From positions 186,001 through 250,000 of the forward strand of contig JAJEJC010000005.1 of the NCBI GenBank assembly GCA_022828105.1: a DNA stretch of 64,000 bases. The letters are read 5' to 3'. A model generated the notes under the pieces. It ran no database searches and was not told the DNA's origin. It was given only the letters and a program-made list of their open reading frames with translations. Below are positions 1-64,000 of the stretch, piece after piece. The DNA comes from Dehalococcoidia bacterium (lineage in GTDB: Bacteria > Chloroflexota > Dehalococcoidia > Bin125). Both the position numbers and the translations under genes were made by a program. Numbering within the stretch: the stretch's first letter is position 1; each line of letters opens with the position of its first letter.

Positions 1-1989
1 CGGGTACTCGGGGTGGTCGGTGTCGATCCAGGTCTCGTCGTAGCGATGCGACGCGTGAGCGAACTGCAACGTGTCTTCGCCATGGTGGATGTACGGCCAC
101 CACAACACCGGTGAGATTCCGTTCATCACGGCCGGGCTGTTGGCGATGCCTTCAAGACCGTGATCGGGATGCGTCCCGAGCAGGATCCGCTGCGCCTCGT
201 GCGCCATCTGCTGCCGCTGTTCGATGTCGAGGGTGACCTGCATCGTTTGGGCGATCTCGGTCATGCGCGGGTAGTCGTAGTTCAGGTTGTTGGTGCTGCC
301 GCCCGGCACGTAGTTGTTGTTGTACGACGTCGTCGGGTCGAGGTCCGACGGCGGGTTGGTCCACTGCGGACCCTGACCGGGATAGGTACCTTCGATCCAG
401 CGCTGCAGGATGACCGTGTAGGGCTGGACATCGAAGCTGACTTCGAGGTCGAGCGCCTCGCGGTACATGCCGACCTCGGTCTCGAGGATGCCCGGGTACG
501 TGCCTTCCCAGATATCGGGGGCGATCAGCGAGAGGCCGCGCGAGCGGTCGTAGCCGGACGCCTCGAACAGCGCGCGCGCTTCGGCAATATCGGCGTCGCG
601 ATCAGGGCGGAAGCCCGGCGTTGACAGCAACTCCTCCTCCGGAATCGCCCAGAATCCGTTGTACCACGGCGTCTCGCCCATGCCCGAGGGCTTGCCTGAG
701 CTGAGGTAGACCGCGTCGATCATCAGGTAGCGATCGACCGCCACGTGCATGGCTTGGGTGAAGCGCCGGTCGATCCACGGATTGCCGAGCCCATCCTCAC
801 CCTGGTAGTCAGGGTTGAAGTTCGCGCCGCCGGTGATGATCGTGAAGCCGAACGCCACCTCGCCATGGTTGTGGTCGGGGAAGTCGTTCAGAATCGCGTC
901 GGCCTGCACCGTCGACAACGGGAAGCGGCCGTTGCCGATGTCCCGCGTGCGATACGCCGCCTCGACCGCCGTCGCGTCCGTCAGGTTCGACAACGTCACG
1001 GTGTCGTAGTAGGGCAGCGGCTGCCCGTCGACGCCCATTTTCCAGTAGTTGTCGTTGCGAATCATGTCGATCCCGATGTCGGGATCAAACGACTGAGGGA
1101 TGAACATCCCCGTGCCCGAAGACAACTCGACGTTGCCCGCTTCGTCGCGCCAGCGGTCGCCATACTCGAGGATCGCTTCCGGACTGGTGATCCAGCTAAA
1201 CGGTCGCAGCGGCACGCCCATCCAGGTCGCGTCGGGGCCGGCGGTCCTGGCGACGAACGTCGTCTCATCGGGCACGTCCATGGAGGCCGTCTTGCGGAAC
1301 GACGACGCGCCCAGGAATGTGCCGTCTTCGGCGCCGTTGGCGTCCACGGCGTCGATCTGACGCTGGAAGTTGACGCGGACATCCTCAGCGGTGACCTCGC
1401 GGCCGCCCTCGGTCGGGTACTGATCCCAGTAGCGGGCGCCCTGGTCGATGCGGAAGACGTAGGTCTCTTCATCGGGAATCTCGGGCAACGAGGCGACATC
1501 CGCCTCCATCACTCCCTGCTCCTTGTTACGCCAGCGGATCAGGTAGTTCATGTAGAACCCCATCCAGAACTGGGTGGGGCCGAACACCGCGCGATGCGGG
1601 TCGAAGTAGTCGTGAGTGGCGGCGGGAGTGGAGAAGCGCAGGTCGCCGCCGCGCTTGACCTGCTGGACGGCGGTCTGCTCGGCCGGCGCGTCGTCTTCGT
1701 CTTCCTGCTGAGCGGCCTGCTGCGCGGTCTGCTCGGCGTCCGACTGCTGGTCGGCGGCCTGCTGTTGCTGCATGGCCTGCTGCTGACTCTGCTGTTGGGC
1801 CTGTTGCTGCATCGCCTGTTGTTGCTGCTGAGTTTGGGCTACCGCCTGCTGACCGTCGTCGTCATCGTCTCCACAGCCGACCAAAGCCAATCCCGCCGCG
1901 CCGACGCCTGCGCGTCCCGACGCGCGCAGCAGCGCTCGCCGACTCATCTGCTTCCGCCTCATGCGTTGCCAGTAGTTGCGTTCGCTCAT
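1..1989 (-). CDS. ABC transporter substrate-binding lipoprotein, family 5 (3' end cut by window edge)
   Basis: Extracellular solute-binding lipoprotein of the DppA/OppA type, expected to capture peptides or similar solutes for an ABC importer. The 663 visible codons are open to base 1 and end HPEYP; the paralogs next door have one more residue and then a stop, so about two codons are missing. The N-terminus has a twin-arginine motif SRRALLR (residues 16-22) and a lipobox LVGC with Cys39. An acidic GDDDDD patch and a Gln-rich linker follow to about residue 110, before the binding fold. ATG 1989 is chosen because GAGGAG lies 7 bases upstream. It is the last of four tandem paralogs, and no permease or ATPase gene is in view. 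The family is clear; the ligand is unknown. Confidence 0.9.
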   Translation of the reverse strand, partial: MSERNYWQRMRRKQMSRRALLRASGRAGVGAAGLALVGCGDDDDDGQQAVAQTQQQQQAMQQQAQQQSQQQAMQQQQAADQQSDAEQTAQQAAQQEDEDDAPAEQTAVQQVKRGGDLRFSTPAATHDYFDPHRAVFGPTQFWMGFYMNYLIRWRNKEQGVMEADVASLPEIPDEETYVFRIDQGARYWDQYPTEGGREVTAEDVRVNFQRQIDAVDANGAEDGTFLGASSFRKTASMDVPDETTFVARTAGPDATWMGVPLRPFSWITSPEAILEYGDRWRDEAGNVELSSGTGMFIPQSFDPDIGIDMIRNDNYWKMGVDGQPLPYYDTVTLSNLTDATAVEAAYRTRDIGNGRFPLSTVQADAILNDFPDHNHGEVAFGFTIITGGANFNPDYQGEDGLGNPWIDRRFTQAMHVAVDRYLMIDAVYLSSGKPSGMGETPWYNGFWAIPEEELLSTPGFRPDRDADIAEARALFEASGYDRSRGLSLIAPDIWEGTYPGILETEVGMYREALDLEVSFDVQPYTVILQRWIEGTYPGQGPQWTNPPSDLDPTTSYNNNYVPGGSTNNLNYDYPRMTEIAQTMQVTLDIEQRQQMAHEAQRILLGTHPDHGLEGIANSPAVMNGISPVLWWPYIHHGEDTLQFAHASHRYDETWIDTDHPEYP

Positions 1990-2031
1990 CCGGAATCTCC
2001 TCTTGTGTCTCGCTCAGACTCGGATTCGCAG

Positions 2032-2037
2032 AGTGTA
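2032..2037 (-). promoter_or_regulatory. Possible -10 element for the first solute-binding gene
   Basis: TACACT on the minus strand lies about 43 bases upstream of the ATG at 1989. A TTGGCG that could act as -35 sits 19 bases further upstream. Both match the sigma-70 consensus at four of six positions and the spacing is long, so this is weak. It would let the gene be transcribed separately from its upstream paralog, with the palindrome at 2071-2106 between them. Confidence 0.25.
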
Positions 2038-2070
2038 AGCCAATCGACACCCATTGCGCCAATCCGTGCT

Positions 2071-2106
2071 CATACAGACACGCGCCGCGCGGCGCGTGTC
2101 TGTATG
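2071..2106. terminator. Perfect 36-base palindrome between two solute-binding genes
   Basis: Two 18-base arms are exact reverse complements (outer bases CATACAGACACG, GC-rich centre) with no loop bases between them. It lies about 22 bases past the stop of the gene ending at 2129 and about 80 bases before the start at 1989. There is no T-run on the minus side, so it could be an unusual terminator, a transcript stabiliser or a protein-binding site. Confidence 0.5.
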
Positions 2107-2128
2107 TGGTCAAGCTCGAACAACGCGG

Positions 2129-4126
2129 CTACACGGGGTAGTCGGGATGCGTCGAATCGAGCCAGGTCTCGTCATGTCGATGCGAGGCATGCGCGAACTG
2201 GATCGAGTCGTCGACGCGGTGCAGATATGGCCACCAGATCTCGGGCGAGATGCCGTTCATCACGCCGAACGTGGGGAAGATGCCTTCGACGCCGTGGTCC
2301 GGGTCGACGCCCATGCCGATCCGCTGCACCTTGAGCGACATCTCGACGCGCTCTTCCTGGTCCAGCGTGGTCTGCATCTGCTCGATGATTTCCGTGACCG
2401 GCGGATAGTCGTACTTGAGCAGGTTGCTGGCCGCGTCGGGCAGCAGGCCGTTTGCCCAGCCGCCGGTCGGATCGAGGTCCGAGGGCGGATTCGTCCACTG
2501 CGGACCGCTGCCCGGGTAGGTGCCATCCTGCAGCCGCTGCAGGATCACCGTGTAGGGCTGGATATCGAAGTTGACCTCGATATCGAGCGCCGACTCGAAC
2601 ATCGTCTTCATCGTCTCGACGATGCCCGGATACGTGCCCTCCCAGATGTCGGGCGTCATGATCAGCAACGACCGGCCACGGTCGTAACCCGATGCTTCGA
2701 GCAGCGCCCGCGCCTCGGCCACATCGGCGTCGCGGTCGGGCCGGAAGCCCGGATACGTCAGGAGTTCGTCGTCGGGAATCTTCCAGGCGGTGTTGAACCA
2801 GGGCGCGTAGCCGTTAGCGCTCGGCTTGGCCGAGCCGAGATAGACCGCGTCGATCATCAGGTAGCGATCCACCGCGACTTGCATCGCGTACGCGAACCGT
2901 CGGTCGACCCAGGGATTGCCGAGACCGTCGTCGCCGTCCCAGTCGGGATTGAAGTTGGCCCAGTTGGTGATGATCGTGAAGCCGAACGCGACCTCCGCCG
3001 AGGGATGGTCGGGGAAGTCCTCCGAGATCGACTCGACCTGCAGCGACGACAGCGGGAACGCGCCGAAGTCGATCTGCTTGCCGCGATAGGCCGCCTCGAC
3101 CGCCGTCGGGTCGGTCAGGTTGGTCATCTCGACAGCGTCCGGATAAGGCAGCATGCCGCCGTCGGAGCCGGGCTTCCAGTAGTTCTCGTTGCGCTCCATG
3201 CTGATGCCCACATCGGGGTCGTAGCTGGTCGGAATGAACGCGCCGGTCCCGGACGACAGCTCTACATTGGATGCTTCGTCGCGCCAGCGGTCGCCGAACT
3301 CCAGTATGCCTTCGGGCGACGTGATCCAGGAGAACGGCCGCAGGATCGTTCCGCCCAGGTAAGTGGCGTCGGCGCCGGCGGTCTTGGCGATGAACGTCGT
3401 GTCGTCGGGCGTGTCCATCGAGGCCGTTTTCTGGAAGGACGACTGGCCCAAGAAGGTGCCGTCTTCCGCGCCGGTCGTGTCGACCGCATCGATCTGACGC
3501 TGGAAGTTCTGGCGGATGTCTTCCGACGTCACCAGCCGGCCGCCTTCCGTGGGGTACTGATCCCAGTAGCTCGCGCCGCGATCGAGCAGGAAGATGTAGG
3601 TCTCTTCGTCGGGAATCTCGGGCAGCGAGGCGACATCGGCCTCCATCGCACCCTGCTCTTTGTTGCGCCAGCGGATGAGGTAGTTCATGTAGAACCCCAT
3701 CCAGTACTGGGTGGGGCCGAACACCGCGCGATGCGGGTCGAAGTAGTCGTGCGTCGCCGCCGGCGTCGACCTGCGGAATGTGCCGCCGCGCGTAATCGGT
3801 GACGTGGCGACCGCCTGCTGTTGCTGTTGGTCCTGCTGTTCGGCGACGGTCTGCTCTTGTTGCTCCGCCTGGTCCGCCTGTTGGTCGGCGGCTTGCTGCT
3901 GAGCCTGCGACTGGTCGGCCTGTTGCTGGGCCGATTGCGCGGCTTCTTGCTGTTGCTACTGCGCGGCCTGCGCCGCCGTCTGCGGCTGCGCGTCGTCGTC
4001 ATCGTCGCCGCAGCCGACCAGCGCGATACCCGCCGCGCCTACGCCGGCGCGGCCCGAGGCTCGCAACAGCGCACGCCTGCTCATCTGCTTGCGGCGCATG
4101 CGTTGCCAATAGTTGCGTGTGCTCAT
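2129..4126 (-). pseudogene. ABC transporter substrate-binding lipoprotein interrupted by an in-frame TAG
   Basis: Paralog of the other family-5 solute-binding lipoproteins here, read from ATG 4126 (AAGGAGG upstream). It has the same Tat motif SRRALLR, lipobox LVGC, GDDDDD patch and Gln-rich linker. Codon 57, at 3958-3956, is TAG where the surrounding codons are CAG and CAA, so a single C-to-T change in a Gln codon explains it. The frame is open on both sides and the binding domain looks intact to the stop at 2129. After the amber, the first start-type codon is a GTG at 3724, which would give a protein without export signal. It may be a recent pseudogene, a strain variant or a base-call error. 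Suppression is unlikely because TAG ends many genes here. Confidence 0.8.
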
Positions 4127-4177
4127 TCCGAAGCCTCCTTCGCACGAGAATGAGATTGGTGCGCGAAGGCTAACGAA

Positions 4178-4209
4178 ATCAGACCCGCGCCGTGCGACGA
4201 GGGTCTGAT
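4178..4209 (-). terminator. Stem-loop after the third solute-binding gene
   Basis: Nine-base arms (ATCAGACCC and GGGTCTGAT) enclose a 14-base loop. On the minus strand the stem is followed by TTTCGTT, a short T-rich tract. It lies about 27 bases beyond the stop of the gene ending at 4236, which suits an intrinsic terminator, though the loop is large and the T-run imperfect. Confidence 0.45.
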
Positions 4210-4235
4210 CCCGTCGAATGCCCGAATGTCCCTGC

Positions 4236-6263
4236 CTAGGCGGGGTAGTCCGGGTGGGTCGTGTCGAGCCAGCTACCGTCGTAGCGGTGTCCGGCGTGCG
4301 CGAACTGGTAGACGTCCGGATCGGGTTTGAACCACGGCCAGTTGACGGTGTGGTTGATCGGATTCATCACGCCGATTGACGGCGCAATCCCGTCCCAGCC
4401 GGTCTCCGGGTGAACGCCCATCATGATCTGGACGACTTCGTCCGAGAGCACCTTCTTCTCTTCGAGGTCCAGCGTGACCTTCATCTGCTCGGCCAGCTCG
4501 GTCACCCGCGGATGCTCGTAGTGGTAGAGGTTCGACGAGCCGCCCGGCACACGTCCGTTCAGCCAGGTGCTCGTCGGGTCAAGGTCGGCCGGCGGGTTGG
4601 TCCAGCTTGGACCGTCACCGGGATAGGTGCCTTCGACCAGCCGCTGGAGGACCACGGTGTACGGCTGAATGTCGATCTTCAGCTCGATACCCATTGCCGT
4701 TTCGTACATCGACTTGGTCGTCTCGGTGATACCCGGGTAGCGCTCCTCCCACACGTCGGGCAGGATGATGTCGAGCACGCGCCCCGTCTCGCGGAATCCG
4801 GTCGCATCCATCAACTCGCTGACGAGCTGGAGCTCTTCATCCCGGTTCGGCTTGTAGCCCGGCCAGGTGATCAGCTCATCTTCGGCCGGCGCCCAGAACG
4901 CGCTGAACCATGGCGTCTCGGGCAGCGCCGACGGCTTGGCCGAGCCCAGGTAAACCGTGTCGATCATCAGGTAACGGTCGGTCGCCACGTGGAAAGCGGC
5001 CCACATGCGGCGATCGAGCCAGGGGTTGCCTTCGCCGTCCTCACCGGGCCAGTCGGGGTTGAAATTGGTTCGGCACTGAATGGTGAAGCCGCCCGCCGTG
5101 ATCCGGCGATCGAGGTCGGGGAAGTCGCCCATGAGCGAGTCGACGCGGGCGATGTTCAAACCCACGGTGTCGATTTGCTTGGAGCGAAACGCCGTCTCGG
5201 TCGCCGTCTCGTCGAACAGGTTGACGTACTCGAAGCCGTCCGGGTAGGGGAGCTGGTTGCCCTGCGCGTCGTACTTCCAGTAGTCGGGGTTGCGCCGCAC
5301 CACATAGCGTTCGTTCGGGTCGAAGAACTCGGCGATGTATGGTCCCGATCCGGCGACGCGCAGCACGGTCTGTTCGTCGCGCCAGAGGTCGGTGTCCATT
5401 CCCCAGGCCTGGATACCCTCGGGCGCGGCCTGCCAGCCGAACGGATTGAGGAACGAAGCCGACAGGAAGGTTGAATCGACCCCCTCGGAGGTGATCCGCA
5501 GCGTCCGGTCGTCCACCGCTTCCTCGGTCGCGATCTTGCGCCAGCTTGTGGACGAGAGGAAGGTGCTGTCCTCGACCCCGGTCGAGTCGAACGCGTCCTT
5601 CTGCCGCTGGATGTTGAAGCGCAGGTCCTCCGCCGTCACGGCGCGGCCGCCCTCGGTGGGGAAGGCGTCGTGCCAGCGGGCCCCCTCGGTCACGTTGAAG
5701 ATGTACGTGCTTCCGTCGGGGATTTCCGGCAGGCTCGCCAGGTCGTACTCCATCTCCGCCTTTTCCTTGTTCTTCCAGCGGATGATGTAGTTGTAGACCC
5801 AGCCGTGCATGAACTGCGTCGGTCCGAACACGCCCCGGTGCGGGTCCCAGTAGTCGTGCGTGCTGACCGGCCCCGAAATCTTCAGGGTGCCGCCGTACTG
5901 CGGTTGCGGTGCGTCGGAGACGACCTGCTGTTGTTGCTGATCATCCTCCATCGCCTCCTGCTGGTCGGCCTGTTGGGCCTGCTGGTCCGCGGCCGCCTGC
6001 TGTTGCGACTGGTCCTGCGCCTGCTGCTGCATGGCCTGCTGCTGTTGTTGCTGCTGGCCCTGTTGCTGCATCGCCTGCTGTTGCTGGTCCTGCGGTTGCG
6101 CGACCTGTGCCACCGAGTCGTCGTCATCGTCTCCGCAGCCGACCAGTGCCAGTCCGGCCGCACCGACGCCGGCGCGACCCGAGGCTCGCAACAGCGCACG
6201 CCGGCTCATCTGCTTGCGGCGCATGCGTTGCCAGTAGTTGCGGCCATCGTGTCGCTCTGTCAT
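4236..6263 (-). CDS. ABC transporter substrate-binding lipoprotein, family 5
   Basis: Peptide/opine-type extracellular solute-binding protein of 675 residues, anchored outside the membrane. The Tat motif SRRALLR covers residues 20-26 and the lipobox LVGC gives Cys43. A GDDDDD patch follows, then the longest Gln-rich linker in the window, roughly residues 50-130 with runs of five to seven Gln. The remaining roughly 540 residues are the periplasmic-binding-protein-like fold. ATG 6263 is preferred over upstream in-frame starts because GGAGG lies 6 bases before it and the paralogs begin here. It diverges more from its neighbours than the first two copies do from each other (for example VNLFDETATETAF), so a different ligand is likely. 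No permease genes are visible. Confidence 0.92.
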   Translation of the reverse strand: MTERHDGRNYWQRMRRKQMSRRALLRASGRAGVGAAGLALVGCGDDDDDSVAQVAQPQDQQQQAMQQQGQQQQQQQAMQQQAQDQSQQQAAADQQAQQADQQEAMEDDQQQQQVVSDAPQPQYGGTLKISGPVSTHDYWDPHRGVFGPTQFMHGWVYNYIIRWKNKEKAEMEYDLASLPEIPDGSTYIFNVTEGARWHDAFPTEGGRAVTAEDLRFNIQRQKDAFDSTGVEDSTFLSSTSWRKIATEEAVDDRTLRITSEGVDSTFLSASFLNPFGWQAAPEGIQAWGMDTDLWRDEQTVLRVAGSGPYIAEFFDPNERYVVRRNPDYWKYDAQGNQLPYPDGFEYVNLFDETATETAFRSKQIDTVGLNIARVDSLMGDFPDLDRRITAGGFTIQCRTNFNPDWPGEDGEGNPWLDRRMWAAFHVATDRYLMIDTVYLGSAKPSALPETPWFSAFWAPAEDELITWPGYKPNRDEELQLVSELMDATGFRETGRVLDIILPDVWEERYPGITETTKSMYETAMGIELKIDIQPYTVVLQRLVEGTYPGDGPSWTNPPADLDPTSTWLNGRVPGGSSNLYHYEHPRVTELAEQMKVTLDLEEKKVLSDEVVQIMMGVHPETGWDGIAPSIGVMNPINHTVNWPWFKPDPDVYQFAHAGHRYDGSWLDTTHPDYPA

Positions 6264-6402
6264 CGGTGTCCTCCAAGAAATTCGATCGACCATCCAGAGG
6301 TGCAAGAAAGCTAGCGGTTCTCTCGCACGTTTGCAAAGTACGCAACACCAGAAGCGCACGAGCCACCCGGCAACCGCGTTCGCAGCGCGATCGATGGACG
6401 CA

Positions 6403-8409
6403 CTACGCCGGGTAGTCGCGGTGGCGGATGTCGATCCACGTATCGTCGTGGCGATGCGAGTCGTGGGCGAACTGCAGCGAGTCCTCGCCGCGGTGCAGGA
6501 ACGACCACCAGATCGATGGCGCGATGCCGTTCATTACGCCCGGTGTCGGTGAAATGCCGTCGAGGCCGTGATCGGGATGCGTGCCCAGCGCAATGCGCTG
6601 GGCCTCGTGCGCCAGGTCTCGTCGCGACTCGAGCTCAAGCGTGACACGCATCCGTCGCGCAATCTCGGCCATCGGCTCGTAGTCATAGAAGAAGTAGTTC
6701 CAACTGCCGCCGGGCAGGAATCGGTTTCCGTAGGCGGTCGTCGGATCCAGCTCGACCGGCGCATTGGTCCATTGCGGCCCGGAGCCGGGGTAGGAGCCGT
6801 CGATCATGCGCTGCAAGATCACCGGGAACGGCTCCAGGTCAAACTGGACTTCGATGCCCAGCGCCTCTTGATACATCGCGCGCTCCGTCTCGATCACGCC
6901 TGGGTATGTGATCTCCCAGAACTCGGGAGCGATGAGCCTTACCGGTCGCTCGCGGTCAAAGCCCGAGGCCGCCAGCAGCGCGCGCGCCTCGGCGATGTCG
7001 GCTTCGCGATCCGGTCGGAAGCCAGGAGTTGCGAGCAGCTCCTCTTCGGAAACTGCCCAGTATGCGTTGAACCAGGGGGTGTCTTCCTGGCCGGTCGGTT
7101 TGCCCGAGCCGAGGTACACCGTGTCGATCATCTGGTAGCGATCGACCGCCACGTGCATCGCCTGCGCGAATCGACGGTCGAGGTACGGGTTGCCCAGTCC
7201 ATCCCAACCGCTCCAGGCGGGATTGAAGTTGAACCAGCCGGTGATCACGGTGAAGCCGAACGGCACGCTGCCGGTTGGATGATCCGGAAAGTCGGAACTC
7301 AAGCCTTCGACCTGCACCGAGGTCAACGGAAATCCGCCGACCGAAATCTCGCGTCCTCGATAGGCCGTCTCAATCGTGGTCGGGTCTTCCATGCTGGCCA
7401 GGCTGACGGAATCGAGATACGGCAGCGGCAGGCCGTCCAGCCCCGCTTTCCAGAAGTTCGGATTGCGCTCCATTTCGATTCCGACGTCCGGGTCGTACGA
7501 GAGAGGGATCATCATTCCGGTGCCGCTGGACAGCTCGATGTTGGTCGGTTCGTCGCGCCAGCGGTCGCCGAACGCGGAGATCGCCTCGGGAGACGTGATC
7601 CAGCCGAACGGACCAGAGGGAATCGCGAGCCAGGTGGCGTCAGGTCCGTCGGTGCGAGCGATGAAGGTATGGTCGTCCGGAGTCTCCATCGACTCGGTCT
7701 TGGCGAACGAATCGCGGTGCGGGAATGTGCCGTCCTCCTGACCCTGCGCATCGCGGCCGCTGATGTGCCGCTGGAAGTTGAGACGGATGTCTTCGGAGGT
7801 CACCGCCCGACCGCCCTCGGTCGGGTACCGATCCCAGAATCGCGCTCCTCGGTCGACGCGGAACAAGTAGGTCTGTTCGTCGGGCAATTCGGGCAAGCTG
7901 CAGATGTCGGCCTCCATCACCGCATCGGCCTTGTTGCGCCAGCGCACGATGTTGTTCATGTAGAACCCCATCCAGTACTGGGTGCTGCCGAATACGGCCC
8001 GATGGGGATCGAAGTAGTCATGAGCCCGCGCCGGAGTTGACAGACGCAAATCGCCGCCGCGTACGACCTGGCTCACGAAGACCTGTTGCGTTTCCTGCTG
8101 CTCAGGTTGTTCCTGAGACTGGAGGGATTCTGACCGCTGCTCTTGCTCGTCGGCCCGCTCAGCTTCGTGTTCGGCTTGCGCCGCTCGCGGCGCGGCGACC
8201 GCGACACGAACCGGGGCCGGCTCGTCGCGCTCATCCTCCTGCTGCTCGATGACCAGTTCGGCAACGGCCTCCTTGTTGTCCTGACCGTCACCGCAGCCCA
8301 CCAACGGCAGCGCGGCCGCACCCACGCCGGCTCGTCCGGCGCCGCGAAGAAGCGCGCGACGGCTGATCCGTCCATGCTGTAGTCGCCGCCATGCGCTTGA
8401 CGCTTCCAC
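6403..8409 (-). CDS. ABC transporter substrate-binding lipoprotein, family 5
   Basis: Fourth copy of the solute-binding lipoprotein family, 668 residues, GTG start with GGAG 6 bases upstream. It has the Tat motif SRRALLR (16-22) and lipobox LVGC with Cys39. The linker to about residue 125 differs from the others: it is rich in Glu, Arg, Ala and Gln rather than almost pure Gln, and the Asp patch is shortened to GDGQD. The binding domain is closest by eye to the copies at 1-1989 and 2129-4126 (shared WITSPE, ELSSGTG and SYDPDVGIEMERN). It is first in the tandem array and is divergent from the methyltransferase gene at 8542. Confidence 0.92.
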   Translation of the reverse strand: MEASSAWRRLQHGRISRRALLRGAGRAGVGAAALPLVGCGDGQDNKEAVAELVIEQQEDERDEPAPVRVAVAAPRAAQAEHEAERADEQEQRSESLQSQEQPEQQETQQVFVSQVVRGGDLRLSTPARAHDYFDPHRAVFGSTQYWMGFYMNNIVRWRNKADAVMEADICSLPELPDEQTYLFRVDRGARFWDRYPTEGGRAVTSEDIRLNFQRHISGRDAQGQEDGTFPHRDSFAKTESMETPDDHTFIARTDGPDATWLAIPSGPFGWITSPEAISAFGDRWRDEPTNIELSSGTGMMIPLSYDPDVGIEMERNPNFWKAGLDGLPLPYLDSVSLASMEDPTTIETAYRGREISVGGFPLTSVQVEGLSSDFPDHPTGSVPFGFTVITGWFNFNPAWSGWDGLGNPYLDRRFAQAMHVAVDRYQMIDTVYLGSGKPTGQEDTPWFNAYWAVSEEELLATPGFRPDREADIAEARALLAASGFDRERPVRLIAPEFWEITYPGVIETERAMYQEALGIEVQFDLEPFPVILQRMIDGSYPGSGPQWTNAPVELDPTTAYGNRFLPGGSWNYFFYDYEPMAEIARRMRVTLELESRRDLAHEAQRIALGTHPDHGLDGISPTPGVMNGIAPSIWWSFLHRGEDSLQFAHDSHRHDDTWIDIRHRDYPA

Positions 8410-8541
8410 GCTGCGCTCCGATCGGAAGTGGCGCGAGTATACGGATTTCGGTTGCCGCGACGGCGCTTCAAGCCGGCTGTTGGGAGGGCGGCTCAGGGGC
8501 GCGACTGCTCAATCAGCACGTTCGCCGACTACTCTGTGCGC

Positions 8542-9369
8542 ATGACACAGCAACCAGCGGACATGCCCAGCGATCCCGAAGCGTACCTCGCCGACCTTAA
8601 GCGCCAGGTCCTGGACAGTTGGGAGTCAGGCGCCGACTTCTTCGATGAGCGCTGGGGCGATCAGGGCGACGAGTTTCATCACGGCGTCTTCGCGCCCGCG
8701 GCGGAGCGCATGCTCGGACTCGAGCACGGCGCCCGAGTGCTCGAACTGGCCTGCGGCAACGGCGGCTTCGCCCGCCGACTCGGGCGACAGGGCATCCAGG
8801 TGCTGGCCACTGACCTCTCTCCGGCCCTGATCGCTCACGCCGAGCGTCGCACGGAGACAATCGCAGACCAGCCGGTGGATGTCAGCTACCAGGTGGTCGA
8901 TGCGACAGTCGAACGTGAGATCGTCAACTGCGGCGGCCCCTTCGACGCGGCCGCCTGCATCATGGGCGCGATGTCGATGCTGACGCTGCGACCGATGTTC
9001 GGCGGCGTCTGGCGCGTGCTCAAGCCACGCGGCATTTTCGTGCTCGTCACCCTGCATCCCAGCTTTGCCACCTCGGGCTACAAGTTTGTCAAGTCGGAGA
9101 ATGAAGACGAACCCCACGGGTTGACCGTGAGCCGCTATCTCTCTCGGTATGTGACCCACGGAGTCACGAACAGCGCACAGAACGAGCCACAGATCTACTT
9201 CCACCGCCCGATGCACGAACTTCTCACCGACGCCTTCGCTTCGGGTCTCGTGCTCGATGGGATGGAAGAACTGCCGGCGCCTGAGCAGCCGATGGAGGAC
9301 TCGCGCCTGATGTGGAACGTGCTGCCCGACATCCCCATGGCCGTCGCATTGCGCTTCCGGCGACCATGA
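8542..9369 (+). CDS. Class I SAM-dependent methyltransferase
   Basis: Cytoplasmic methyltransferase of 275 residues with a Rossmann SAM-binding core. Motif I is VLELACGNGGFARRL, followed by an acidic TDLSPALI strand, a VVDAT segment and the post-motif DAAACIMGAMSML. A C-terminal LKPRGIFVLVTLHPSF matches the usual strand before the small-molecule-methyltransferase cap. The substrate cannot be told. ATG 8542 is used because it opens a protein of typical length; an upstream in-frame ATG at 8428 would add a 38-residue Arg-rich leader that looks non-coding. It is divergent from the solute-binding array, with a 132-base gap. Confidence 0.85.
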   Translation: MTQQPADMPSDPEAYLADLKRQVLDSWESGADFFDERWGDQGDEFHHGVFAPAAERMLGLEHGARVLELACGNGGFARRLGRQGIQVLATDLSPALIAHAERRTETIADQPVDVSYQVVDATVEREIVNCGGPFDAAACIMGAMSMLTLRPMFGGVWRVLKPRGIFVLVTLHPSFATSGYKFVKSENEDEPHGLTVSRYLSRYVTHGVTNSAQNEPQIYFHRPMHELLTDAFASGLVLDGMEELPAPEQPMEDSRLMWNVLPDIPMAVALRFRRP

Positions 9370-9397
9370 GCTTCTCCCCCACGAGAGGAATCGCGCC

Positions 9398-9856
9398 ATG
9401 ATGGTGATCGCAATCGGCGAAGTGATCGTCGTCGTGGTGTTGCGACCGATCCGCTTCTTGCTCGGCGGAGGGCGGACGCCGTTGGGTCGCGCCGTATTGC
9501 GCATTGAGAATTGGATCCTGCATCACCTGCACGTGATGGGCGCCGAATCGCGGATGCGACACGAGCTCGAAATGCACGGGCAGGCGTCCGGATTCCTGGC
9601 CGAGGGTCTGAGCAACCAGGCAAACGTGATGCAGAGCCTGGACGACACCGTCAGCCGCGTCCGAGACGAGACCGGCGCCAGCCACCAGGACTCACTTGAT
9701 GCCGCGAGGCAGCAGGACGCCAGTTCGCTCAGGGGCGGACAACGCCAGGTCGATTCTCGAGGCGGGCAGCGCTCGGACGACATCCACGAAGCGATGCTCG
9801 AAGCCCAGCGCCGACAGAACCAGCAAACGGAACGGGCGCGCCGCCGGCGACGTTAG
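9398..9856 (+). CDS. Small hypothetical protein with N-terminal hydrophobic segment
   Basis: Protein of 152 residues that I do not recognise. Residues 1-25 contain a hydrophobic stretch (VIAIGEVIVVVVL) that could be a membrane anchor or amphipathic helix. The middle is polar and likely helical. The tail is rich in Gln and Arg and ends in six Arg residues. GAGAGGA precedes the ATG by about 8 bases. It follows the methyltransferase by 28 bases in the same direction, so the two may be cotranscribed. The basic tail could bind nucleic acid or phospholipid, but nothing in the sequence fixes a function. Confidence 0.6.
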   Translation: MMVIAIGEVIVVVVLRPIRFLLGGGRTPLGRAVLRIENWILHHLHVMGAESRMRHELEMHGQASGFLAEGLSNQANVMQSLDDTVSRVRDETGASHQDSLDAARQQDASSLRGGQRQVDSRGGQRSDDIHEAMLEAQRRQNQQTERARRRRR

Positions 9857-9897
9857 CGTGTGCGGACCTCATGGGTTGGGTAACACACCATGCGCGG

Positions 9898-10731
9898 CTA
9901 GCCAGACTGGTCCCAGCGAAAGGTACGGACGGCCAGCGCCAGGCCGGCGACGAGCCAGATCAGTAGGACGATCGCCACCCATTCGAGTTGCCAGGAGCCG
10001 CCCGGCTCGACGTTCTGGAACTCGTCGGGCAGGAAGACCGAGCGCAGGCCCTGGCACAGCCAGCGCAGTGGGAAGACGCTGGCCAGGTACTGCAGCCAAG
10101 TCGGCAGAATGTCGAAGTTGAGGAACACGCCGGAGATGAATTGCAACCCAATGAAGGGAAAGTTGACCACCGGCGGCGCCGAGCGGACGCTGGGGATGAT
10201 CCGCGTCACCGCGATGCCCATGCCGCAGCCGGCGGCGACGCCCAGCGCCAGCACCCAGATCAGCGTGAGCCATTGCGTGCCCGAGGGCAGATCGAGGCCG
10301 AAGGCGGCGATCCCGATGATCAGCATCGCGACCACCTGCGCGACGGTGATCACGAGCGCCGAACCGATCTGACCGGCAAAGAACGAGAGCTTGGGCACTG
10401 GCGATCCGCCGAGCCGCTTGAGCCAACCGTCCTCGCGCTGACCGACCAGGCCGATCGAGAGATTCATGAACGACGTGCCGAACAGCGACGAGCCGATGAT
10501 TCCCGCCGCCAGGTAGTGGCTGAGTTTGACGTCGGTACCGTCGATCTCCCAGGGAAACACGCTGCCGAAAATCACGAACAACATGATCGGAAACAGGATC
10601 AGGAAGAAGACGGCCTGCGGTTCGCGGACGGTCGCCTTGAAGGCGAGCACGAACTGCACCCAGCTCAGCCGCACGGTGCGGCGCATCAATTCAGCTCGAT
10701 CCGCATCCACCGCCGTTGCGGCCGCACTCAT
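9898..10731 (-). CDS. ABC-2 type transporter permease
   Basis: Membrane half of an ABC exporter, 277 residues. About six hydrophobic segments are visible, including FFLILFPIMLFVIFGSVF near the N-terminus and VAIVLLIWLVAGLALAV near the C-terminus. The MNLSIGLVGQREDGWLKRL stretch matches the ABC-2 permease region between the second and third segments. Its ATG overlaps the stop of the ATPase gene by four bases (10728-10731), so the pair is translationally coupled. Likely substrates of this family are drugs, lipids or polysaccharides, and nothing here decides among them. Confidence 0.9.
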   Translation of the reverse strand: MSAAATAVDADRAELMRRTVRLSWVQFVLAFKATVREPQAVFFLILFPIMLFVIFGSVFPWEIDGTDVKLSHYLAAGIIGSSLFGTSFMNLSIGLVGQREDGWLKRLGGSPVPKLSFFAGQIGSALVITVAQVVAMLIIGIAAFGLDLPSGTQWLTLIWVLALGVAAGCGMGIAVTRIIPSVRSAPPVVNFPFIGLQFISGVFLNFDILPTWLQYLASVFPLRWLCQGLRSVFLPDEFQNVEPGGSWQLEWVAIVLLIWLVAGLALAVRTFRWDQSG

Positions 10732-11678
10732 TCGACCACCTCCGCCAACACCTGCGTGTCCGAATCGGCGCCGACCAGTTCGAGATAGATCTCCTCAAGC
10801 GACGGCGACCGCACCCAGAGTTCAGGCAACTCATCAATTCCGCGTGATGCAGACCAGGCAATCAACTCATTCAACAGCCGAGTCGGCTCGTTCGTTTCCA
10901 GCGTCAGCCGACCCGAGTCCGTGCGCCGCCATGCGCTTCCCTTGTCCGGCAAACCGGCCAAGTCAATTTCGGGATCGGGCCGCCATGAGACTCTCGTGCT
11001 CGTACCCAACTCCCGGCGCAGGTCCCAGATCGAGCCTTCGATGATCAACTTGCCTTCGGAGATCACGCCGATCCTGTCGGCCAACGCCTCCGCCTCATCG
11101 AGATAGTGGGTGGTCAGCAGAATCGTGCGGCCCTCGGCCGAGAGCGAGCGCACGACCTCCCACGACTGCCGCCGCGCCACGGCGTCAAAGCCGGTGGTCG
11201 GTTCGTCCAGGAACAGCAAGTCGGGGTTGCCCACCACTCCGAGCGCAAAGTCCAGGCGCCGGCGCATACCCCCTGAGAATTTCTTGCCGCGCCGATCGGC
11301 GTGCTCCGAGAGTCCGACCAGCTCCAGCGCCGCCTCGGGATCCATTGGATTCGGATAGGCCGCCGACCACGCGCTAACCAGCTCCCGTGCTGTGTACGTG
11401 TCAATCGAGCCTTGCGATTGCAGCACGATCCCGATCCGCGAACGAAATGCGAGACTGCCGTCGCCCGGGTCCATGCCAAGCACCGAGATTTCGCCGCTGT
11501 CCGCCTTGCGAAATCCCTCGAACATCTCAACCAGGGTCGTCTTGCCCGCTCCATTGGGACCCAGCAGTGCGTAGACTTCACCTTCGCCGATGTTCAGATC
11601 GACACCGTCCACGGCCGTCACCGAGCCATAGCGTTTCGTTACACCGCGAGCGCTGATCGCCGAGGGCATCCGCGCCAT
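10728..11678 (-). CDS. ABC transporter ATP-binding protein (drug/lipid exporter type)
   Basis: Nucleotide-binding subunit of 316 residues that powers the ABC-2 permease encoded just downstream. Visible motifs are Walker A GPNGAGKTT, Q-loop region IVLQSQ, signature FSGGMRRRLDFAL, Walker B LLFLDEPTTGFD and H-loop TTHYLDEA. A C-terminal extension of about 90 residues is typical of DrrA/NatA-like exporters. The gene is divergent from the serine hydrolase at 11728, with only 49 bases between starts. The start could also be the internal ATG at 11669; neither has a strong ribosome-binding site. Confidence 0.93.
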   Translation of the reverse strand: MARMPSAISARGVTKRYGSVTAVDGVDLNIGEGEVYALLGPNGAGKTTLVEMFEGFRKADSGEISVLGMDPGDGSLAFRSRIGIVLQSQGSIDTYTARELVSAWSAAYPNPMDPEAALELVGLSEHADRRGKKFSGGMRRRLDFALGVVGNPDLLFLDEPTTGFDAVARRQSWEVVRSLSAEGRTILLTTHYLDEAEALADRIGVISEGKLIIEGSIWDLRRELGTSTRVSWRPDPEIDLAGLPDKGSAWRRTDSGRLTLETNEPTRLLNELIAWSASRGIDELPELWVRSPSLEEIYLELVGADSDTQVLAEVVE

Positions 11679-11727
11679 GCTACGCGAGCGCGTAGACTTG
11701 CGGCATCTCGGAACGGGAGCGCCACTA

Positions 11728-12858
11728 ATGACATCAATCAGCCAGGACAGACTGAACGAACTCTTCGACTACGTCGAAGGCATCGTCGCGGACGAGAAGG
11801 TGCCGGCCGCGCAAATCGCGATCGGCCATGACGGCGAACTCGCCGGGATGCGCACGTTCGGCAAGGCACACAACGGCACCTCGGTCGAACCCGCGTCCGA
11901 CGACACCCTGTTTTGCATGTTCTCCTCGACCAAGGCAATCGTCGGCGTCGGGGTCTGGAAGCTGCTCGACGAAGGGCTGCTCGACCTGGACGAACGCGTC
12001 GTCGACATCATCCCCGGCTGGTGCGCCGAGGGCGGCGGCGAGGTGTCGTATGCCGATGTGACCGTGCGCAACGTGATGCTGCATACGGGCGGGTTCCCGC
12101 ATGCGCCGATGAACCCGCGACTCTGGGAGGATCGCGACGCCCGTCTGCGTCGGATGATGGGTTGGCGGCTCAACTGGGCGCCCGACTCGCAGTTCGAGTA
12201 CCACGCAACCTCGGCCCACTGGGTGCTCGCCGAGATCATCCAGCAGAAGACCGGCGAGGACTTCCGCGACTGGCTGCGGGGCAACCTGCTCGACCCGATG
12301 GGTCTCGACAACCTCTTCGTCGGTCTACCCGACGAGGAACACGACCGCGCGGCGGGCATCGTCTACACCGAGGAACCGCTGCCGGTCGCCGGCGGCGAGG
12401 TCTTCCCGCAAACGATCCTCCACTTCAACCTAGCCTCGCAGCGGCGAGCGGGTTGTCCGGGCGGCGGCGCGTTTGCCAACGCCGCCGACGTGGCGATGTT
12501 CTACCAGGGACTGGTCAACCCGTCGGACGACGGGCCGCTCAGCGCCAATGCGATCGAGCTTGGCACCACGGTCGGCACCGACCCGGACCGGCACGTCGAT
12601 TTGCTCAACGGCATCCACGTCAATCGCGCGCTGACCGTCGTGCTCGCCGGCGACGACGGGCTGACCGGGGAGCGCGGCTTCGGCACGGGAGCATCGCCGA
12701 GAGCCTTCGGACACGCCGGAGCGGGCGGTCAGATCGCCTGGGGCGACCCCGAGACGGGCCTCTCCGTCGGCTTCCTGACCAACGGCTTCCAGCAGGACGA
12801 GCGCATCCGAGAGCGCACGGCAACAATCGGCACAATGGCCGCCGCCTGCGTTGAGTAG
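11728..12858 (+). CDS. Beta-lactamase-fold serine hydrolase
   Basis: Serine hydrolase of the class C beta-lactamase/EstB esterase superfamily, 376 residues. The SxxK nucleophile motif is SSTK at residues 66-69. The family Tyr motif is in FEYHATSAHW and a late HAGAGGQIAW replaces KTG. No signal peptide is seen, which argues for a cytoplasmic esterase or amidase rather than a secreted beta-lactamase. ATG 11728 is chosen since GGGAG lies 8 bases upstream and the extra 17 residues of the longer frame overlap the promoter region of the divergent ABC gene. The true substrate is unknown. Confidence 0.88.
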   Translation: MTSISQDRLNELFDYVEGIVADEKVPAAQIAIGHDGELAGMRTFGKAHNGTSVEPASDDTLFCMFSSTKAIVGVGVWKLLDEGLLDLDERVVDIIPGWCAEGGGEVSYADVTVRNVMLHTGGFPHAPMNPRLWEDRDARLRRMMGWRLNWAPDSQFEYHATSAHWVLAEIIQQKTGEDFRDWLRGNLLDPMGLDNLFVGLPDEEHDRAAGIVYTEEPLPVAGGEVFPQTILHFNLASQRRAGCPGGGAFANAADVAMFYQGLVNPSDDGPLSANAIELGTTVGTDPDRHVDLLNGIHVNRALTVVLAGDDGLTGERGFGTGASPRAFGHAGAGGQIAWGDPETGLSVGFLTNGFQQDERIRERTATIGTMAAACVE

Positions 12859-12862
12859 ACCA

Positions 12863-12915
12863 CTTCTCTCCCCCCGGCTCTGCGGGGGAAGATGCCGAAG
12901 GCAGAGGGGGGGGGG
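12863..12915. repeat. Palindromic intergenic repeat, copy 1
   Basis: Copy of the two-stem repeat described under findings, in reverse orientation: a C-rich/G-rich stem followed by TGCC GAA GGCA. It ends in a run of about ten G and lies between two convergent gene ends. Confidence 0.75.
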
Positions 12916-12920
12916 CTCGG

Positions 12921-13877
12921 CTACTCCGACTCGGTACCCGGCAGCAGCGGACCGTCCGAGATCGCGGGGATCGCCCGCGTGATCGCCAGCGCCGCGTCCG
13001 TGTCGAAGAAGCTCAGCCGCTGGATTGTGGTCCAGGCGTCCGACTCCCAGCGCCTGCGGAGTTGTTCACCCTCGTCCAGCCGCTCGCAGACCACATCGAT
13101 CAGGTGCTCAAGCAGCGCGTCGAACCAGCTGAACATTCCCAGCAGCGAGGCATCGATCGCCTCCGCTGCCGCAATCGTCTGATTCGCCGACGCCTTCAGC
13201 GCCGACAGCTTCTGCTCGGAGTCGGCGGCCTCGAAGTTCGGGTGATTCGTGACCAGATAGATGTTCGGGTCGTTGGCCATCGGCAGCGCCGAGAAGTCGG
13301 GACTTGCGCCAATCGCCGCACTGGCCAGCGTCTCCGCCCAGGCAGGCAACGAGCCACCCGGCGCCACCAACTCCGCCAGCAGCGGATCGACGTCCGCCAG
13401 CGACCCGGCCGCCAGCCGTCGCAGGCTGCCGCGTCCGTCGTGGAGCTGAGTTCCGGCGTCGCCGTAGCTACCCGGAATGACGGTCGCGACATGATCCAGC
13501 AGTTCCGACAGATAGGATGCGACCAGGTCGACCGCCAGCGGCGTCCGCTCGACCAGCTCCAGGGTCAGTTCTTCCTCGATCGCGCCTACGGTGCGGTTCT
13601 TCAGGTCTTCCAGCGGCACCTGCATCTGCTGCAAGGCGGCAACGATCTTCGGTCCCAGCTGCCGCAGTCGCACTGCGGCGTCGGTGAACGCGTCGTCCAC
13701 TTCCATGTAGGCCAGCAGCTCCGACGGCCACATGCAGATGCCGAAGCGGATGTCGGGATTCGGCATCCGCGACACATCGCGCTCGCGCCCGGCCTCGACG
13801 AACGTGCCCCTCGCGGGCATGTAGATGCCGTGACGCCGCAGCTTCGGAGTCACGGGCAGCGCGTCAGTAGCCGGCAT
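12921..13877 (-). CDS. Hypothetical protein
   Basis: Protein of 318 residues that I do not recognise. It is acidic, Leu/Ala-rich and probably mostly helical, without a signal peptide or clear membrane span. Recognisable stretches are FGICMWPSELLAYMEVDDAF, a possible amphipathic segment DLVASYLSELLDHVATVIPG and a C-terminal ISDGPLLPGTESE. Its first codons overlap the last 14 bases of the 2-hydroxyacid dehydrogenase gene upstream, so the two are probably expressed together. Coding is supported by the uninterrupted frame and the tight operon overlap. Confidence 0.65.
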   Translation of the reverse strand: MPATDALPVTPKLRRHGIYMPARGTFVEAGRERDVSRMPNPDIRFGICMWPSELLAYMEVDDAFTDAAVRLRQLGPKIVAALQQMQVPLEDLKNRTVGAIEEELTLELVERTPLAVDLVASYLSELLDHVATVIPGSYGDAGTQLHDGRGSLRRLAAGSLADVDPLLAELVAPGGSLPAWAETLASAAIGASPDFSALPMANDPNIYLVTNHPNFEAADSEQKLSALKASANQTIAAAEAIDASLLGMFSWFDALLEHLIDVVCERLDEGEQLRRRWESDAWTTIQRLSFFDTDAALAITRAIPAISDGPLLPGTESE

Positions 13878-14886
13878 TGCGATCCACTACGTCGAGCAGA
13901 GGCTCGTGATTCAGGAACCGCCGCAGATTATCAGCAAAGCGGTGCGCGGCCTTGCCGAAGTAGTCCGGTTGCAGACCGCTGTTGTGCGGCGTGATGAACA
14001 GGTTCGGCGCGTTCCACAGCGAGTGTCCGTCGGGCAGCGGCTCCGGGTAGGTGACATCGGTGTACGAAGCCCGCAACTGACCGCTCTCGAGCGCCGCCAC
14101 CTGCGCATCCCAATCGACAACCTCGCCTCGGGCGATGTTGATCAGGGCGGCGCCCGGCTTCATCTGCGCCAGTTCCTGCTCACCAATCAGGCGGTGCGTC
14201 TCGTCGGTGAGCGGGACGGCGAGGACCACGTAGTCCGACTCTGAGAGCACGTCGTTCAAGCGCTCCGGCGGCCAGATCAGCGCGACGTTGTCGGGAGCGC
14301 CCACCGGCGGCGTACCGTCGCCCGAGGCGCGGCGTCGAATCCCCACCACTCGCATGCCAAAGCCCTCAGCGAGGCGGGCTATCTCGGCCCCAATCGCCCC
14401 GTAGCCGACAATCCCAATCGTTTTGCCCTCCAGCGTGTCCGGCTCGGAGCGCTCCCAGGTGCCCATCCGGTGCGAATCGAGATGAAAGATCATCCGTTTC
14501 GCGTCCATCAGCATGAAGCCCATCACCCACTCGCCGATCACCCGCGCCGCCAGCCCGGGCATCTTCGTGATCACGACGTGTTCGCCGATCGGGTAATCGA
14601 GAATCTGGTTCGCGCCCGCCGACGCAAGCGATATCCACTCCAGCGCCGACGCTTCCCAGGCAAGGTCGCCGCTGAAGAACGTGAACCAGATCCGATCGCG
14701 ACGCTGCAACTCCTCACGTTCCGCATCGGCAGCCGTGCGGTCGACACCCGGATGCTTCGGTTCGCGCATCCAGCGAATCAGGTTTTGCGAGACGTTGTGA
14801 ATCTCGACGCGCGGGTCGACATCGCGCACCACGTCAAGCGCTTCTTCCGACACCGGCAGGAAATTGGCGATATGAATGGTGTCCAT
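13864..14886 (-). CDS. D-isomer-specific 2-hydroxyacid dehydrogenase
   Basis: NAD(P)-dependent reductase of 2-oxoacids to D-2-hydroxyacids, 340 residues. The nucleotide-binding motif is GIVGYGAIGAEIARLAE. The catalytic Arg lies in NIARGEVVD, the Glu in YPEPLPDGHSLW and the His in LFITPHNSG, the usual R-E-H set. ATG 14886 gives a normal family length; the longer upstream frame is antisense to tsaE. Starts of this gene and tsaE are divergent with 37 bases between them. It overlaps the unknown gene downstream by 14 bases. Substrate could be glyoxylate, hydroxypyruvate or another 2-oxoacid. Confidence 0.92.
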   Translation of the reverse strand: MDTIHIANFLPVSEEALDVVRDVDPRVEIHNVSQNLIRWMREPKHPGVDRTAADAEREELQRRDRIWFTFFSGDLAWEASALEWISLASAGANQILDYPIGEHVVITKMPGLAARVIGEWVMGFMLMDAKRMIFHLDSHRMGTWERSEPDTLEGKTIGIVGYGAIGAEIARLAEGFGMRVVGIRRRASGDGTPPVGAPDNVALIWPPERLNDVLSESDYVVLAVPLTDETHRLIGEQELAQMKPGAALINIARGEVVDWDAQVAALESGQLRASYTDVTYPEPLPDGHSLWNAPNLFITPHNSGLQPDYFGKAAHRFADNLRRFLNHEPLLDVVDRNAGY

Positions 14887-14923
14887 GGGTTCAGAATACC
14901 CCTCTGCCTCTAAGCTGGGCGGT

Positions 14924-15445
14924 ATGTCAACGACCCCGCCACCGCTTCGCCTGACCTGTGACGACGCCGAGGCCACGCGCGGCGTCGGCGCGCTCGTGGG
15001 CCGCTTCGCCGAACCGGGCGCGACCGTCCTGCTGCAGGGAGACCTGGGCGCAGGCAAGACCGTCTTCGCCCAGGGCGTAGGGCGAGGACTGGAGGCGCCG
15101 ACGGTCGTCAACTCGCCGACCTTTGTGCTCGTCAACGAGCACCTGGGCGGTCGCTTGCCGATGCGCCATGCCGACCTCTACCGGCTCGACGATCTCGATC
15201 AGATCACCGAACTCGGCCTTGACCAGGCCGCCGAGGGCGGCATCTTGCTCGTCGAATGGCCCGAGCGCGGCCAGGGCGCGTTGCCCGACGACTGTCTTCA
15301 CGTGCATTTCTCGCCTCTGGCCGACGACGTGTCCGAGGATCAGCTTGACGCGTCCCCGCGCGAGCTTGTCCTCACCTCCAACGGTCGGAACGCGGAGACG
15401 CTGCTCTCGCAGCTTGCTCAAAGCCTCAGTCCGGTTTCCGCCTGA
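14924..15445 (+). CDS. tsaE: tRNA threonylcarbamoyladenosine biosynthesis ATPase TsaE
   Basis: ATPase of 173 residues that helps TsaB-TsaD make t6A37 in tRNAs reading ANN codons. Walker A is GDLGAGKT, followed by the family stretch SPTFVLVNEH and HADLYRLDD, with LLVEWPERG near the end of the core. ATG 14924 is used rather than the upstream in-frame ATG at 14876, which lies inside the divergent dehydrogenase start. Its stop shares one base with the tsaB start (TGATG), so the pair is coupled. The tsaD partner is not in this window. Confidence 0.95.
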   Translation: MSTTPPPLRLTCDDAEATRGVGALVGRFAEPGATVLLQGDLGAGKTVFAQGVGRGLEAPTVVNSPTFVLVNEHLGGRLPMRHADLYRLDDLDQITELGLDQAAEGGILLVEWPERGQGALPDDCLHVHFSPLADDVSEDQLDASPRELVLTSNGRNAETLLSQLAQSLSPVSA

Positions 15446-16152
15446 TGGAGCTTTCAATCGACACTGTCGGCGAGCAGTCGAGCGTCGCGGTCAGCGATCA
15501 GGGCCGCTTGCTCACCGAAGTCTGCTGGGAGTCCGGCCGTCGGCATACGCCGTCATTGACGCCGATGATCGACCTCGTCTGCCGCCAGACCGGCAACGCC
15601 GAGATTGTCAAGCAGGAACTGGAAGCGGTCTTCGTCAACGTCGGCCCCGGCGCATACGGGGGCATCCGCTCCGGCATGGCCGCCGCCGAAGGCGTCGCCG
15701 TCGCGCTCGACCTGCAATGTGTCGGCGTCGGACGCTTCGAAATCGAGGCCTACCAGCACATCGCCTCCGGACTCGCCGCGGCTGTGCACCGCGCCTCTCG
15801 CACTGCCTGGGCCTGGCAGATCTTCTGGGGACCGCTCGATCGCTGGCGCGAACTCGGATCACCCGGAGCCGGTGCGGAGTTTGAGTTGTTGCGCGCCCTG
15901 GGCGACGCCCGCCGCTTCGTCGGACGGGCCGGCGTGATCTGCGGCGAGCCGCAGCGGCTGGACGACGATGCCGCCAGCTCGGTCAAGGACGCCGGCTGGA
16001 CGTTCGCTCCCGCCTCGCTCAACGTGAGGCGGGCCGGCATACTCGCCGAACTCGGCTGGCGCAGGCTCCAGGACGGCCAGGGCGTTCCTCCCGCCGCCCT
16101 CGAACCGCTCTACTTGCGAGAACCCGCCATCGGCCCTCAGCCGCCTCAATAG
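15445..16152 (+). CDS. tsaB: tRNA threonylcarbamoyladenosine biosynthesis protein TsaB
   Basis: TsaB is an inactive paralog of the TsaD fold that scaffolds the t6A synthase. This 235-residue protein begins ELSIDTVGEQSSVAVS, the usual ASKHA beta strand, and carries NVGPGAYGGIRSGMAAAEG, equivalent to the GPGSFTGLRIG signature of the family. The C-terminal half is more divergent. It starts inside the tsaE stop codon and is followed 24 bases later by ndk, so tsaE-tsaB-ndk looks like one operon. Confidence 0.9.
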   Translation: MELSIDTVGEQSSVAVSDQGRLLTEVCWESGRRHTPSLTPMIDLVCRQTGNAEIVKQELEAVFVNVGPGAYGGIRSGMAAAEGVAVALDLQCVGVGRFEIEAYQHIASGLAAAVHRASRTAWAWQIFWGPLDRWRELGSPGAGAEFELLRALGDARRFVGRAGVICGEPQRLDDDAASSVKDAGWTFAPASLNVRRAGILAELGWRRLQDGQGVPPAALEPLYLREPAIGPQPPQ

Positions 16153-16176
16153 ACCTCAACAGACCTGGAGTCACAC

Positions 16177-16632
16177 GTGTCCACCGAACGCACCCTCGTC
16201 CTCGTCAAGCCCGACGGCGTCCAGCGCGGTCTGATCGGCCAGGTGCTGGCCCGTCTCGAAGCCCGCGGTCTGAAGCTGATCGGCCTCAAGCTGATGCAGA
16301 TGGACGAGGCGCTCGCCAACCAGCACTACACCGAGCACGTCGAGAAGCCGTTCTTTCCCGGCCTGCGCGACTTCATCACCTCGGGCCCGCTCGTTGCCGC
16401 CGCGTTCGAAGGCGCCAACGCCGTGCAGCTCGTGCGCAACACGATGGGCGCGACCAACCCGCTCGACGCCACCCCGGGCAGCATCCGCGCCGACTTCGGC
16501 GTCGACCTGGGCCGCAACGTAATCCACGGCTCCGACTCCCCAGAGTCGGGCGAACGCGAGCTTACGCTCTTCTTCGACGAATCGGAGCTGGTCAGTTGGA
16601 CGAGAGACGTCGAGGGCTGGATCTACGAGTGA
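16177..16632 (+). CDS. ndk: Nucleoside diphosphate kinase
   Basis: Transfers the gamma phosphate from ATP to nucleoside diphosphates, balancing the NTP and dNTP pools. The 151-residue length is normal. It has the N-terminal TLVLVKPDGVQRGLIG, the AVQLVRNTMGATNP segment and the active-site motif NVIHGSDS with phosphorylated His117. A GTG start is supported by TGGAG six bases upstream. The gene closes the tsaE-tsaB-ndk operon and converges on rsfS, with a palindromic repeat between the two. Confidence 0.97.
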   Translation: MSTERTLVLVKPDGVQRGLIGQVLARLEARGLKLIGLKLMQMDEALANQHYTEHVEKPFFPGLRDFITSGPLVAAAFEGANAVQLVRNTMGATNPLDATPGSIRADFGVDLGRNVIHGSDSPESGERELTLFFDESELVSWTRDVEGWIYE

Positions 16633-16636
16633 TCGC

Positions 16637-16679
16637 ACTTCTCCCCCGCTCCGCGGAGGAGATGCCGAAGGCAGAGGGG
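16637..16679. repeat. Palindromic intergenic repeat, copy 2
   Basis: Reverse-orientation copy with stem CTCCCCCGC/GCGGAGGAG (one mismatch) and TGCC GAA GGCA, between the convergent ends of ndk and rsfS. Confidence 0.75.
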
Positions 16680-16722
16680 ACCGCGGCTTAAGGCGCGGTC
16701 GCTAAACGAGGCACAAGGCGGA

Positions 16723-17139
16723 CTACTCCACCCGCAGCAGCGTGTCCGCCTGCGACCAGAGTCCGTCGAGGTCGTAGTAGTCCCGCGTCTCGCGATCGAA
16801 GATGTGGACCACGACCGAGCCGTAGTCGCAGAGCAGCCAGCCGCCTTCGGCGCCGCCCTCGCGGCGCGGGAACTCGGCGTCGGGCACGTGACGCAGGGCG
16901 TCCTCAAGCGCCCCGAACTGCCGCCGCGAGGTCGCCGAGGCGATCACGAAGAAGTCTGCGAGATCGGTGTGCGGACCCACGTCGAGCAGCACGATCGCCT
17001 CGGCCTGCCGCTCATCGAGTTGCTCGACGATCGCGCGCGCCAGCCGCTCGGCGTCTTCCTTGGTGATACGTTGAGGCCTCCGAGCGGATGGGTCGAGTCC
17101 CGTCGCTGGAGTAGTCACGGGAGCCATGGTAATGCCCAT
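16723..17139 (-). CDS. rsfS: Ribosomal silencing factor RsfS
   Basis: Small protein of 138 residues that binds ribosomal protein uL14 and blocks subunit joining in stationary phase. Family features are the ARAIVEQLDERQAEAIVLLD opening, DLADFFVIASATSRRQ, a GGWLLCDYGSVVVHIFD strand and YYDLDGLW near the end. The start may be ATG 17139 or the internal ATG at 17127; both overlap the 5' end of the divergent mnmA gene. The closing stretch LWSQADTLLRVE is normal for the family. Confidence 0.93.
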   Translation of the reverse strand: MGITMAPVTTPATGLDPSARRPQRITKEDAERLARAIVEQLDERQAEAIVLLDVGPHTDLADFFVIASATSRRQFGALEDALRHVPDAEFPRREGGAEGGWLLCDYGSVVVHIFDRETRDYYDLDGLWSQADTLLRVE

Positions 17140-18190
17140 GCCTGAGCGAGTCGTCGTCGGAATGAGCGGAGGGGTCGACTCCTCCGTCGCGGCCGCGCTG
17201 CTGGTCGAGCAGGGCTACGACGTGATCGGGATCACGATGCGGCTCTGGACCGAGGCGCGGCCCGAGGACTACAGCGGCCGCAGCCAGTGCTGCGCAATCG
17301 AGGACATCGGCGACGCCCGTCGGGTTGCGCAGCGTCTGGGCATCCTGCACTACACACTCAACCTGGAGCAACCGTTCCGCAAGTTCGTGGTCGACCAGTT
17401 CATCGACGAGTACGCCAACGGCCGCACGCCCAATCCCTGCCTCAACTGCAACACTTACATCAAGTTCGACGCCTTTCTCGAGCGCGCCCGCGCACTCGGC
17501 GCCGACTGGATCGCCACCGGACATTACGCGCGTACCGACATCGGCGAAGACGGAGGCGTTCAACTCCTGCGCGGCCTCGACCGCAACAAGGATCAGTCCT
17601 ACTTCCTCTACACGCTCACGCCGGACGCGTTGGCGATGACCCGCTTCCCTGTCGGCGGCCTGCAGAAGGATGAGGTCCGCGCAGTCGCCGAGCGCCACGG
17701 ACTCGCTGTTGCCGACAAGCCCGAGAGCGCCGACATCTGCTTCGTCCCGGGCGGTGACTACCGCGCCGTCGTTGGCAAGAAGATCGCCGACCGCCCTGGC
17801 CTGATGCTTGATACCGAGGGCCGCGAAGTGGGCCGACACCGGGGCGTCCAGCACTTCACGATCGGCCAGCGCAAGGGCCTCCAGACCGGCGGCGGAGGCG
17901 AGCGCCGGTTCGTGACCGGCATCGACGCCGACAGCAACGTCGTCACCGTCGGCGGCGCCGACGACCTGCTGGTTGATCGCGTCCGACTGAGCGACGTCCG
18001 TTGGCTCGCGCAGCCGACCGACCGATTCGAGGTCCAGCTTCGCTATCGCTCGGACCCGGCTCCGGCAACGCTGACGGGCGATACCCTGCGGCTCGAGCGA
18101 CCGGCGCGCGCGGTCGCTGCGGGACAGGCCGCCGTCTTCTACGACGGTGATCGCGTGCTCGGCGGCGGCACGGTGGAATCAACCGCGTAG
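17132..18190 (+). CDS. mnmA: tRNA-specific 2-thiouridylase MnmA
   Basis: Thiolates U34 of tRNA-Lys, -Glu and -Gln. The 352-residue protein has the PP-loop SGGVDS (residues 12-17), NPCLNCN with catalytic Cys103, GHYAR and the second catalytic Cys203 in SADICFVPG. The C-terminal half carries RHRGVQHFTIGQRKGL, typical of the family. Three in-frame ATGs (17126, 17132, 17138) are close together; 17132 is favoured because GGGAG sits 8 bases before it. The start region overlaps that of the divergent rsfS gene. Two small membrane protein genes follow in the same direction. Confidence 0.96.
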   Translation: MPMPERVVVGMSGGVDSSVAAALLVEQGYDVIGITMRLWTEARPEDYSGRSQCCAIEDIGDARRVAQRLGILHYTLNLEQPFRKFVVDQFIDEYANGRTPNPCLNCNTYIKFDAFLERARALGADWIATGHYARTDIGEDGGVQLLRGLDRNKDQSYFLYTLTPDALAMTRFPVGGLQKDEVRAVAERHGLAVADKPESADICFVPGGDYRAVVGKKIADRPGLMLDTEGREVGRHRGVQHFTIGQRKGLQTGGGGERRFVTGIDADSNVVTVGGADDLLVDRVRLSDVRWLAQPTDRFEVQLRYRSDPAPATLTGDTLRLERPARAVAAGQAAVFYDGDRVLGGGTVESTA

Positions 18191-18204
18191 GATACGCTCA
18201 CCCC

Positions 18205-18534
18205 ATGCCGCTGAGCACGATTACCGACATCCGCGACATCGTCATCGTCATCGCCGGACTGCTGAGCGTGATTGCGCTGTTCGTAGTTATCGTTGCGACC
18301 ATCGTGATCGGCTTCCTCTCGTTCCGCCTGCTCCGCGCCGCGCGCAAGACCTTCCAGGACGGCGTCCCGCCGCTGCTCGAACACGCACAGGAAACGGTCA
18401 AGACCGTCAAGGGCACGGCCGAGTACCTCGGCGATTCCGCCGCCGAGCCGGTGATCCGCGCCTACGCCACCGTCTCGCGGGTCCAGCGGATGCTCGACGT
18501 GCTCAGCGGCAGCTTCCGTCAGAAGGGCGATTGA
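18205..18534 (+). CDS. Small membrane protein (DUF948-like)
   Basis: Protein of 109 residues with one long hydrophobic segment (about residues 13-42, IVIVIAGLLSVIALFVVIVA and onwards), followed by a helical, charged domain. The layout resembles DUF948-type proteins, which are short single-span proteins of unknown role near the cell envelope. It follows mnmA by 14 bases and is separated by one base from the next small gene, so all three may be cotranscribed. The family assignment is tentative. Confidence 0.7.
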   Translation: MPLSTITDIRDIVIVIAGLLSVIALFVVIVATIVIGFLSFRLLRAARKTFQDGVPPLLEHAQETVKTVKGTAEYLGDSAAEPVIRAYATVSRVQRMLDVLSGSFRQKGD

Positions 18535-18535
18535 G

Positions 18536-18724
18536 ATGGGCTTCTGGCGAGGTCTGCGCTGGGGGCTGTTCCTGGGCGTGATTGCCGCGCTGGTCTGGCG
18601 AATCCTCAGCGGTCCCGACAACGATGCCAACTGGGAACAGGCCAAAGTCGCCGGCGATATCGCCGCCGCCCAGGCTGAAGCCGAGCAGCGCGAGAAGTTC
18701 AATCGCTCCCGGACCGGGACCTGA
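18536..18724 (+). CDS. Very small single-span membrane protein (YtxH-like layout)
   Basis: Sixty-two-residue protein starting MGFWRGLRWGLFLGVIAALV, a glycine-rich hydrophobic segment, followed by a polar helical tail rich in Ala, Glu and Gln. This layout is shared with YtxH-type proteins, but no motif proves membership. ATG lies one base after the stop of the preceding membrane protein gene, which supports coupling and a joint role. It ends 12 bases before the convergent leuC stop. Confidence 0.65.
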   Translation: MGFWRGLRWGLFLGVIAALVWRILSGPDNDANWEQAKVAGDIAAAQAEAEQREKFNRSRTGT

Positions 18725-18736
18725 GTCCGTCCGGCG

Positions 18737-20137
18737 CTACAGACTCCGCACGTCGACGAAGTGACCGGCAACTGCCGCTGCGGCCGCCATTGCCGGGCTG
18801 ACCAGGTGCGTCCGACCGCCCGGGCCTTGCCGACCCTCGAAGTTGCGGTTGCTGGTCGACGCGCAGCGTTCCTGCGGACTGAGGATGTCCGGGTTCATGC
18901 CCAGGCACATCGAGCAGCCCGCGTCGCGCCACTCAAATCCTGCGTCGCGGAAGATGTCGGCCAGGCCTTCCTCTTCCGCCTGCACTTTCACCAGTCCCGA
19001 GCCGGGTACGACCATCGCGTTGACGCCTTCCGCCACTCTGCCGCCGGCGATTGCCCCGGCGGCGGCTCGCAAATCCTCGATCCGGCCGTTCGTGCAGGAG
19101 CCGATGAAGACGCGATCGATGGCGATGTCCGTGATCGGCGTGCCGGCAGTCAATCCCTGGTAGGCGAGCGCCCGCTCGGCCGACTCCTGCGCCGACGCCG
19201 TGGCCAGGCTGGCCGGATCGGGAATCGATTCGGTCACGGGCGCGCTCTGCGCGGGATTCGTGCCCCAGGTCACGAACGGGACGATCTCCTCGCCGGCGAT
19301 GACGACCTCGGTGTCGAAGACCGCGTCGTCATCGCTGACCAGCTCGCTCCAGCGTTCGACCGCCGCGTCCCAGGCGTCGCCCGAGGGCGCGTGGGGCCGA
19401 CCCTTGACGTAGGCAATCGTCGTCTCGTCTGGCGCGACCAGGCCGGCGCGAGCGCCGCCCTCGATGGTCATGTTGCAGACGGTCATCCGCCCCTCCATGG
19501 AGAGGTTGCGGATCACGTCGCCGCGGTACTCGATCACGTGACCCACGCCGCCGCCGGTACCGATCGTGTTGAGAATCGTGAGGATCACGTCCTTGGCCGA
19601 GCAGGCGCCGGGCAGCTCGCCCGTGACCTCTACCGACATCTGCTTGAGCGGCGCCTGAGGCAGGGTCTGGGTCGCGAGCACATGCTCGACCTCCGACGTG
19701 CCGATCCCGAACGCGAGCGCGCCCAGTGCGCCGTGTGTCGAGGTGTGGCTGTCGCCGCAGACAATGGTCAAACCGGGTTGGGTGAGTCCTTGCTCGGGAC
19801 CGATGATGTGGACGATTCCCTGGCGCGGGTCGAGCGTGTCGTAGAGCGGCACGCCGAACTCTTCGCAGTTGGCCCGCAGCGATTCGACCTGCTGCTGCGA
19901 GAGCGGATCGGCATACGGTTCGATCCGAGTGTCGGTGGGGACGTTGTGGTCCTGGGTCGCCAGGGTCAGATCGGGCCGGCGCACCCTGCGCCCAGTGAGA
20001 CGCAGACCCTCAAACGCCTGCGGCGACGTCACTTCATGGACGAGATGCAGGTCAATGTAGAGCAGGTCTGGTTGACCCTCGGCGCTGCGGATCAGGTGCT
20101 CGTCCCAGATTTTCTGCGCAACGGTACGTCCGGCCAT
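18737..20137 (-). CDS. leuC: 3-isopropylmalate dehydratase large subunit
   Basis: With LeuD it isomerises 2-isopropylmalate to 3-isopropylmalate in leucine biosynthesis, using a 4Fe-4S cluster. The 466-residue protein has [38 protein letters not shown] and [20 protein letters not shown]. The cluster ligands fit GSCTNGR and [11 protein letters not shown] 20137 is preferred to the adjacent ATG 20140 because GGGAG then sits 6 bases away. The partner leuD is about 26 kb away rather than adjacent. leuA lies downstream of it in map order on the same strand, with a toxin-antitoxin-like pair on the other strand between them. Confidence 0.97.
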
Positions 20138-20244
20138 CATCGTCTCCCTGCTCTGGAGTGTCGGTCTCACGAGTCATCTTACGCGCAGTGATCACCGAAG
20201 CTCTCCGGCAGGGATATCCTGAGACTCTGAATGTGGAGGATCGC

Positions 20245-20568
20245 ATGACCACGCCTGCCTCGGAGATCGATGTCAGCCCGATGGTCTTCACCGAATTCGT
20301 CTCGAACGGTCGGCGCTACCGAACCGAGGAGCCGCTGGTCTTCACCACGGAGTATCTGGACGAAGATGAGATGTACCTGATCGAGGGTGAGTTCGACATC
20401 GCATTGTGGGCCCCGACTCGCGAAAAGGTCTGGGACATGCTGATTGAAACGATGGACTGGATGTGGCGTGAACTGGCGGAGGGCGATCCTGAGCTCTTGG
20501 CCAGAGTCCCACTTGAGCAAGGCGCGCAGCTGCGGGAACGATTCACACTAGTGCCTGATGCCGCGTAA
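20245..20568 (+). CDS. Putative antitoxin of a two-gene cassette, copy A
   Basis: Acidic 107-residue protein with GGAGG five bases before ATG 20245. Its closest relative in view is the protein at 29598-29933. They share IDVSPxV near the start, an EYxxDE stretch, a GxFxxxxWAxxR core and a C-terminal LRER. A short beta sheet followed by a helix recalls the partly degraded RNase-H-like fold of HicB antitoxins, but that is inference. It overlaps the downstream gene by exactly 11 bases, as the other copy does. It sits between leuC and leuA on the opposite strand. Confidence 0.6.
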   Translation: MTTPASEIDVSPMVFTEFVSNGRRYRTEEPLVFTTEYLDEDEMYLIEGEFDIALWAPTREKVWDMLIETMDWMWRELAEGDPELLARVPLEQGAQLRERFTLVPDAA

Positions 20569-20845
20569 GGCCCGCGTTGTCGAGCGCGGCCTGTTGCGCA
20601 AAGGGTTCCGGATCACGTACACGCATCATCGCCGCTTCGTCTACCACACCCTGGATGGCGAAGAACCGCAGACCGTGAGCACGATCATGTCCCACGGCGC
20701 AGACCGCGACGTGAGCGACCAACTCATCGCGAAGATGGCCCGCCAGCTCCACCTCACCCGACGCCAGTTCGACGACCTGATCGACTGCCGACTCGCCCAG
20801 GCCGATTACGAAGCGATGCTGCGCCGCGACGGATTCATCCGCTGA
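20558..20845 (+). CDS. Putative HicA-like toxin of a two-gene cassette, copy A
   Basis: Basic 95-residue protein with RKGF near residue 16, THHRRFVYH, VSTIMSHG and LIDCRLAQADYE. The KGF...H...VxT layout recalls HicA mRNA interferases (GF...GSH...VTVP), with a conserved His in the HRR motif as candidate catalytic residue. A C-terminal extension of about 30 residues (LTRRQFDDLIDC) is not part of classic HicA. The paralog at 29923-30207 shares KGF, HRR, VST, MS and LIDC. Start ATG lies inside the end of the preceding gene, as expected for coupled toxin-antitoxin genes. Function is inferred from pattern only. Confidence 0.6.
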   Translation: MPRKARVVERGLLRKGFRITYTHHRRFVYHTLDGEEPQTVSTIMSHGADRDVSDQLIAKMARQLHLTRRQFDDLIDCRLAQADYEAMLRRDGFIR

Positions 20846-20881
20846 GGCCGTCGCGGCGCGTGCATAACAGGTGTCAAAGCG

Positions 20882-22435
20882 CTATGGCGTGCGCTCTTGC
20901 GTGGCTGCGGCGGTGGCGCCCGTCTGACCGCTGACGTGCCTGTTGATCGCATTGATGTACGCCCGCGCGGAGGCGACCAGGATGTCCTGGTCGGCCGCGC
21001 GACCGGTGTGCGTCGCGCCGTCAACGAGGATGCGGATGGTGACATCGCCCTGGGCGTCGAGGCCCTCGGTGATGCTGGAGACGCTGTACTCCTCCAGCTC
21101 GTCGGCGACCCCGGTCAGCTCGCGGATCGTCTGGTAGATCGCATCCACGGGACCGGTGCCGGTTTTCGTGCCCGTGCATTCCTCGCCGTCCGGAGAGCGG
21201 AGCGAGACCGTCGCCGATGGCGTCGCGGTGGTGCCGGCCGAAATTTCGATCGAGGCGAGCTGCCAGCCTTCGGTCGGTTGACCGAGGCGGTCCATCACGA
21301 TCGCCTCGAGGTCGCGGTCGTCGACGACCGTCTTGCGGTCGGCGAGCTGCTGGAACCGCTCGAAGGCGGCCTTCAACTCGTCGCCGTCCAGCTCGTAGCC
21401 GAGGTCTTCGAGTCGTGAGCGGAATCCCGCACGGCCTGAGAGCTTGGACAGCACGAACTGCGAGCCCTCGACCCAGCCAACTTCCTTGGGGTCCATGATC
21501 TCGTAGGTCTCGCGCATCTTGACCACGCCGTCCTGGTGAATTCCGGACTGGTGGCGGAAGGCGTTGAGACCGACGATCGCCTTGTTCGGCTGGACGTGCA
21601 TGCCGGCGAACTCCTGGACCATGCGCGAGGCCGGTACCAGGTACTGCGGATCGACGCCGATCTCGACGCCGAGGTGATCGGCGCGGGTGCGGATCGACAT
21701 CACGGTTTCTTCCAGCGACGTGTTGCCTGCGCGCTCGCCGAGACCGTTGATCGTGCATTCGACCTGCCGCGCGCCGGCGCGCACGGCGGCCAGCGAGTTG
21801 GCGGTCGAGAGGCCGAGGTCGTTGTGGCAATGCACCGATACAACAACGTTGTCGGCGCCGGGCACGTCCTCGAGGATCCCGGTGATGAAGTTGGCGAACT
21901 CGTCGGGGATCGCGTAGCCGACGGTGTCGGGGATGTTGATCGTGGTCGCGCCGGCCTCGATCACTTCGCGCAGCATGCGGCGGACGAAATCGACGTCCGA
22001 GCGGGTCGCGTCCATTGGCGAGAACTCGACGTCGCTGGTGTACTGCTTGGCGCGGGCGACCATCTCGCGGGCCTGCTGCAGCACCGACTCGCGGTCCTTG
22101 CGCAGTTGGTGGGCGATGTGGATGTCGGAGGAGGAGAGGAAGACGTGGATGCGTGGATTCTCGGCGTCGCGGATCGCCTCCCAGCCCTGGTCGACATCGT
22201 TGGGGACGGCGCGGCAGAGCGTGGCGATCTGGGTGCCGCGGACCTCGCGGGCGATGCGGTTGACGGCGTCGAAGTCGGCCGGCGAGGCGGCGGCGAAGCC
22301 GGCCTCGATGCAGTCGACGCCCATGCGTTCGAGCAGTTTGGCGATCTGCAGCTTCTCCTCGGCGGAGAAGGAGACGCCGGCGGCCTGTTCGCCGTCGCGC
22401 AGGGTGGTATCAAAGATTCGGACTCGGTCAGCCAT
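20882..22435 (-). CDS. leuA: 2-isopropylmalate synthase
   Basis: First committed step of leucine synthesis: acetyl-CoA plus 2-oxoisovalerate to 2-isopropylmalate. The 517-residue protein begins RIFDTTLRDGEQAAGVSFSA with the metal-binding RDGEQ, and has the catalytic SVHCHNDLGLSTANSLAA (HxH metal ligands) and GxGERAGNTSLEE. A full C-terminal allosteric domain from about residue 385 suggests leucine feedback control. AGGAG lies 8 bases before the ATG. A hairpin-rich leader with a short ORF precedes it. Several related enzymes share this fold (homocitrate, citramalate synthases), but proximity of leuC makes LeuA most likely. Confidence 0.95.
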   Translation of the reverse strand: MADRVRIFDTTLRDGEQAAGVSFSAEEKLQIAKLLERMGVDCIEAGFAAASPADFDAVNRIAREVRGTQIATLCRAVPNDVDQGWEAIRDAENPRIHVFLSSSDIHIAHQLRKDRESVLQQAREMVARAKQYTSDVEFSPMDATRSDVDFVRRMLREVIEAGATTINIPDTVGYAIPDEFANFITGILEDVPGADNVVVSVHCHNDLGLSTANSLAAVRAGARQVECTINGLGERAGNTSLEETVMSIRTRADHLGVEIGVDPQYLVPASRMVQEFAGMHVQPNKAIVGLNAFRHQSGIHQDGVVKMRETYEIMDPKEVGWVEGSQFVLSKLSGRAGFRSRLEDLGYELDGDELKAAFERFQQLADRKTVVDDRDLEAIVMDRLGQPTEGWQLASIEISAGTTATPSATVSLRSPDGEECTGTKTGTGPVDAIYQTIRELTGVADELEEYSVSSITEGLDAQGDVTIRILVDGATHTGRAADQDILVASARAYINAINRHVSGQTGATAAATQERTP

Positions 22436-22484
22436 AAGGGCAACTCCTGTGGTCGGAACACGGAACGGAAGCAGACGGTGATGC

Positions 22485-22514
22485 GGCCGCCGGCGCCAGC
22501 AGTGGGCGGCGGCC
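22485..22514 (-). promoter_or_regulatory. Stem-loop in the leuA 5' leader
   Basis: Eight-base arms GGCCGCCG and CGGCGGCC pair perfectly around a 14-base loop, about 50 bases upstream of leuA. With the hairpin at 22536-22555 and the short leader ORF it could form alternative structures, as in attenuators. No T-run follows, so plain termination is not supported. Confidence 0.4.
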
Positions 22515-22519
22515 CCTGA

Positions 22520-22585
22520 TCAGGCCCCGAGCACCCCGCGGGCAACAGCCCGCGGTTCAACTCCCCCAAGCACACGCTGCGTCAT
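22520..22585 (-). CDS. Possible leuA leader peptide
   Basis: A 21-codon ORF (ATG 22585, TGA 22522-22520) that begins MTQRVLGGVEP and contains four Val and two Leu codons. A TATACT element at 22598-22593 leaves only seven bases before the ATG, so the transcript may start almost at the start codon. The middle of the ORF forms a perfect eight-base stem with a four-base loop (22536-22555), and its stop lies in a ten-base palindrome CCTGATCAGG. Position and structure suit transcription attenuation of leuA. Against it, there is no run of Leu codons and it may simply be non-coding leader. Confidence 0.35.
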   Translation of the reverse strand: MTQRVLGGVEPRAVARGVLGA

Positions 22586-22592
22586 GGTTGGT

Positions 22593-22598
22593 AGTATA
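22593..22598 (-). promoter_or_regulatory. Probable -10 element of the leuA promoter
   Basis: TATACT matches the sigma-70 -10 consensus at five of six positions and stands out in this GC-rich region. No convincing -35 is seen 16-18 bases upstream. It faces leuA and lies in the divergent gap shared with the gene at 22663. Confidence 0.5.
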
Positions 22599-22662
22599 GG
22601 GGACGGCAGAGGTGGATGTGCGTCGCGGTGTCGACAATCGCGGCGATGAAGTAGAGGCTGTG

Positions 22663-23037
22663 ATGCCGGACCTGACTGAACTGATCGCGAACGCTCCTTG
22701 GCGGGAGGCGGTGACGTACCGCGAGACGTGGCCGCACGAGTACGTGATGAGCACGAGCCATCACCAGCGGGAGCTGCTGGCGGCGATCTGCGAGCGTTTC
22801 CGCAGGGGAGAAGGCGTTCCCGGACGCTTTTTCTCGATGGAGAACACCTATCTGTTCGTCGGCGGCTACAAGTACTGGCTGATGACGCACTACGAGAAGA
22901 TCGACCCTTGCTTCGACCAGGACAACTACGCGATCAACCGCGCCCCGCTCTACCGGGATCGTCGCGATTTCGTGATCCAGGGCGGGGATACCGGCAAGGC
23001 GGAGGATTATCCTTCGAGGCCGGCGCGGAGGACGTGA
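22663..23037 (+). CDS. Conserved-type hypothetical protein next to a nuclease gene
   Basis: Protein of 124 residues. It has the stretches APWREAVTYRETWPHEYV, GEGVPGRFF, YLFVGGYKYW, NYAINRAPLYRDRRDFVIQ and GDTGKAEDY. I recall a widespread family of unnamed proteins with this pattern (WPHEYV, YKYW and YRDRRDF) but no assigned function. It appears to be a single soluble domain. GAGG lies five bases before ATG 22663. It is 21 bases upstream of the PD-(D/E)XK gene in the same direction, so a shared role with that nuclease is possible. Confidence 0.7.
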   Translation: MPDLTELIANAPWREAVTYRETWPHEYVMSTSHHQRELLAAICERFRRGEGVPGRFFSMENTYLFVGGYKYWLMTHYEKIDPCFDQDNYAINRAPLYRDRRDFVIQGGDTGKAEDYPSRPARRT

Positions 23038-23058
23038 ACCAACGAAGGAGTCATTTCA

Positions 23059-24099
23059 ATGACCGAAAGTCAGTCGCTGCTCGCACATTTGACGCCATGG
23101 TTCTACCGCCCAATCGAGGATCGGGGAACTGACGCCCTTGCGTACATTCTCAATGGGTCAGCAGCCTGCCGTGCTGCTCTGAACCAGATGCTGCGCGACG
23201 ACGCCTTCGCCCCCGAGCCAACGCTCAGCTTCAAGACACAGGTGCAGTACCACGAAGGCAAGTCCCGTGTTGACATGGTTGCCTACGATTCGGACGGATC
23301 CGTGGCGATGGTCGTCGAGTCGAAGTTCTGGGCTGGGCTTCAGCCTGATCAATCGAGTCGCTACTTCGAGATTCTCTTGGAGACCACTTCCAAGCCTGGT
23401 TTGCTTCTGGTTATCTCGCCCAAGAGCAGGAACAGCTTCCTATGGCCCGAGGTGAATGAGCAGATGAAGGCAGCTGGTTGGACATTGGAGCGGGTCAGCT
23501 CGTTTGACGGCATCAGGGTTGCCAACGTCAAGGGCACGAACAAGCGATGCGTGATGGTCAGCTGGGAAGCCTTGGTGGACAGACTCGATGCTGCGGCTGA
23601 GAGTTTCGCAGTAAGGGCCGACATCCACCAGCTTCGAGGGCTCGTCCAGCGACAGAACGACGAGGCTTTTCCACCTCTTACGGCGGAGACTACTGGACAT
23701 GGTTTCGCGATTCTGGACGCTCACTTTCGCAGAATGGTTAGCAACGCGGTCCAACGCGGAAAGCGAGAGTTCGGACTGAACATGAGAGGTCTTCAGTAGG
23801 GCGTCACCAAGCAATATCGGCGGCGCTTCTTCAGAGTCGAAGGGGTAAAGAGACCGCGTTGGCTGACTTTGGGAATCGAGTATCAGGAGGAGCTCTATGC
23901 GAAGACCCCACTGTGGGTGAGGATTCCTCTCAGCCACAAGCCGAAAGTCAAGAAAGTACCTGGGGCGATCACCAAGGAAGAGCACTACTGGTTACCCATC
24001 ACCCTCAAAACTGTCGCGGTCTACGACGATGTGCTCGACGACGTCGTCTCACAGGTGAAGGCGATTACCGATTACTTCGAGAGAGCGCCTGATCAATAG
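23059..24099 (+). pseudogene. PD-(D/E)XK nuclease family gene interrupted by an in-frame TAG
   Basis: The N-terminal part (246 codons from ATG 23059, AAGGAG eight bases upstream) contains a PD-(D/E)XK-type site: VDMVAYD with Asp72, and VVESKFW with Glu87 and Lys89. Codon 247 (23797-23799) is TAG. The same frame stays open for another 99 codons to a TAG stop at 24097 and reads like coding sequence (GVTKQYRRRFFRVEG, LGIEYQEELYAKTPLWVRIP, ITKEEHYWLPITLKTVAVYD). One gene of about 346 codons with a single amber substitution is the simplest reading. The truncated product would keep the nuclease core but lose the C-terminal domain. Target unknown; related proteins occur near restriction and defence genes. 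Confidence 0.75.
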
Positions 24100-24110
24100 C
24101 GGCCAAAGTC

Positions 24111-24182
24111 CGTCATTGCCGCGAAGGCGGGGCCTGCGAGCGCCTTTCTCCTCGCGGCGCCCCCGCCTTCGCGGGGGCGACT
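24111..24182. repeat. Imperfect inverted repeat of the dispersed CGCGAAGGCGGG type
   Basis: CGCGAAGGCGGGG near 24120 is mirrored by CCCCGCCTTCGCG near 24160, within a GTCATTGCC...GGGGCGACTCA frame. This resembles short mobile palindromic elements common in many bacterial genomes. It lies between the broken nuclease gene and the first deacylase gene. A run of G/C-rich sequence without an ORF follows to 24326. Confidence 0.6.
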
Positions 24183-24326
24183 CAATCTTGGGTTTGCGCG
24201 CAGATCTCTCCCCGGCGGGGCGCGGGGATCACGGGGTTTGGGTGGCGACGGGGACGATCTGATTTCCTTATCCTCCGAGCAACTTGAGTGGGCGGCGATT
24301 GCGCCCTGGATTGCTTGGAGACTGAG

Positions 24327-26057
24327 ATGGCCGAATTCGATGTACTGATTCGCGGCGGGACCGTCGTGGACGGGACCCGCGTGCCGCGATTTGTCGCGGA
24401 TGTGGGGATTAAGGACGGGGTCGTCGCCCAGGTCGGCGGCAGGATGGACCCGGCCGACGCGGACCAGGTGCTGGAGGCCGACGGACTCGTGGTTGCGCCT
24501 GGATTCGTCGACCTGCACACGCACTACGACGCGCAGATCCAGTGGGACCCCTACTGCACGATCTCGGGCTGGCATGGCGTGACCTCGGTGGTGCTGGGCA
24601 ACTGCGGCTTCGGCTTCGCGCCAGTGCGCAGCGAGGAACGCGACCGTGCGATGCTGACCATGTCGCGGACCGAGGCAATTCCCTTCGACTCGATGAAGGA
24701 GGGGATGATCTGGGACTGGATCACGTTCCCCGAGTTCCTCGACACGCTGGAGCGGATTCCCAAGGGCGTCAACTGCATCTCCTACATGCCGCTGGCGCCG
24801 CTAATGACCTGGGTTATGGGACTCGAAGCGGCGAAGTCGCGGCGGGCGACCGACGAGGAAATCGCCGAGATGCAGCGGCTGCTGCACGAAGCGATGGACG
24901 CCGGCGCCTGCGGCTGGTCGACCCAGCGGTTGGGCGAGCACTCGGTCCAGGCCGACTACGACGGCACGCCGATGGTGACCGACATTATGTCGGACAACGA
25001 GTGTCTGGCATTGGCCGAGGTCTTGGCCGAGCGCGACGAGGGCTTCATCCAGATCACGCAGTTCACCGGCGACCTGCAGCAGGATCTTGACTTTCAGTCG
25101 GTGCTTGCGGCGACAGCCAAGCGGCCAATCCTGCACAACCTGGTCGCGGTGAACCGCAACAACCCCAGCATCCACCGCGACCGGCTGCAGTGGCTGGAGG
25201 AGTGCAACGCGCGCGGCGAGCGCGTCTTCGGACAGGCCGCCACGATCCGCGCCTCGTTCACGTTCACGTTGGAGGACTGGAACCTCTACGACTCGTCGCC
25301 GGCCTGGAACTATGCGACCACGGGCACGCACGACGAAAAGAAGGTCAAGATGGCCGATCCGGACGTGCGGCGGCGGATCATCGACGAGATCGACGAGGCG
25401 ATCAAGAAGCTCGGTCAGACGCAGGCGCTGGGCGGCCCGATCGAGGAGCTGATGATCCAGGACCTGGCGCACATGGACGAACTGGAGCAGTACGTCGGCA
25501 TGACTGTCGGTCAGGTCGCCGAGATCCGCGGCTGCCACCCGGTCGAGGCGATGCTCGACCTTGCGGTTGAGACCGACCTCGCGGCCGAGTTCCTGACTCC
25601 GATGCGGGAGCAGAACGACGAGTGGATGGCGGAGATGATCACGTCGCCGTACTGCATTCCCGGCGTCTCCGACGGCGGCGCGCACACCAAGTTCCTGACG
25701 GCCGGTTCCTACCCCACGGACTTCCTGATGTGGCTGGTCCGCGACACGGGCCGATTGTCGCTGGAAGAGGCGCACTACCGGCTGAGCTACCTGCCCGCGC
25801 GCGCGGCAGGATTCCACGACCGGGGCACGCTGACCGAAGGCTCGCCCGCCGACGTGGTGGTCTACGACCTGGACGCGCTCAACCTGACGCCCGAGTGGGC
25901 CGGCGAAATCGTACACGACTTCCCCGGCGGCGAGTGGCGCCGTGTGCAGCGTCCTGAGGGCTACCGCTGGATCCTGGTCAACGGCGAAGTCACATTCCAG
26001 GACGGCGAAGCGACCGGCAGCACGCCGGGCAAGCTGCTGCGTCACGGTCGGGGCTAG
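24327..26057 (+). CDS. Amidohydrolase, N-acyl-D-amino-acid deacylase family
   Basis: Zinc-dependent hydrolase of 576 residues expected to remove acyl groups from N-acyl-D-amino acids or cleave related amides. Visible metal-site parts are DLHTHYD (His64, His66), GNCGFGFAP (Cys93) and GVSDGGAHT near residue 450 with the catalytic Asp. The C-terminal composite beta-sandwich ends GEVTFQDGEATGSTPGKLLR. ATG 24327 has TTGGAG before it and matches the start of its paralog at 26165. No signal peptide, so a cytoplasmic enzyme acting on imported substrates. Closely similar to the next gene, so a tandem duplication. Confidence 0.9.
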   Translation: MAEFDVLIRGGTVVDGTRVPRFVADVGIKDGVVAQVGGRMDPADADQVLEADGLVVAPGFVDLHTHYDAQIQWDPYCTISGWHGVTSVVLGNCGFGFAPVRSEERDRAMLTMSRTEAIPFDSMKEGMIWDWITFPEFLDTLERIPKGVNCISYMPLAPLMTWVMGLEAAKSRRATDEEIAEMQRLLHEAMDAGACGWSTQRLGEHSVQADYDGTPMVTDIMSDNECLALAEVLAERDEGFIQITQFTGDLQQDLDFQSVLAATAKRPILHNLVAVNRNNPSIHRDRLQWLEECNARGERVFGQAATIRASFTFTLEDWNLYDSSPAWNYATTGTHDEKKVKMADPDVRRRIIDEIDEAIKKLGQTQALGGPIEELMIQDLAHMDELEQYVGMTVGQVAEIRGCHPVEAMLDLAVETDLAAEFLTPMREQNDEWMAEMITSPYCIPGVSDGGAHTKFLTAGSYPTDFLMWLVRDTGRLSLEEAHYRLSYLPARAAGFHDRGTLTEGSPADVVVYDLDALNLTPEWAGEIVHDFPGGEWRRVQRPEGYRWILVNGEVTFQDGEATGSTPGKLLRHGRG

Positions 26058-26072
26058 ATCAACACTTCGCGC

Positions 26073-26121
26073 TTCCCCCTCTGCCTTCGGCATCTCCCCC
26101 CGCCGAGCGGGGGGAGAGGGG
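26073..26121. repeat. Palindromic intergenic repeat, copy 3
   Basis: Forward copy with TGCC TTC GGCA and the long stem CTCCCCCCGC CGA GCGGGGGGAG. It lies between the two deacylase genes, so it is not restricted to convergent gene ends. Confidence 0.8.
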
Positions 26122-26164
26122 AAAACGAACATCCCTGGGAAACCACCTGGAGAAGGAGACTGAG

Positions 26165-27895
26165 ATGGCCAAGTACGACGTACTGATTCGCGGCGGGACC
26201 GTGGTGGACGGGACCCGCGTCCCGCGATTCGTCGCTGACATCGGGATCAAGGATGGACGCATCACCCAGGTCGGCGGCAGGATGGATCCGGCCGACGCCG
26301 ACCAGGTGCTGGAGGCGGAGGGCAAGATCGTCGCGCCGGGATTCGTCGATCTGCACACGCACTACGACGCGCAGATCCAGTGGGATCCATATTGCACGAT
26401 CTCAGGCTGGCACGGCGTGACCTCGGTCGTGCTGGGCAACTGCGGCTTCGGCTTCGCACCGGTGCGCCCGGAAGAGCGCGACCGGGCGATGCTGACCATG
26501 TCGCGGACCGAGGCGATTCCCTTCGACTCGATGAAAGAGGGCATGATCTGGGACTGGATTTCCTTCCCCGAGTGGCTCGACACGCTTGAGCGCATCCCCA
26601 AGGGTGTCAACTGCCTGTCCTACATGCCCATCGCCCCGCTGATGATCTGGGTGATGGGACTGGAGGCGGCCAAGTCGAGGCGCGCGACCGAGGACGAGAT
26701 CGCGGAGATGCAGCGTCTCTTGCACGAAGCGATGGACGCCGGCGCCTGCGGCTGGTCGACCCAGCGATTGGGCGAGAATTCGGTGCAGGCCGACTACGAC
26801 GGCACGCCGATGGTGACCGACATTATGTCGGACAACGAGTGTCTGGCCCTGGCCGAGGTTTTGCGCGACCGCGACGAGGGGTTCATCCAGATCACCCAGG
26901 CGACCGGGGACATCAAGTCCGACCTCGCCTTCGAGGCCGAACTGGCCCGGGTCTCGGGACGACCGATCCTGCACAACGTGATCGCGCCCTCCAACTTCCG
27001 GCCCGACGCGCACCGCAGGTCGGTCGCCTGGCTGCAGGAGCGCAACGATGCCGGCGAGCGCATCTTTGGCCAGGCCTTCACGATCCGCTCCGCCTTCGCC
27101 TACACGCTGGAGGACTGGAACCTGTACGACTCCTCGCCGGCCTGGAACTACGCCACGACGGGCACGATCGAGGAGAAGATGGAGAAGTTCGCCGACCCTG
27201 AGGTCCGCGAGCGGCTGAAGGCGGAGATGGACGACGCGATCGAGAAGCTCGGCCAGACCCAAGCGATCGGCGGCTCGATCGAGAAGGTCATGATCCAGCA
27301 CCTCGAGGCCAAGCCCGAGCTGGAGCAGTACGTTGGCCTGACCCTTGAGCGGGTCGGCGAGATGATGGACAAGCACCCGATCGACGCGATGCTCGATCTC
27401 GCCCTGGCGACCGAACTCAAGGCCGAGTTCCTGACCGAAGTCTCGTCGGAGAATCCCGAGGCGGTGGCCGAGATCATGGAGTCGCCGTACACGATCCCGG
27501 GCGTCTCGGACGGCGGCGCGCACACCAAGTTCCTGACCGCCGGCTCCTATCCCACCGACTTCCTGATGTGGATGGTCCGCGACACGAACCTGATGACGCT
27601 GGAGGAGGCGCACTACCGGCTCAGCTACCTGCCGGCGAGAGCGGCCGGCTTCCGCGACCGCGGATCGCTGGTCGAGGGCGCGCCTGCGGATGTGGTCGTC
27701 TACGACCTCGAAGAGCTCAAACTCGATCCCGAGTTCCAGGGCGAGATCGTCTTCGACTTCCCCGGAGGCGAGTGGCGCCGGGTCCAGAAGCCGCACGGCT
27801 ACAAGTGGATCCTCGTCAACGGCGAGGTCACGATGCAGGACGGCCAGGAGACCGGCGCGACGCCGGGAAAGCTATTGCGTCACGGCCGCGGCTAG
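26165..27895 (+). CDS. Amidohydrolase, N-acyl-D-amino-acid deacylase family (tandem paralog)
   Basis: Second 576-residue deacylase, 107 bases after the first and clearly a duplicate: the first 200 residues are nearly identical in both, including DLHTHYDAQIQWDPYCTISG and GNCGFGFAP. The middle differs (EAELARVSGRPILHNVIAPS against QSVLAATAKRPILHNLVAVN; VIAPSNFRP against VAVNRNNPS), which suggests altered substrate preference. The metal and catalytic motifs are all present, including PGVSDGGAHTKF. GGAGAAGGAGACTGAG precedes the ATG. It converges on the carboxyltransferase gene, 19 bases away. Confidence 0.9.
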   Translation: MAKYDVLIRGGTVVDGTRVPRFVADIGIKDGRITQVGGRMDPADADQVLEAEGKIVAPGFVDLHTHYDAQIQWDPYCTISGWHGVTSVVLGNCGFGFAPVRPEERDRAMLTMSRTEAIPFDSMKEGMIWDWISFPEWLDTLERIPKGVNCLSYMPIAPLMIWVMGLEAAKSRRATEDEIAEMQRLLHEAMDAGACGWSTQRLGENSVQADYDGTPMVTDIMSDNECLALAEVLRDRDEGFIQITQATGDIKSDLAFEAELARVSGRPILHNVIAPSNFRPDAHRRSVAWLQERNDAGERIFGQAFTIRSAFAYTLEDWNLYDSSPAWNYATTGTIEEKMEKFADPEVRERLKAEMDDAIEKLGQTQAIGGSIEKVMIQHLEAKPELEQYVGLTLERVGEMMDKHPIDAMLDLALATELKAEFLTEVSSENPEAVAEIMESPYTIPGVSDGGAHTKFLTAGSYPTDFLMWMVRDTNLMTLEEAHYRLSYLPARAAGFRDRGSLVEGAPADVVVYDLEELKLDPEFQGEIVFDFPGGEWRRVQKPHGYKWILVNGEVTMQDGQETGATPGKLLRHGRG

Positions 27896-27914
27896 GATTG
27901 CCTAGCCCGCGACC

Positions 27915-29516
27915 CTATGGCCGGATGATCCGCTTTGGGCGCTGGGCAATGCGGTGCAGCATCGGTTGGGCGGCGTCGATGAACTTGAAGGCGATACGGC
28001 GCGTGTCCCTGGGATCGATCAGATCGATCACGTCGAAGTTGTGCGCGGCCTTCATCGGACTGCGCAGCCGCAACAGGCGGTTCTCGATCATCTCGCGGTG
28101 TGCCTCGGGGTTCTCGGCCGCCTCGATCTCGCGCCGGTAAGCGGCTGCGACGCCGCCCTCGATCGGAATGCCGCCCCACTCGCCGGCCGGCCAACCGAAG
28201 CGCATGTTGACGCCGACCGGCTCGCCCATGCTGTTGGGCGCGTCGGCGGCGACGCCGTAGCTCTTGCGGATATTGAACTCGACCTTGGGTACCTGTGCTT
28301 CATAGGCGGCAATCAGCGCCCGGGTGCCGCGGCGCATGGTCTGGTTGAGCTCCGCCTGCGAGCCGAGCATGAAGCCGGGCATGTCGAGGAAGACGACCAT
28401 CGGTAGGTTGAATCCGTCGCAGAGGTCAACGAAGTGGGTGAACTTGTCGGCCGCGTCGCCGTTCATCGCACCGGCCATCACGTACGGGTCGCTGGCGACG
28501 ACCCCCACTGCGTAGCCGCCGATCCGGGCGAATCCGGTGATGATCGCGCCGCCCCAATGCGGCCGCATCTCGAAGAACTCCCCGTTGTCGACGACCAGCT
28601 TGACCAGCTTGCGCGGGTTGTAGCCGCGCTTGCGGTTCTCGGGGATGATCCGCAGCAGCTCTTCGACCCGCCGATTCGGGTCGTCGCCGGTCTCGATCCG
28701 CTCGGTCACTTCGTTGGTGGTGTTGGGCAGGTATGAGAGGAACTGTTTGATCTGGTTGAACGCGTCTTCCTCGGACTCTGCCTCGTTATCGACCTGACCG
28801 CTCTGGTAGACATGGACTTTCGAGCCGCCAAGCTCTTCCTTGTTGAAGGTCTCGCCGATTGCGCGGCGCACGACGGGCGGTCCGGAGGGGAAGATCTGCG
28901 ACTGTCCCTTGATCATCACGGTGAAGTGGGAGAGCAGGGCAAACGCTGCCGGCGCGCCGGCCACCGAGCCCATGATTCCCGACGCGACGGGCACCTTGTC
29001 GAGCAGATTCAGGTGCCGCCACCAGGTCTGACCGGCGGGCAGCGCCATCCGTCCCTCTTCCTCGTCCCGCTTGGCGCTGTGACCGACGCCCTCGATCAGC
29101 TGCACATAGGGCAACCCGTACTGGGCCGCGAGCGGCGTGGCAAACTGCGACGCGCCCTTTGAGACATTGTGCGGCGATCCGCCGGAGATGGTGAAGTCGT
29201 CGCCGCCGATGACGATATTGCGTCCGTCGATCTGGCCCATGCCCATGACAAACGCGCCCGGCGTAAAGTCGCGCAGGTCGCCGTTTTCGTCGTACTCGTA
29301 GCCGCCAACCAGCGGTCCTGCCTCGAAGAACGAGTCGGGATCGAGGAACTGATCGATCCGCTCGCGGATCGTCAGACGTCCGCCGCGATGCTGTCGCGCG
29401 ACCCCGTACTCGCCGCCCATCTCCTGGGCGAGTCCCTTGATGTAGTTGATTTCGTCAATCGCGCCCTGCCAGTCCTGACCCGGCTTCCACGATTCGCGAT
29501 TCTGATCCACAGGCAT
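27915..29516 (-). CDS. Acyl-CoA carboxylase carboxyltransferase subunit
   Basis: Carboxyltransferase of the propionyl-/methylcrotonyl-/acetyl-CoA carboxylase beta type, 533 residues. It has RGGRLTIRERID, the first oxyanion-hole region SGGSPHNVSKG, a GVGHSAKRDEEEGRMAL stretch and the second crotonase subdomain with LDMPGFMLGSQAE. It would transfer CO2 from carboxybiotin to an acyl-CoA. No biotin carboxylase gene is adjacent; the single-chain carboxylase at 40858 has its own carboxyltransferase domain, so this subunit needs a partner elsewhere. Start uses ATG 29516. It is divergent from the second toxin-antitoxin-like pair. Confidence 0.9.
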   Translation of the reverse strand: MPVDQNRESWKPGQDWQGAIDEINYIKGLAQEMGGEYGVARQHRGGRLTIRERIDQFLDPDSFFEAGPLVGGYEYDENGDLRDFTPGAFVMGMGQIDGRNIVIGGDDFTISGGSPHNVSKGASQFATPLAAQYGLPYVQLIEGVGHSAKRDEEEGRMALPAGQTWWRHLNLLDKVPVASGIMGSVAGAPAAFALLSHFTVMIKGQSQIFPSGPPVVRRAIGETFNKEELGGSKVHVYQSGQVDNEAESEEDAFNQIKQFLSYLPNTTNEVTERIETGDDPNRRVEELLRIIPENRKRGYNPRKLVKLVVDNGEFFEMRPHWGGAIITGFARIGGYAVGVVASDPYVMAGAMNGDAADKFTHFVDLCDGFNLPMVVFLDMPGFMLGSQAELNQTMRRGTRALIAAYEAQVPKVEFNIRKSYGVAADAPNSMGEPVGVNMRFGWPAGEWGGIPIEGGVAAAYRREIEAAENPEAHREMIENRLLRLRSPMKAAHNFDVIDLIDPRDTRRIAFKFIDAAQPMLHRIAQRPKRIIRP

Positions 29517-29597
29517 ATGTCGTCCTCTGTTCGCTACCCGGCTCGCGTCAGTCTAGTCTTGGCACTTGGATACCATGACATCATCTGGAGTCAGCGC

Positions 29598-29933
29598 ATG
29601 GTCACCACCGATCCCGAGTCCCCGATCGATGTCAGCCCCATCGTGGTCAACGAGATCGTCGTTGACGGCCAAAGATTGGTGGCGAAGGAACCACTGCGGT
29701 TCGATGTCGAATACACGTTGGATGAGGGTGAGCCGCTGTTCGTGCTCAACGGAGATTTCGGACTCACCTGTTGGGCTGAAAGTCGCTCCGCGCTAGTTGA
29801 AGCGCTGGCAGAGTCATTGGAACTCTACTGGCAAGAGTTTGCAGAAGCTGACCGGGAAGAGCTGGCGCCCAAAGCTCAGGAACTCAGGCTGCAGTTGAGA
29901 GAACGGCTGGCACCTCCAAGCCATGGCGCGTAA
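29598..29933 (+). CDS. Putative antitoxin of a two-gene cassette, copy B
   Basis: Acidic 111-residue protein, paralog of the one at 20245. Shared features are IDVSPIV, EYTLDEGEP, NGDFGLTCWAESR and a C-terminal LREREL-type helix (LRLQLRERL). CTGGAG lies seven bases before ATG 29598. The sheet-plus-helix pattern (LFVLNGDFGLTCWAES then ALVEALAESLELYW) resembles HicB, in which a degraded RNase-H-like domain caps the toxin. It overlaps the next gene by exactly 11 bases. The role is inferred. Confidence 0.6.
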   Translation: MVTTDPESPIDVSPIVVNEIVVDGQRLVAKEPLRFDVEYTLDEGEPLFVLNGDFGLTCWAESRSALVEALAESLELYWQEFAEADREELAPKAQELRLQLRERLAPPSHGA

Positions 29934-30207
29934 CTCTCGTGAGATTGACAGGGCGCTGTGTGCCAAGGGCTTCGCCGTTCGCGAGCAAAAGCGGCATCGC
30001 CGCTACTTCTTCTATCTCGGAGATGGGAGGAAGAGCGGTGTCAGCACGTCGATGTCGCGAACGTCGAGACGTAGTGTCGGACAAGGACTGGTTGCCTTCA
30101 TGGCCAAGGACTGCCGGCTCACGAACCAAGAGTTCGAGCGGCTCATTGACTGCCCGCTGTCACAAGAGCAATACGAGAATCTGCTCAAGGACCGCGGCCA
30201 TATCTGA
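29923..30207 (+). CDS. Putative HicA-like toxin of a two-gene cassette, copy B
   Basis: Basic 94-residue protein, paralog of the one at 20558. It has AKGF near residue 15, KRHRRYFFY, GVSTSMSRT, FMAKDCRLT and RLIDCPLSQEQYE. The His of HRR and the KGF loop are conserved between the copies; the SHG of copy A is replaced by SRT. ATG 29923 lies inside the preceding gene. It ends directly against the stop of the convergent LLM oxidoreductase gene at 30208, with no intergenic base. HicA-type RNase activity is a hypothesis. Confidence 0.6.
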   Translation: MARNSREIDRALCAKGFAVREQKRHRRYFFYLGDGRKSGVSTSMSRTSRRSVGQGLVAFMAKDCRLTNQEFERLIDCPLSQEQYENLLKDRGHI

Positions 30208-31143
30208 CTAGGGCGAGACGGCCGGGATCACCTCCGACGCGAAGGCGCGGAGCGCATCCCAGTCCCAGGGCGGACGCAGCGTGATGTTGACCCGGTTGAC
30301 GCCCGCTTCGGCAAATGGAGTGAGCAACTCGATTGCCTCATCGGGCGTTCCGAGGATCGCGCCGCGCTGGCGGAAGGCGTCGCCGGCGGGGCCGAAGACT
30401 TCCTCGAAGTGGGCAACCGCCCTGGGCCGGTCAGCCTCGGACGCGGCGAGGTGGAAGGAGAGGTTGACATCGCGCTTGATCGTTGAGGGATCGCGGCCGA
30501 CCCGTTCGCACCAATCGTCAAGCACGCCCGAGAGCCGGTGGTACTGATCGATGGTCAGGTAGGGCGCGTTCCAGCCCTGCGCGTAGCGCGCGACGATCTG
30601 CAGCGTGCGCTTCTCGCCGACGCCGCCGATCCAGATCGGCAATGGCGACTGCAGCGGCTTCGGTTCGCAGAGCGCGTCGGTCAGGGTGAAGAACCGGCCG
30701 TCGAGGTTGGCCCGCGGCTCCTCCCACAGCGCGCGCAGCACTCGGATACCCTCCTCCAGTCTGTCGAGGCGCTTGCCCAAGCGCTCGAAGGGGATGCCGT
30801 AGGCCGAGTACTCCTGCTCGTTCCAGCCCGCACCGAGGCCGACATCGAGCCGACCGTTGGAGAGTTGGTCAATCGTCGCCAGCGCATTGGCCAGCACGGC
30901 GGGATGCCGATAGTCCATCGCGATCACGCAGGTGCCGACGCGGACATGTTCCGTGTCGGCGGCCAGCGCCGCAAGCCCGGCCAGGCATTCCAGGTACGGT
31001 CCTTGCTTCTCGGTCATTGGCGACTCGTAGAAGTGGTCGGAGACGTCGACCCAGGTAAACCCGGCGGTGTCGGCCCAGCACCAGAGCTCGCGACACTCGC
31101 CGATCGTCACGTTCTGCTGCACCAGGTGGATGCCGAATTCCAT
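30208..31143 (-). CDS. LLM class flavin-dependent oxidoreductase (F420-type)
   Basis: Luciferase-like monooxygenase superfamily protein of 311 residues with a TIM-barrel fold that binds FMN or F420. It begins MEFGIHLVQQNVTI, and has VRVGTCVIAMDYRHPAVLANALATIDQLSNGRLDVGLGAGW, the family signature around the cofactor site, and PLPIWIGGVGEKRTL. The GLGAGW and DYRHPAV motifs fit F420-dependent members more than FMN ones, but this is not decisive. It is one of three LLM proteins in the window. The substrate is unknown. Confidence 0.88.
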   Translation of the reverse strand: MEFGIHLVQQNVTIGECRELWCWADTAGFTWVDVSDHFYESPMTEKQGPYLECLAGLAALAADTEHVRVGTCVIAMDYRHPAVLANALATIDQLSNGRLDVGLGAGWNEQEYSAYGIPFERLGKRLDRLEEGIRVLRALWEEPRANLDGRFFTLTDALCEPKPLQSPLPIWIGGVGEKRTLQIVARYAQGWNAPYLTIDQYHRLSGVLDDWCERVGRDPSTIKRDVNLSFHLAASEADRPRAVAHFEEVFGPAGDAFRQRGAILGTPDEAIELLTPFAEAGVNRVNITLRPPWDWDALRAFASEVIPAVSP

Positions 31144-31218
31144 CGCTGCACCTCATCGCGTCGGCACTTGGGCGGCTGTTCGCGCAAGTCGCCTCTTGGA
31201 GAACGGACCGGAAGGGCT

Positions 31219-32754
31219 CTACTCCGCCAGACCCAGCTTCTCGGCGAGGCCGATGCGCTGGACCTTGCCTGTGGCGCCTTTGGGGATTTCGTCGAGTATG
31301 ACGATTCTGCGCGGCGTCTTGAAGTCGGCGATCCGCTCGCCGACGAACTTGCGGATGGCGCGCTCGTCCGAGTCCCCGCCGTCTCGCAGCACCACAGCGG
31401 CGGCGATCTCCTCGCCCAGCCGATCGTGCGGCATGGCGAAGGTGACGGCCTGGGCGATGGCGGGATGCTGGAGCAGCGCTTCGTCGACCTCGCGCGGGGA
31501 GATCTTCTCGCCGCCCCGGTTGATGATCTCCTTGAGCCGGCCGGTGATCGTCAGGTAGCCGTCGTTGTCGAGCACGCCCTGGTCGCCGGTGCGGAACCAG
31601 CCTCGCGTGTAGGCGCTGGCGTTGGCTTCGGGATTGTTGCGATAGCCGTCGGTCACGTTATCCCCGCGGATCACAACCTCGCCGCGCTGACCCATCGCCA
31701 ATAGCGCGCCGTCTTCGTCCATGATCGCAATCTCGGGGCCTGCCGGCAGGCCGACGCTGCCCGGCTTGCGTTCGAGCGGCGGCAGCGGATTGGAGCTCAT
31801 CTGGTGCGCCGCCTCGGTCATGCCGTAGGACTCGATCACCGGCGCGCCGAATGTCTCTTCCAGCTCCGCCATCACGGTCGGCGGCAGCGAGGACGACGAT
31901 GAGCGAATCAAGCGGAGGTTGGTCTCGACCAACGCGTCCGCGTTGCGCGAGGCGCGGGTCAGGATGAGCTGGTGCATCGTCGGGACGGCGGTGTACCAGG
32001 ACGGCTTCGACTCGCGCAGCCAGCCGAAGACCTGCATCGCGTTGAATCCGGGCGAGCACCAGGTGCAGCCGCCCGCGCCGACGCTGGCCAGAATGCCGGC
32101 CATGACGCCGTGAATGTGGAACAACGGCATGATGTTGAGGCAGCGGTCGGCGGAGGTCAGGTTGAGCGTATTGCGGATGTTGTGCGCCGTCGCGATCAGG
32201 TTGCGCTGGCGCAAGGGGACGATCTTCGGCCGAGACGTGGTGCCCGATGTGTGCAGCACCAGTCCGACATCGTCCGCTCCTGCCTCTCCGGGTCGCTCGG
32301 CGACGCCACTGACCCCGGCGGTCAGGCTGAACGTGCCGGCCGGGCCGTCGGAGGCCGGTTGCAGTTCGATCAAGGGAATGTTCAGCCGCTGCGCGACCTC
32401 TCGGACGGGCGAGTCGACGCCATCCTGGACCACGACCGCTCTCGCCTCGAGGTCTTCGAGGTAGAACTCGAACTCGTCGGCACGGTAGCCGGGATTGAGC
32501 GGCGCGGCGGTCGCAGCGTTGGCGACGCCGAGGAAGGCGGCGGCCATTTCGGCGCCGTTAGGCAGCACGATGGCGATGCCGTCTTCGCGTCCCAGGCCGA
32601 ATCCGTTGAGTTGCTCGCCGGTCCTGGCGATCTGGTCGCGCAGTCCGTCGAAGCTGAGGTCGGCTCGTCCCGGCGCGCCCAGCGCCGATGTGTCGCCGTC
32701 GAGCAGTGCGAGCAACTCTGAGATGGTCTTGGCAATGGGACTGGTCTGGGTCAC
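31219..32754 (-). CDS. Acyl-CoA ligase, AMP-binding family (AAE3/oxalyl-CoA-synthetase-like)
   Basis: Adenylate-forming ligase of 511 residues. It carries the P-loop LHTSGTTSRPKIVPL, ESYGMTEAAHQM, GWFRTGDQGVLDNDGY and GRLKEIINRGGEKISPREVDE, ending with catalytic Lys in PKGATGKVQR. The LHTSGTTSRPK form is reminiscent of the Pcs60/AAE3 (oxalyl-CoA synthetase) branch, so a short-chain or dicarboxylic acid is a possible substrate; this is inference. It lies 75 bases upstream of the LLM gene in the same direction and could share its transcript. Confidence 0.9.
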   Translation of the reverse strand: MTQTSPIAKTISELLALLDGDTSALGAPGRADLSFDGLRDQIARTGEQLNGFGLGREDGIAIVLPNGAEMAAAFLGVANAATAAPLNPGYRADEFEFYLEDLEARAVVVQDGVDSPVREVAQRLNIPLIELQPASDGPAGTFSLTAGVSGVAERPGEAGADDVGLVLHTSGTTSRPKIVPLRQRNLIATAHNIRNTLNLTSADRCLNIMPLFHIHGVMAGILASVGAGGCTWCSPGFNAMQVFGWLRESKPSWYTAVPTMHQLILTRASRNADALVETNLRLIRSSSSSLPPTVMAELEETFGAPVIESYGMTEAAHQMSSNPLPPLERKPGSVGLPAGPEIAIMDEDGALLAMGQRGEVVIRGDNVTDGYRNNPEANASAYTRGWFRTGDQGVLDNDGYLTITGRLKEIINRGGEKISPREVDEALLQHPAIAQAVTFAMPHDRLGEEIAAAVVLRDGGDSDERAIRKFVGERIADFKTPRRIVILDEIPKGATGKVQRIGLAEKLGLAE

Positions 32755-32871
32755 GAGGTCTCCCGACGAAACAACAGGGGCGCGAATCGGCGGTCAAATG
32801 CGCCACACGAGGTACAGCGTATTGCCTATCCCTGGCCGGAACTGACAAGGCCGCTGCGTATACTTGAGCGT

Positions 32872-32963
32872 GGAGAGGTGTCCGAGTGGCCGAAGGAGCC
32901 GATCTCGAAAATCGGTAGGTGCGGCGACGTGCCTCGTGGGTTCGAATCCCACCCTCTCCGCCA
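32872..32963 (+). tRNA. tRNA-Ser (anticodon CGA)
   Basis: Class II tRNA with acceptor stem GGAGAGG/CCTCTCC, discriminator G and encoded CCA. The anticodon arm CCGAT-CTCGAAA-ATCGG gives anticodon CGA (codon UCG). A long variable arm and T-arm GTGGG-TTCGAAT-CCCAC follow. No intron. Confidence 0.97.
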
Positions 32964-32986
32964 GTTTGTTCGTCGGCCATTCGTCC

Positions 32987-33076
32987 GGAGAGGTGCTGGA
33001 GTGGACGATCAGGCACGCCTGGAAAGCGTGTAGGGCTGCAAGGCCCTCGTGGGTTCGAATCCCACCCTCTCCGCCA
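32987..33076 (+). tRNA. tRNA-Ser (anticodon GGA)
   Basis: Class II tRNA with the same acceptor stem, T-arm and CCA as its neighbour. The anticodon arm CACGC-CTGGAAA-GCGTG gives GGA (codons UCC/UCU). Twenty-three bases separate the two genes and they share a 33-base identical 3' segment. Confidence 0.97.
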
Positions 33077-33085
33077 GCAGATTGC

Positions 33086-34003
33086 CTAGGTCAGCCGCAG
33101 AAACTGCTTGATCAGCGGCACGATGATCTCCGGCGCATCCTCCTGGCAGAAGTGACCGGCGTTGGGCAGGATCGTGATCGGCGCGTCGGGATAGAGCGCC
33201 CGGAATCCGTCCATGGCTCGCTGGGGGTCGATGGCGTGATCCTGCAGGCCCTCGACCATCATTGCCGGCAGCGATGCCAGTTCCTGCACCGTTGCGATTT
33301 CCTCGAAGACGAAATCGCGAGTGCGGCCCAGGTAGGCATCGAGCGGGAACTCGATCGCGCCGATGCAGGATTCCCTGTCGGGGAAGGGCGCGGAGTAGGC
33401 GCGGATCCAGGCGTCGTCAACCGCTGCGGAGTTCTCGAAGCCGATGATCTTCATCACGCTGAGCACGTTGCTGCCGAGGTGACCGAGCGTCTCATCCAGC
33501 GTGCCGGCCTCGTGGTGCTTGCCGATCCACTGGAACCATGGTGACGCCGGCACGTTGGGCGGCTCTCGCAGCGAACCGGGGATGACCGTGTTCAACACGC
33601 ACAGGCGTTTGACCCGGTCCAGGTGTCGCACGGCGTACTGCGAGCCCATCGGCCCGCCCCAGTCCTGCATGACAAAGGTGATGTCGCGCAGGTCGAACTC
33701 CTCAATCAATGCAGAGAGATTGCCGACGTGCGTGCGCAGCGTGTACTCGCGATCCTGGGGCGTCTCGCTTTTGCCGAAGCCCATGTGGTCGGGCACGATT
33801 ACCCGGTTGGTCTCGGACAGTCCGGGAATGAAGTTGCGGTAGAGGTAGCCCCAGGTCGGCTCGCCGTGCAGCAGGATGACGGGTTCGCCCTCGCCCTCGT
33901 CGATGTAGTGCATACGGAAACCCGGCGCATCGGTGAAGTGCGGCTCGAAGGGAAAGGTGCCGTCAAAGGTCTCGTCGGCAGGAATCATGCGGACATCTCT
34001 CAT
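33086..34003 (-). CDS. Haloalkane dehalogenase-like alpha/beta hydrolase
   Basis: Alpha/beta hydrolase of 305 residues with haloalkane dehalogenase family I marks. LLHGEPTWGYLYRNF carries the oxyanion/halide Glu-Trp motif, VMQDWGG holds nucleophile Asp114 and halide-binding Trp115, and NAGHFCQEDAPE holds the catalytic His. This composition matches the DhlA/DbjA-type dehalogenase fold, which converts haloalkanes to alcohols plus halide. Epoxide hydrolases share the Asp nucleophile, so activity is not proven. ATG 34003 and the in-frame ATG 33988 are both possible starts; the second has a better-placed GAGAG. It sits with esterases and other hydrolases. Confidence 0.87.
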   Translation of the reverse strand: MRDVRMIPADETFDGTFPFEPHFTDAPGFRMHYIDEGEGEPVILLHGEPTWGYLYRNFIPGLSETNRVIVPDHMGFGKSETPQDREYTLRTHVGNLSALIEEFDLRDITFVMQDWGGPMGSQYAVRHLDRVKRLCVLNTVIPGSLREPPNVPASPWFQWIGKHHEAGTLDETLGHLGSNVLSVMKIIGFENSAAVDDAWIRAYSAPFPDRESCIGAIEFPLDAYLGRTRDFVFEEIATVQELASLPAMMVEGLQDHAIDPQRAMDGFRALYPDAPITILPNAGHFCQEDAPEIIVPLIKQFLRLT

Positions 34004-34050
34004 TCAGCGCCGGTGACTGACCGGCGGGTCGGTGCGGCGCGCATCTCGAC

Positions 34051-35583
34051 TCAAGCCCAGAGCGCCAGTTCTTCCTCGCGATCGGCGGTGACCGTTCTGA
34101 CGTCGGGGCCGAAGACCATCGTGTAGGGCTGATCGCCTCGGTACTGGGGCCAGCCTGGGAGCGCTCGAGTGCCGGGACTGCCCGTTCGGGCGAAGCTGAT
34201 CCAGGCGTCCATCATGAATCCGCTGAGCTGATCGACCTGCGGGTCGTCGCCGACGAAGTCGCGCATCAACTCCGTCGTGCCCCAGACCAACGGCACGTCG
34301 AGCGCGTGCGGCGAACCCAGCCGACCCTCGAACATCGGCGACCGCTGCTCGACCAAGTAGGCGTAGGTGCCTCCCGGGGAGCGCTCGCGGGCGTTGAGCA
34401 ACCGACGGGTCGAGCCTCGGTACTGACGGTCGGTCATCACCGCGTTGTAGACATCGAGCGGATCCGCCGACTCGCCACGTCCGGTGCGTAGCGTTCGGTA
34501 CGTCTCGAAGCATTCGCCGGCCCGATCGCTGCCACCGACTAATGGCGACATCAGCTCGAGCGCGCGCTCCTCGTTCAGATCGGTAAGTCCGGTCATCGCC
34601 GAGAGCAGCGTGAACTCATTGCGCATCGTGCCCGCGAGCAGGTCAACCTCGCCTCCTCGTCCTTCCCGGACCGCGTCGATCGGGACGGCGTCGAGGAATT
34701 CACCCTCGGTCACGGCGTTGAAGAGTCCGTGCAGTCCGGCGGCGGGATTGACCGCCGGATCGGCGGCCGCCAGCGCGTTCTGGGCGGCCAGGATGTCATC
34801 GTCCGCGAGTCGGCGCAGCTCGTCCGCCGACGGCTGAGTGATACCCAGTTCCCGGTAGAAGAATGGCAGCATCTCGGCGACGGACTCGCGCGTGTGAATG
34901 CGGTCGGCCGCGCCGCTCTGCATGATCGCGCGCTGGAAGAGACCTTCGGCGCGAGGCGACGCGAGCAGAATCCCGACGGAGATACCGCCGGCGGACTCGC
35001 CGAAGATGGTCACGTTGGCGGGATCACCGCCGAACGCCGCGATCTCGTCTCGCACCCATTCAAGCGCCGCGACCATGTCGTGGAATCCGAAGTTGGCTTC
35101 TGTGCCGTCCTCGGCGAGCGCCGGATCGGGCAGAAAGCCAAGCGCGCCGAGGCGGTAGTTGATCGTGACGATTACCACGTCGCCCCGAGCGGCAAGCGGC
35201 GCACCGTCGTAGGCCGGCGACGAGCCGGACCCGCTGGACAGCCCGCCGCCATGAATCCAGACCATCACGGGACGGCGAGCATCGTCGAGGCCCGGCGTCC
35301 AGACGTTGAGGTAGAGGCAGTCCTCCGACATCCGCTCCTGGCTGTGGCCCATGATGCCGGCGAACGGACCCGCCGCCGGCCGCAGGGGCTGCATGGAGAT
35401 CGGGCCAAACTCGACGGCGTCTCGGACGCCATCCCATGCGTCAAGCGGCTGCGGTCGCCGCCAGCGCAGATCGCCGATGGGCGGTTGGGCAAAGGGCACC
35501 CCGCGGAAGACGTGCAGGCCGTCCGCGATCCGGCCTCGCAGCGCTCCCTTCTGCGTCTGAACCGTCGTTGGATTCGAAGCCAT
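34051..35583 (-). CDS. Type-B carboxylesterase
   Basis: Carboxylesterase/lipase family protein of 510 residues. Oxyanion hole HGGGL, nucleophile elbow GESAGGISVG with catalytic Ser, acid Glu in GTMRNEFTLL and His in GSPHALDVP form the triad. The N-terminus GALRGRIADGLHVFRGVPFA is typical. No signal peptide is seen, so it is probably cytoplasmic. It is the last of three tandem paralogs and the most diverged, for example in its C-terminal DREEELALWA. It probably hydrolyses esters or amides of uptaken organics. Confidence 0.92.
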   Translation of the reverse strand: MASNPTTVQTQKGALRGRIADGLHVFRGVPFAQPPIGDLRWRRPQPLDAWDGVRDAVEFGPISMQPLRPAAGPFAGIMGHSQERMSEDCLYLNVWTPGLDDARRPVMVWIHGGGLSSGSGSSPAYDGAPLAARGDVVIVTINYRLGALGFLPDPALAEDGTEANFGFHDMVAALEWVRDEIAAFGGDPANVTIFGESAGGISVGILLASPRAEGLFQRAIMQSGAADRIHTRESVAEMLPFFYRELGITQPSADELRRLADDDILAAQNALAAADPAVNPAAGLHGLFNAVTEGEFLDAVPIDAVREGRGGEVDLLAGTMRNEFTLLSAMTGLTDLNEERALELMSPLVGGSDRAGECFETYRTLRTGRGESADPLDVYNAVMTDRQYRGSTRRLLNARERSPGGTYAYLVEQRSPMFEGRLGSPHALDVPLVWGTTELMRDFVGDDPQVDQLSGFMMDAWISFARTGSPGTRALPGWPQYRGDQPYTMVFGPDVRTVTADREEELALWA

Positions 35584-35592
35584 GATGCGCTC

Positions 35593-37140
35593 CTATTCGA
35601 GCAGGTCCGCGGTCCAGACCTCGCGCTCTGCCTCGCGGTCCTCACGGACCGTCTTGACATCCGGGCCCAGCACCATCGTGTAGCGCTGGTCGGCGCGGTA
35701 CTCGGGCCAGCCGGGCAGCGCCTGGGTGCTGGGATTGCCCGAGCGGGCGAAGTTGATCCAGGCGTCCATGACGAAGCCGGAGAGCTGATCCGTCTGCGGA
35801 TCGTCGCCGATGAACGGCCGCATCTGATCGCCGGTGCCGAAGACGAAGGGAATGTCAATCGCGTGCGGCGCCCGCAGCCGACCGCCCATCGCTGGCGACT
35901 GCTGATTGAAGAGATAGGCGTAGGTCTTGCCCGAGCCGCCAAGCGCGCTGTGCGCGTCCAGCAGGCGATCCGAGGGGATGCGGAACACATAGTCGGTCAT
36001 CACCGAGTCGAAGACGGTCAGCGGATCCGAGCCGGCGCCGCGCGCCGTCCGGGCGTCGCGATAGTGCTCGTAGAGACTGCCGGCGGTGTCGGCGTCGCCC
36101 GAGGTGACGGCAAGCGCCCCCCGCGCGCCGGCCTCGTCCATCTCGTTCACCCCCTGGATGGCGGCAAGCAGGGTCCACTCGTCCTCGATCGTGCCGCACA
36201 GCAGGTCGACATCCTTGCTGCGCCCGTTGCGCACCGCTTCAATCGGTAAGGTCTCGAGGAAGGACTGTTCGACCACCGGAGAGAATGGCATCAAGTAGCG
36301 GCCGGTCAGCGTCGACGTTTCAGGGTCGGCCTGCATGGCGCCCTGCGCATCGAGCATGTCCTGCGCAGGGATGCCGCGCAGGGAGGCGGCGTCATCCGGG
36401 TTGACTTCGAGAATGGCGCAGTAGCGGCGGCAGACTTCCTCGGCGATATCGGTCGGCAGCGAGTGATGCCCCGCGCCCGACTGCGGGATCGCCTTGTGAA
36501 ACAACCCTTCCGCTTCGGCGGCGCCCAGCAGCACGCCGACGCTCATGCCGCCCGCCGACTCGCCGAAAATGGTCACGTTGTTGGGGTCGCCGCCGAACTG
36601 GCTGATGTGATCGCGCACCCACTCCAGGGCTGCTACCTGGTCGCGCATGCCGTAGTTGCCGGTCTGCGGATCGTCAGCGTCGGTGAACGCCTGGTTGTAG
36701 AGGAAGCCCAGTGCGCCAAGCCGGTAGTTGATCGTGACCACGACGACATCGCCTCGGCGGGCGAGGTGTTGCCCGTCGTAGATCGGCGTCGCGCCCGATC
36801 CCCCGGCGAATCCTCCGCCGTGAATCCAGAACATCACAGGGCGTTTGGCGTCGTCCAGACCTGGCGTCCAGATGTTCAGCGTCAGGCAGTCTTCGTCAAC
36901 CGGCATCTCCCACGCGCCCAACAACTCCAGGCCCGGCACAAACATCTGCATCGAGCCGTAGCCGATCTCGTTCGTCTGGCGGACGCCGTCCCAGGGCTCC
37001 GGCGGTCGCGGCGCCCGGAAGCGCAGATCGCCGACCGGCGGCGCGGCGAAGGGTATGCCTCGGAAGACGTGCAGATCGTCTTCCAGCAGTCCTTGCAGCT
37101 TGCCCTGACGGGTATCGACGACGGGTGTGCTCGTGGCCAT
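35593..37140 (-). CDS. Type-B carboxylesterase (middle copy)
   Basis: Protein of 515 residues. Oxyanion hole HGGGF, nucleophile GESAGGMSVG, acid GTIEDEWTLL and His in RAPHAIDIPFVFG. It is clearly more similar to the next copy than to the first (shared GLDDAKRPVM, RRGDVVVVTINYRLGALGFLYNQA, GTIEDEWTLL, ending DLLE). The stop is 9 bases before the start of the downstream esterase, so the array is probably cotranscribed. Substrate unknown. Confidence 0.92.
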   Translation of the reverse strand: MATSTPVVDTRQGKLQGLLEDDLHVFRGIPFAAPPVGDLRFRAPRPPEPWDGVRQTNEIGYGSMQMFVPGLELLGAWEMPVDEDCLTLNIWTPGLDDAKRPVMFWIHGGGFAGGSGATPIYDGQHLARRGDVVVVTINYRLGALGFLYNQAFTDADDPQTGNYGMRDQVAALEWVRDHISQFGGDPNNVTIFGESAGGMSVGVLLGAAEAEGLFHKAIPQSGAGHHSLPTDIAEEVCRRYCAILEVNPDDAASLRGIPAQDMLDAQGAMQADPETSTLTGRYLMPFSPVVEQSFLETLPIEAVRNGRSKDVDLLCGTIEDEWTLLAAIQGVNEMDEAGARGALAVTSGDADTAGSLYEHYRDARTARGAGSDPLTVFDSVMTDYVFRIPSDRLLDAHSALGGSGKTYAYLFNQQSPAMGGRLRAPHAIDIPFVFGTGDQMRPFIGDDPQTDQLSGFVMDAWINFARSGNPSTQALPGWPEYRADQRYTMVLGPDVKTVREDREAEREVWTADLLE

Positions 37141-37158
37141 GCGGTGCTCCTGTTCTTG

Positions 37159-38703
37159 CTATTCGAGAATGTCCGTGCCCCAGATTGAACGCTCCGCCTC
37201 GCGATCCTCGCGGATGGTCTTGACGTCCGGTCCGAGGACCATCGTGTAGCGCTGGTCGGCGCGGTACTGCGGCCAGCCGGGCAGCGCCTTGGTGCTGGGA
37301 TTGCCGCTGCGGGCGAAGTTGAGCCAGGCGTCCATGACGATTCCGGCGAGCTGGTCGGTCTGTGGATCGGTTCCGACGAACTCGCGCATTTCGTCAGTGG
37401 TGCCGAAGACGTAGGGCAGATCGATGCCGTGACAGGCGCGCAACGCGCCGTTCATCGCCGGCGACTGCTGGTTGAACAGGTAGGAGTAGGTGCTGCCGTC
37501 GCCGTCCTGTCCGCAGTGTGCGTCAAGCAGGCGATCCGCGGGAATGCGGAAGACGTAGTCGGTCATCACTGCGTCGAGGATCGAAAGCGGATCGGTCGCC
37601 GCGCCGCGAGCGGATCGAATCTCGTGGTAGTGGTCGTAGAGCCGATCGCCGAACTCGTCGTCGCCGAAGGCGTAGAGCGAGAACTGGGCGCGAGCCTGCG
37701 CTTCATTCGTTTCGGTGACGCCGAACATCAGCATGCGCAGCAGGGTCCACTCATCCTCGGTCGTGCCGCAGAGCAGGTCGACATCCTTGCTGCGTCCGTT
37801 GCGGATCGAGGCAATCGGCAGCGTTTCGAGGAAGCCGCCGTCGACCGTGGGACAGAAGGGCATGCCGTAGCGCCCGAGTAGTTCACGCGTCTGCGGATCG
37901 AGCAGGATCGCATTCTGCGCGTCAAGAATGTCCTGCGCAGGAACGCTGCGCAGGGATTCAGCGTCGTCGGGCGCGATCTCAAGCACGGCGCTGAAGCGTC
38001 GTCCGATCTCTTCGGCGAAGTCGAGCGGCAACGCATGATGCCCTGCGCCCGACTGCGGAATCGCGCGCTGGAACAGACCCTCAGCCTCAGGCGAACCAAG
38101 CAGCGCGGCGACGCTCATGCCGCCGGCCGACTCGCCAAAAATGGTCACATTCTCCGGGTCGCCGCCGAACGCAGCGATCTGCTCGCGCACCCAGGTCAGG
38201 GCCGCGACCTGATCGCGCATGCCGTAGTTGCCGCTGAGCGCATTGTCGCCATCGATCAGCGCCTGGTTGTACAGGAATCCCAGCGCACCAATGCGGTAGT
38301 TGATGGTCACCACGACGACATCGCCGCGCCGTGCGAGGTGCTGACCGTCGTAGGTCGGGGCCGAGCCTGCGCCGGCCGCGTACGCGCCGCCATGGATCCA
38401 GACCATCACCGGCCGCTTCGCGTCGTCCAGTCCCGGCGTCCAGATGTTCAGCGTCAGGCAGTCCTCGTCCTTCGGCATGTCGTAGAAGCCGATCAGTTCG
38501 CCGCCGGGTGCGTAGGACTGGATGGCGTAGGGGCCGAACTCGGTCGCTTCCCTGATCCCGCCCCAGGGCTGCGGCGGACGCGGCGCATGGAAGCGCAACT
38601 CACCCAGCGGCGGCTCGGCGAACGGAATGCCTCGGAAGACATGCAGATCGTCTTCGGTCGTACCTTGCAGTCGGCCGTAGCTCGTGCTGGCGATTGGCGG
38701 CAC
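37159..38703 (-). CDS. Type-B carboxylesterase (first copy)
   Basis: Protein of 514 residues from GTG 38703, chosen because GAGAGGA is seven bases upstream and the N-terminus then lines up with the middle copy. A longer frame from 38766 would add residues with no counterpart. Triad: GESAGGMSVA, GTTEDEWTLL and RACHGIDLP. In the oxyanion motif HGGAY replaces HGGGF. It is separated from the divergent LLM gene at 38782 by 78 bases, which must hold both promoters. Confidence 0.92.
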   Translation of the reverse strand: MPPIASTSYGRLQGTTEDDLHVFRGIPFAEPPLGELRFHAPRPPQPWGGIREATEFGPYAIQSYAPGGELIGFYDMPKDEDCLTLNIWTPGLDDAKRPVMVWIHGGAYAAGAGSAPTYDGQHLARRGDVVVVTINYRIGALGFLYNQALIDGDNALSGNYGMRDQVAALTWVREQIAAFGGDPENVTIFGESAGGMSVAALLGSPEAEGLFQRAIPQSGAGHHALPLDFAEEIGRRFSAVLEIAPDDAESLRSVPAQDILDAQNAILLDPQTRELLGRYGMPFCPTVDGGFLETLPIASIRNGRSKDVDLLCGTTEDEWTLLRMLMFGVTETNEAQARAQFSLYAFGDDEFGDRLYDHYHEIRSARGAATDPLSILDAVMTDYVFRIPADRLLDAHCGQDGDGSTYSYLFNQQSPAMNGALRACHGIDLPYVFGTTDEMREFVGTDPQTDQLAGIVMDAWLNFARSGNPSTKALPGWPQYRADQRYTMVLGPDVKTIREDREAERSIWGTDILE

Positions 38704-38781
38704 TCGATGGTCCTCTCCGCCCGATCCTGGATCGGCGATAGCCTGCGAGGGCAATCTGGGACGCATGATAGGCGGGACGCG

Positions 38782-39813
38782 ATGGCAATCGGACAGGTCG
38801 GATTGGGACTGGACTTCTCACTGGGGATGTCGTTCGAGGACCAGCGCACGCTGGCGCGAGAGGCGGCTGAGCTGGGCTATCAGTCGCTCTGGACGCCCGA
38901 GGGCGCGGGGCTCGATTCGTTCCATCTCTGCTCGATCCGCAACCAGGCCAGCGGACTGGCGACCGGAATCGGCGTCTGCCCGATCGCCTATCGCTCACCC
39001 GTCGCGTTTGCCATGTCGGCGGGCACGGTCTCGGCGATGAGCGAAGGTCAATTCTCCCTGGGCATCGGATCCGGCGGCATCTATCGGGCCGACGCGCGCA
39101 GGCAACTCGGACTGCCTCGCCGCTCGACGCTGGGCGTGATGCGTGAGTACACGGCTGCCGTGAAGGGGTTGCTGGCCGGTGAGTCCGTGACGATCCAGGG
39201 AGAGTCGGTGCAGTACGACGGCGTGCAACTCGGCTTCCGTCCGCCACCGACGCCGGTGCTGGTCGGCGCGCTGGGTCCGCAGATGATCCAGCTCGGTGGC
39301 GAAGTCGGCGACGGCGTGGTGCTCAACTGGTGCGATCCGGAGCGCGTGAGCTGGAGTCGGGATCGGCTCAACGAAGGCGCGGCCAAAGCAGGCAAGCGAC
39401 CCGAGGACGTTCGTTTGGTCGAGTACATCCGCATCTGCGTGGACGAGGATGTCGAGACGGCGCGGATGTCGTATGCAAAGTCGATGCTCGGATACGCGCT
39501 GGGTCAGGAGGTGCCGTCGGAGCGGCTGCGCAAGTTCGCGTACCGAGCCCACTTCGAGCGGATGGGCTTCACCGACGAACTGGCCTCGCTCGACGACATG
39601 CGACGCCGCGGCGCATCGGCGGACGAAGTCGCGTCGGCAGCGTCCGAAGAGCTGCTGACCAGGGTCGGCTACCACGGCAATGCCTCGGGAGCCAAGGCGG
39701 CGTTCGAGGCTCTCGCTGACGGTCTCGACACCGCCATCGTGAGGGTTGTCGCAGCCAGGCCGGGGCTGGAGTCGGTCAAGGCGGTAATGCGCGCCTGTGC
39801 GCCCAACGGCTAG
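38782..39813 (+). CDS. LLM class flavin-dependent oxidoreductase
   Basis: Luciferase-like TIM-barrel oxidoreductase of 343 residues beginning MAIGQVGLGLDFSLGMSFED. It carries ATGIGVCPIAYRSPVAFAMS and the SEGQFSLGIGSGGIYRADAR signature that shapes the flavin or F420 site. The family includes F420-dependent and FMN-dependent members; nothing here decides which. ATG 38782 follows GGCGGGACGC. It converges on the phytanoyl-CoA dioxygenase gene with a four-base stop overlap (39810-39813). Confidence 0.87.
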   Translation: MAIGQVGLGLDFSLGMSFEDQRTLAREAAELGYQSLWTPEGAGLDSFHLCSIRNQASGLATGIGVCPIAYRSPVAFAMSAGTVSAMSEGQFSLGIGSGGIYRADARRQLGLPRRSTLGVMREYTAAVKGLLAGESVTIQGESVQYDGVQLGFRPPPTPVLVGALGPQMIQLGGEVGDGVVLNWCDPERVSWSRDRLNEGAAKAGKRPEDVRLVEYIRICVDEDVETARMSYAKSMLGYALGQEVPSERLRKFAYRAHFERMGFTDELASLDDMRRRGASADEVASAASEELLTRVGYHGNASGAKAAFEALADGLDTAIVRVVAARPGLESVKAVMRACAPNG

Positions 39814-40781
39814 GCGCAGGCTTCGTCGTCGAGCGACCAGCGGTTGTATTCGGGGTCGGGCTGATCGGCCAAGGCGGCTCGGGCGTCGAGCCACATCCGG
39901 CGCCAGCGGGCGGCGTCGGAGAGCACGGCGTCGGGGTCCTGGCGGCTGCGGGCGATGAAGCCGGGGAAGGCCTCGCGGCCGGTCGGCTGACCGGGCGGGT
40001 GGTAGCGCAGATCGAAGCTCCAGCGGATGCGCTCGCTGAGATTGGGCAGCGCGCCGTGGATCGTCTTGCGGTGCAGAAAGAGGCAGCCGCCGGCCGGCAG
40101 CGGGACGGCGCGGGCGATGTCTTCGCCGGGCAGGATCGACGAGGGAATCGCGAGCCCCTGCACGCTGGAACAGTGGGTCAGGACCTCGCCGCGGTGCGAT
40201 CCGGGGATCACCTGCAGACAGCCGTTCTCGGCGTCGGTGTCCATCAGCGGGAACCAGACGGTCAGCATGTCGGTGTCGTCGGCGGATGCGTTGATCACGC
40301 CCGAGTCCTGGTGGAAGGGGGTCGCGCCGTAGATCACGTTGCCGTCGGCGTCGCGCGGGGCGATCGACTCCGGCACCTTTACTCTCACATGTTGCACTGG
40401 GTTCGAGTAGATTTCGGGTCCGATGAACGACTCGACCGTGTCGAGCAGGCTGGGATTGGTCAGCGCGTTGAAGACCGCAGGCCCTGCCCAGAACGGCGTG
40501 TCGGCCGTGATCCCCTTCTGCGGCAACGAGAAATCGAAGTACTGCGCGTGGACCTTCTGCGACTCGACGTAGACCTTGCAGACCCGCTCGGCGAAGGGCA
40601 GGTCGTCGTAGGTGTCCGAGATCACGCCCTGCGCATGCAGCTCGCCCGCGAGCGTGTCGAGCACGCCGGCGTACTCGTCCATCACCGGATCAATCACTTC
40701 CGCAGGGTCGAAGACCTCGTCCACGGCAAGGAATCCAAAGGTCTCAAAGTGGTCAAGCTGTTCGGAAGTCAGGCTGGACAT
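39810..40781 (-). CDS. Phytanoyl-CoA dioxygenase family protein
   Basis: Fe(II)/2-oxoglutarate dioxygenase of 323 residues. The iron facial triad is read as HQD in GATPFHQDSG and a distal His in KTIHGALPN, with the 2-oxoglutarate Arg in ERIRWSFDLRY. IPGSHRGEV marks the family. Bacterial members hydroxylate or halogenate diverse small molecules, so phytanoyl-CoA is not implied. It overlaps the stop of the convergent LLM gene by four bases and lies 76 bases from the single-chain carboxylase gene upstream in its transcriptional direction. Confidence 0.87.
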   Translation of the reverse strand: MSSLTSEQLDHFETFGFLAVDEVFDPAEVIDPVMDEYAGVLDTLAGELHAQGVISDTYDDLPFAERVCKVYVESQKVHAQYFDFSLPQKGITADTPFWAGPAVFNALTNPSLLDTVESFIGPEIYSNPVQHVRVKVPESIAPRDADGNVIYGATPFHQDSGVINASADDTDMLTVWFPLMDTDAENGCLQVIPGSHRGEVLTHCSSVQGLAIPSSILPGEDIARAVPLPAGGCLFLHRKTIHGALPNLSERIRWSFDLRYHPPGQPTGREAFPGFIARSRQDPDAVLSDAARWRRMWLDARAALADQPDPEYNRWSLDDEACA

Positions 40782-40857
40782 CGTCGATTCCTATGCACTC
40801 GGCCGAGTCGGCGTACGGACACTCTGGAGCAGATTAATCCAACTTCGCAGGGCTTGC

Positions 40858-43800
40858 CTACCAGCTATCGATGTAGGGGCGGCGGCCTTCTCGGATCGGG
40901 TCGGAGTTGGGGACCGCGTCGAGCAGGCGGACGATCCACTTGCGCGTGTCGGCGGGATCGATCACGTCGTCCGACTCAAGCACGGTGGCGGCGTTGAAGG
41001 CATTGCCCCGCTCGTAGGCGTCGGCGACCATCCGCTCGTAGACGCGGGTGCGCTCTTCGAGGTCCTCGATCTGCTCCAACTGCGAGCGCGCGCCGAGCTT
41101 GACGCCGGCCTCCAGGTTCATCCCGCCGTACTCGGAGGTCGGCCAGCCCACGTTGAACAACCCGGCCTCAGTACTGCCGGCGAGCATCGCCAGACCGCCC
41201 AGCCCGTAGCACTTGCGAATCGTAATCGTCATTTTCGGCGTCGTCAGGTTTGCCAGCGAGACGAATACGCGGTGACAGTGCCGGACCAGCGCCGTCTTTT
41301 CGATCTCCGGACCGACCATCATGCCGGGCGTGTCGACGAGTGTGAGCACGGGGATGTTCCAGCTATCGCAAATCTGGGCGAAGCGGGCCAGTTTGTCCGA
41401 GCCGGGGCTGTCGACGGCGCCTCCCAGGTGCATGTTGTTGTTGGCGATCACGCCCAGCGGCCGTCCTTCGACACGGATCAACGCCGTGATGATGCCGATG
41501 CCGAATTCGGGACGGAGTTCGAGTATCGAGTCGTGGTCGGCGAGCAGCTCGATCACCTTGCGCACCTCGTAGGTCCGCAGGCGGTTTTCGGGAATCACAT
41601 GACGCAGCAACCGCTGATCCGGCGCGGTCCAGTCCTTGAGTCGCCCCTGGAAGTAGGAGAGGTACTTCTTGACCGCGTCCATCGCCTCCGCTTCGTCCTT
41701 GACGAAAATGTCGACGACGCCGTTCGGCACCTGCTGCGACATTGGGCCCAACTCTTCGGGCAGGAAGAGGCCAAGTCCGCCGCCCTCGATCACGGCCGGA
41801 CCGCCCATGGCGATGTTCGAGCCCTCGGTCGCGACAATGATGTCGCACATGCCCAGCATCGAAGCGTTGCCGGCGAAGCAGCGTCCAGCGGTGATCGAAA
41901 CCATCGGCACCTTGCCGGACAGCTCCGCCAACCGCTCGAAGGTGCGCACGTTCCGCGCGGCAACTCGCGTGTAGGTCCAGTCGGAGTCGCCTGATCGTCC
42001 TCCCGCACCTTCGGCGATGAACACCAGCGGAGTCAGCAGCCGGTGCGCGGTCTCGACCATACGGTCGGTCTTCTCATGCCCTCGGCCGCCCTGCGTCCCG
42101 GCCCAGACCGTCTCGTCGTAGGAGATGATCGCGGTCGATGCGGTCGAGTTGTCGAACAGATCGGCGTTGACGGTGCCAATCCCGCAGATCAGACCGTCGG
42201 CCGGTGATACGCGGCGTAACTCCTCCCACGACCGTTGTCTCCGCTGCGCCGCCACGGCGAGCGGCATGTATTCCGTCCAGCTTCCGCCTTCCACGAGTTG
42301 CGCGATGTTCTCCCGAGCGGTGCGTTTTCCCTTGGCATGACGCCTGGCGACCGGCTCCGGCCGGTTGACATCGAGCAACGCCTCGTGCAGGTCAATGTTG
42401 TGTTGCAGATCGGGTCGTATGTAGTCGAGGTCGACCTGGCCGGTACCGGAATCGACCGCTTCGCCGACCTCTGCCGGCTCGATGAAGACGAGCGGGTGGT
42501 CTTCCCAGATGATGTCGCCGATCGCGACGGTGATCTCCCGAATCATCCCACCGACCTGGGCCTGGAGCACATGCTCCATCTTCATCGCGTTCATGATCAC
42601 GATGTCCTGACCGGCGGCAACGCGGTCGCCCTCGCTGACCAGGAGCTCGATAATCGTTCCCTGGATCGGCGCGCGCAGCGGCTCGGTTCCGGGCGGACCG
42701 ACGATCTCCGGGGCCTGTCCGCCGGACGGTGTCTCCAGCCCGCGGTCCACGTCAAGCGACGCGGCGCCGGCGCCCTGGCGGAAGAAGTCGAGCGCCGCAA
42801 GCGGGTCGCTGACCTGGTTCTCGACCTTCGCGCCGGCCCAGGCCGACTGATCGGACGCCGATTGCCCGTGGTCTGCGGTCGAGACCAGTTCGTCCAGGTG
42901 CTCATCTATCCAGCGCGTATGGACATCTCCGGATGCGAAATCGGGATGGTCCAGGATGGCAAGCAGGAACTCGAGGTTCGAGTCGGGACCCTCAAGCTGG
43001 AACTCCTGGAGCGCTCGCCGGGTCCGGCGAAGAGCATCCGTGAACGCCGGTGAGGGATGCCGTGCGATGACCTTCGCGATCAGCGAGTCGAAGTTGGGAT
43101 TGGCGGCGTAGCCCGGATAGCCATACGTGTCCACGCGAACACCGGGGCCGGCCGGTGGACGGAATGTCCGCAGCGCGCCCGAGGCAGGCCGAACTTCGCC
43201 GTCTTCCCGCATTCGTTCAAGATTCACTCGAGCCTGAACCGCGAAGCCGTTCAGAGCGGGCGCGGATCCCAGGCCGATCTCATCCAGTGACGCCCCGTTC
43301 GCGATCGCAATCTGGCAGCCGACGAGGTCGAGTCCCGATACCTCCTCGGTCACCGTGTGCTCGACCTGCAATCGCGCATTTGCTTCGATAAAGGCGAACT
43401 CGTTGCTCTCGGTGTCGACGAGAAACTCAAACGTTCCCAGGCCGGAGTAGACGCCGGCAGAGGCGAGTTCGACCGCCGCATCGATGATCCGATGCCGGAG
43501 ACCGTTGCTCAGGGTCGGTGATGGGGCAATCTCAATCAGCTTCTGATAGCGCCGCTGGATCGTGCATTCCCGCTCGCCGACATGGGTGACGCTGCCGTGC
43601 TGATCTGCGACAATCTGTACCTCGATGTGTCGCGCACGCGGGATGAACCGCTCGACGAAGAGTGCGCCATTGCCGAACGCAGCCTCAGCTTCGCGCGTGC
43701 AACGCTCGAACGCATCGGAAATCTGGTCCGCCTCGTCGATCGCGCGCATCCCGCGTCCGCCGCCGCCGCCTATCGCCTTGATCACCATTGGCCGGCCATC

Positions 43801-44250
43801 GTGTTGTGCAAAGAACGCACGCGCGCCTTCGAGATCGACGGCATGATCGGTTCCGTCGAGGACCGGTACACCTCGACCGCCGGCCAGGGCGCGGGCCTGA
43901 GCCTTGTCGCCGAACAGTGCGAGCGCTGCCGGTGTCGGACCTACAAACGTGACTCCTGCCGCCTCGCAGGCGTGGGCGAAGTCGGCGCGCTCGGCAAGGA
44001 ATCCATAGCCGGGATGGATCGCGTCGCACTCATGCGCCGTCGCCAGCTCGATGATCTGCTCGATATCGAGATACGCCGCCGGCCCGACCCCTTCCAGTGG
44101 AATCGCGTGTTCGGCGTGATGGATGTGATCGGAGGCGGCGTCATCGGATGAGTAGACCGCGGCGCTATCGAGTCCTAGTTCGGTCGCAGTGCGGAAGATG
44201 CGGACAGCAATCTCGCCGCGATTGGCGACCAGCAGACGTTGGATTGGCAT
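40858..44250 (-). CDS. Single-chain acyl-CoA carboxylase (biotin carboxylase, biotin carrier and carboxyltransferase fused)
   Basis: Protein of 1130 residues carrying a complete biotin-dependent carboxylase. Residues 1-450: biotin carboxylase, with LLVANRGEIAVRIFR, the ATP-grasp GGGGGRGMR, the EAEAAFGNGALFVERF and HIEVQIVAD segments, and IEANARLQVEHTVTE. Residues about 525-605: biotin carrier, with the variant biotinylation motif MNAMKMEH and Lys557. Residues about 610-1130: carboxyltransferase with GGRSGDS, ITAGRCFAGNAS and DTPGMMVGPEIEKT. It resembles the single-subunit long-chain acyl-CoA carboxylases (LCC type). It would fix CO2 onto acetyl-, propionyl- or longer acyl-CoA; substrate unknown. 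Confidence 0.93.
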   Translation of the reverse strand: MPIQRLLVANRGEIAVRIFRTATELGLDSAAVYSSDDAASDHIHHAEHAIPLEGVGPAAYLDIEQIIELATAHECDAIHPGYGFLAERADFAHACEAAGVTFVGPTPAALALFGDKAQARALAGGRGVPVLDGTDHAVDLEGARAFFAQHDGRPMVIKAIGGGGGRGMRAIDEADQISDAFERCTREAEAAFGNGALFVERFIPRARHIEVQIVADQHGSVTHVGERECTIQRRYQKLIEIAPSPTLSNGLRHRIIDAAVELASAGVYSGLGTFEFLVDTESNEFAFIEANARLQVEHTVTEEVSGLDLVGCQIAIANGASLDEIGLGSAPALNGFAVQARVNLERMREDGEVRPASGALRTFRPPAGPGVRVDTYGYPGYAANPNFDSLIAKVIARHPSPAFTDALRRTRRALQEFQLEGPDSNLEFLLAILDHPDFASGDVHTRWIDEHLDELVSTADHGQSASDQSAWAGAKVENQVSDPLAALDFFRQGAGAASLDVDRGLETPSGGQAPEIVGPPGTEPLRAPIQGTIIELLVSEGDRVAAGQDIVIMNAMKMEHVLQAQVGGMIREITVAIGDIIWEDHPLVFIEPAEVGEAVDSGTGQVDLDYIRPDLQHNIDLHEALLDVNRPEPVARRHAKGKRTARENIAQLVEGGSWTEYMPLAVAAQRRQRSWEELRRVSPADGLICGIGTVNADLFDNSTASTAIISYDETVWAGTQGGRGHEKTDRMVETAHRLLTPLVFIAEGAGGRSGDSDWTYTRVAARNVRTFERLAELSGKVPMVSITAGRCFAGNASMLGMCDIIVATEGSNIAMGGPAVIEGGGLGLFLPEELGPMSQQVPNGVVDIFVKDEAEAMDAVKKYLSYFQGRLKDWTAPDQRLLRHVIPENRLRTYEVRKVIELLADHDSILELRPEFGIGIITALIRVEGRPLGVIANNNMHLGGAVDSPGSDKLARFAQICDSWNIPVLTLVDTPGMMVGPEIEKTALVRHCHRVFVSLANLTTPKMTITIRKCYGLGGLAMLAGSTEAGLFNVGWPTSEYGGMNLEAGVKLGARSQLEQIEDLEERTRVYERMVADAYERGNAFNAATVLESDDVIDPADTRKWIVRLLDAVPNSDPIREGRRPYIDSW

Positions 44251-44310
44251 GCTGCGAGTCTACGGCTGCACAGGGTCTGTGTCCGCCAGGCCGCCGCAGT
44301 GGCCAGAATC

Positions 44311-45405
44311 CTAGCCGCCGACCACGCGCTCAGCGATCTGTTCGCCCAGCTCCTCGGTGCCAAGCGATGCGTCGCCCTCGGAGGCGAGGTCGGCCGGGCG
44401 ATGGCCGGCGGCGAGGGTGTCGATCACGGCCTGTTCGATGGTGGCGGCCTCTGTTTCGAGGCCGAAGGAGTAGCGCAGCATCAGGGCGGCGCTGAGGATC
44501 ATGGCCATCGGATTGGCGATGCCCTGGCCTGCGATGTCGGGGGCGGTGCCGTGGATCGGCTCGTAGAGCCCGAGCGTCGAGCCGTCGGCGGCTGCGCCGA
44601 GCGAGGCGGAGGGCAGCATGCCCATCGAGCCGGCCAGCATCGACGCCTCGTCGGTGAGGATGTCGCCGAACATGTTCTCGGTCACAATCACGTCGAAGTA
44701 GGCAGGATGGCGAATCAGGTCCATGGCGCAGGCGTCGACGAGCCGATGCTCCAGCGTGACGTCGGGATAGTCCTTCGCAATCTCTTCCGTGATCTCGCGC
44801 CACATGCGCGAGGTGTCGAGGATGTTGGCCTTGTCGACCGAAGTGAGCAGCCCGCGCCGGCCGCGCGCGGTCTCGAAACCGAGCCGCACGATGCGCTCGA
44901 CCTCTTCCTCCGAATAGGCGAGCGTGTCGACCGCTTTGCGCTGTCCGGCTTCCTCCCAGCGGCGCTGCGGTTCGCCGAAGTAGATGCCGCCGGTCAACTC
45001 GCGCAGGACAACCATGTCGACCGCCTCCACCGTCTCGCGCTTGAGCGGGGTGGCGTCGGCGAGGATCGGCAGCATCTTGACCGGGCGGATGTTGGCGAAC
45101 AGACCAAGCCCCTTGCGCAGCCCGAGGATCGCCTGCTCCGGTCGCACGGACGCCTTGGGATCATCCCACTTGGGACCGCCGACGGCGCCGAACAGCACCG
45201 CGTCCTGTTGCCGGCACATGTCCAGCGTTTCGTCGCGCAACGCGACGCCGTGTGCGTCGATCGACGCGCCGCCAACGAGGTCTTCCGTGTACTCAAAGGA
45301 ATGATCGAACCGTCCGCCGAGCGCGTCGAGTACGCGAACCGCCTGCCCGATCACCTCGCCGCCGATGCCGTCGCCGGGCAAGAGCGCAATCCTGTAGTGG
45401 GCCAT
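44311..45405 (-). CDS. leuB: 3-isopropylmalate dehydrogenase
   Basis: Oxidative decarboxylation of 3-isopropylmalate to 2-oxoisocaproate, the third leucine step. The 364-residue protein shows IALLPGDGIGGEV, LFGAVGGPKWDD, the LRKGLGLFANIRPVK loop, VVLRELTGGIYFGEP, the TSVDKANILDTSRMWRE helix and ENMFGDILTDEASMLAGSMG. All match the IPMDH rather than isocitrate dehydrogenase branch (the LRKGLGLFANIRP form is leucine-specific). The two CCGxYGxPGC peptide genes and leuD precede it on the same strand, so it is likely the last gene of a leuD-peptides-leuB operon. Confidence 0.97.
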   Translation of the reverse strand: MAHYRIALLPGDGIGGEVIGQAVRVLDALGGRFDHSFEYTEDLVGGASIDAHGVALRDETLDMCRQQDAVLFGAVGGPKWDDPKASVRPEQAILGLRKGLGLFANIRPVKMLPILADATPLKRETVEAVDMVVLRELTGGIYFGEPQRRWEEAGQRKAVDTLAYSEEEVERIVRLGFETARGRRGLLTSVDKANILDTSRMWREITEEIAKDYPDVTLEHRLVDACAMDLIRHPAYFDVIVTENMFGDILTDEASMLAGSMGMLPSASLGAAADGSTLGLYEPIHGTAPDIAGQGIANPMAMILSAALMLRYSFGLETEAATIEQAVIDTLAAGHRPADLASEGDASLGTEELGEQIAERVVGG

Positions 45406-45432
45406 GTAGTGCAGTTCCTAGTCGTCGGTTGG

Positions 45433-45449
45433 GCGCTCCTCCGGAGCGC
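45433..45449 (-). terminator. Stem-loop after the downstream Cys-rich peptide gene
   Basis: Perfect seven-base stem GCGCTCC/GGAGCGC with a three-base loop, 14 bases past the stop of the peptide gene at 45463. There is no T-run. An analogous but not identical stem follows the sister gene at 45653-45669. Confidence 0.5.
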
Positions 45450-45462
45450 GTTCAGGGGAGAC

Positions 45463-45624
45463 TCAACATCCCGGCGCGCCGTAGTCGCCGCAGCACGTCT
45501 GTCGCTCCGTCAGCCTATTCCACCAGATCGCCAGCACGCCCGTGACCAGGCGCAGACCGTGACGGCCGTCCCTGCGCAGGTTGTCGATTGCGTCCGGGAA
45601 CGAGGGTCGTGGGCGTTCACACAT
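45463..45624 (-). CDS. Small Cys-rich peptide ending CCGDYGAPGC (copy 2 of the pair)
   Basis: Fifty-three-residue ORF, ATG 45624 to TGA at 45463. It is basic at the N-terminus, with NLRR and GRH in the middle, a hydrophobic LVTGVLAIWWN, and a terminal TCCGDYGAPGC. Cys are at 2, 44, 45 and 53. The ending matches the sister ORF at 45683-45847 residue for residue except Asn/Asp and Asp/Ala, and the two stops are followed by equivalent hairpins. This makes a random ORF unlikely. Together they sit between leuD and leuB in the same direction. Function unknown: metal binding, a regulatory peptide or a modified peptide are all possible. Confidence 0.65.
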   Translation of the reverse strand: MCERPRPSFPDAIDNLRRDGRHGLRLVTGVLAIWWNRLTERQTCCGDYGAPGC

Positions 45625-45652
45625 CGTGGCGCTACTCGCCTTCCTGGCTCAT

Positions 45653-45669
45653 GCGCTCGGCCCGAGCGC
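45653..45669 (-). terminator. Stem-loop after the upstream Cys-rich peptide gene
   Basis: Perfect seven-base stem GCGCTCG/CGAGCGC with a three-base loop, 14 bases past the TGA of the peptide gene at 45683. Its last base pair differs from the sister stem (G-C against C-G), as for a conserved structure. Confidence 0.5.
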
Positions 45670-45682
45670 GCTCTCCGGAGAC

Positions 45683-45847
45683 TCAACAACCCGGGTCGCC
45701 GTAGTTGCCGCAGCAGTTTTCGATGTTGCGCATCTTGATCAAGGTGTTCTTGATTAGGCCATAGATCGCGTGACGGCGGCCGATGGAGCGGCGCAAGTTG
45801 GTGATGCTCTCGCGCACTGACGGAGTCGGGTGCTGTCCCCTGGGCAT
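45683..45847 (-). CDS. Small Cys-rich peptide ending CCGNYGDPGC (copy 1 of the pair)
   Basis: Fifty-four-residue ORF, ATG 45847 to TGA at 45683, with AGGTGGAG four bases before the start. It reads SVRESITNLRRSIGRRH then AIYGLIKNTLIKMRNIE and ends NCCGNYGDPGC; Cys residues are 45, 46 and 54. The NLRR...GRH segment and terminal CCGxYGxPGC align with the sister ORF, while the middle differs, as expected for real paralogous genes under selection on the tail. It follows leuD by about 112 bases on the same strand. I do not recognise the family. The pair could be RiPP-like precursors, metal-binding or regulatory peptides. Confidence 0.68.
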   Translation of the reverse strand: MPRGQHPTPSVRESITNLRRSIGRRHAIYGLIKNTLIKMRNIENCCGNYGDPGC

Positions 45848-45959
45848 CTGCTCCACCTGACGCTCGCGCTCGGAACTCGGCTGCCGACAGGATAGGGCCA
45901 GTGGAACGCGCTCCCGGCCGGACGCGGGAGTCGTCGATCACGACGGCGAAGGCGCGATC

Positions 45960-46550
45960 CTATACGGTCGCGGGCTTCGTCGAGGGTCGATTGGACTCGT
46001 ACTCGGCGATCAGATCGTCGTGTTCGAGGGTCAGCGAGATGTCGTCGAGGCCGTTGAGCAGGCAGTGCTTGACGAACGGCGCGATCTCGAACGAGCGGGA
46101 CCAGCCGCCCGGCGCGGTGACGGTCTGTTCTTCGAGATTGACCGTGATCGGCGTGTTCGACTCAGCCTCGACCATGCGCATCAGCTCTTCCACATCGGGC
46201 TGCGAGAGGTGGATGGTGAGCAGGCCCATCTTGGCCGAGTTGTTGCGGAAGATGTCGGCGAAGCTCGGCGCGATCACCGCCCGGACGCCCATGCCCTGGA
46301 TCGCCCAGACGGCGTGCTCGCGCGAGGACCCGCAACCGAAGTTGGGTCCGGCCAGCATCACGCTCGCGCCCTGGTACTCAGGCTGATTGGTCACGAAGTC
46401 GGGGTCCTTGGCCCAGGCCTCGAACGCGAACGGACCATAGCCGGTGCGCTCGATCCGCTTGAGGTACTTGGCCGGGATGATCTGGTCGGTATCGACATCG
46501 GCGCGGTCAAGCGGCAGTCCGGTGCCGCTAAAGGTCGTGACGGGTTCCAC
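45960..46550 (-). CDS. leuD: 3-isopropylmalate dehydratase small subunit
   Basis: Swivelling domain subunit of the LeuCD aconitase-type enzyme. The frame reads TFSGTGLPLDRADVDTDQII, KYLKRIERTGYGPFAFE, then the family signature GPNFGCGSSREHAVWAIQ, and ends with the IAPFVKHCLLNGLDDISLTL segment. GTG 46550 is preferred: GGAG is six bases upstream, while the alternative TTG 46562 adds residues of no known role. That gives 196 residues. It is followed on the same strand by the two Cys-rich peptide genes and leuB. LeuC is far away, which is less common than a leuCD pair. Confidence 0.93.
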   Translation of the reverse strand: MEPVTTFSGTGLPLDRADVDTDQIIPAKYLKRIERTGYGPFAFEAWAKDPDFVTNQPEYQGASVMLAGPNFGCGSSREHAVWAIQGMGVRAVIAPSFADIFRNNSAKMGLLTIHLSQPDVEELMRMVEAESNTPITVNLEEQTVTAPGGWSRSFEIAPFVKHCLLNGLDDISLTLEHDDLIAEYESNRPSTKPATV

Positions 46551-46579
46551 AAGTTGCTCCAATCGACTGCAGGGAGTCG

Positions 46580-46628
46580 CCCCCCTCTGTCACTCCGTGA
46601 CATCTCCCCCCGCAGAGCGGGGGGAGAG
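46580..46628. repeat. Palindromic intergenic repeat, copy 4
   Basis: Forward copy in which the small stem is TGTCAC TCC GTGACA instead of TGCC/GGCA, a compensated change. Long stem CTCCCCCCGC AGA GCGGGGGGAG. It lies between the dehalogenase-like gene end and leuD. Confidence 0.8.
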
Positions 46629-46633
46629 CGGAC

Positions 46634-47521
46634 CTATGCGAGAAACTCCTTGAGCGCCGCCTCGGTCTCGTCGGGGAGTTCTTCGGGGAGGAAGTGGCCG
46701 CAAGGGAGTCCGACGCCGGTGACGTCGGTCGCCCAGCGATGCCAGGTGGCCATGAAGCGGCCGCGACGGTTGGTCTGGCGTCCGGCGCCCCAGATTACGA
46801 ACAACGGACAGGTGATCTTCTTGCCCTCGGAGCGGTCGGCGCGGTCCAGCCGCAGATCGAATCGTGCGCCGGAGCGGTAGTCCTCGCACCAGCTTCGCAC
46901 GGTCTCGGGATCGTGCGCGGCGGCGAGATACTCAGCCATCGCGGCTTCGGTGAAGACCCCGCCCTCGTCCTCGCCTGCCCAACTGCCCAGCATGCGCTTG
47001 AGGAAGAACTCCGGCTCGGCGCTGATCAAGGTCTCCGGCAACGGAGCAGGCTGGGCGAGGAAGTACCAGTGGAACCCGCCCAGGCCGCCGGCGATGCCCA
47101 TCTGCTCGAACTGCTCGGCGGTGGGGATGATGTCGAGCAGGGAGAGCCGCTCGACGCGCTCGGGATGATCCAGCGCGAGGCGGTAGGAGACGCGACCGCC
47201 GCGATCGTGTCCGGCCAGGGAGAAGCGGTCGAAGCCGAGGTCGGACATCAGCTCGACCATGTGCTTCGCCATCTGCCGCTTGGAGTAGGCCTCGCCGCCG
47301 CCGTCGCCGGGCGGCGAGTCGCTGGCGCCGTAGCCGAGCAGGTCGGCGACGACCACGGTGTGCTGCTCGGCCAGACCAGGCGCGATCTTGTGCCACATAG
47401 CGCCGGTCTGCGGGTAACCGTGCAGCAGCAGAAGCGGCGGACCCGATCCGCCCACGCGGGCGAAGATCGGTCCCGCCTGGTGCTCGCGGAAGCCGGGGAA
47501 CAGGGTCTCGGTGTCGGGCAT
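46634..47521 (-). CDS. Haloacetate (fluoroacetate) dehalogenase-like hydrolase
   Basis: Alpha/beta hydrolase of 295 residues that strongly resembles the fluoroacetate dehalogenases (RPA1163 type). The sequence carries LLHGYPQTGAMWH, VADLLGYGASD, the nucleophile motif SLAGHDRGGRVSYRLALDHP with Asp106, Arg107 and Arg110, the HWYFLAQPAPLPE that contributes the halide-site His-Trp, the CEDYRSGA with Tyr, and the GHFLPEE His. All the residues I know for fluoride binding and carboxylate grip are present. The reaction would be haloacetate to glycolate. Natural substrate is not proven. It is preceded by a repeat and followed by leuD. Confidence 0.88.
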   Translation of the reverse strand: MPDTETLFPGFREHQAGPIFARVGGSGPPLLLLHGYPQTGAMWHKIAPGLAEQHTVVVADLLGYGASDSPPGDGGGEAYSKRQMAKHMVELMSDLGFDRFSLAGHDRGGRVSYRLALDHPERVERLSLLDIIPTAEQFEQMGIAGGLGGFHWYFLAQPAPLPETLISAEPEFFLKRMLGSWAGEDEGGVFTEAAMAEYLAAAHDPETVRSWCEDYRSGARFDLRLDRADRSEGKKITCPLFVIWGAGRQTNRRGRFMATWHRWATDVTGVGLPCGHFLPEELPDETEAALKEFLA

Positions 47522-47523
47522 GG

Positions 47524-47571
47524 CCCTCCTCTGCCTTCGGCAAACTCCCCCCGCGTTGCGGGGGGGAGAGG
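47524..47571. repeat. Palindromic intergenic repeat, copy 5
   Basis: Forward copy with TGCC TTC GGCA and long stem CTCCCCCCGC GTT GCGGGGGGGAG, just upstream of the dehalogenase-like gene and downstream of the acetoacetate-decarboxylase-like gene. Confidence 0.78.
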
Positions 47572-47587
47572 TGTTTTGATTACATGA

Positions 47588-48337
47588 TTACAGGGCGACG
47601 GTACCGCTGATCGCGGGTTGGAGCGGGTCGCAGATGTAACGGATGCGGGGCAAGGTGATGTTGGCAGTCGTGTAGCTGGCGACGATCGGGTAGACCGGAC
47701 GCAGATCCGGCGCATCCCAGAAGTTGCTGTCGAAGGCGTCGATCTGGGCCTGGCCCCGATCGGCGCGGCTGACCTCGAACTCGGGATCGACCTGCACCAG
47801 CCAGGGCTTGGTCTCGCCGTCCCGCTCCACGTTGGCGATGTGCATCCCCGCCGTGTACAGCAGATCGCCGTTGCCGATCGGCACGGGGTCGATCAATTGG
47901 GCAGAGAGCACCGCGACATTGCCGTCGTTGACCTCAATCGACTGTCGGTCGTAGCGCTCGCGCAGGATCGGCTCGCCGATCGTGATCGGGAAACCCCAGC
48001 GCTGCTCGAGCGCGGAGGCGGCTTCGCCCGCGGTGCAGACGGCTCGCGTGGGCAGACCGCGCGGTCGCACGGCGGCGCGGCAGCCGACACGCACCACGGC
48101 CAGCGTGAACGCGCCCAACGGCCCGTCGTCGGCGCGCATGCCGATCACGTGCAGCGTCGGCGGGATCGTCGGATGCAGGGCCGGCGGCAACAACTCGGCC
48201 ATCACCGAGTCGTCGATCTCGTAGATCACCTGTAGCACCTTGACATCCGGAAGGGTCAGCGCCTCGGTGTCGAGGCTCGCCATCGTCGGCGCATACTGAG
48301 TCAGTTGACCGGGGTCGGCATTGCCATTGATCGGCAT
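47588..48337 (-). CDS. Acetoacetate decarboxylase-like superfamily protein lacking the catalytic Lys motif
   Basis: Protein of 249 residues with the acetoacetate decarboxylase-like beta-barrel pattern: ALTLPDVKVLQVIYEID, LPPALHPTIPPTLHVIG, AFTLAVVRVGCRAAV, then ALEQRWGFPITIGEPILRER where true decarboxylases carry a GFPKK-type stretch with the Schiff-base Lys. Here the two Lys positions read Ile and Thr. So normal acetoacetate decarboxylation is unlikely; family members of this kind act on other substrates (hydration, aldol or unknown reactions). It lies between an LLM gene and a dehalogenase-like gene, all on the minus strand. Confidence 0.75.
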   Translation of the reverse strand: MPINGNADPGQLTQYAPTMASLDTEALTLPDVKVLQVIYEIDDSVMAELLPPALHPTIPPTLHVIGMRADDGPLGAFTLAVVRVGCRAAVRPRGLPTRAVCTAGEAASALEQRWGFPITIGEPILRERYDRQSIEVNDGNVAVLSAQLIDPVPIGNGDLLYTAGMHIANVERDGETKPWLVQVDPEFEVSRADRGQAQIDAFDSNFWDAPDLRPVYPIVASYTTANITLPRIRYICDPLQPAISGTVAL

Positions 48338-48360
48338 CTGTTGCCTTTCTTCAATCCTTC

Positions 48361-48411
48361 CTCTCCCCCCGCCCTGCGGGGGGAGATGTCACGAAGTGAC
48401 AGAGGGGGGGA
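48361..48411. repeat. Palindromic intergenic repeat, copy 6
   Basis: Reverse-orientation copy: long stem CTCCCCCCGC CCT GCGGGGGGAG followed by TGTCAC GAA GTGACA. The small-stem sequence matches copy 4, so orientation and stem variant are independent. Confidence 0.8.
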
Positions 48412-48422
48412 GTTCGCCCTTG

Positions 48423-49562
48423 CTAGTCGCCGGCCGCGGCCGTCGCGGCGAGTTCGCGCGGCTCCGAGGTGGTTGCCGGTTGATCGTCGCGGAAGTGCGG
48501 CATCACCTCTTCGCCGAACAGGCGCAGGCTCTCCAGAACCTCTTCTTGCGGAATCGTCTCCAGCGCGTTGAGCAGGAAGTTAATCTGGTCGACGCCGCAG
48601 GCTTCCCATTTCTTGATCTCTTCGACCAGCCGGTCAGGGTTGCCGATGCAGACGCCCTCGGGCGCAGAGACGCCTTCGCCGGGGTTCTGCGCCGCCTGCT
48701 GGCGGGTCGCGGCGAGCAGTCCCGGGTTCGGGTAGCTGCGCGTCGGGTGGACTTCACGGACCGGCAAGAGTTGCGCGGCGAGGTAGCCGAAGGAGCCGGT
48801 CAGGCGGCTGCCGGTCTTGATCCCGGTTTCGTTGTCGGGGTGGCAGTAGAGGAAGTTGACCGTGGCGACGCGCTCGTTGACGAATGCGCCGGCCGGCTCG
48901 CAGTTGCGGATGATGCTGCGGTAGCGCTTGACCTTCTCCTCCTGCTCGGCGAAACCGCCGAAGGTGAGGCCGAGCGAGCCCATGCCGCGCTCGGCGGCGT
49001 CGATCTCGGTGCCGGGCGAGGAGACGGCGACCCACATCGGCGGGTGCGGCTTCTGGTAGGGCTTCGGCAGCACGGCGCGAGTCGGCATACGGAAGGCGCG
49101 GCCCTCGTAGCCGTAACGTTCGTTGGTCCACATCTGCGGGATCGTGCGGGTGTACTCGTCCCAGGTTTCCTTGGTCTCGTCCGGGTTGGCGTCCATCCCG
49201 CCCAGCTCGGTCCAGGTCGCGGAGCGGCCGGTACCGAACTCCAGGCGTCCGTCGGAGAGGATGTCGAGCACGGCGGCGCGCTCGGCGGCCCGGATCGGGT
49301 GGTTGAACTGCGGCACGCAGACGACGATCCCATGGCCGACGCGAATCTGCTTGGTCTGCATCGCGCAGGCGGTCAGGAACAGCTCGGGCGCGGAGCAGTG
49401 CGAGTACTCCTCGAGGAAGTGGTGCTCGACGGCCCAGACGGAGTGGAAGCCCAGCTCGTCGGCCAGCCGCACCTGCTCGAGGCAGCGGTGATAGACCGTG
49501 TGCTCAATGTCGTTCTCCCAGGGTCGGGGGACGGAGATTTCGTAGAAGATGCCGAATTTCAT
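48423..49562 (-). CDS. LLM class flavin-dependent oxidoreductase (bacterial-luciferase-like)
   Basis: Protein of 379 residues: start MKFGIFYEISVPRP, HSVWAVEHHFLEEYSHCSAP, IRVGHGIVVCVPQFNHPIRAAERAAVLDILSDGRLEFGTGRS and the YGYEGRAFRMPTRAVLPKPYQKPHPPMWVAVSSPGTE stretch are typical of the FMN/F420 TIM-barrel group. GAGGA is eight bases before ATG 49562; a GTG at 49577 would add five residues. It is divergent from the HsdR-N-like gene. Substrate unknown. Confidence 0.88.
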   Translation of the reverse strand: MKFGIFYEISVPRPWENDIEHTVYHRCLEQVRLADELGFHSVWAVEHHFLEEYSHCSAPELFLTACAMQTKQIRVGHGIVVCVPQFNHPIRAAERAAVLDILSDGRLEFGTGRSATWTELGGMDANPDETKETWDEYTRTIPQMWTNERYGYEGRAFRMPTRAVLPKPYQKPHPPMWVAVSSPGTEIDAAERGMGSLGLTFGGFAEQEEKVKRYRSIIRNCEPAGAFVNERVATVNFLYCHPDNETGIKTGSRLTGSFGYLAAQLLPVREVHPTRSYPNPGLLAATRQQAAQNPGEGVSAPEGVCIGNPDRLVEEIKKWEACGVDQINFLLNALETIPQEEVLESLRLFGEEVMPHFRDDQPATTSEPRELAATAAAGD

Positions 49563-49635
49563 GGCGTAGGTCCTCACTGGCGCGCATGCGCTGCTTCAAG
49601 AGCGATGGTAGCGGACGCAAGCAAAGAGCTTGCCC

Positions 49636-49680
49636 TTTGGGGGAGCTATCACGGAGTGACTGGGGAGTGACTGAGGGGGC
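49636..49680. repeat. Degenerate palindromic intergenic repeat, copy 7
   Basis: A worn or partial copy: the G-rich arm and two TCACGGAGTGAC-type segments are recognisable, but the long C/G stem is incomplete. It lies between divergent genes, so not all copies sit at gene ends. Confidence 0.4.
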
Positions 49681-49708
49681 AAACCCGTGTCTCGCCTATC
49701 ATCCCCAC

Positions 49709-50653
49709 ATGGTCCTGGACGAACTGCACGAATTGATCGAGACGCTGCAGGCGCGGATCACGGCGCACGCCTCTGCCCTGCAGCAAAGCGAGGCGTTGAC
49801 GCGCTACGCGCTGATCGATCCGCTCTTGCGGGGTCTAGGTTGGGACACGGGCGATCCATCGCAGGTGGTTCCGGAGTACCGATCGGCCGCCGGCTCCGCC
49901 GACTACGCCCTGTTCGGTCAGTCCAACAAGCCCCAAGTGATCATCGAGGCCAAGAGGCTTGGCGCCCAATTGGACTTCAAGGTTCGCCAACAAGTCACCG
50001 GCTATTGCCAGGAAGAGGGGATCCCGTACGCGGCCATCACCGATGGCAGGCGTTGGGAGCTGTACGACGTGTTCAAGCCGGTGGCCATGAAGGACTCAAT
50101 CGTCGTTGAGATCAATCTAGACGGTCCGACGGCGAAGACGAGTCTGGATGCCTTGGCGTTGTGGCGACCGAGCGTGGCCGAGGGAAGTATCCAGGTAGGC
50201 GCGACGCCTCTTGTTGAGACAACGGAAACTACTTCTTCGCCCCGACAAAAGATCAGTCCAGCTGATCAACAAATGGGCGACGAATGGAAGCTGTTGTCCA
50301 GTTACGTCCCACCCCTGCGAAGCAATGTCAAGCCGAGCCACGTTCGCTTTCCCGGAAACAACATTGCTGAGGTTCGACACTGGTCAGATGTAACTCGTGC
50401 GATTGTCAGGTGGTTGCAAGATGAGACTCGTCTGACGGAGAACCACTTGCCGATAGTCTCGATCCAGTCATCTCGCTACGTGCTGTCGACGGAACCAAAA
50501 CACCCCAGCGGCAAGGCGATCCGAAAGCACACCAAGGTTGGCGCGATGTACTTTGACCGGGAGTGGAACGGCGACCAGCACATCTTGAATGCGAGACTCA
50601 TCATTCGGAAGGCCGGGTTTGATCCAGCAGATTTCGCGGTGAAGCTGCAGTAG
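49709..50653 (+). CDS. Orphan type I restriction R-subunit N-terminal-like protein (HSDR_N fold)
   Basis: Protein of 314 residues with an N-terminal PD-(D/E)XK nuclease-like domain as in HsdR: LTRYALIDPLLRGLGWD, VVPEYRSAAGSADYAL with Asp65, and QVIIEAKRLGAQLD with Glu80 and Lys82, followed by QQVTGYCQEEGIPYAAITDGRRWELYD. There is no helicase domain and no hsdM or hsdS nearby. The C-terminal part (VRFPGNNIAEVRHWSDVTRAIVRWL) is a separate unidentified domain. It may act in defence or DNA repair. Start ATG 49709 is a guess; no strong ribosome-binding site is visible. Confidence 0.75.
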   Translation: MVLDELHELIETLQARITAHASALQQSEALTRYALIDPLLRGLGWDTGDPSQVVPEYRSAAGSADYALFGQSNKPQVIIEAKRLGAQLDFKVRQQVTGYCQEEGIPYAAITDGRRWELYDVFKPVAMKDSIVVEINLDGPTAKTSLDALALWRPSVAEGSIQVGATPLVETTETTSSPRQKISPADQQMGDEWKLLSSYVPPLRSNVKPSHVRFPGNNIAEVRHWSDVTRAIVRWLQDETRLTENHLPIVSIQSSRYVLSTEPKHPSGKAIRKHTKVGAMYFDREWNGDQHILNARLIIRKAGFDPADFAVKLQ

Positions 50654-50677
50654 GCGGCACTTCGGGACCGAGGGGCG

Positions 50678-50722
50678 CCCCCCTCTGCCTTCGGCATTTC
50701 CCCCGCTGCGCGGGGGGAGAGC
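50678..50722. repeat. Palindromic intergenic repeat, copy 8
   Basis: Forward copy with TGCC TTC GGCA and stem TCCCCCGC TGC GCGGGGGGA, between the convergent ends of the HSDR_N-like gene and gyrA. Confidence 0.78.
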
Positions 50723-50757
50723 GGAGGGAAGTGGACTCGGTCTCCGGACTTGCGGGG

Positions 50758-53229
50758 TTAGGTCCGCTGGCCGAATTCTCGGCTGGTGTCGACGACGGCA
50801 ATGGCGGCGATGCCTTCCTCGGAGGACATGACCTTGACGCCCTTGGTCGAGCGGCTGTACTGAGCAAGTTGTTGGACCTCCGTACGGAGGATCTTGCCGC
50901 CGGCGGAGATGACCACGAGCTCTTCGTCGCCGCGTACGACGGCCATGCCGACCAGGGGACCGGTCTCATCGGTAACCCTGTGACCGATGTTGCCCTTGAT
51001 CCCGCGACCCTTGGCCTGGTACTCGGCCTCAGAGGTTCGTTTACCGAATCCTCCTGCGGTCACCGTCAGGACCTCGGTGCCCGGGTGAATGGCCTGCAGG
51101 CCGATCAACTCGTCGTCGTCCGGTACGACGATTCCTCGAACCCCACCTGAGATGCGCGACGCCTCCCGCAGCTTGTCGACGGAGAAGCGCGCCACCTGGC
51201 CCTGACGCGTGGCCACGATGACATCGTCGCCGGCATGGGCAAAGGCGGCTTCGACGAGTTCGTCCTCGTCATCGAGGTTGAAGGCTTGCAAGCCGCTACG
51301 GCGCACGCGTTGGAAGTTCGACAGCCTGGTCTTCTTCACCTCGCCGCGCTTGGTGCCGAGGATGATGTAGTCGTCCTCGAACGACTCGACGGGGATGATC
51401 GTCGTGACCTGCTCGTCGAGTTGGAGCTCGACCACGTTGCGCACGGGCAGGCCGCGCCACTCGCGCGAGCGGGCTTCGATCTCGTGGGCCTGGAGTCCGT
51501 AGACGCGGCCGCGCGAGGTGAAGAGCAACAGGTGATCGTGGGTGTCGCAGGCGATCAGGCGATGCGGCGCCTCGACCTCGGTCGTGCCGTTCTTGCGCTC
51601 GATGCCCTTGACGCCCTTGCCGCCTCGGCGCTGCGAACGGAAGGCGTCGACCGGCTGGCGCTTGATGTAGCCGTGGCGGGTCAGGGTCACGACCGACGAC
51701 TGGTGGGGGACGAGGTCGGCCTCGCTGAACTCCTCGACCGACTTGGGGATCACGCGGGTCTTGCGCTCCTCGCCGTAGGTCTCGACCAGTTCGTCCATGT
51801 CCTCTGCGATCAGGGCGTCAATCTTCTTGGGGTCGGCGAGCAGGCTTTCGAGGTACTCGATCGTCTCGGACAGCTCCTGGTACTCCTCTTCGAGCTTGGT
51901 GCGTTCGAGCTGGGCCAGGCGACGGAGCTGCATTTCGAGCACGGCCTGGGCCTGGCGCTGGGAGAGGTCGAAGGGGTCTTCCTGCAGACGGTCGCGAGCA
52001 GCCTCGGCCGACTCCGCCGCGCGGATGGCGGCGATGATTGCGTCGATGGTGTCGATCGCCTTGAGCAGGCCCTCGACGATGTGATGGCGATCGCGCGCCT
52101 TCTCCAGGTCGAACTCGGTCCGCCGCGTGATGATCGTCTGGCGGTGACGGATGAACTCGCGCAATAGTTGGTAGAGCGTCAGCGTGCGCGGTCGGTTGTC
52201 GACCAGGGCGACGAAGTTGCCGCTGTACTGCGATTGCAATCCGGTCGACTTGTAGAGCTGGGCGAGGATGGTCTGGACGTGGCCGTCGCGGGTGAGCTCG
52301 ACGACGAGGCGCATGCCGTGGCGGTCGGATTCATCGCGCAGGTCGCGGATGCCCTCGATCTTCTTGTCCCGAACGAGCCCGGCGATCTGCTCGATGATGC
52401 GGACCTTGTTGGCCTGGTAGGGAATCTCGGTGAAGACGATCTGCAGGCGGTTGCCGGTCGTCGTTTCTTCCAGGTGATGGAAGGCGCGGACGGTGAAGCC
52501 GCCGCGGCCGGTGCCATACATCCGCCGCAGGTGCTCTTCGTTCTCGCCCGCGAACAGGCTGCCGGCGGTGGGGAAGTCGGGGCCCTTGACATGCTGCAAG
52601 ACATCGTCGAGCGTCGCTGCTTCCTTGTTGAGCAGCGTCTTGATCGCCCCGCCCAACTCGATCAGGTTGTGCGGCGGGATGTCGCAGGCCATGGCCACGG
52701 CGATCCCGGCCGCGCCGTTCAGTAGTAGATTCGGCGCGCGACCGGGCAGTACGGTTGGTTCGTTTAACGACTCATCGAAGTTCGGAGCAAAATCAACTGT
52801 ATTCTTGTCGAGGTCGGCGAGCATCTCTTCGGCGATACGCGACAGGCGCGCTTCCGTATAACGCATCGCAGCGGGCGGATCGTTATCGATGGAACCGAAG
52901 TTGCCCTGGCCGTCGATTAACATGTGGCGCAGCGAGAAGTCCTGGGCCATACGGACCATTGCGTCATACACGGGTTGGTCGGAGTGTGGATGATACTTAC
53001 CGAGTACCTCGCCAACGATACGCGCGGACTTGCGGTGCGGCTGATTGGCCCGCATGCCGAGGTCGTCCATTGCGTAGAGAATGCGGCGTTGGACCGGCTT
53101 GAGACCGTCGCGAGCATCGGGCAACGCTCGGGAGATGATCACGCTCATCGCGTAGTCGAGGTACGACGAGCTCATCTCCTCGACGAGCGTACGCGTGGGC
53201 AGATCTGGGGCGGTTTGTTCAGTAACCAA
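50758..53229 (-). CDS. gyrA: DNA gyrase subunit A
   Basis: Subunit A of the type II topoisomerase that introduces negative supercoils, 823 residues. Marks: [19 protein letters not shown], the breakage-reunion MRYTEARL with catalytic Tyr, and the C-terminal GyrA box QRRGGKGV that separates gyrase from topoisomerase IV. The quinolone region reads [15 protein letters not shown], with Ser, Gln and Pro at the positions of E. coli Gly81, Ser83 and Ala84. TTG 53229 is used because GGAG lies seven bases upstream and the protein starts properly there. The gene lies 35 bases downstream of a GGCT-like gene and converges on the orphan HSDR_N gene. Confidence 0.97.
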
Positions 53230-53264
53230 GCGTCAACTCCGATGGCAGTGTCTGACTACATACA

Positions 53265-53966
53265 CTAGCACAATTGAGACATAAAATCATCATCAATTCG
53301 ATGCGTTTGCGCGTCCCGTGGTATCACTCGCCAGTCCTTGGGGATGGGATTCGAACATGAACTGCCATGCTCAATGTCCAGGCCTGCCTGCTGGCTCCGA
53401 TTGGGGCGATAGATGTTGAGCCAGACAGGCCCGTCGCGCGTGCAGAACAGCGAGTCGAACCACCATCCGTAGACGATCCGAGGGCGCGGCCACTGCGCCG
53501 GCATCTGCGCCGGCGCGGCCAGAGCCTGGCTGCCGGCCAGGGAGTAGCGCGAGCCCTCGCTGGCGGAGATCAGGTTGAGCTGGTCCATGGTCAGCCACTG
53601 CAGCCAGGTCAGACAGATTGCGCCGTGGTGCCGGGCGAGCGTGACCGGCACATAGCCCTTGCGCGAGCGCACAGGGCAATAGGCCACGTCGAATCCGTCG
53701 AGGATGATCGGCAGCAGCGGGACGCCCTGGAGGTCGGCGGGTGTTCCCGCCAGCTTGTCGCGGAGTTGCCGCGGATAGCCGTTGCTGCCCACGGCCAGCA
53801 CAGCCGTCCGTCCGGCGAGATCGGTTCCCTGCTCGAGCGGGAAACACTTGCCGGCCCGGTACAGGAGCGGTCCCCGGTTGACGCGATTGCGCGCGTCGGG
53901 ATAGAGCGCCGGCACGTCGACCAGGCTCGGCCAGGTACGGGTATGCGTCGGGGCAGGCATGGACAC
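53265..53966 (-). CDS. Gamma-glutamylcyclotransferase-like protein (tentative)
   Basis: Protein of 233 residues. The middle reads AVLAVGSNGYPRQLRDKL, recalling the YGSNLxxxxL opening of gamma-glutamylcyclotransferase-like folds, then VPLLPIILDGFDVAYCPVRS, GYVPVTLARHHGAICLTWLQW and DQLNLISASEGSRYSL, where the Glu of ASEG could be the family's catalytic acid. The C-terminus is unfamiliar. I assign the fold tentatively from the VGSN and VTLAR..DxxxASEG layout. It has no signal peptide. Its stop lies 35 bases before the gyrA start, so the gyrA promoter probably lies within or after its 3' end. Confidence 0.5.
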   Translation of the reverse strand: MSMPAPTHTRTWPSLVDVPALYPDARNRVNRGPLLYRAGKCFPLEQGTDLAGRTAVLAVGSNGYPRQLRDKLAGTPADLQGVPLLPIILDGFDVAYCPVRSRKGYVPVTLARHHGAICLTWLQWLTMDQLNLISASEGSRYSLAGSQALAAPAQMPAQWPRPRIVYGWWFDSLFCTRDGPVWLNIYRPNRSQQAGLDIEHGSSCSNPIPKDWRVIPRDAQTHRIDDDFMSQLC

Positions 53967-54056
53967 ACGCTAGCGCCCGATCACTCAGCGGCTGCTGCCG
54001 CTATGGGGCGTCGGCGGTAGGCTCACCTGCGGAGCCGTGAGAGCGAGGTCTTGACG

Positions 54057-55055
54057 ATGATGCGATATCGCAAGCTGGGCCGGACCGGATTGGTGGTATC
54101 GGAGATCGGACTCGGCGGCGGCGGGATCGGTCACGTCTGGGGCGAGACGACGGATGAGGCGATCGCCGAGACCATCGCGCTAGCCATGACGGAGGGAATC
54201 AACTTCTATGACGTGGCGCCCAGCTACGGCAACGGCGCGGCCGAGCGCAACCTGGGCCGGGCGCTGCTTGAGGCCCGCGACGGACGCGGACAGGACATGC
54301 TGGTCGCGACCAAGGTGTCGCTGAGCGAGGACGACCTGGCCGACATCCCCGGCGCCGTCGAGCGCGGGATCGGGGAGTCGTTGGAGCGGCTGCGGCGCGA
54401 GCGGGTCGACGTCTTCCAGTTGCACAACACGATCACGCCCGAGCGCGGGCGCTATCGCCGTTCTCTCTCGGTGGACGATGCGATGCTCGCGGTGGAGACG
54501 CTGCACCGGCTGAAGCAGGACGGACTGACGCGCTTCGTCGGGATCACCGGCATGGGTCAGGCCGCCAGTGTGCGCGAGGTGCTGCAGCGGGGCGAGCTGG
54601 ACACGGTCCAGTGCTACTACAACCTGCTCAACGACTCGAACGCGCGGCCGCTCCCGCCGAGCTCGACGCTGCACGACCACGGTCAGCTGCTGCCGCTGGC
54701 GGCCGAGCTGGGCCTGGGCGTGATCGGGATTCGCAACCTCTCCGGCGGCGCGCTGTCGACCGGTCTGGACCGCGAAGTCGAACCGGGGTCGCTGGTAGGC
54801 ATGGACAGCCGCCGGGCGGAGACGCTGCGATTTCTCGAGTCGGACGGCGTGCCGTTGTCGCGCTGGTCGGCCCGTTTCGCCCTGGAGCAGCCGGCAATCT
54901 CGTCGGTCGTGCCAGGAGTCAAGAATCCCGAGGAACTCGCCGACCAGATTGCGGCAGTGGAGATGGCGGACATGGGCGACGCGCAGATCGCGAGAATCGA
55001 CGCTTTGCGCGAGACTGACTTCGGCCTGCCGCAGCCCGACGATCGAGTGTTGTGA
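54057..55055 (+). CDS. Aldo/keto reductase
   Basis: NADPH-dependent oxidoreductase of 332 residues with the (beta/alpha)8 fold. Residues visible: GLGGGGIGHVW, NFYDVAPSYGNGAAE with the catalytic Asp-Tyr pair, VATKVS with Lys, FQLHN with His and the C-terminal SSVVPGVKNPEEL. It belongs to the large AKR group that includes D-threo-aldose 1-dehydrogenase-like enzymes. GAGG lies eight bases before ATG 54057. It is followed 92 bases later by rex in the same direction; a joint redox link is possible but unproven. Confidence 0.92.
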   Translation: MMRYRKLGRTGLVVSEIGLGGGGIGHVWGETTDEAIAETIALAMTEGINFYDVAPSYGNGAAERNLGRALLEARDGRGQDMLVATKVSLSEDDLADIPGAVERGIGESLERLRRERVDVFQLHNTITPERGRYRRSLSVDDAMLAVETLHRLKQDGLTRFVGITGMGQAASVREVLQRGELDTVQCYYNLLNDSNARPLPPSSTLHDHGQLLPLAAELGLGVIGIRNLSGGALSTGLDREVEPGSLVGMDSRRAETLRFLESDGVPLSRWSARFALEQPAISSVVPGVKNPEELADQIAAVEMADMGDAQIARIDALRETDFGLPQPDDRVL

Positions 55056-55147
55056 GTGGAACATGGCGCGATCGTTCGGCCCGCAGCAACCGACCCGTTG
55101 ATTCTCAGCTCGGTTGTAGCCTGATTGCACGACAGGGAAGGCGATTC

Positions 55148-55804
55148 GTGAGCGAGACCGACATTCCGGACATCGTGATCCGTCGCTTGCCGCTCTACGC
55201 GCGAGAGCTGGGATTGCTGGCGGGCGAGGGACGCGACTTCATCTCATCCCAGGAACTGGGACAGCGGCTGGGCGTGACGCCCGCACAGATTCGCAAGGAC
55301 CTCTCCTACTTCGGCCGCTTCGGCAAGCGAGGCCGAGGCTACGAAGTGGTGGGACTGCGCGAGCGTCTGCGCACCATCCTCGGGCTAAACGGGCGAGTCA
55401 AGGAAATGGTGCTCGTGGGAGTAGGTCGGCTCGGACGCGCGGTGCTGGGCTACGCAGGGTTTCGACGCGGCGGGTTCGAGGTCGTCCGAGTCTTCGACTC
55501 CGATCCCAATCAGATCGGCCGCTTGATCGACAATCACCAGGTCGCGGATGTGACGACGCTGCCCGAGTATCTGCAGCGAACCCGTGTCGCCATGGGCATC
55601 GTCGCCGTACCGGCAGAGGCGGCGCCTTCGGTGATCGAGATGCTGGTGTCCGGCGGCGTCCGCGCCATTCTCAGCTATGCGCCAATCACGACGAGCGTGC
55701 CGCGCGGTGTGCACTTGCGGCAGATCGATCCGGTGATGGAGCTGGAGAGCATGGCCTACTACCTCGAAGCGCCGTTCGACGGTTATGTCGAGGATCACCA
55801 GTAA
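55148..55804 (+). CDS. rex: Redox-sensing transcriptional repressor Rex
   Basis: Transcription factor of 218 residues that represses fermentation and respiration genes until the NADH/NAD ratio rises. It has the winged-helix segment ISSQELGQRLGVTPAQIRKDLSYFGRFGKRGRGYEV and a Rossmann motif VLVGVGRLGRAVL (Gly at 91 and 93), and a C-terminal helix that swaps between subunits. A GTG at 55148 is chosen since GGAAGG lies six bases upstream. The gene converges on the MreB-like gene with 37 bases between stops. No close match to the Rex operator TTGTGAANNNNTTCACAA was seen in nearby promoters. Confidence 0.95.
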   Translation: MSETDIPDIVIRRLPLYARELGLLAGEGRDFISSQELGQRLGVTPAQIRKDLSYFGRFGKRGRGYEVVGLRERLRTILGLNGRVKEMVLVGVGRLGRAVLGYAGFRRGGFEVVRVFDSDPNQIGRLIDNHQVADVTTLPEYLQRTRVAMGIVAVPAEAAPSVIEMLVSGGVRAILSYAPITTSVPRGVHLRQIDPVMELESMAYYLEAPFDGYVEDHQ

Positions 55805-55841
55805 CGCGCAATTGAGGTCGCCTGAAACGGGGTCCGGTTCG

Positions 55842-56888
55842 CTATCGAGCGTCGGCGCCGGCGAGCGCGCTCTCCGGTGTCAGCAGGTTGGGTCCGACGA
55901 TGTCGAGGTTGTCCAGTGCTTCAGCCGCGCCCAACGCGACGGCGTCCTCGGCGTTGTCGGCGATCGTGACCGGAATGCCGATCTGTTCGGCGAGATACAG
56001 GTCGATGCCCTGCAGTCGCGCGGCCGCGCCGGTGAGCAACATGCCGCGGTCGATGATGTCGGCCGTCAGTTCCGGCGGGGTGCGCTCCAGGGTGCTGCGC
56101 GTCACCTCGACGAATGTCTGTAGCACTTGCTGAATTGACGGCACCAGCTCGTTGGACGTGATTGCGACGCTGCGCGGCATACCGGTGGCCTGGTCGCGGC
56201 CGCGAACCTCGGCGCGAACGGGTTCGTCGACCGGCACGGCCGAACCCGATGCGAACTTGAGCTCCTCGGCCGTCGGCTCGCCGATCAGTAGGCTGTGCCG
56301 GCGCTTGACATGCTCTGCGATGGTCTCGGTGACCACCTGGCCGCCGACGCGTGCGGACTCCCAGACAACGACGCCGTACAGCGAAAGCACCGCGGCCTCG
56401 GATCGGCCGGCGCCGAGGTTGCCAATCAGCGTACCCCTCGCGTCACCCATCGGCACACCGGCGCCGATCGCAGCCGCCAACGGATTGGCGATCAGGTGCG
56501 CGGGACGTCGCGCTCCGGCTTGTTCGGCCGCGTCGCGGACGGCCCGCTGCTCGACATTGGTGACGCCGGCAGGCGTGGCGATCATCACCTCTGGTCGGAC
56601 CAGATTGAAGCGTCCGGTGACCTGGCCCATGTAGTAGCGCAACAGGGCCTCGACGATGCGGTAGTCGTCGATCACCCCTTCGCGCATCGGGTTGACCACC
56701 GTGACCGACTCCGGCGTGCGGCCGATCATGTTGGCCGCGTCGCTGCCGGCGGCCAGGACCGCGTTCTCCGCGCTGGAGAGCGTCACGACCGTCGGCTCGT
56801 CCACGACGATGGTGCCGCCCCGACCGGGTACGGCGACGCGCAATCTGGAGGTGCCGAGGTCGATCCCGAGTCGCTTCGTGAAGAGCAT
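55842..56888 (-). CDS. MreB-like actin-fold protein with degenerate nucleotide site
   Basis: Protein of 348 residues of the MreB family: LGIDLGTSRLRVAV, EPTVVTL, VNPMREGVIDDY and the LTGAAARLQGIDLYLAEQIGIPVTIADN end. Two key motifs are altered. The canonical IEEPMAAAIGAG is LIANPLAAAIGAG, so the catalytic Glu is lost, and DIGGGTTEVAV is NLGAGRSEAAV (residues 157-167). The protein may bind but not hydrolyse nucleotide, or not bind at all. It precedes murA in map order, consistent with a cell-wall role. A catalytically normal MreB must be sought elsewhere in the genome. Confidence 0.88.
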   Translation of the reverse strand: MLFTKRLGIDLGTSRLRVAVPGRGGTIVVDEPTVVTLSSAENAVLAAGSDAANMIGRTPESVTVVNPMREGVIDDYRIVEALLRYYMGQVTGRFNLVRPEVMIATPAGVTNVEQRAVRDAAEQAGARRPAHLIANPLAAAIGAGVPMGDARGTLIGNLGAGRSEAAVLSLYGVVVWESARVGGQVVTETIAEHVKRRHSLLIGEPTAEELKFASGSAVPVDEPVRAEVRGRDQATGMPRSVAITSNELVPSIQQVLQTFVEVTRSTLERTPPELTADIIDRGMLLTGAAARLQGIDLYLAEQIGIPVTIADNAEDAVALGAAEALDNLDIVGPNLLTPESALAGADAR

Positions 56889-56943
56889 GGCGTCCTATGG
56901 CTTGGTGGTGCTACAACCCGGTGCCGGTCTGTCGGGGGAGCGC

Positions 56944-58239
56944 TCAGTGATTCAGTGTATCGAGCATTGGCAGTTGCTCAATGTCCGCTCCCAACGCGCG
57001 TAACTGTCCCGGCAAGTCGGCGTAGCCCCGCGCCAGGTGTTCGACGCCGTAGATGCGGCTCTCGCCCTTGGCCGCGAGCGCCGCGACGATCAGCGCGGCG
57101 GTCGCGCGTATGTCGCTGCCCCGCACCAGCGCCGCCGTAAACGGCGTCGGCCCGATGATCACGGGCGCCACGCCGCCGGCGATGATGTTTGCGCCGAACT
57201 TGCGCAGCTCGTCGAGGTGCTGCATTCGGTTCTCGAAGACCCGCTCGTGGACGATTGACGTGCCCTGCACTTGCGTCAGCAGCGCCGTGATCGGCGCCTG
57301 GAGATCCGTTGCGAAGCCCGGGAACGGCAGCGCCTGCAGGTTTGTGGCCTGCAGCGCCGCATCGGCGTCGACACGGACTTCGATCTGATCCTGGCCGCGC
57401 CCGACGTCGGCGCCGATCTCGGCCAGCTTGCCGAGCAACGCCTCGTTGTGCTCGGGCTGGACGCCGAGCAGGCGGATGTCACCACGCGTCGCGACGGCCG
57501 AGATCAGCAGCGTGCCGGTTTCAATCCGGTCGGGAATCAACTCGTGATCGGCGCCGGAAAGGCGTTCGACGCCGTCGATCGTGATCGTGTGTTGGCCGGC
57601 CCCCGAGATCCGCGCGCCCATTCCATTCAACATGTCGGCCAGGCAGGAGATCTCCGGCTCCATCGCCGCATTGACGATCCGCGAGCGCCCCTTGGCCAGA
57701 ACCGCGGCCAGCAGCAGATTCTCGGTGCCGAGCACGCTCGGGTAGTCGAGCACCATCGTCGCGCCCCTCAGTCCGTGCGGCGCCTCGGCGATCGTGCGGC
57801 CGCCGACCGTCTCGATCTTCGCTCCCAAGGCGCGGAATCCGGCCAGATGCACGTCCAGCGGTCGCGCGCCGATGACATCACCGCCCGGCGCGCCGCAGCT
57901 CGCGGTTCCGGTTCGCGCCAACGCGGGGCCCATGATCAGAAACGACGCGCGCAGCGCGGAGGCGAGACTGTCGGGCAGCGCGCCGTCGCACGCGCCGACC
58001 GGATTGATGACGACATCGCCGGAAGCAAACTCCACTTCGACGCCGACGAACGCCAGGATGTCGATCAGACGCCGCACGTCCTCGATGTTCGGGACCCGCG
58101 TGATCCGGGACGGCTCGTCGGACAGCAGCGCAGCGGCGAGGCAGGGCAGCGCGGCATTTTTGGCGCCGTTGACCGTGACTTCACCGCTCAGGCGGCGCAA
58201 CCCGGTCAGGCGCAAGCAAGACTCGACAGCGTTGCTCAT
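56944..58239 (-). CDS. murA: UDP-N-acetylglucosamine 1-carboxyvinyltransferase with Asp in place of the catalytic Cys
   Basis: Enolpyruvyl transferase of 431 residues that starts peptidoglycan precursor synthesis from UDP-GlcNAc and phosphoenolpyruvate. It shows VNGAKNAALPCLAAALL, SFLIMGPALAR, the loop APGGDVIGARPLDVHLAGFRALGA, and VFENRMQHLDELRKFGANI. The loop residue equivalent to E. coli Cys115 is Asp121, as in mycobacterial, chlamydial and other naturally fosfomycin-tolerant enzymes. The enzyme should stay active but escape fosfomycin alkylation. Downstream is the MreB-like gene on the same strand; upstream is atpC. Confidence 0.95.
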   Translation of the reverse strand: MSNAVESCLRLTGLRRLSGEVTVNGAKNAALPCLAAALLSDEPSRITRVPNIEDVRRLIDILAFVGVEVEFASGDVVINPVGACDGALPDSLASALRASFLIMGPALARTGTASCGAPGGDVIGARPLDVHLAGFRALGAKIETVGGRTIAEAPHGLRGATMVLDYPSVLGTENLLLAAVLAKGRSRIVNAAMEPEISCLADMLNGMGARISGAGQHTITIDGVERLSGADHELIPDRIETGTLLISAVATRGDIRLLGVQPEHNEALLGKLAEIGADVGRGQDQIEVRVDADAALQATNLQALPFPGFATDLQAPITALLTQVQGTSIVHERVFENRMQHLDELRKFGANIIAGGVAPVIIGPTPFTAALVRGSDIRATAALIVAALAAKGESRIYGVEHLARGYADLPGQLRALGADIEQLPMLDTLNH

Positions 58240-58295
58240 ACGGTGACTGTAGAGGGTGAGTCGGCCAGACCAACGCTGACCGTCGACCGGCGCCG

Positions 58296-58730
58296 CTAGC
58301 GGGACATCTCCCGGCCGCCTCCGCCGCGACGGCGGCGGTGCTCCAGGACTCGCAGGCGTTGGAGTGAGCGGGCCAGCGCGGCCTGGGCGCGCGCGCGATC
58401 GGCGTCCGAGGCCTGATCGAGGCGCTCCTGCGCTCGTTGGCGGGCAGCCTCGGCGCGTTCGGCGTCAATCTCCGAGCCATGTTCGGCCGCGTCGGCGAGC
58501 ACCGTGACCTCGTCCGAATGGACCTCAAGGAATCCACCGCTGACGAAGTACTCCTCGACATCGTTGCCCGTCTTGACGCGCAGCTCTCCAGCAGCGAGTG
58601 ACGTGATCAACGGCGCGTGATTGGGCAGAATGCCAAGTTCTCCGAGCGAGCCGGGCGCGACGACCTCATCGACATCCTCCTGGCGCAGGAGGCGTCGTTC
58701 GCCGGTGATGATCTCGAGCGTGAGCGGCAT
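58296..58730 (-). CDS. atpC: F1F0 ATP synthase epsilon subunit
   Basis: Central-stalk subunit of 144 residues. It has LTLEIITGERRLLRQEDVDE, the PGSLGELGILPNHAPLITSLAAGELRV core and the GGFLEVHSDEVTVLADAAE strand, then two C-terminal helices rich in Ala, Arg and Gln that can lock rotation, with a short Gly/Arg-rich tail (RRRRGGGG). Last gene of the atp operon, about 100 bases after atpD with a doubled palindromic repeat between them. Confidence 0.95.
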   Translation of the reverse strand: MPLTLEIITGERRLLRQEDVDEVVAPGSLGELGILPNHAPLITSLAAGELRVKTGNDVEEYFVSGGFLEVHSDEVTVLADAAEHGSEIDAERAEAARQRAQERLDQASDADRARAQAALARSLQRLRVLEHRRRRGGGGREMSR

Positions 58731-58736
58731 CAGGAG

Positions 58737-58782
58737 CCCCCTCTGTCCCTCCGGGACATCTCCCCCGCTGCGCGGGGGAGAG
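58737..58782. repeat. Palindromic intergenic repeat, copy 9
   Basis: Forward copy with small stem TGTCCC TCC GGGACA, a third compensated variant, and long stem CTCCCCCGC TGC GCGGGGGAG. It lies between atpD and atpC in the ATP synthase operon. Confidence 0.8.
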
Positions 58783-58796
58783 TTGCTTAGTGTCTC

Positions 58797-58828
58797 GCAG
58801 CATCTCCTCCGGCCGAGCGGGGGAGAGT
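58797..58828. repeat. Partial palindromic intergenic repeat, copy 10
   Basis: A second, shorter copy follows copy 9 directly: GCATCTCCTCCGGCC GAGCGGGGGAGAG, with the long arm reduced and no small stem. The doubling suggests local duplication of the element. Confidence 0.55.
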
Positions 58829-58832
58829 TTGG

Positions 58833-60266
<1,434 letters not shown>

Positions 60267-60944
60267 CTACGTCGCGCCAACCAGGTTGGCGGACGGCTTG
60301 GACAGCCACGTGAGTTTGAACTCGGTCAGGTCATTGACCTGCCAGTCTGAGGTCAGATCGAGGTCGCCAGTTAGTTCGCTACGGACCAGCACGACCTTCA
60401 TTCCGGCGGCGTTGGCCGATTCCACGCCGGCCGGTGCGTCTTCAATGGCGATGCAATGCGCGGGGTCGACGCCCAGCTTTTCTGCGGCCTTAAGGTAGAT
60501 CTCGGGAGAGGGCTTGCCCATCGACACCTCGTCGCCGGCGGTGGTCTGGTCGAAGTACTCGCTCAGTCCTGCGCCCTCAAGCGCGGCATTGACCCACATC
60601 CGGTGCGATGAACTGGCGACCGAGATCGGCACACCGGCGTCGCGAAGCTGTTCGACCAGTTCCCGCGCACCGCCGATCAGCGGCGCTCCGGCCTGGTAGT
60701 GAGCGAGCACATCGGCGTTGTAACGCGCCTCGAACTCGGCAAGTGTCATCGTGATCGGGTATCGCTCACAGAGTTCATCCCAGGTGCTGGTCAGCGTCGT
60801 GCCCAGGTAGCGCGCGTAGTCGTCGAACGGGAAGTCGACGCCCTGCTCGGCGAGAGCCAGACGGACTGCTTCGTAGTGCAGCGGCTCAGAGTCCAGCAGG
60901 ACGCCGTCCATGTCGAAGATCACTGCGGTAGAGCAGGTCGCCAT
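60267..60944 (-). CDS. HAD-family phosphatase/mutase (beta-phosphoglucomutase-like) inside the atp operon
   Basis: HAD-IA hydrolase of 225 residues. Motif I is FDMDGVLLDSEPLHYEA, motif II is ASSSHRMWVN, motif III GKPSPEIYLKAAEKLG with Lys and motif IV AIEDAPAGVESANAAGM. This set is typical of beta-phosphoglucomutases and phosphosugar phosphatases. ATG 60944 lies three bases after the atpG stop and its own end is 24 bases before atpD, so it is translated as part of the operon. No link between this enzyme and ATP synthesis is known to me. Substrate is unknown. Confidence 0.9.
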   Translation of the reverse strand: MATCSTAVIFDMDGVLLDSEPLHYEAVRLALAEQGVDFPFDDYARYLGTTLTSTWDELCERYPITMTLAEFEARYNADVLAHYQAGAPLIGGARELVEQLRDAGVPISVASSSHRMWVNAALEGAGLSEYFDQTTAGDEVSMGKPSPEIYLKAAEKLGVDPAHCIAIEDAPAGVESANAAGMKVVLVRSELTGDLDLTSDWQVNDLTEFKLTWLSKPSANLVGAT

Positions 60945-60947
60945 GAG

Positions 60948-61826
60948 TTAGCCCTTGAGCGCCTCGACGCCGCCGGTGATGTCGAGCAGCTCGGAAGTGA
61001 TCTGCTCCTGGCGGGCCTTGTTGTAGACAAGCGTGAGGTCGGCGATCATGTCGTTCGCCGCATCGGTCGCGTTACGCATCGCGACCATCCGCGCCGACTG
61101 CTCGGAGGCGGCCGCTTCAAGCACAGCCTGGTAGACAAGCAGGTCGACGTAGCGCGGCAACAAGTCGGCCAACACTTCCTGCGGTGAGGGTTCGAAGATG
61201 TACTGCGTCTCTCCCGATGCATCCTCGTCGCCTGCGGGCGGCTCGACCGGGAGGATCGGCACGGTGACCGGTACCTGCGAGACCGTGTTGATGAAAGAGG
61301 CGTAGACCAGCAACACCCGGTCGACGCGGCCTTCGGTGTAGTCGTCGATGGCGATGCGCGAGATTGGCTGCGTCTCGGCCAGACCGGGATAGTCGCCGAG
61401 TTCCTGGAAGCTGGCGCGGAAGTTGATCCCGAAGCGCTGGAAGTAGTCGCCGCCCTTGCGTCCGACCGGGATCATCGAGATGTCGCCCGTACCGCCGGCC
61501 TCAGGACCGAGCACGATCTCGCCGGTGTGCCGTTCGAGGTTTGCGATCAGCCCGCCGCAGAGGCCGCGGTCGGGCGTGATCAGGATGACCGTGGTCTCGT
61601 TGATCTCACGTCGTTCGAGCAAGGGGTGCGCGGTGTCGGGATCGCCCGCGACAGACGACAACTGACCGAGCACGGACTGCATCTTCTCGGCGTAGGGTCG
61701 AGCCTGGAGGGCCCGGTCCTGCGCGCGCCGCATCTTGGAGGCCGCGACAAGCTGGATCGCGTTGGTGATCTTGGCCGTGTTCTCGACGGAACGGATACGC
61801 CGTCGGATTTCTCGGGTGTTGGCCAT
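60948..61826 (-). CDS. atpG: F1F0 ATP synthase gamma subunit
   Basis: Rotating stalk subunit, 292 residues. TREIRRRIRSVENTAKITNAIQLVAASKMRRAQDRA is the N-terminal coiled-coil, ILITPDRGLCGGLIANLER the conserved middle and ATDAANDMIADLTLVYNKARQEQITSELLDI the C-terminal coil. The order fits the F1 gamma protein. A slightly long insertion around residue 190-215 (PVEPPAGDEDASGETQYIFEP) is seen in some lineages. ATG 61826 precedes an Asn-Thr-Arg start. It is 45 bases after atpA in the operon. Confidence 0.96.
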   Translation of the reverse strand: MANTREIRRRIRSVENTAKITNAIQLVAASKMRRAQDRALQARPYAEKMQSVLGQLSSVAGDPDTAHPLLERREINETTVILITPDRGLCGGLIANLERHTGEIVLGPEAGGTGDISMIPVGRKGGDYFQRFGINFRASFQELGDYPGLAETQPISRIAIDDYTEGRVDRVLLVYASFINTVSQVPVTVPILPVEPPAGDEDASGETQYIFEPSPQEVLADLLPRYVDLLVYQAVLEAAASEQSARMVAMRNATDAANDMIADLTLVYNKARQEQITSELLDITGGVEALKG

Positions 61827-61871
61827 GAGATCCTGCTGCTCTCCGTTGCTGCTGCGCGCTCGGCGGGCGGC

Positions 61872-63398
<1,527 letters not shown>

Positions 63399-63421
63399 GA
63401 TGCTGACTCCTTCAGTGTGGG

Positions 63422-63961
63422 CTAACCCTGGGCGAGCGAGCGGCGCATCGTCGCCAATCGCGTGCGTACGGATCCGTCGATGATGCGGTCGCCAATCTGC
63501 ACGACGGCCCCGCCGATGATTTGACTGTCGACCGTCTCGTTGAGCGAAACGGTCTCCGCGTCGGTGTAGCTGCGCACGGCCGCCTCGACGGCAGCGCGTG
63601 CGTCGTCCGAGAGCGGCACGGCAGTTGTGACGGTCGCCTCGGCGATGCCGCGCACGTCGTTCAGCCGACCGCGGAAGGCTTCGATGACCTGCGGCGCCAG
63701 ATTGGCCCGTCGCTTGCGCACCAGCAGCTTGGCGAAGTTGCTCGCGGCGCTCTGCACGTCGGGCAGCGCCTGGTCGAGCACCTGCTCCTTCTGCTCCTGC
63801 GTAACGCGGGTCGAAATCAGGAATCCGTAAATGGTCTGGTCGGCGAAGAGTTGCGCGATGTCGTCGAGATCGGACAGCCAGCGGTCGTGCGACGCGGTGT
63901 CGTGAGCGATGCCGAAGACGGCGTCGGCGTAGCGTCGGGCGGCTGGGTCGCTCTGCGGCAC
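63422..63961 (-). CDS. atpH: F1F0 ATP synthase delta subunit
   Basis: Peripheral stalk subunit, 179 residues, GTG start with GAGGAG six bases upstream. It reads [33 protein letters not shown], the [21 protein letters not shown] stretch and the C-terminal [26 protein letters not shown] motif typical of the delta/OSCP family. The 39 bases beyond 63961 are probably the gap to, or the end of, the preceding operon gene (atpF expected) but are too short to call. Confidence 0.93.
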
Positions 63962-64000
63962 GCGTGGCTCCTCGTCTTGATCCTGGTTCGAGCGTCTAGT

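Follow-up and report, generated by a model that had tools for sequence, protein, structure and literature searches.

Tandem genes between leuD and leuB in a Dehalococcoidia bacterium very probably represent an undescribed family of small bacterial selenoproteins

The window analyzed here is a stretch of 64,000 nucleotides (nt) from a Dehalococcoidia bacterium (GenBank assembly GCA_022828105.1, contig JAJEJC010000005.1, positions 186,001 to 250,000). Four genes follow one another on its minus strand in the order leuD, sel1, sel2, leuB, of which the outer two, leuD (3-isopropylmalate dehydratase small subunit, 45960 to 46562) and leuB (3-isopropylmalate dehydrogenase, 44311 to 45405), were identified by NCBIfam matches. 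Under the standard code, the two small open reading frames (ORFs) between them run from the ATG at 45847 to the TGA at 45683 (54 codons) and from the ATG at 45624 to the TGA at 45463 (53 codons), as the initial annotation had claimed. Beyond each UGA, the frame continues for 16 codons (sel1) and 14 codons (sel2) before a UAG. Most likely, given these sequences, sel1 (45632 to 45847; ATG 45847-45845, putative selenocysteine [Sec] codon UGA 45685-45683, stop UAG 45634-45632) encodes a 71-residue selenoprotein of the form ...CCGNYGDPGC-U-VSGERARAERMSQEGE, and sel2 (45418 to 45624; ATG 45624-45622, putative Sec codon UGA 45465-45463, stop UAG 45420-45418) a 68-residue selenoprotein of the form ...CCGDYGAPGC-U-VSPERAPEERPTDD. 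The predicted full-length sequences are MPRGQHPTPSVRESITNLRRSIGRRHAIYGLIKNTLIKMRNIENCCGNYGDPGCUVSGERARAERMSQEGE for sel1 and MCERPRPSFPDAIDNLRRDGRHGLRLVTGVLAIWWNRLTERQTCCGDYGAPGCUVSPERAPEERPTDD for sel2. The two tails, together with the sequence 3′ of them, constitute a 63-nt direct repeat with 83% identity. A candidate selenocysteine insertion (SECIS)-like hairpin follows each UGA, with its loop starting 20 nt past that codon: GCGCUCG-GGC-CGAGCGC for sel1 (45653 to 45669, minus strand) and GCGCUCC-GGA-GGAGCGC for sel2 (45433 to 45449, minus strand). An Rfam search of the window returned two tRNAs only; two adjacent tRNA-Ser genes, with anticodons CGA and GGA, lie at 32872 to 33076.

The initial annotation had regarded CCGxYGxPGC as a conserved C-terminal tail and the hairpins as matched 3′ structures. 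Conservation of the tail and existence of the hairpins are both borne out; their placement is revised. Because the UGA that closes the ORFs behaves as a Sec codon would, the tail would be internal to the protein and the hairpins would lie within the coding sequence as SECIS-like elements.

We searched one genome per GTDB species for CCGxYGxPGC followed by TRR. The pattern matched 84 stretches, nearly all from Chloroflexota, with further matches in Desulfonatronovibrio, a member of the Thermodesulfovibrionales, and a few others; none of 301 genomes matched the reversed pattern. From 83 public stretches we recovered 97 further copies, giving 99 strict copies including the two in the window, sometimes in tandem with two or three together. 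A family profile built from 38 members recognized sel1 (E = 3.0e-21) and sel2 (E = 6.8e-21) and was positive in 40 of 301 sampled genomes of Chloroflexota (E below 1e-6), 17 of 296 of Nitrospirota, and 39 of 375 of Desulfobacterota (Thermodesulfobacteriota in NCBI naming). The total came to about 180 complete members across these three phyla, with independent copies nearer 170 to 180 because some genomes were reached by two routes. The earlier view that both small genes are real is therefore supported by homologues in other genomes that share a tail far beyond chance. Weak profile matches (E = 5e-4 to 0.01) were inspected and judged to be chance; pattern matches on viral contigs (L203 and L204) and in a Chromatiales genome (L058, with TGG at the codon in question) were unrelated or chance, and tblastn against plasmids and phages found no family member.

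The core C C G x x G x P G C is invariant or nearly so; its first variable position is usually N or H and the second usually Y or P. Upstream, 78% of clusters have N at 21 residues before the UGA or Cys codon, and 92% have K or R at 17 residues before it. The median net charge is +6. Ratios of nonsynonymous to synonymous polymorphism (pN/pS) of 0.00 to 0.10 across the ten tail codons indicate strong purifying selection there; the initial annotation had proposed selection and had said that a lack of constraint on these codons would refute it. Across the codons after the UGA, pN/pS was 0.07 to 0.40, a range to be read with the hairpin in mind, since it also limits silent change there. The G+C content by codon position in the extension was 0.75, 0.57, and 0.67; behind the true stop it was even, at 0.6. 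Openness of the frame after the UGA was dropped as evidence for Sec, being no better than in other frames. Several lineages carry His-rich extensions past the Sec position (e.g., EDHDHHHSHDHGHGHDHH in L081 and DDHHHGHGHNHTH in L155), which would be hard to explain if this region were untranslated. In three members (L037, L046, and L076) the post-Sec tail is only RR and a His-rich run stands at the N terminus instead. A few others (such as L031 and L048) stop directly after the Sec codon or one residue later, so the post-Sec tail itself appears to be dispensable.

The codon that follows the motif was TGA in all 99 strict copies and TAA or TAG in none. The true stops farther on in the same frames were of all three kinds (63 TAG, 18 TGA, and 16 TAA). 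When strict copies and profile hits were considered together (n = 158), 155 carried TGA and three carried TGC, with no other codon represented, and each of 29 copies fetched later carried TGA. Only three Cys forms (L137, L140, and L142) are available for the classic Sec/Cys pair test, a small basis for it. L142 resides in a genome (G082) where SelB fell below the cut-off, SelA was unmatched, and tRNA-Sec did not rise above background; the SECIS-like hairpin is absent from its usual place. L140 likewise lacks the hairpin, and its host genome has SelA and tRNA-Sec. In L137 (G162:C12:4643-4822), the TGC form occurs in a Sec-using genome and a SECIS-like hairpin with a CGUGA loop is kept. This is perhaps a recent Sec-to-Cys change, with the hairpin a relict.

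The bacterial SECIS (bSECIS) model calls for a small loop with G in the first two loop positions, 16 to 37 nt after the UGA (PMC13188914). Counting sequence groups clustered at 70% identity, we required five or more base pairs in the stem, a loop that begins 16 to 24 nt past the UGA, and a G as the first or second loop nucleotide. Such hairpins were detected in 70 of 78 groups, compared with 11.5 (at most 20) in shuffled sequences, and after 53 of 231 ordinary TGA-ended ORFs from the same loci (23%). Stems differ wholly in sequence between groups. When 20 hairpins with 3-nt loops were aligned on the loop, six pairs held in all of them, with changes on both sides at every pair; the covariation score was 1.08 (0.30 for shuffles and at most 0.19 with one arm slid), although these hairpins were picked as good ones and the unselected 70/78 count therefore carries more weight. 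Among 35 groups analyzed earlier, the loop center lay 20.5 to 24.5 nt past the UGA in 28 (shuffles, 4.1; at most 10), and in those 28 a group's own arms paired at 5.6 of 6 positions, compared with 2.9 when arms were swapped. The sel1 hairpin alone was not more stable than shuffles, and the energy z-score of this single hairpin was set aside as uninformative. In six loci (L189, L191, L192, L193, L196, and L231), the SECIS-like loop (GGUGAGG) contains another UGA, which is probably the true stop.

The genome that contains the window encodes the full Sec machinery: SelB (324 bits, above the cut-off), SelA (526 bits), SelD (354 bits), and a tRNA-Sec with a UCA anticodon. In its selD gene (L133, G000:C4:303510-304451), the part encoding the N-terminal loop contains an in-frame TGA (TDLARCGG-U-GSKFGPE), and by its sequence this SelD is likely itself a selenoprotein. 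Among 50 carrier genomes, 44 gave a clear tRNA-Sec match (>63 bits) and six had no strong match; one genome (G162) gave two strong matches on a single contig (G162:C68:7946-8039 and 12427-12520). Of the Chloroflexota genomes that carry the UGA form, 36 of 37 passed the SelB cut-off. In the exception, G095, tRNA-Sec is present, SelB is below the cut-off, and SelA is matched only weakly, possibly reflecting a gap in its 220-contig assembly. SelB was detected in 38 of 40 family carriers and in 196 of 261 other genomes (Fisher p = 0.002, with genomes below the cut-off listed by eye), an association that is weak on its own because SelB is common in Chloroflexota. The family shows features expected of bacterial selenoproteins: a conserved in-frame UGA, a bSECIS-like hairpin, Sec machinery in most hosts, and a few Cys homologues.

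The initial annotation had also raised regulation of the leucine operon as a role for these genes. In this lineage, sel1 and sel2 are probably cotranscribed with leuD and leuB. Across clusters read by hand, however, leu genes flank only about 23 of 80 Chloroflexota loci, and the others adjoin hisA, pyruvate kinase, moeA, meaB, a menaquinone gene, photolyase, lipocalin, DUF523-DUF1722, and numerous other genes; neighbors so varied mean that leucine regulation is not the general role of the family. A search for partner genes across loci revealed no constant neighbor, and, in agreement with the earlier report of no maturation enzyme nearby, none recurs among the neighbors of relatives. Copies from Nitrospirota and Desulfobacterota (L170, L180, and others; L192; L169) have photolyase, lipocalin, CrtC-like, or DUF523-DUF1722 genes nearby, a combination that recalls, by analogy, light or oxidative stress clusters; the photolyase, lipocalin, and DUF523-DUF1722 neighbors recur within lineages only. 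As short ORFs with hairpins in a leu operon, sel1 and sel2 recall the leader peptides of leu attenuators. They differ in lying between leuD and leuB, in having no run of Leu codons, in the conservation of their protein sequence, and in belonging to a family not tied to leu genes.

No described family matched these proteins. Neither the truncated nor the read-through forms found a family in Pfam or NCBIfam (June 2026), with seven read-through members searched at E values up to 10, and an NCBIfam scan of 38 members gave only unrelated matches to single members, two of them probably from His-rich runs. The PDB returned no match by sequence or by fold, the motif strings retrieved nothing relevant from the openly accessible papers searched, and Table 1 of a catalogue of 119 prokaryotic selenoprotein families contains no such motif (PMC13188914, 2026). 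The earlier statement that the family is undescribed thus holds for Pfam, NCBIfam, the PDB, this catalogue, and those papers. As far as searched, the protein family is new and the decoding mechanism is already known. Among the closest known systems is KCU-star/DUF466 (YbdD; NF033934/PF04328), a small bacterial protein in which Cys and Sec are paired (CU) close to the C terminus (PMC13188914). The proteins described here share that size and placement but match it in neither Pfam nor NCBIfam even at E = 10, and their motif is CCGx(Y/H/P)GxPGC-U. SaoC (NF040734), MbdU (NF045648), and the Csac_0668-type 2Fe-2S protein (cd10141) also have adjacent Cys and Sec residues, with likely metal or redox chemistry (PMC13188914). 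Cys-Sec adjacency is common to all of these; however, no member matches in NCBIfam, and size, motif, and context differ.

Taken together, these results suggest that sel1 and sel2 are, very probably, paralogues in tandem that belong to a so far undescribed family of bacterial selenoproteins. On this sequence-based reading, the UGA after CCGxYGxPGC would be decoded as Sec by SelB and tRNA-Sec through the SECIS hairpin 16 to 24 nt downstream, and translation would run on past it to the UAG. A competing account takes the UGA as an ordinary stop, so that the products are peptides of 53 and 54 residues ending in CCGxYGxPGC, and assigns the hairpins to mRNA stability or termination. It follows the standard code and accommodates hairpins behind the UGA; nevertheless, we regard it as highly unlikely, since UAA and UAG never replace UGA in about 180 copies from three phyla whereas Cys codons do, no T-run follows the sel1 and sel2 hairpins, and the position, loop rule, and covariation of the hairpins, along with the full Sec machinery, speak against it. 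Even less credible is the proposal that the product is a ribosomally made, enzyme-modified peptide (RiPP) or that the UGA encodes another residue under a changed code. The product is small and Cys-rich, and an in-frame UGA alone would be compatible with other decoding, yet three members have Cys in place of the UGA, the machinery and SECIS-like hairpins are those of Sec, and neighbors vary by lineage with no recurring maturation enzyme. The posttranslational modification suggested in the initial annotation gives way here to putative cotranslational Sec insertion. A further account keeps Sec and adds a switching role for the UGA codons that depends on selenium: without Sec insertion, translation would stop early and that of sel2 and leuB would fall. 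The sel2 ATG lies 7 nt from the true sel1 stop and 58 nt from its UGA in the window and in two relatives (L018 and L093). The leuB ATG lies 12 nt past the sel2 stop. Within window positions 45405-45420, ahead of that ATG, the sel2 UAG overlaps a putative leuB ribosome site, TAGGAAC, an overlap kept in most leu-linked relatives. This spacing makes a local selenium-dependent effect on leuB possible; the switch as such appears improbable, because most tandem relatives have a sel1-sel2 gap of 37 to 162 nt and most family members lie outside leu operons.

What the selenoprotein would do is less certain than that it is one. The predicted product is small and basic (net charge about +6), has two predicted helices, and carries the invariant CCGx(Y/H/P)GxPGC-U near its C terminus. 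AlphaFold2 gave three helices at modest confidence (pLDDT 72, pTM 0.50), a model too weak for us to claim a fold. We infer that the adjacent Cys-Sec pair may form a reversible selenenylsulfide, resolved by the upstream Cys-Cys pair, that the protein may serve, through thiol-selenol chemistry, as a small redox carrier or as a reductant, and that basic amphipathic helices may dock it on a partner or membrane surface. Mammalian thioredoxin reductase has a C-terminal GCUG tail in which a vicinal Cys-Sec pair cooperates with a second thiol pair; the comparison is by analogy only, with no flavoenzyme domain here and no apparent homology. We prefer, at roughly an even chance, a redox carrier whose Cys-Sec bond is reversible over a selenoprotein that binds soft metal or metalloid ions, or stores or delivers selenium or metal, rather than carrying electrons. 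The latter is a tentative alternative, to which three Cys and one Sec within 11 residues, the His-rich post-Sec tails or N termini noted above, and an N-terminal Met-Cys in 21 of 73 clusters all lend weight; against it, the His-rich run and extra Cys are absent from most members, and genes for metal transport or metal resistance do not recur next to the family.

The family is a likely addition to the 119-family catalogue, and gene models in many genomes would need correcting, since selenoproteins are routinely missed when UGA is called as a stop. As a small protein, it is suited to direct tests of the chemistry of the Cys-Cys/Cys-Sec motif. The most far-reaching possibility, which we consider doubtful, is an almost Sec-only small-protein family in at least three phyla with a thiol-selenol or soft-metal function absent from known selenoproteomes, in which selenium supply would also set the translation of sel2 and leuB in this lineage. 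If true, selenium status would be linked to leucine synthesis in these bacteria.
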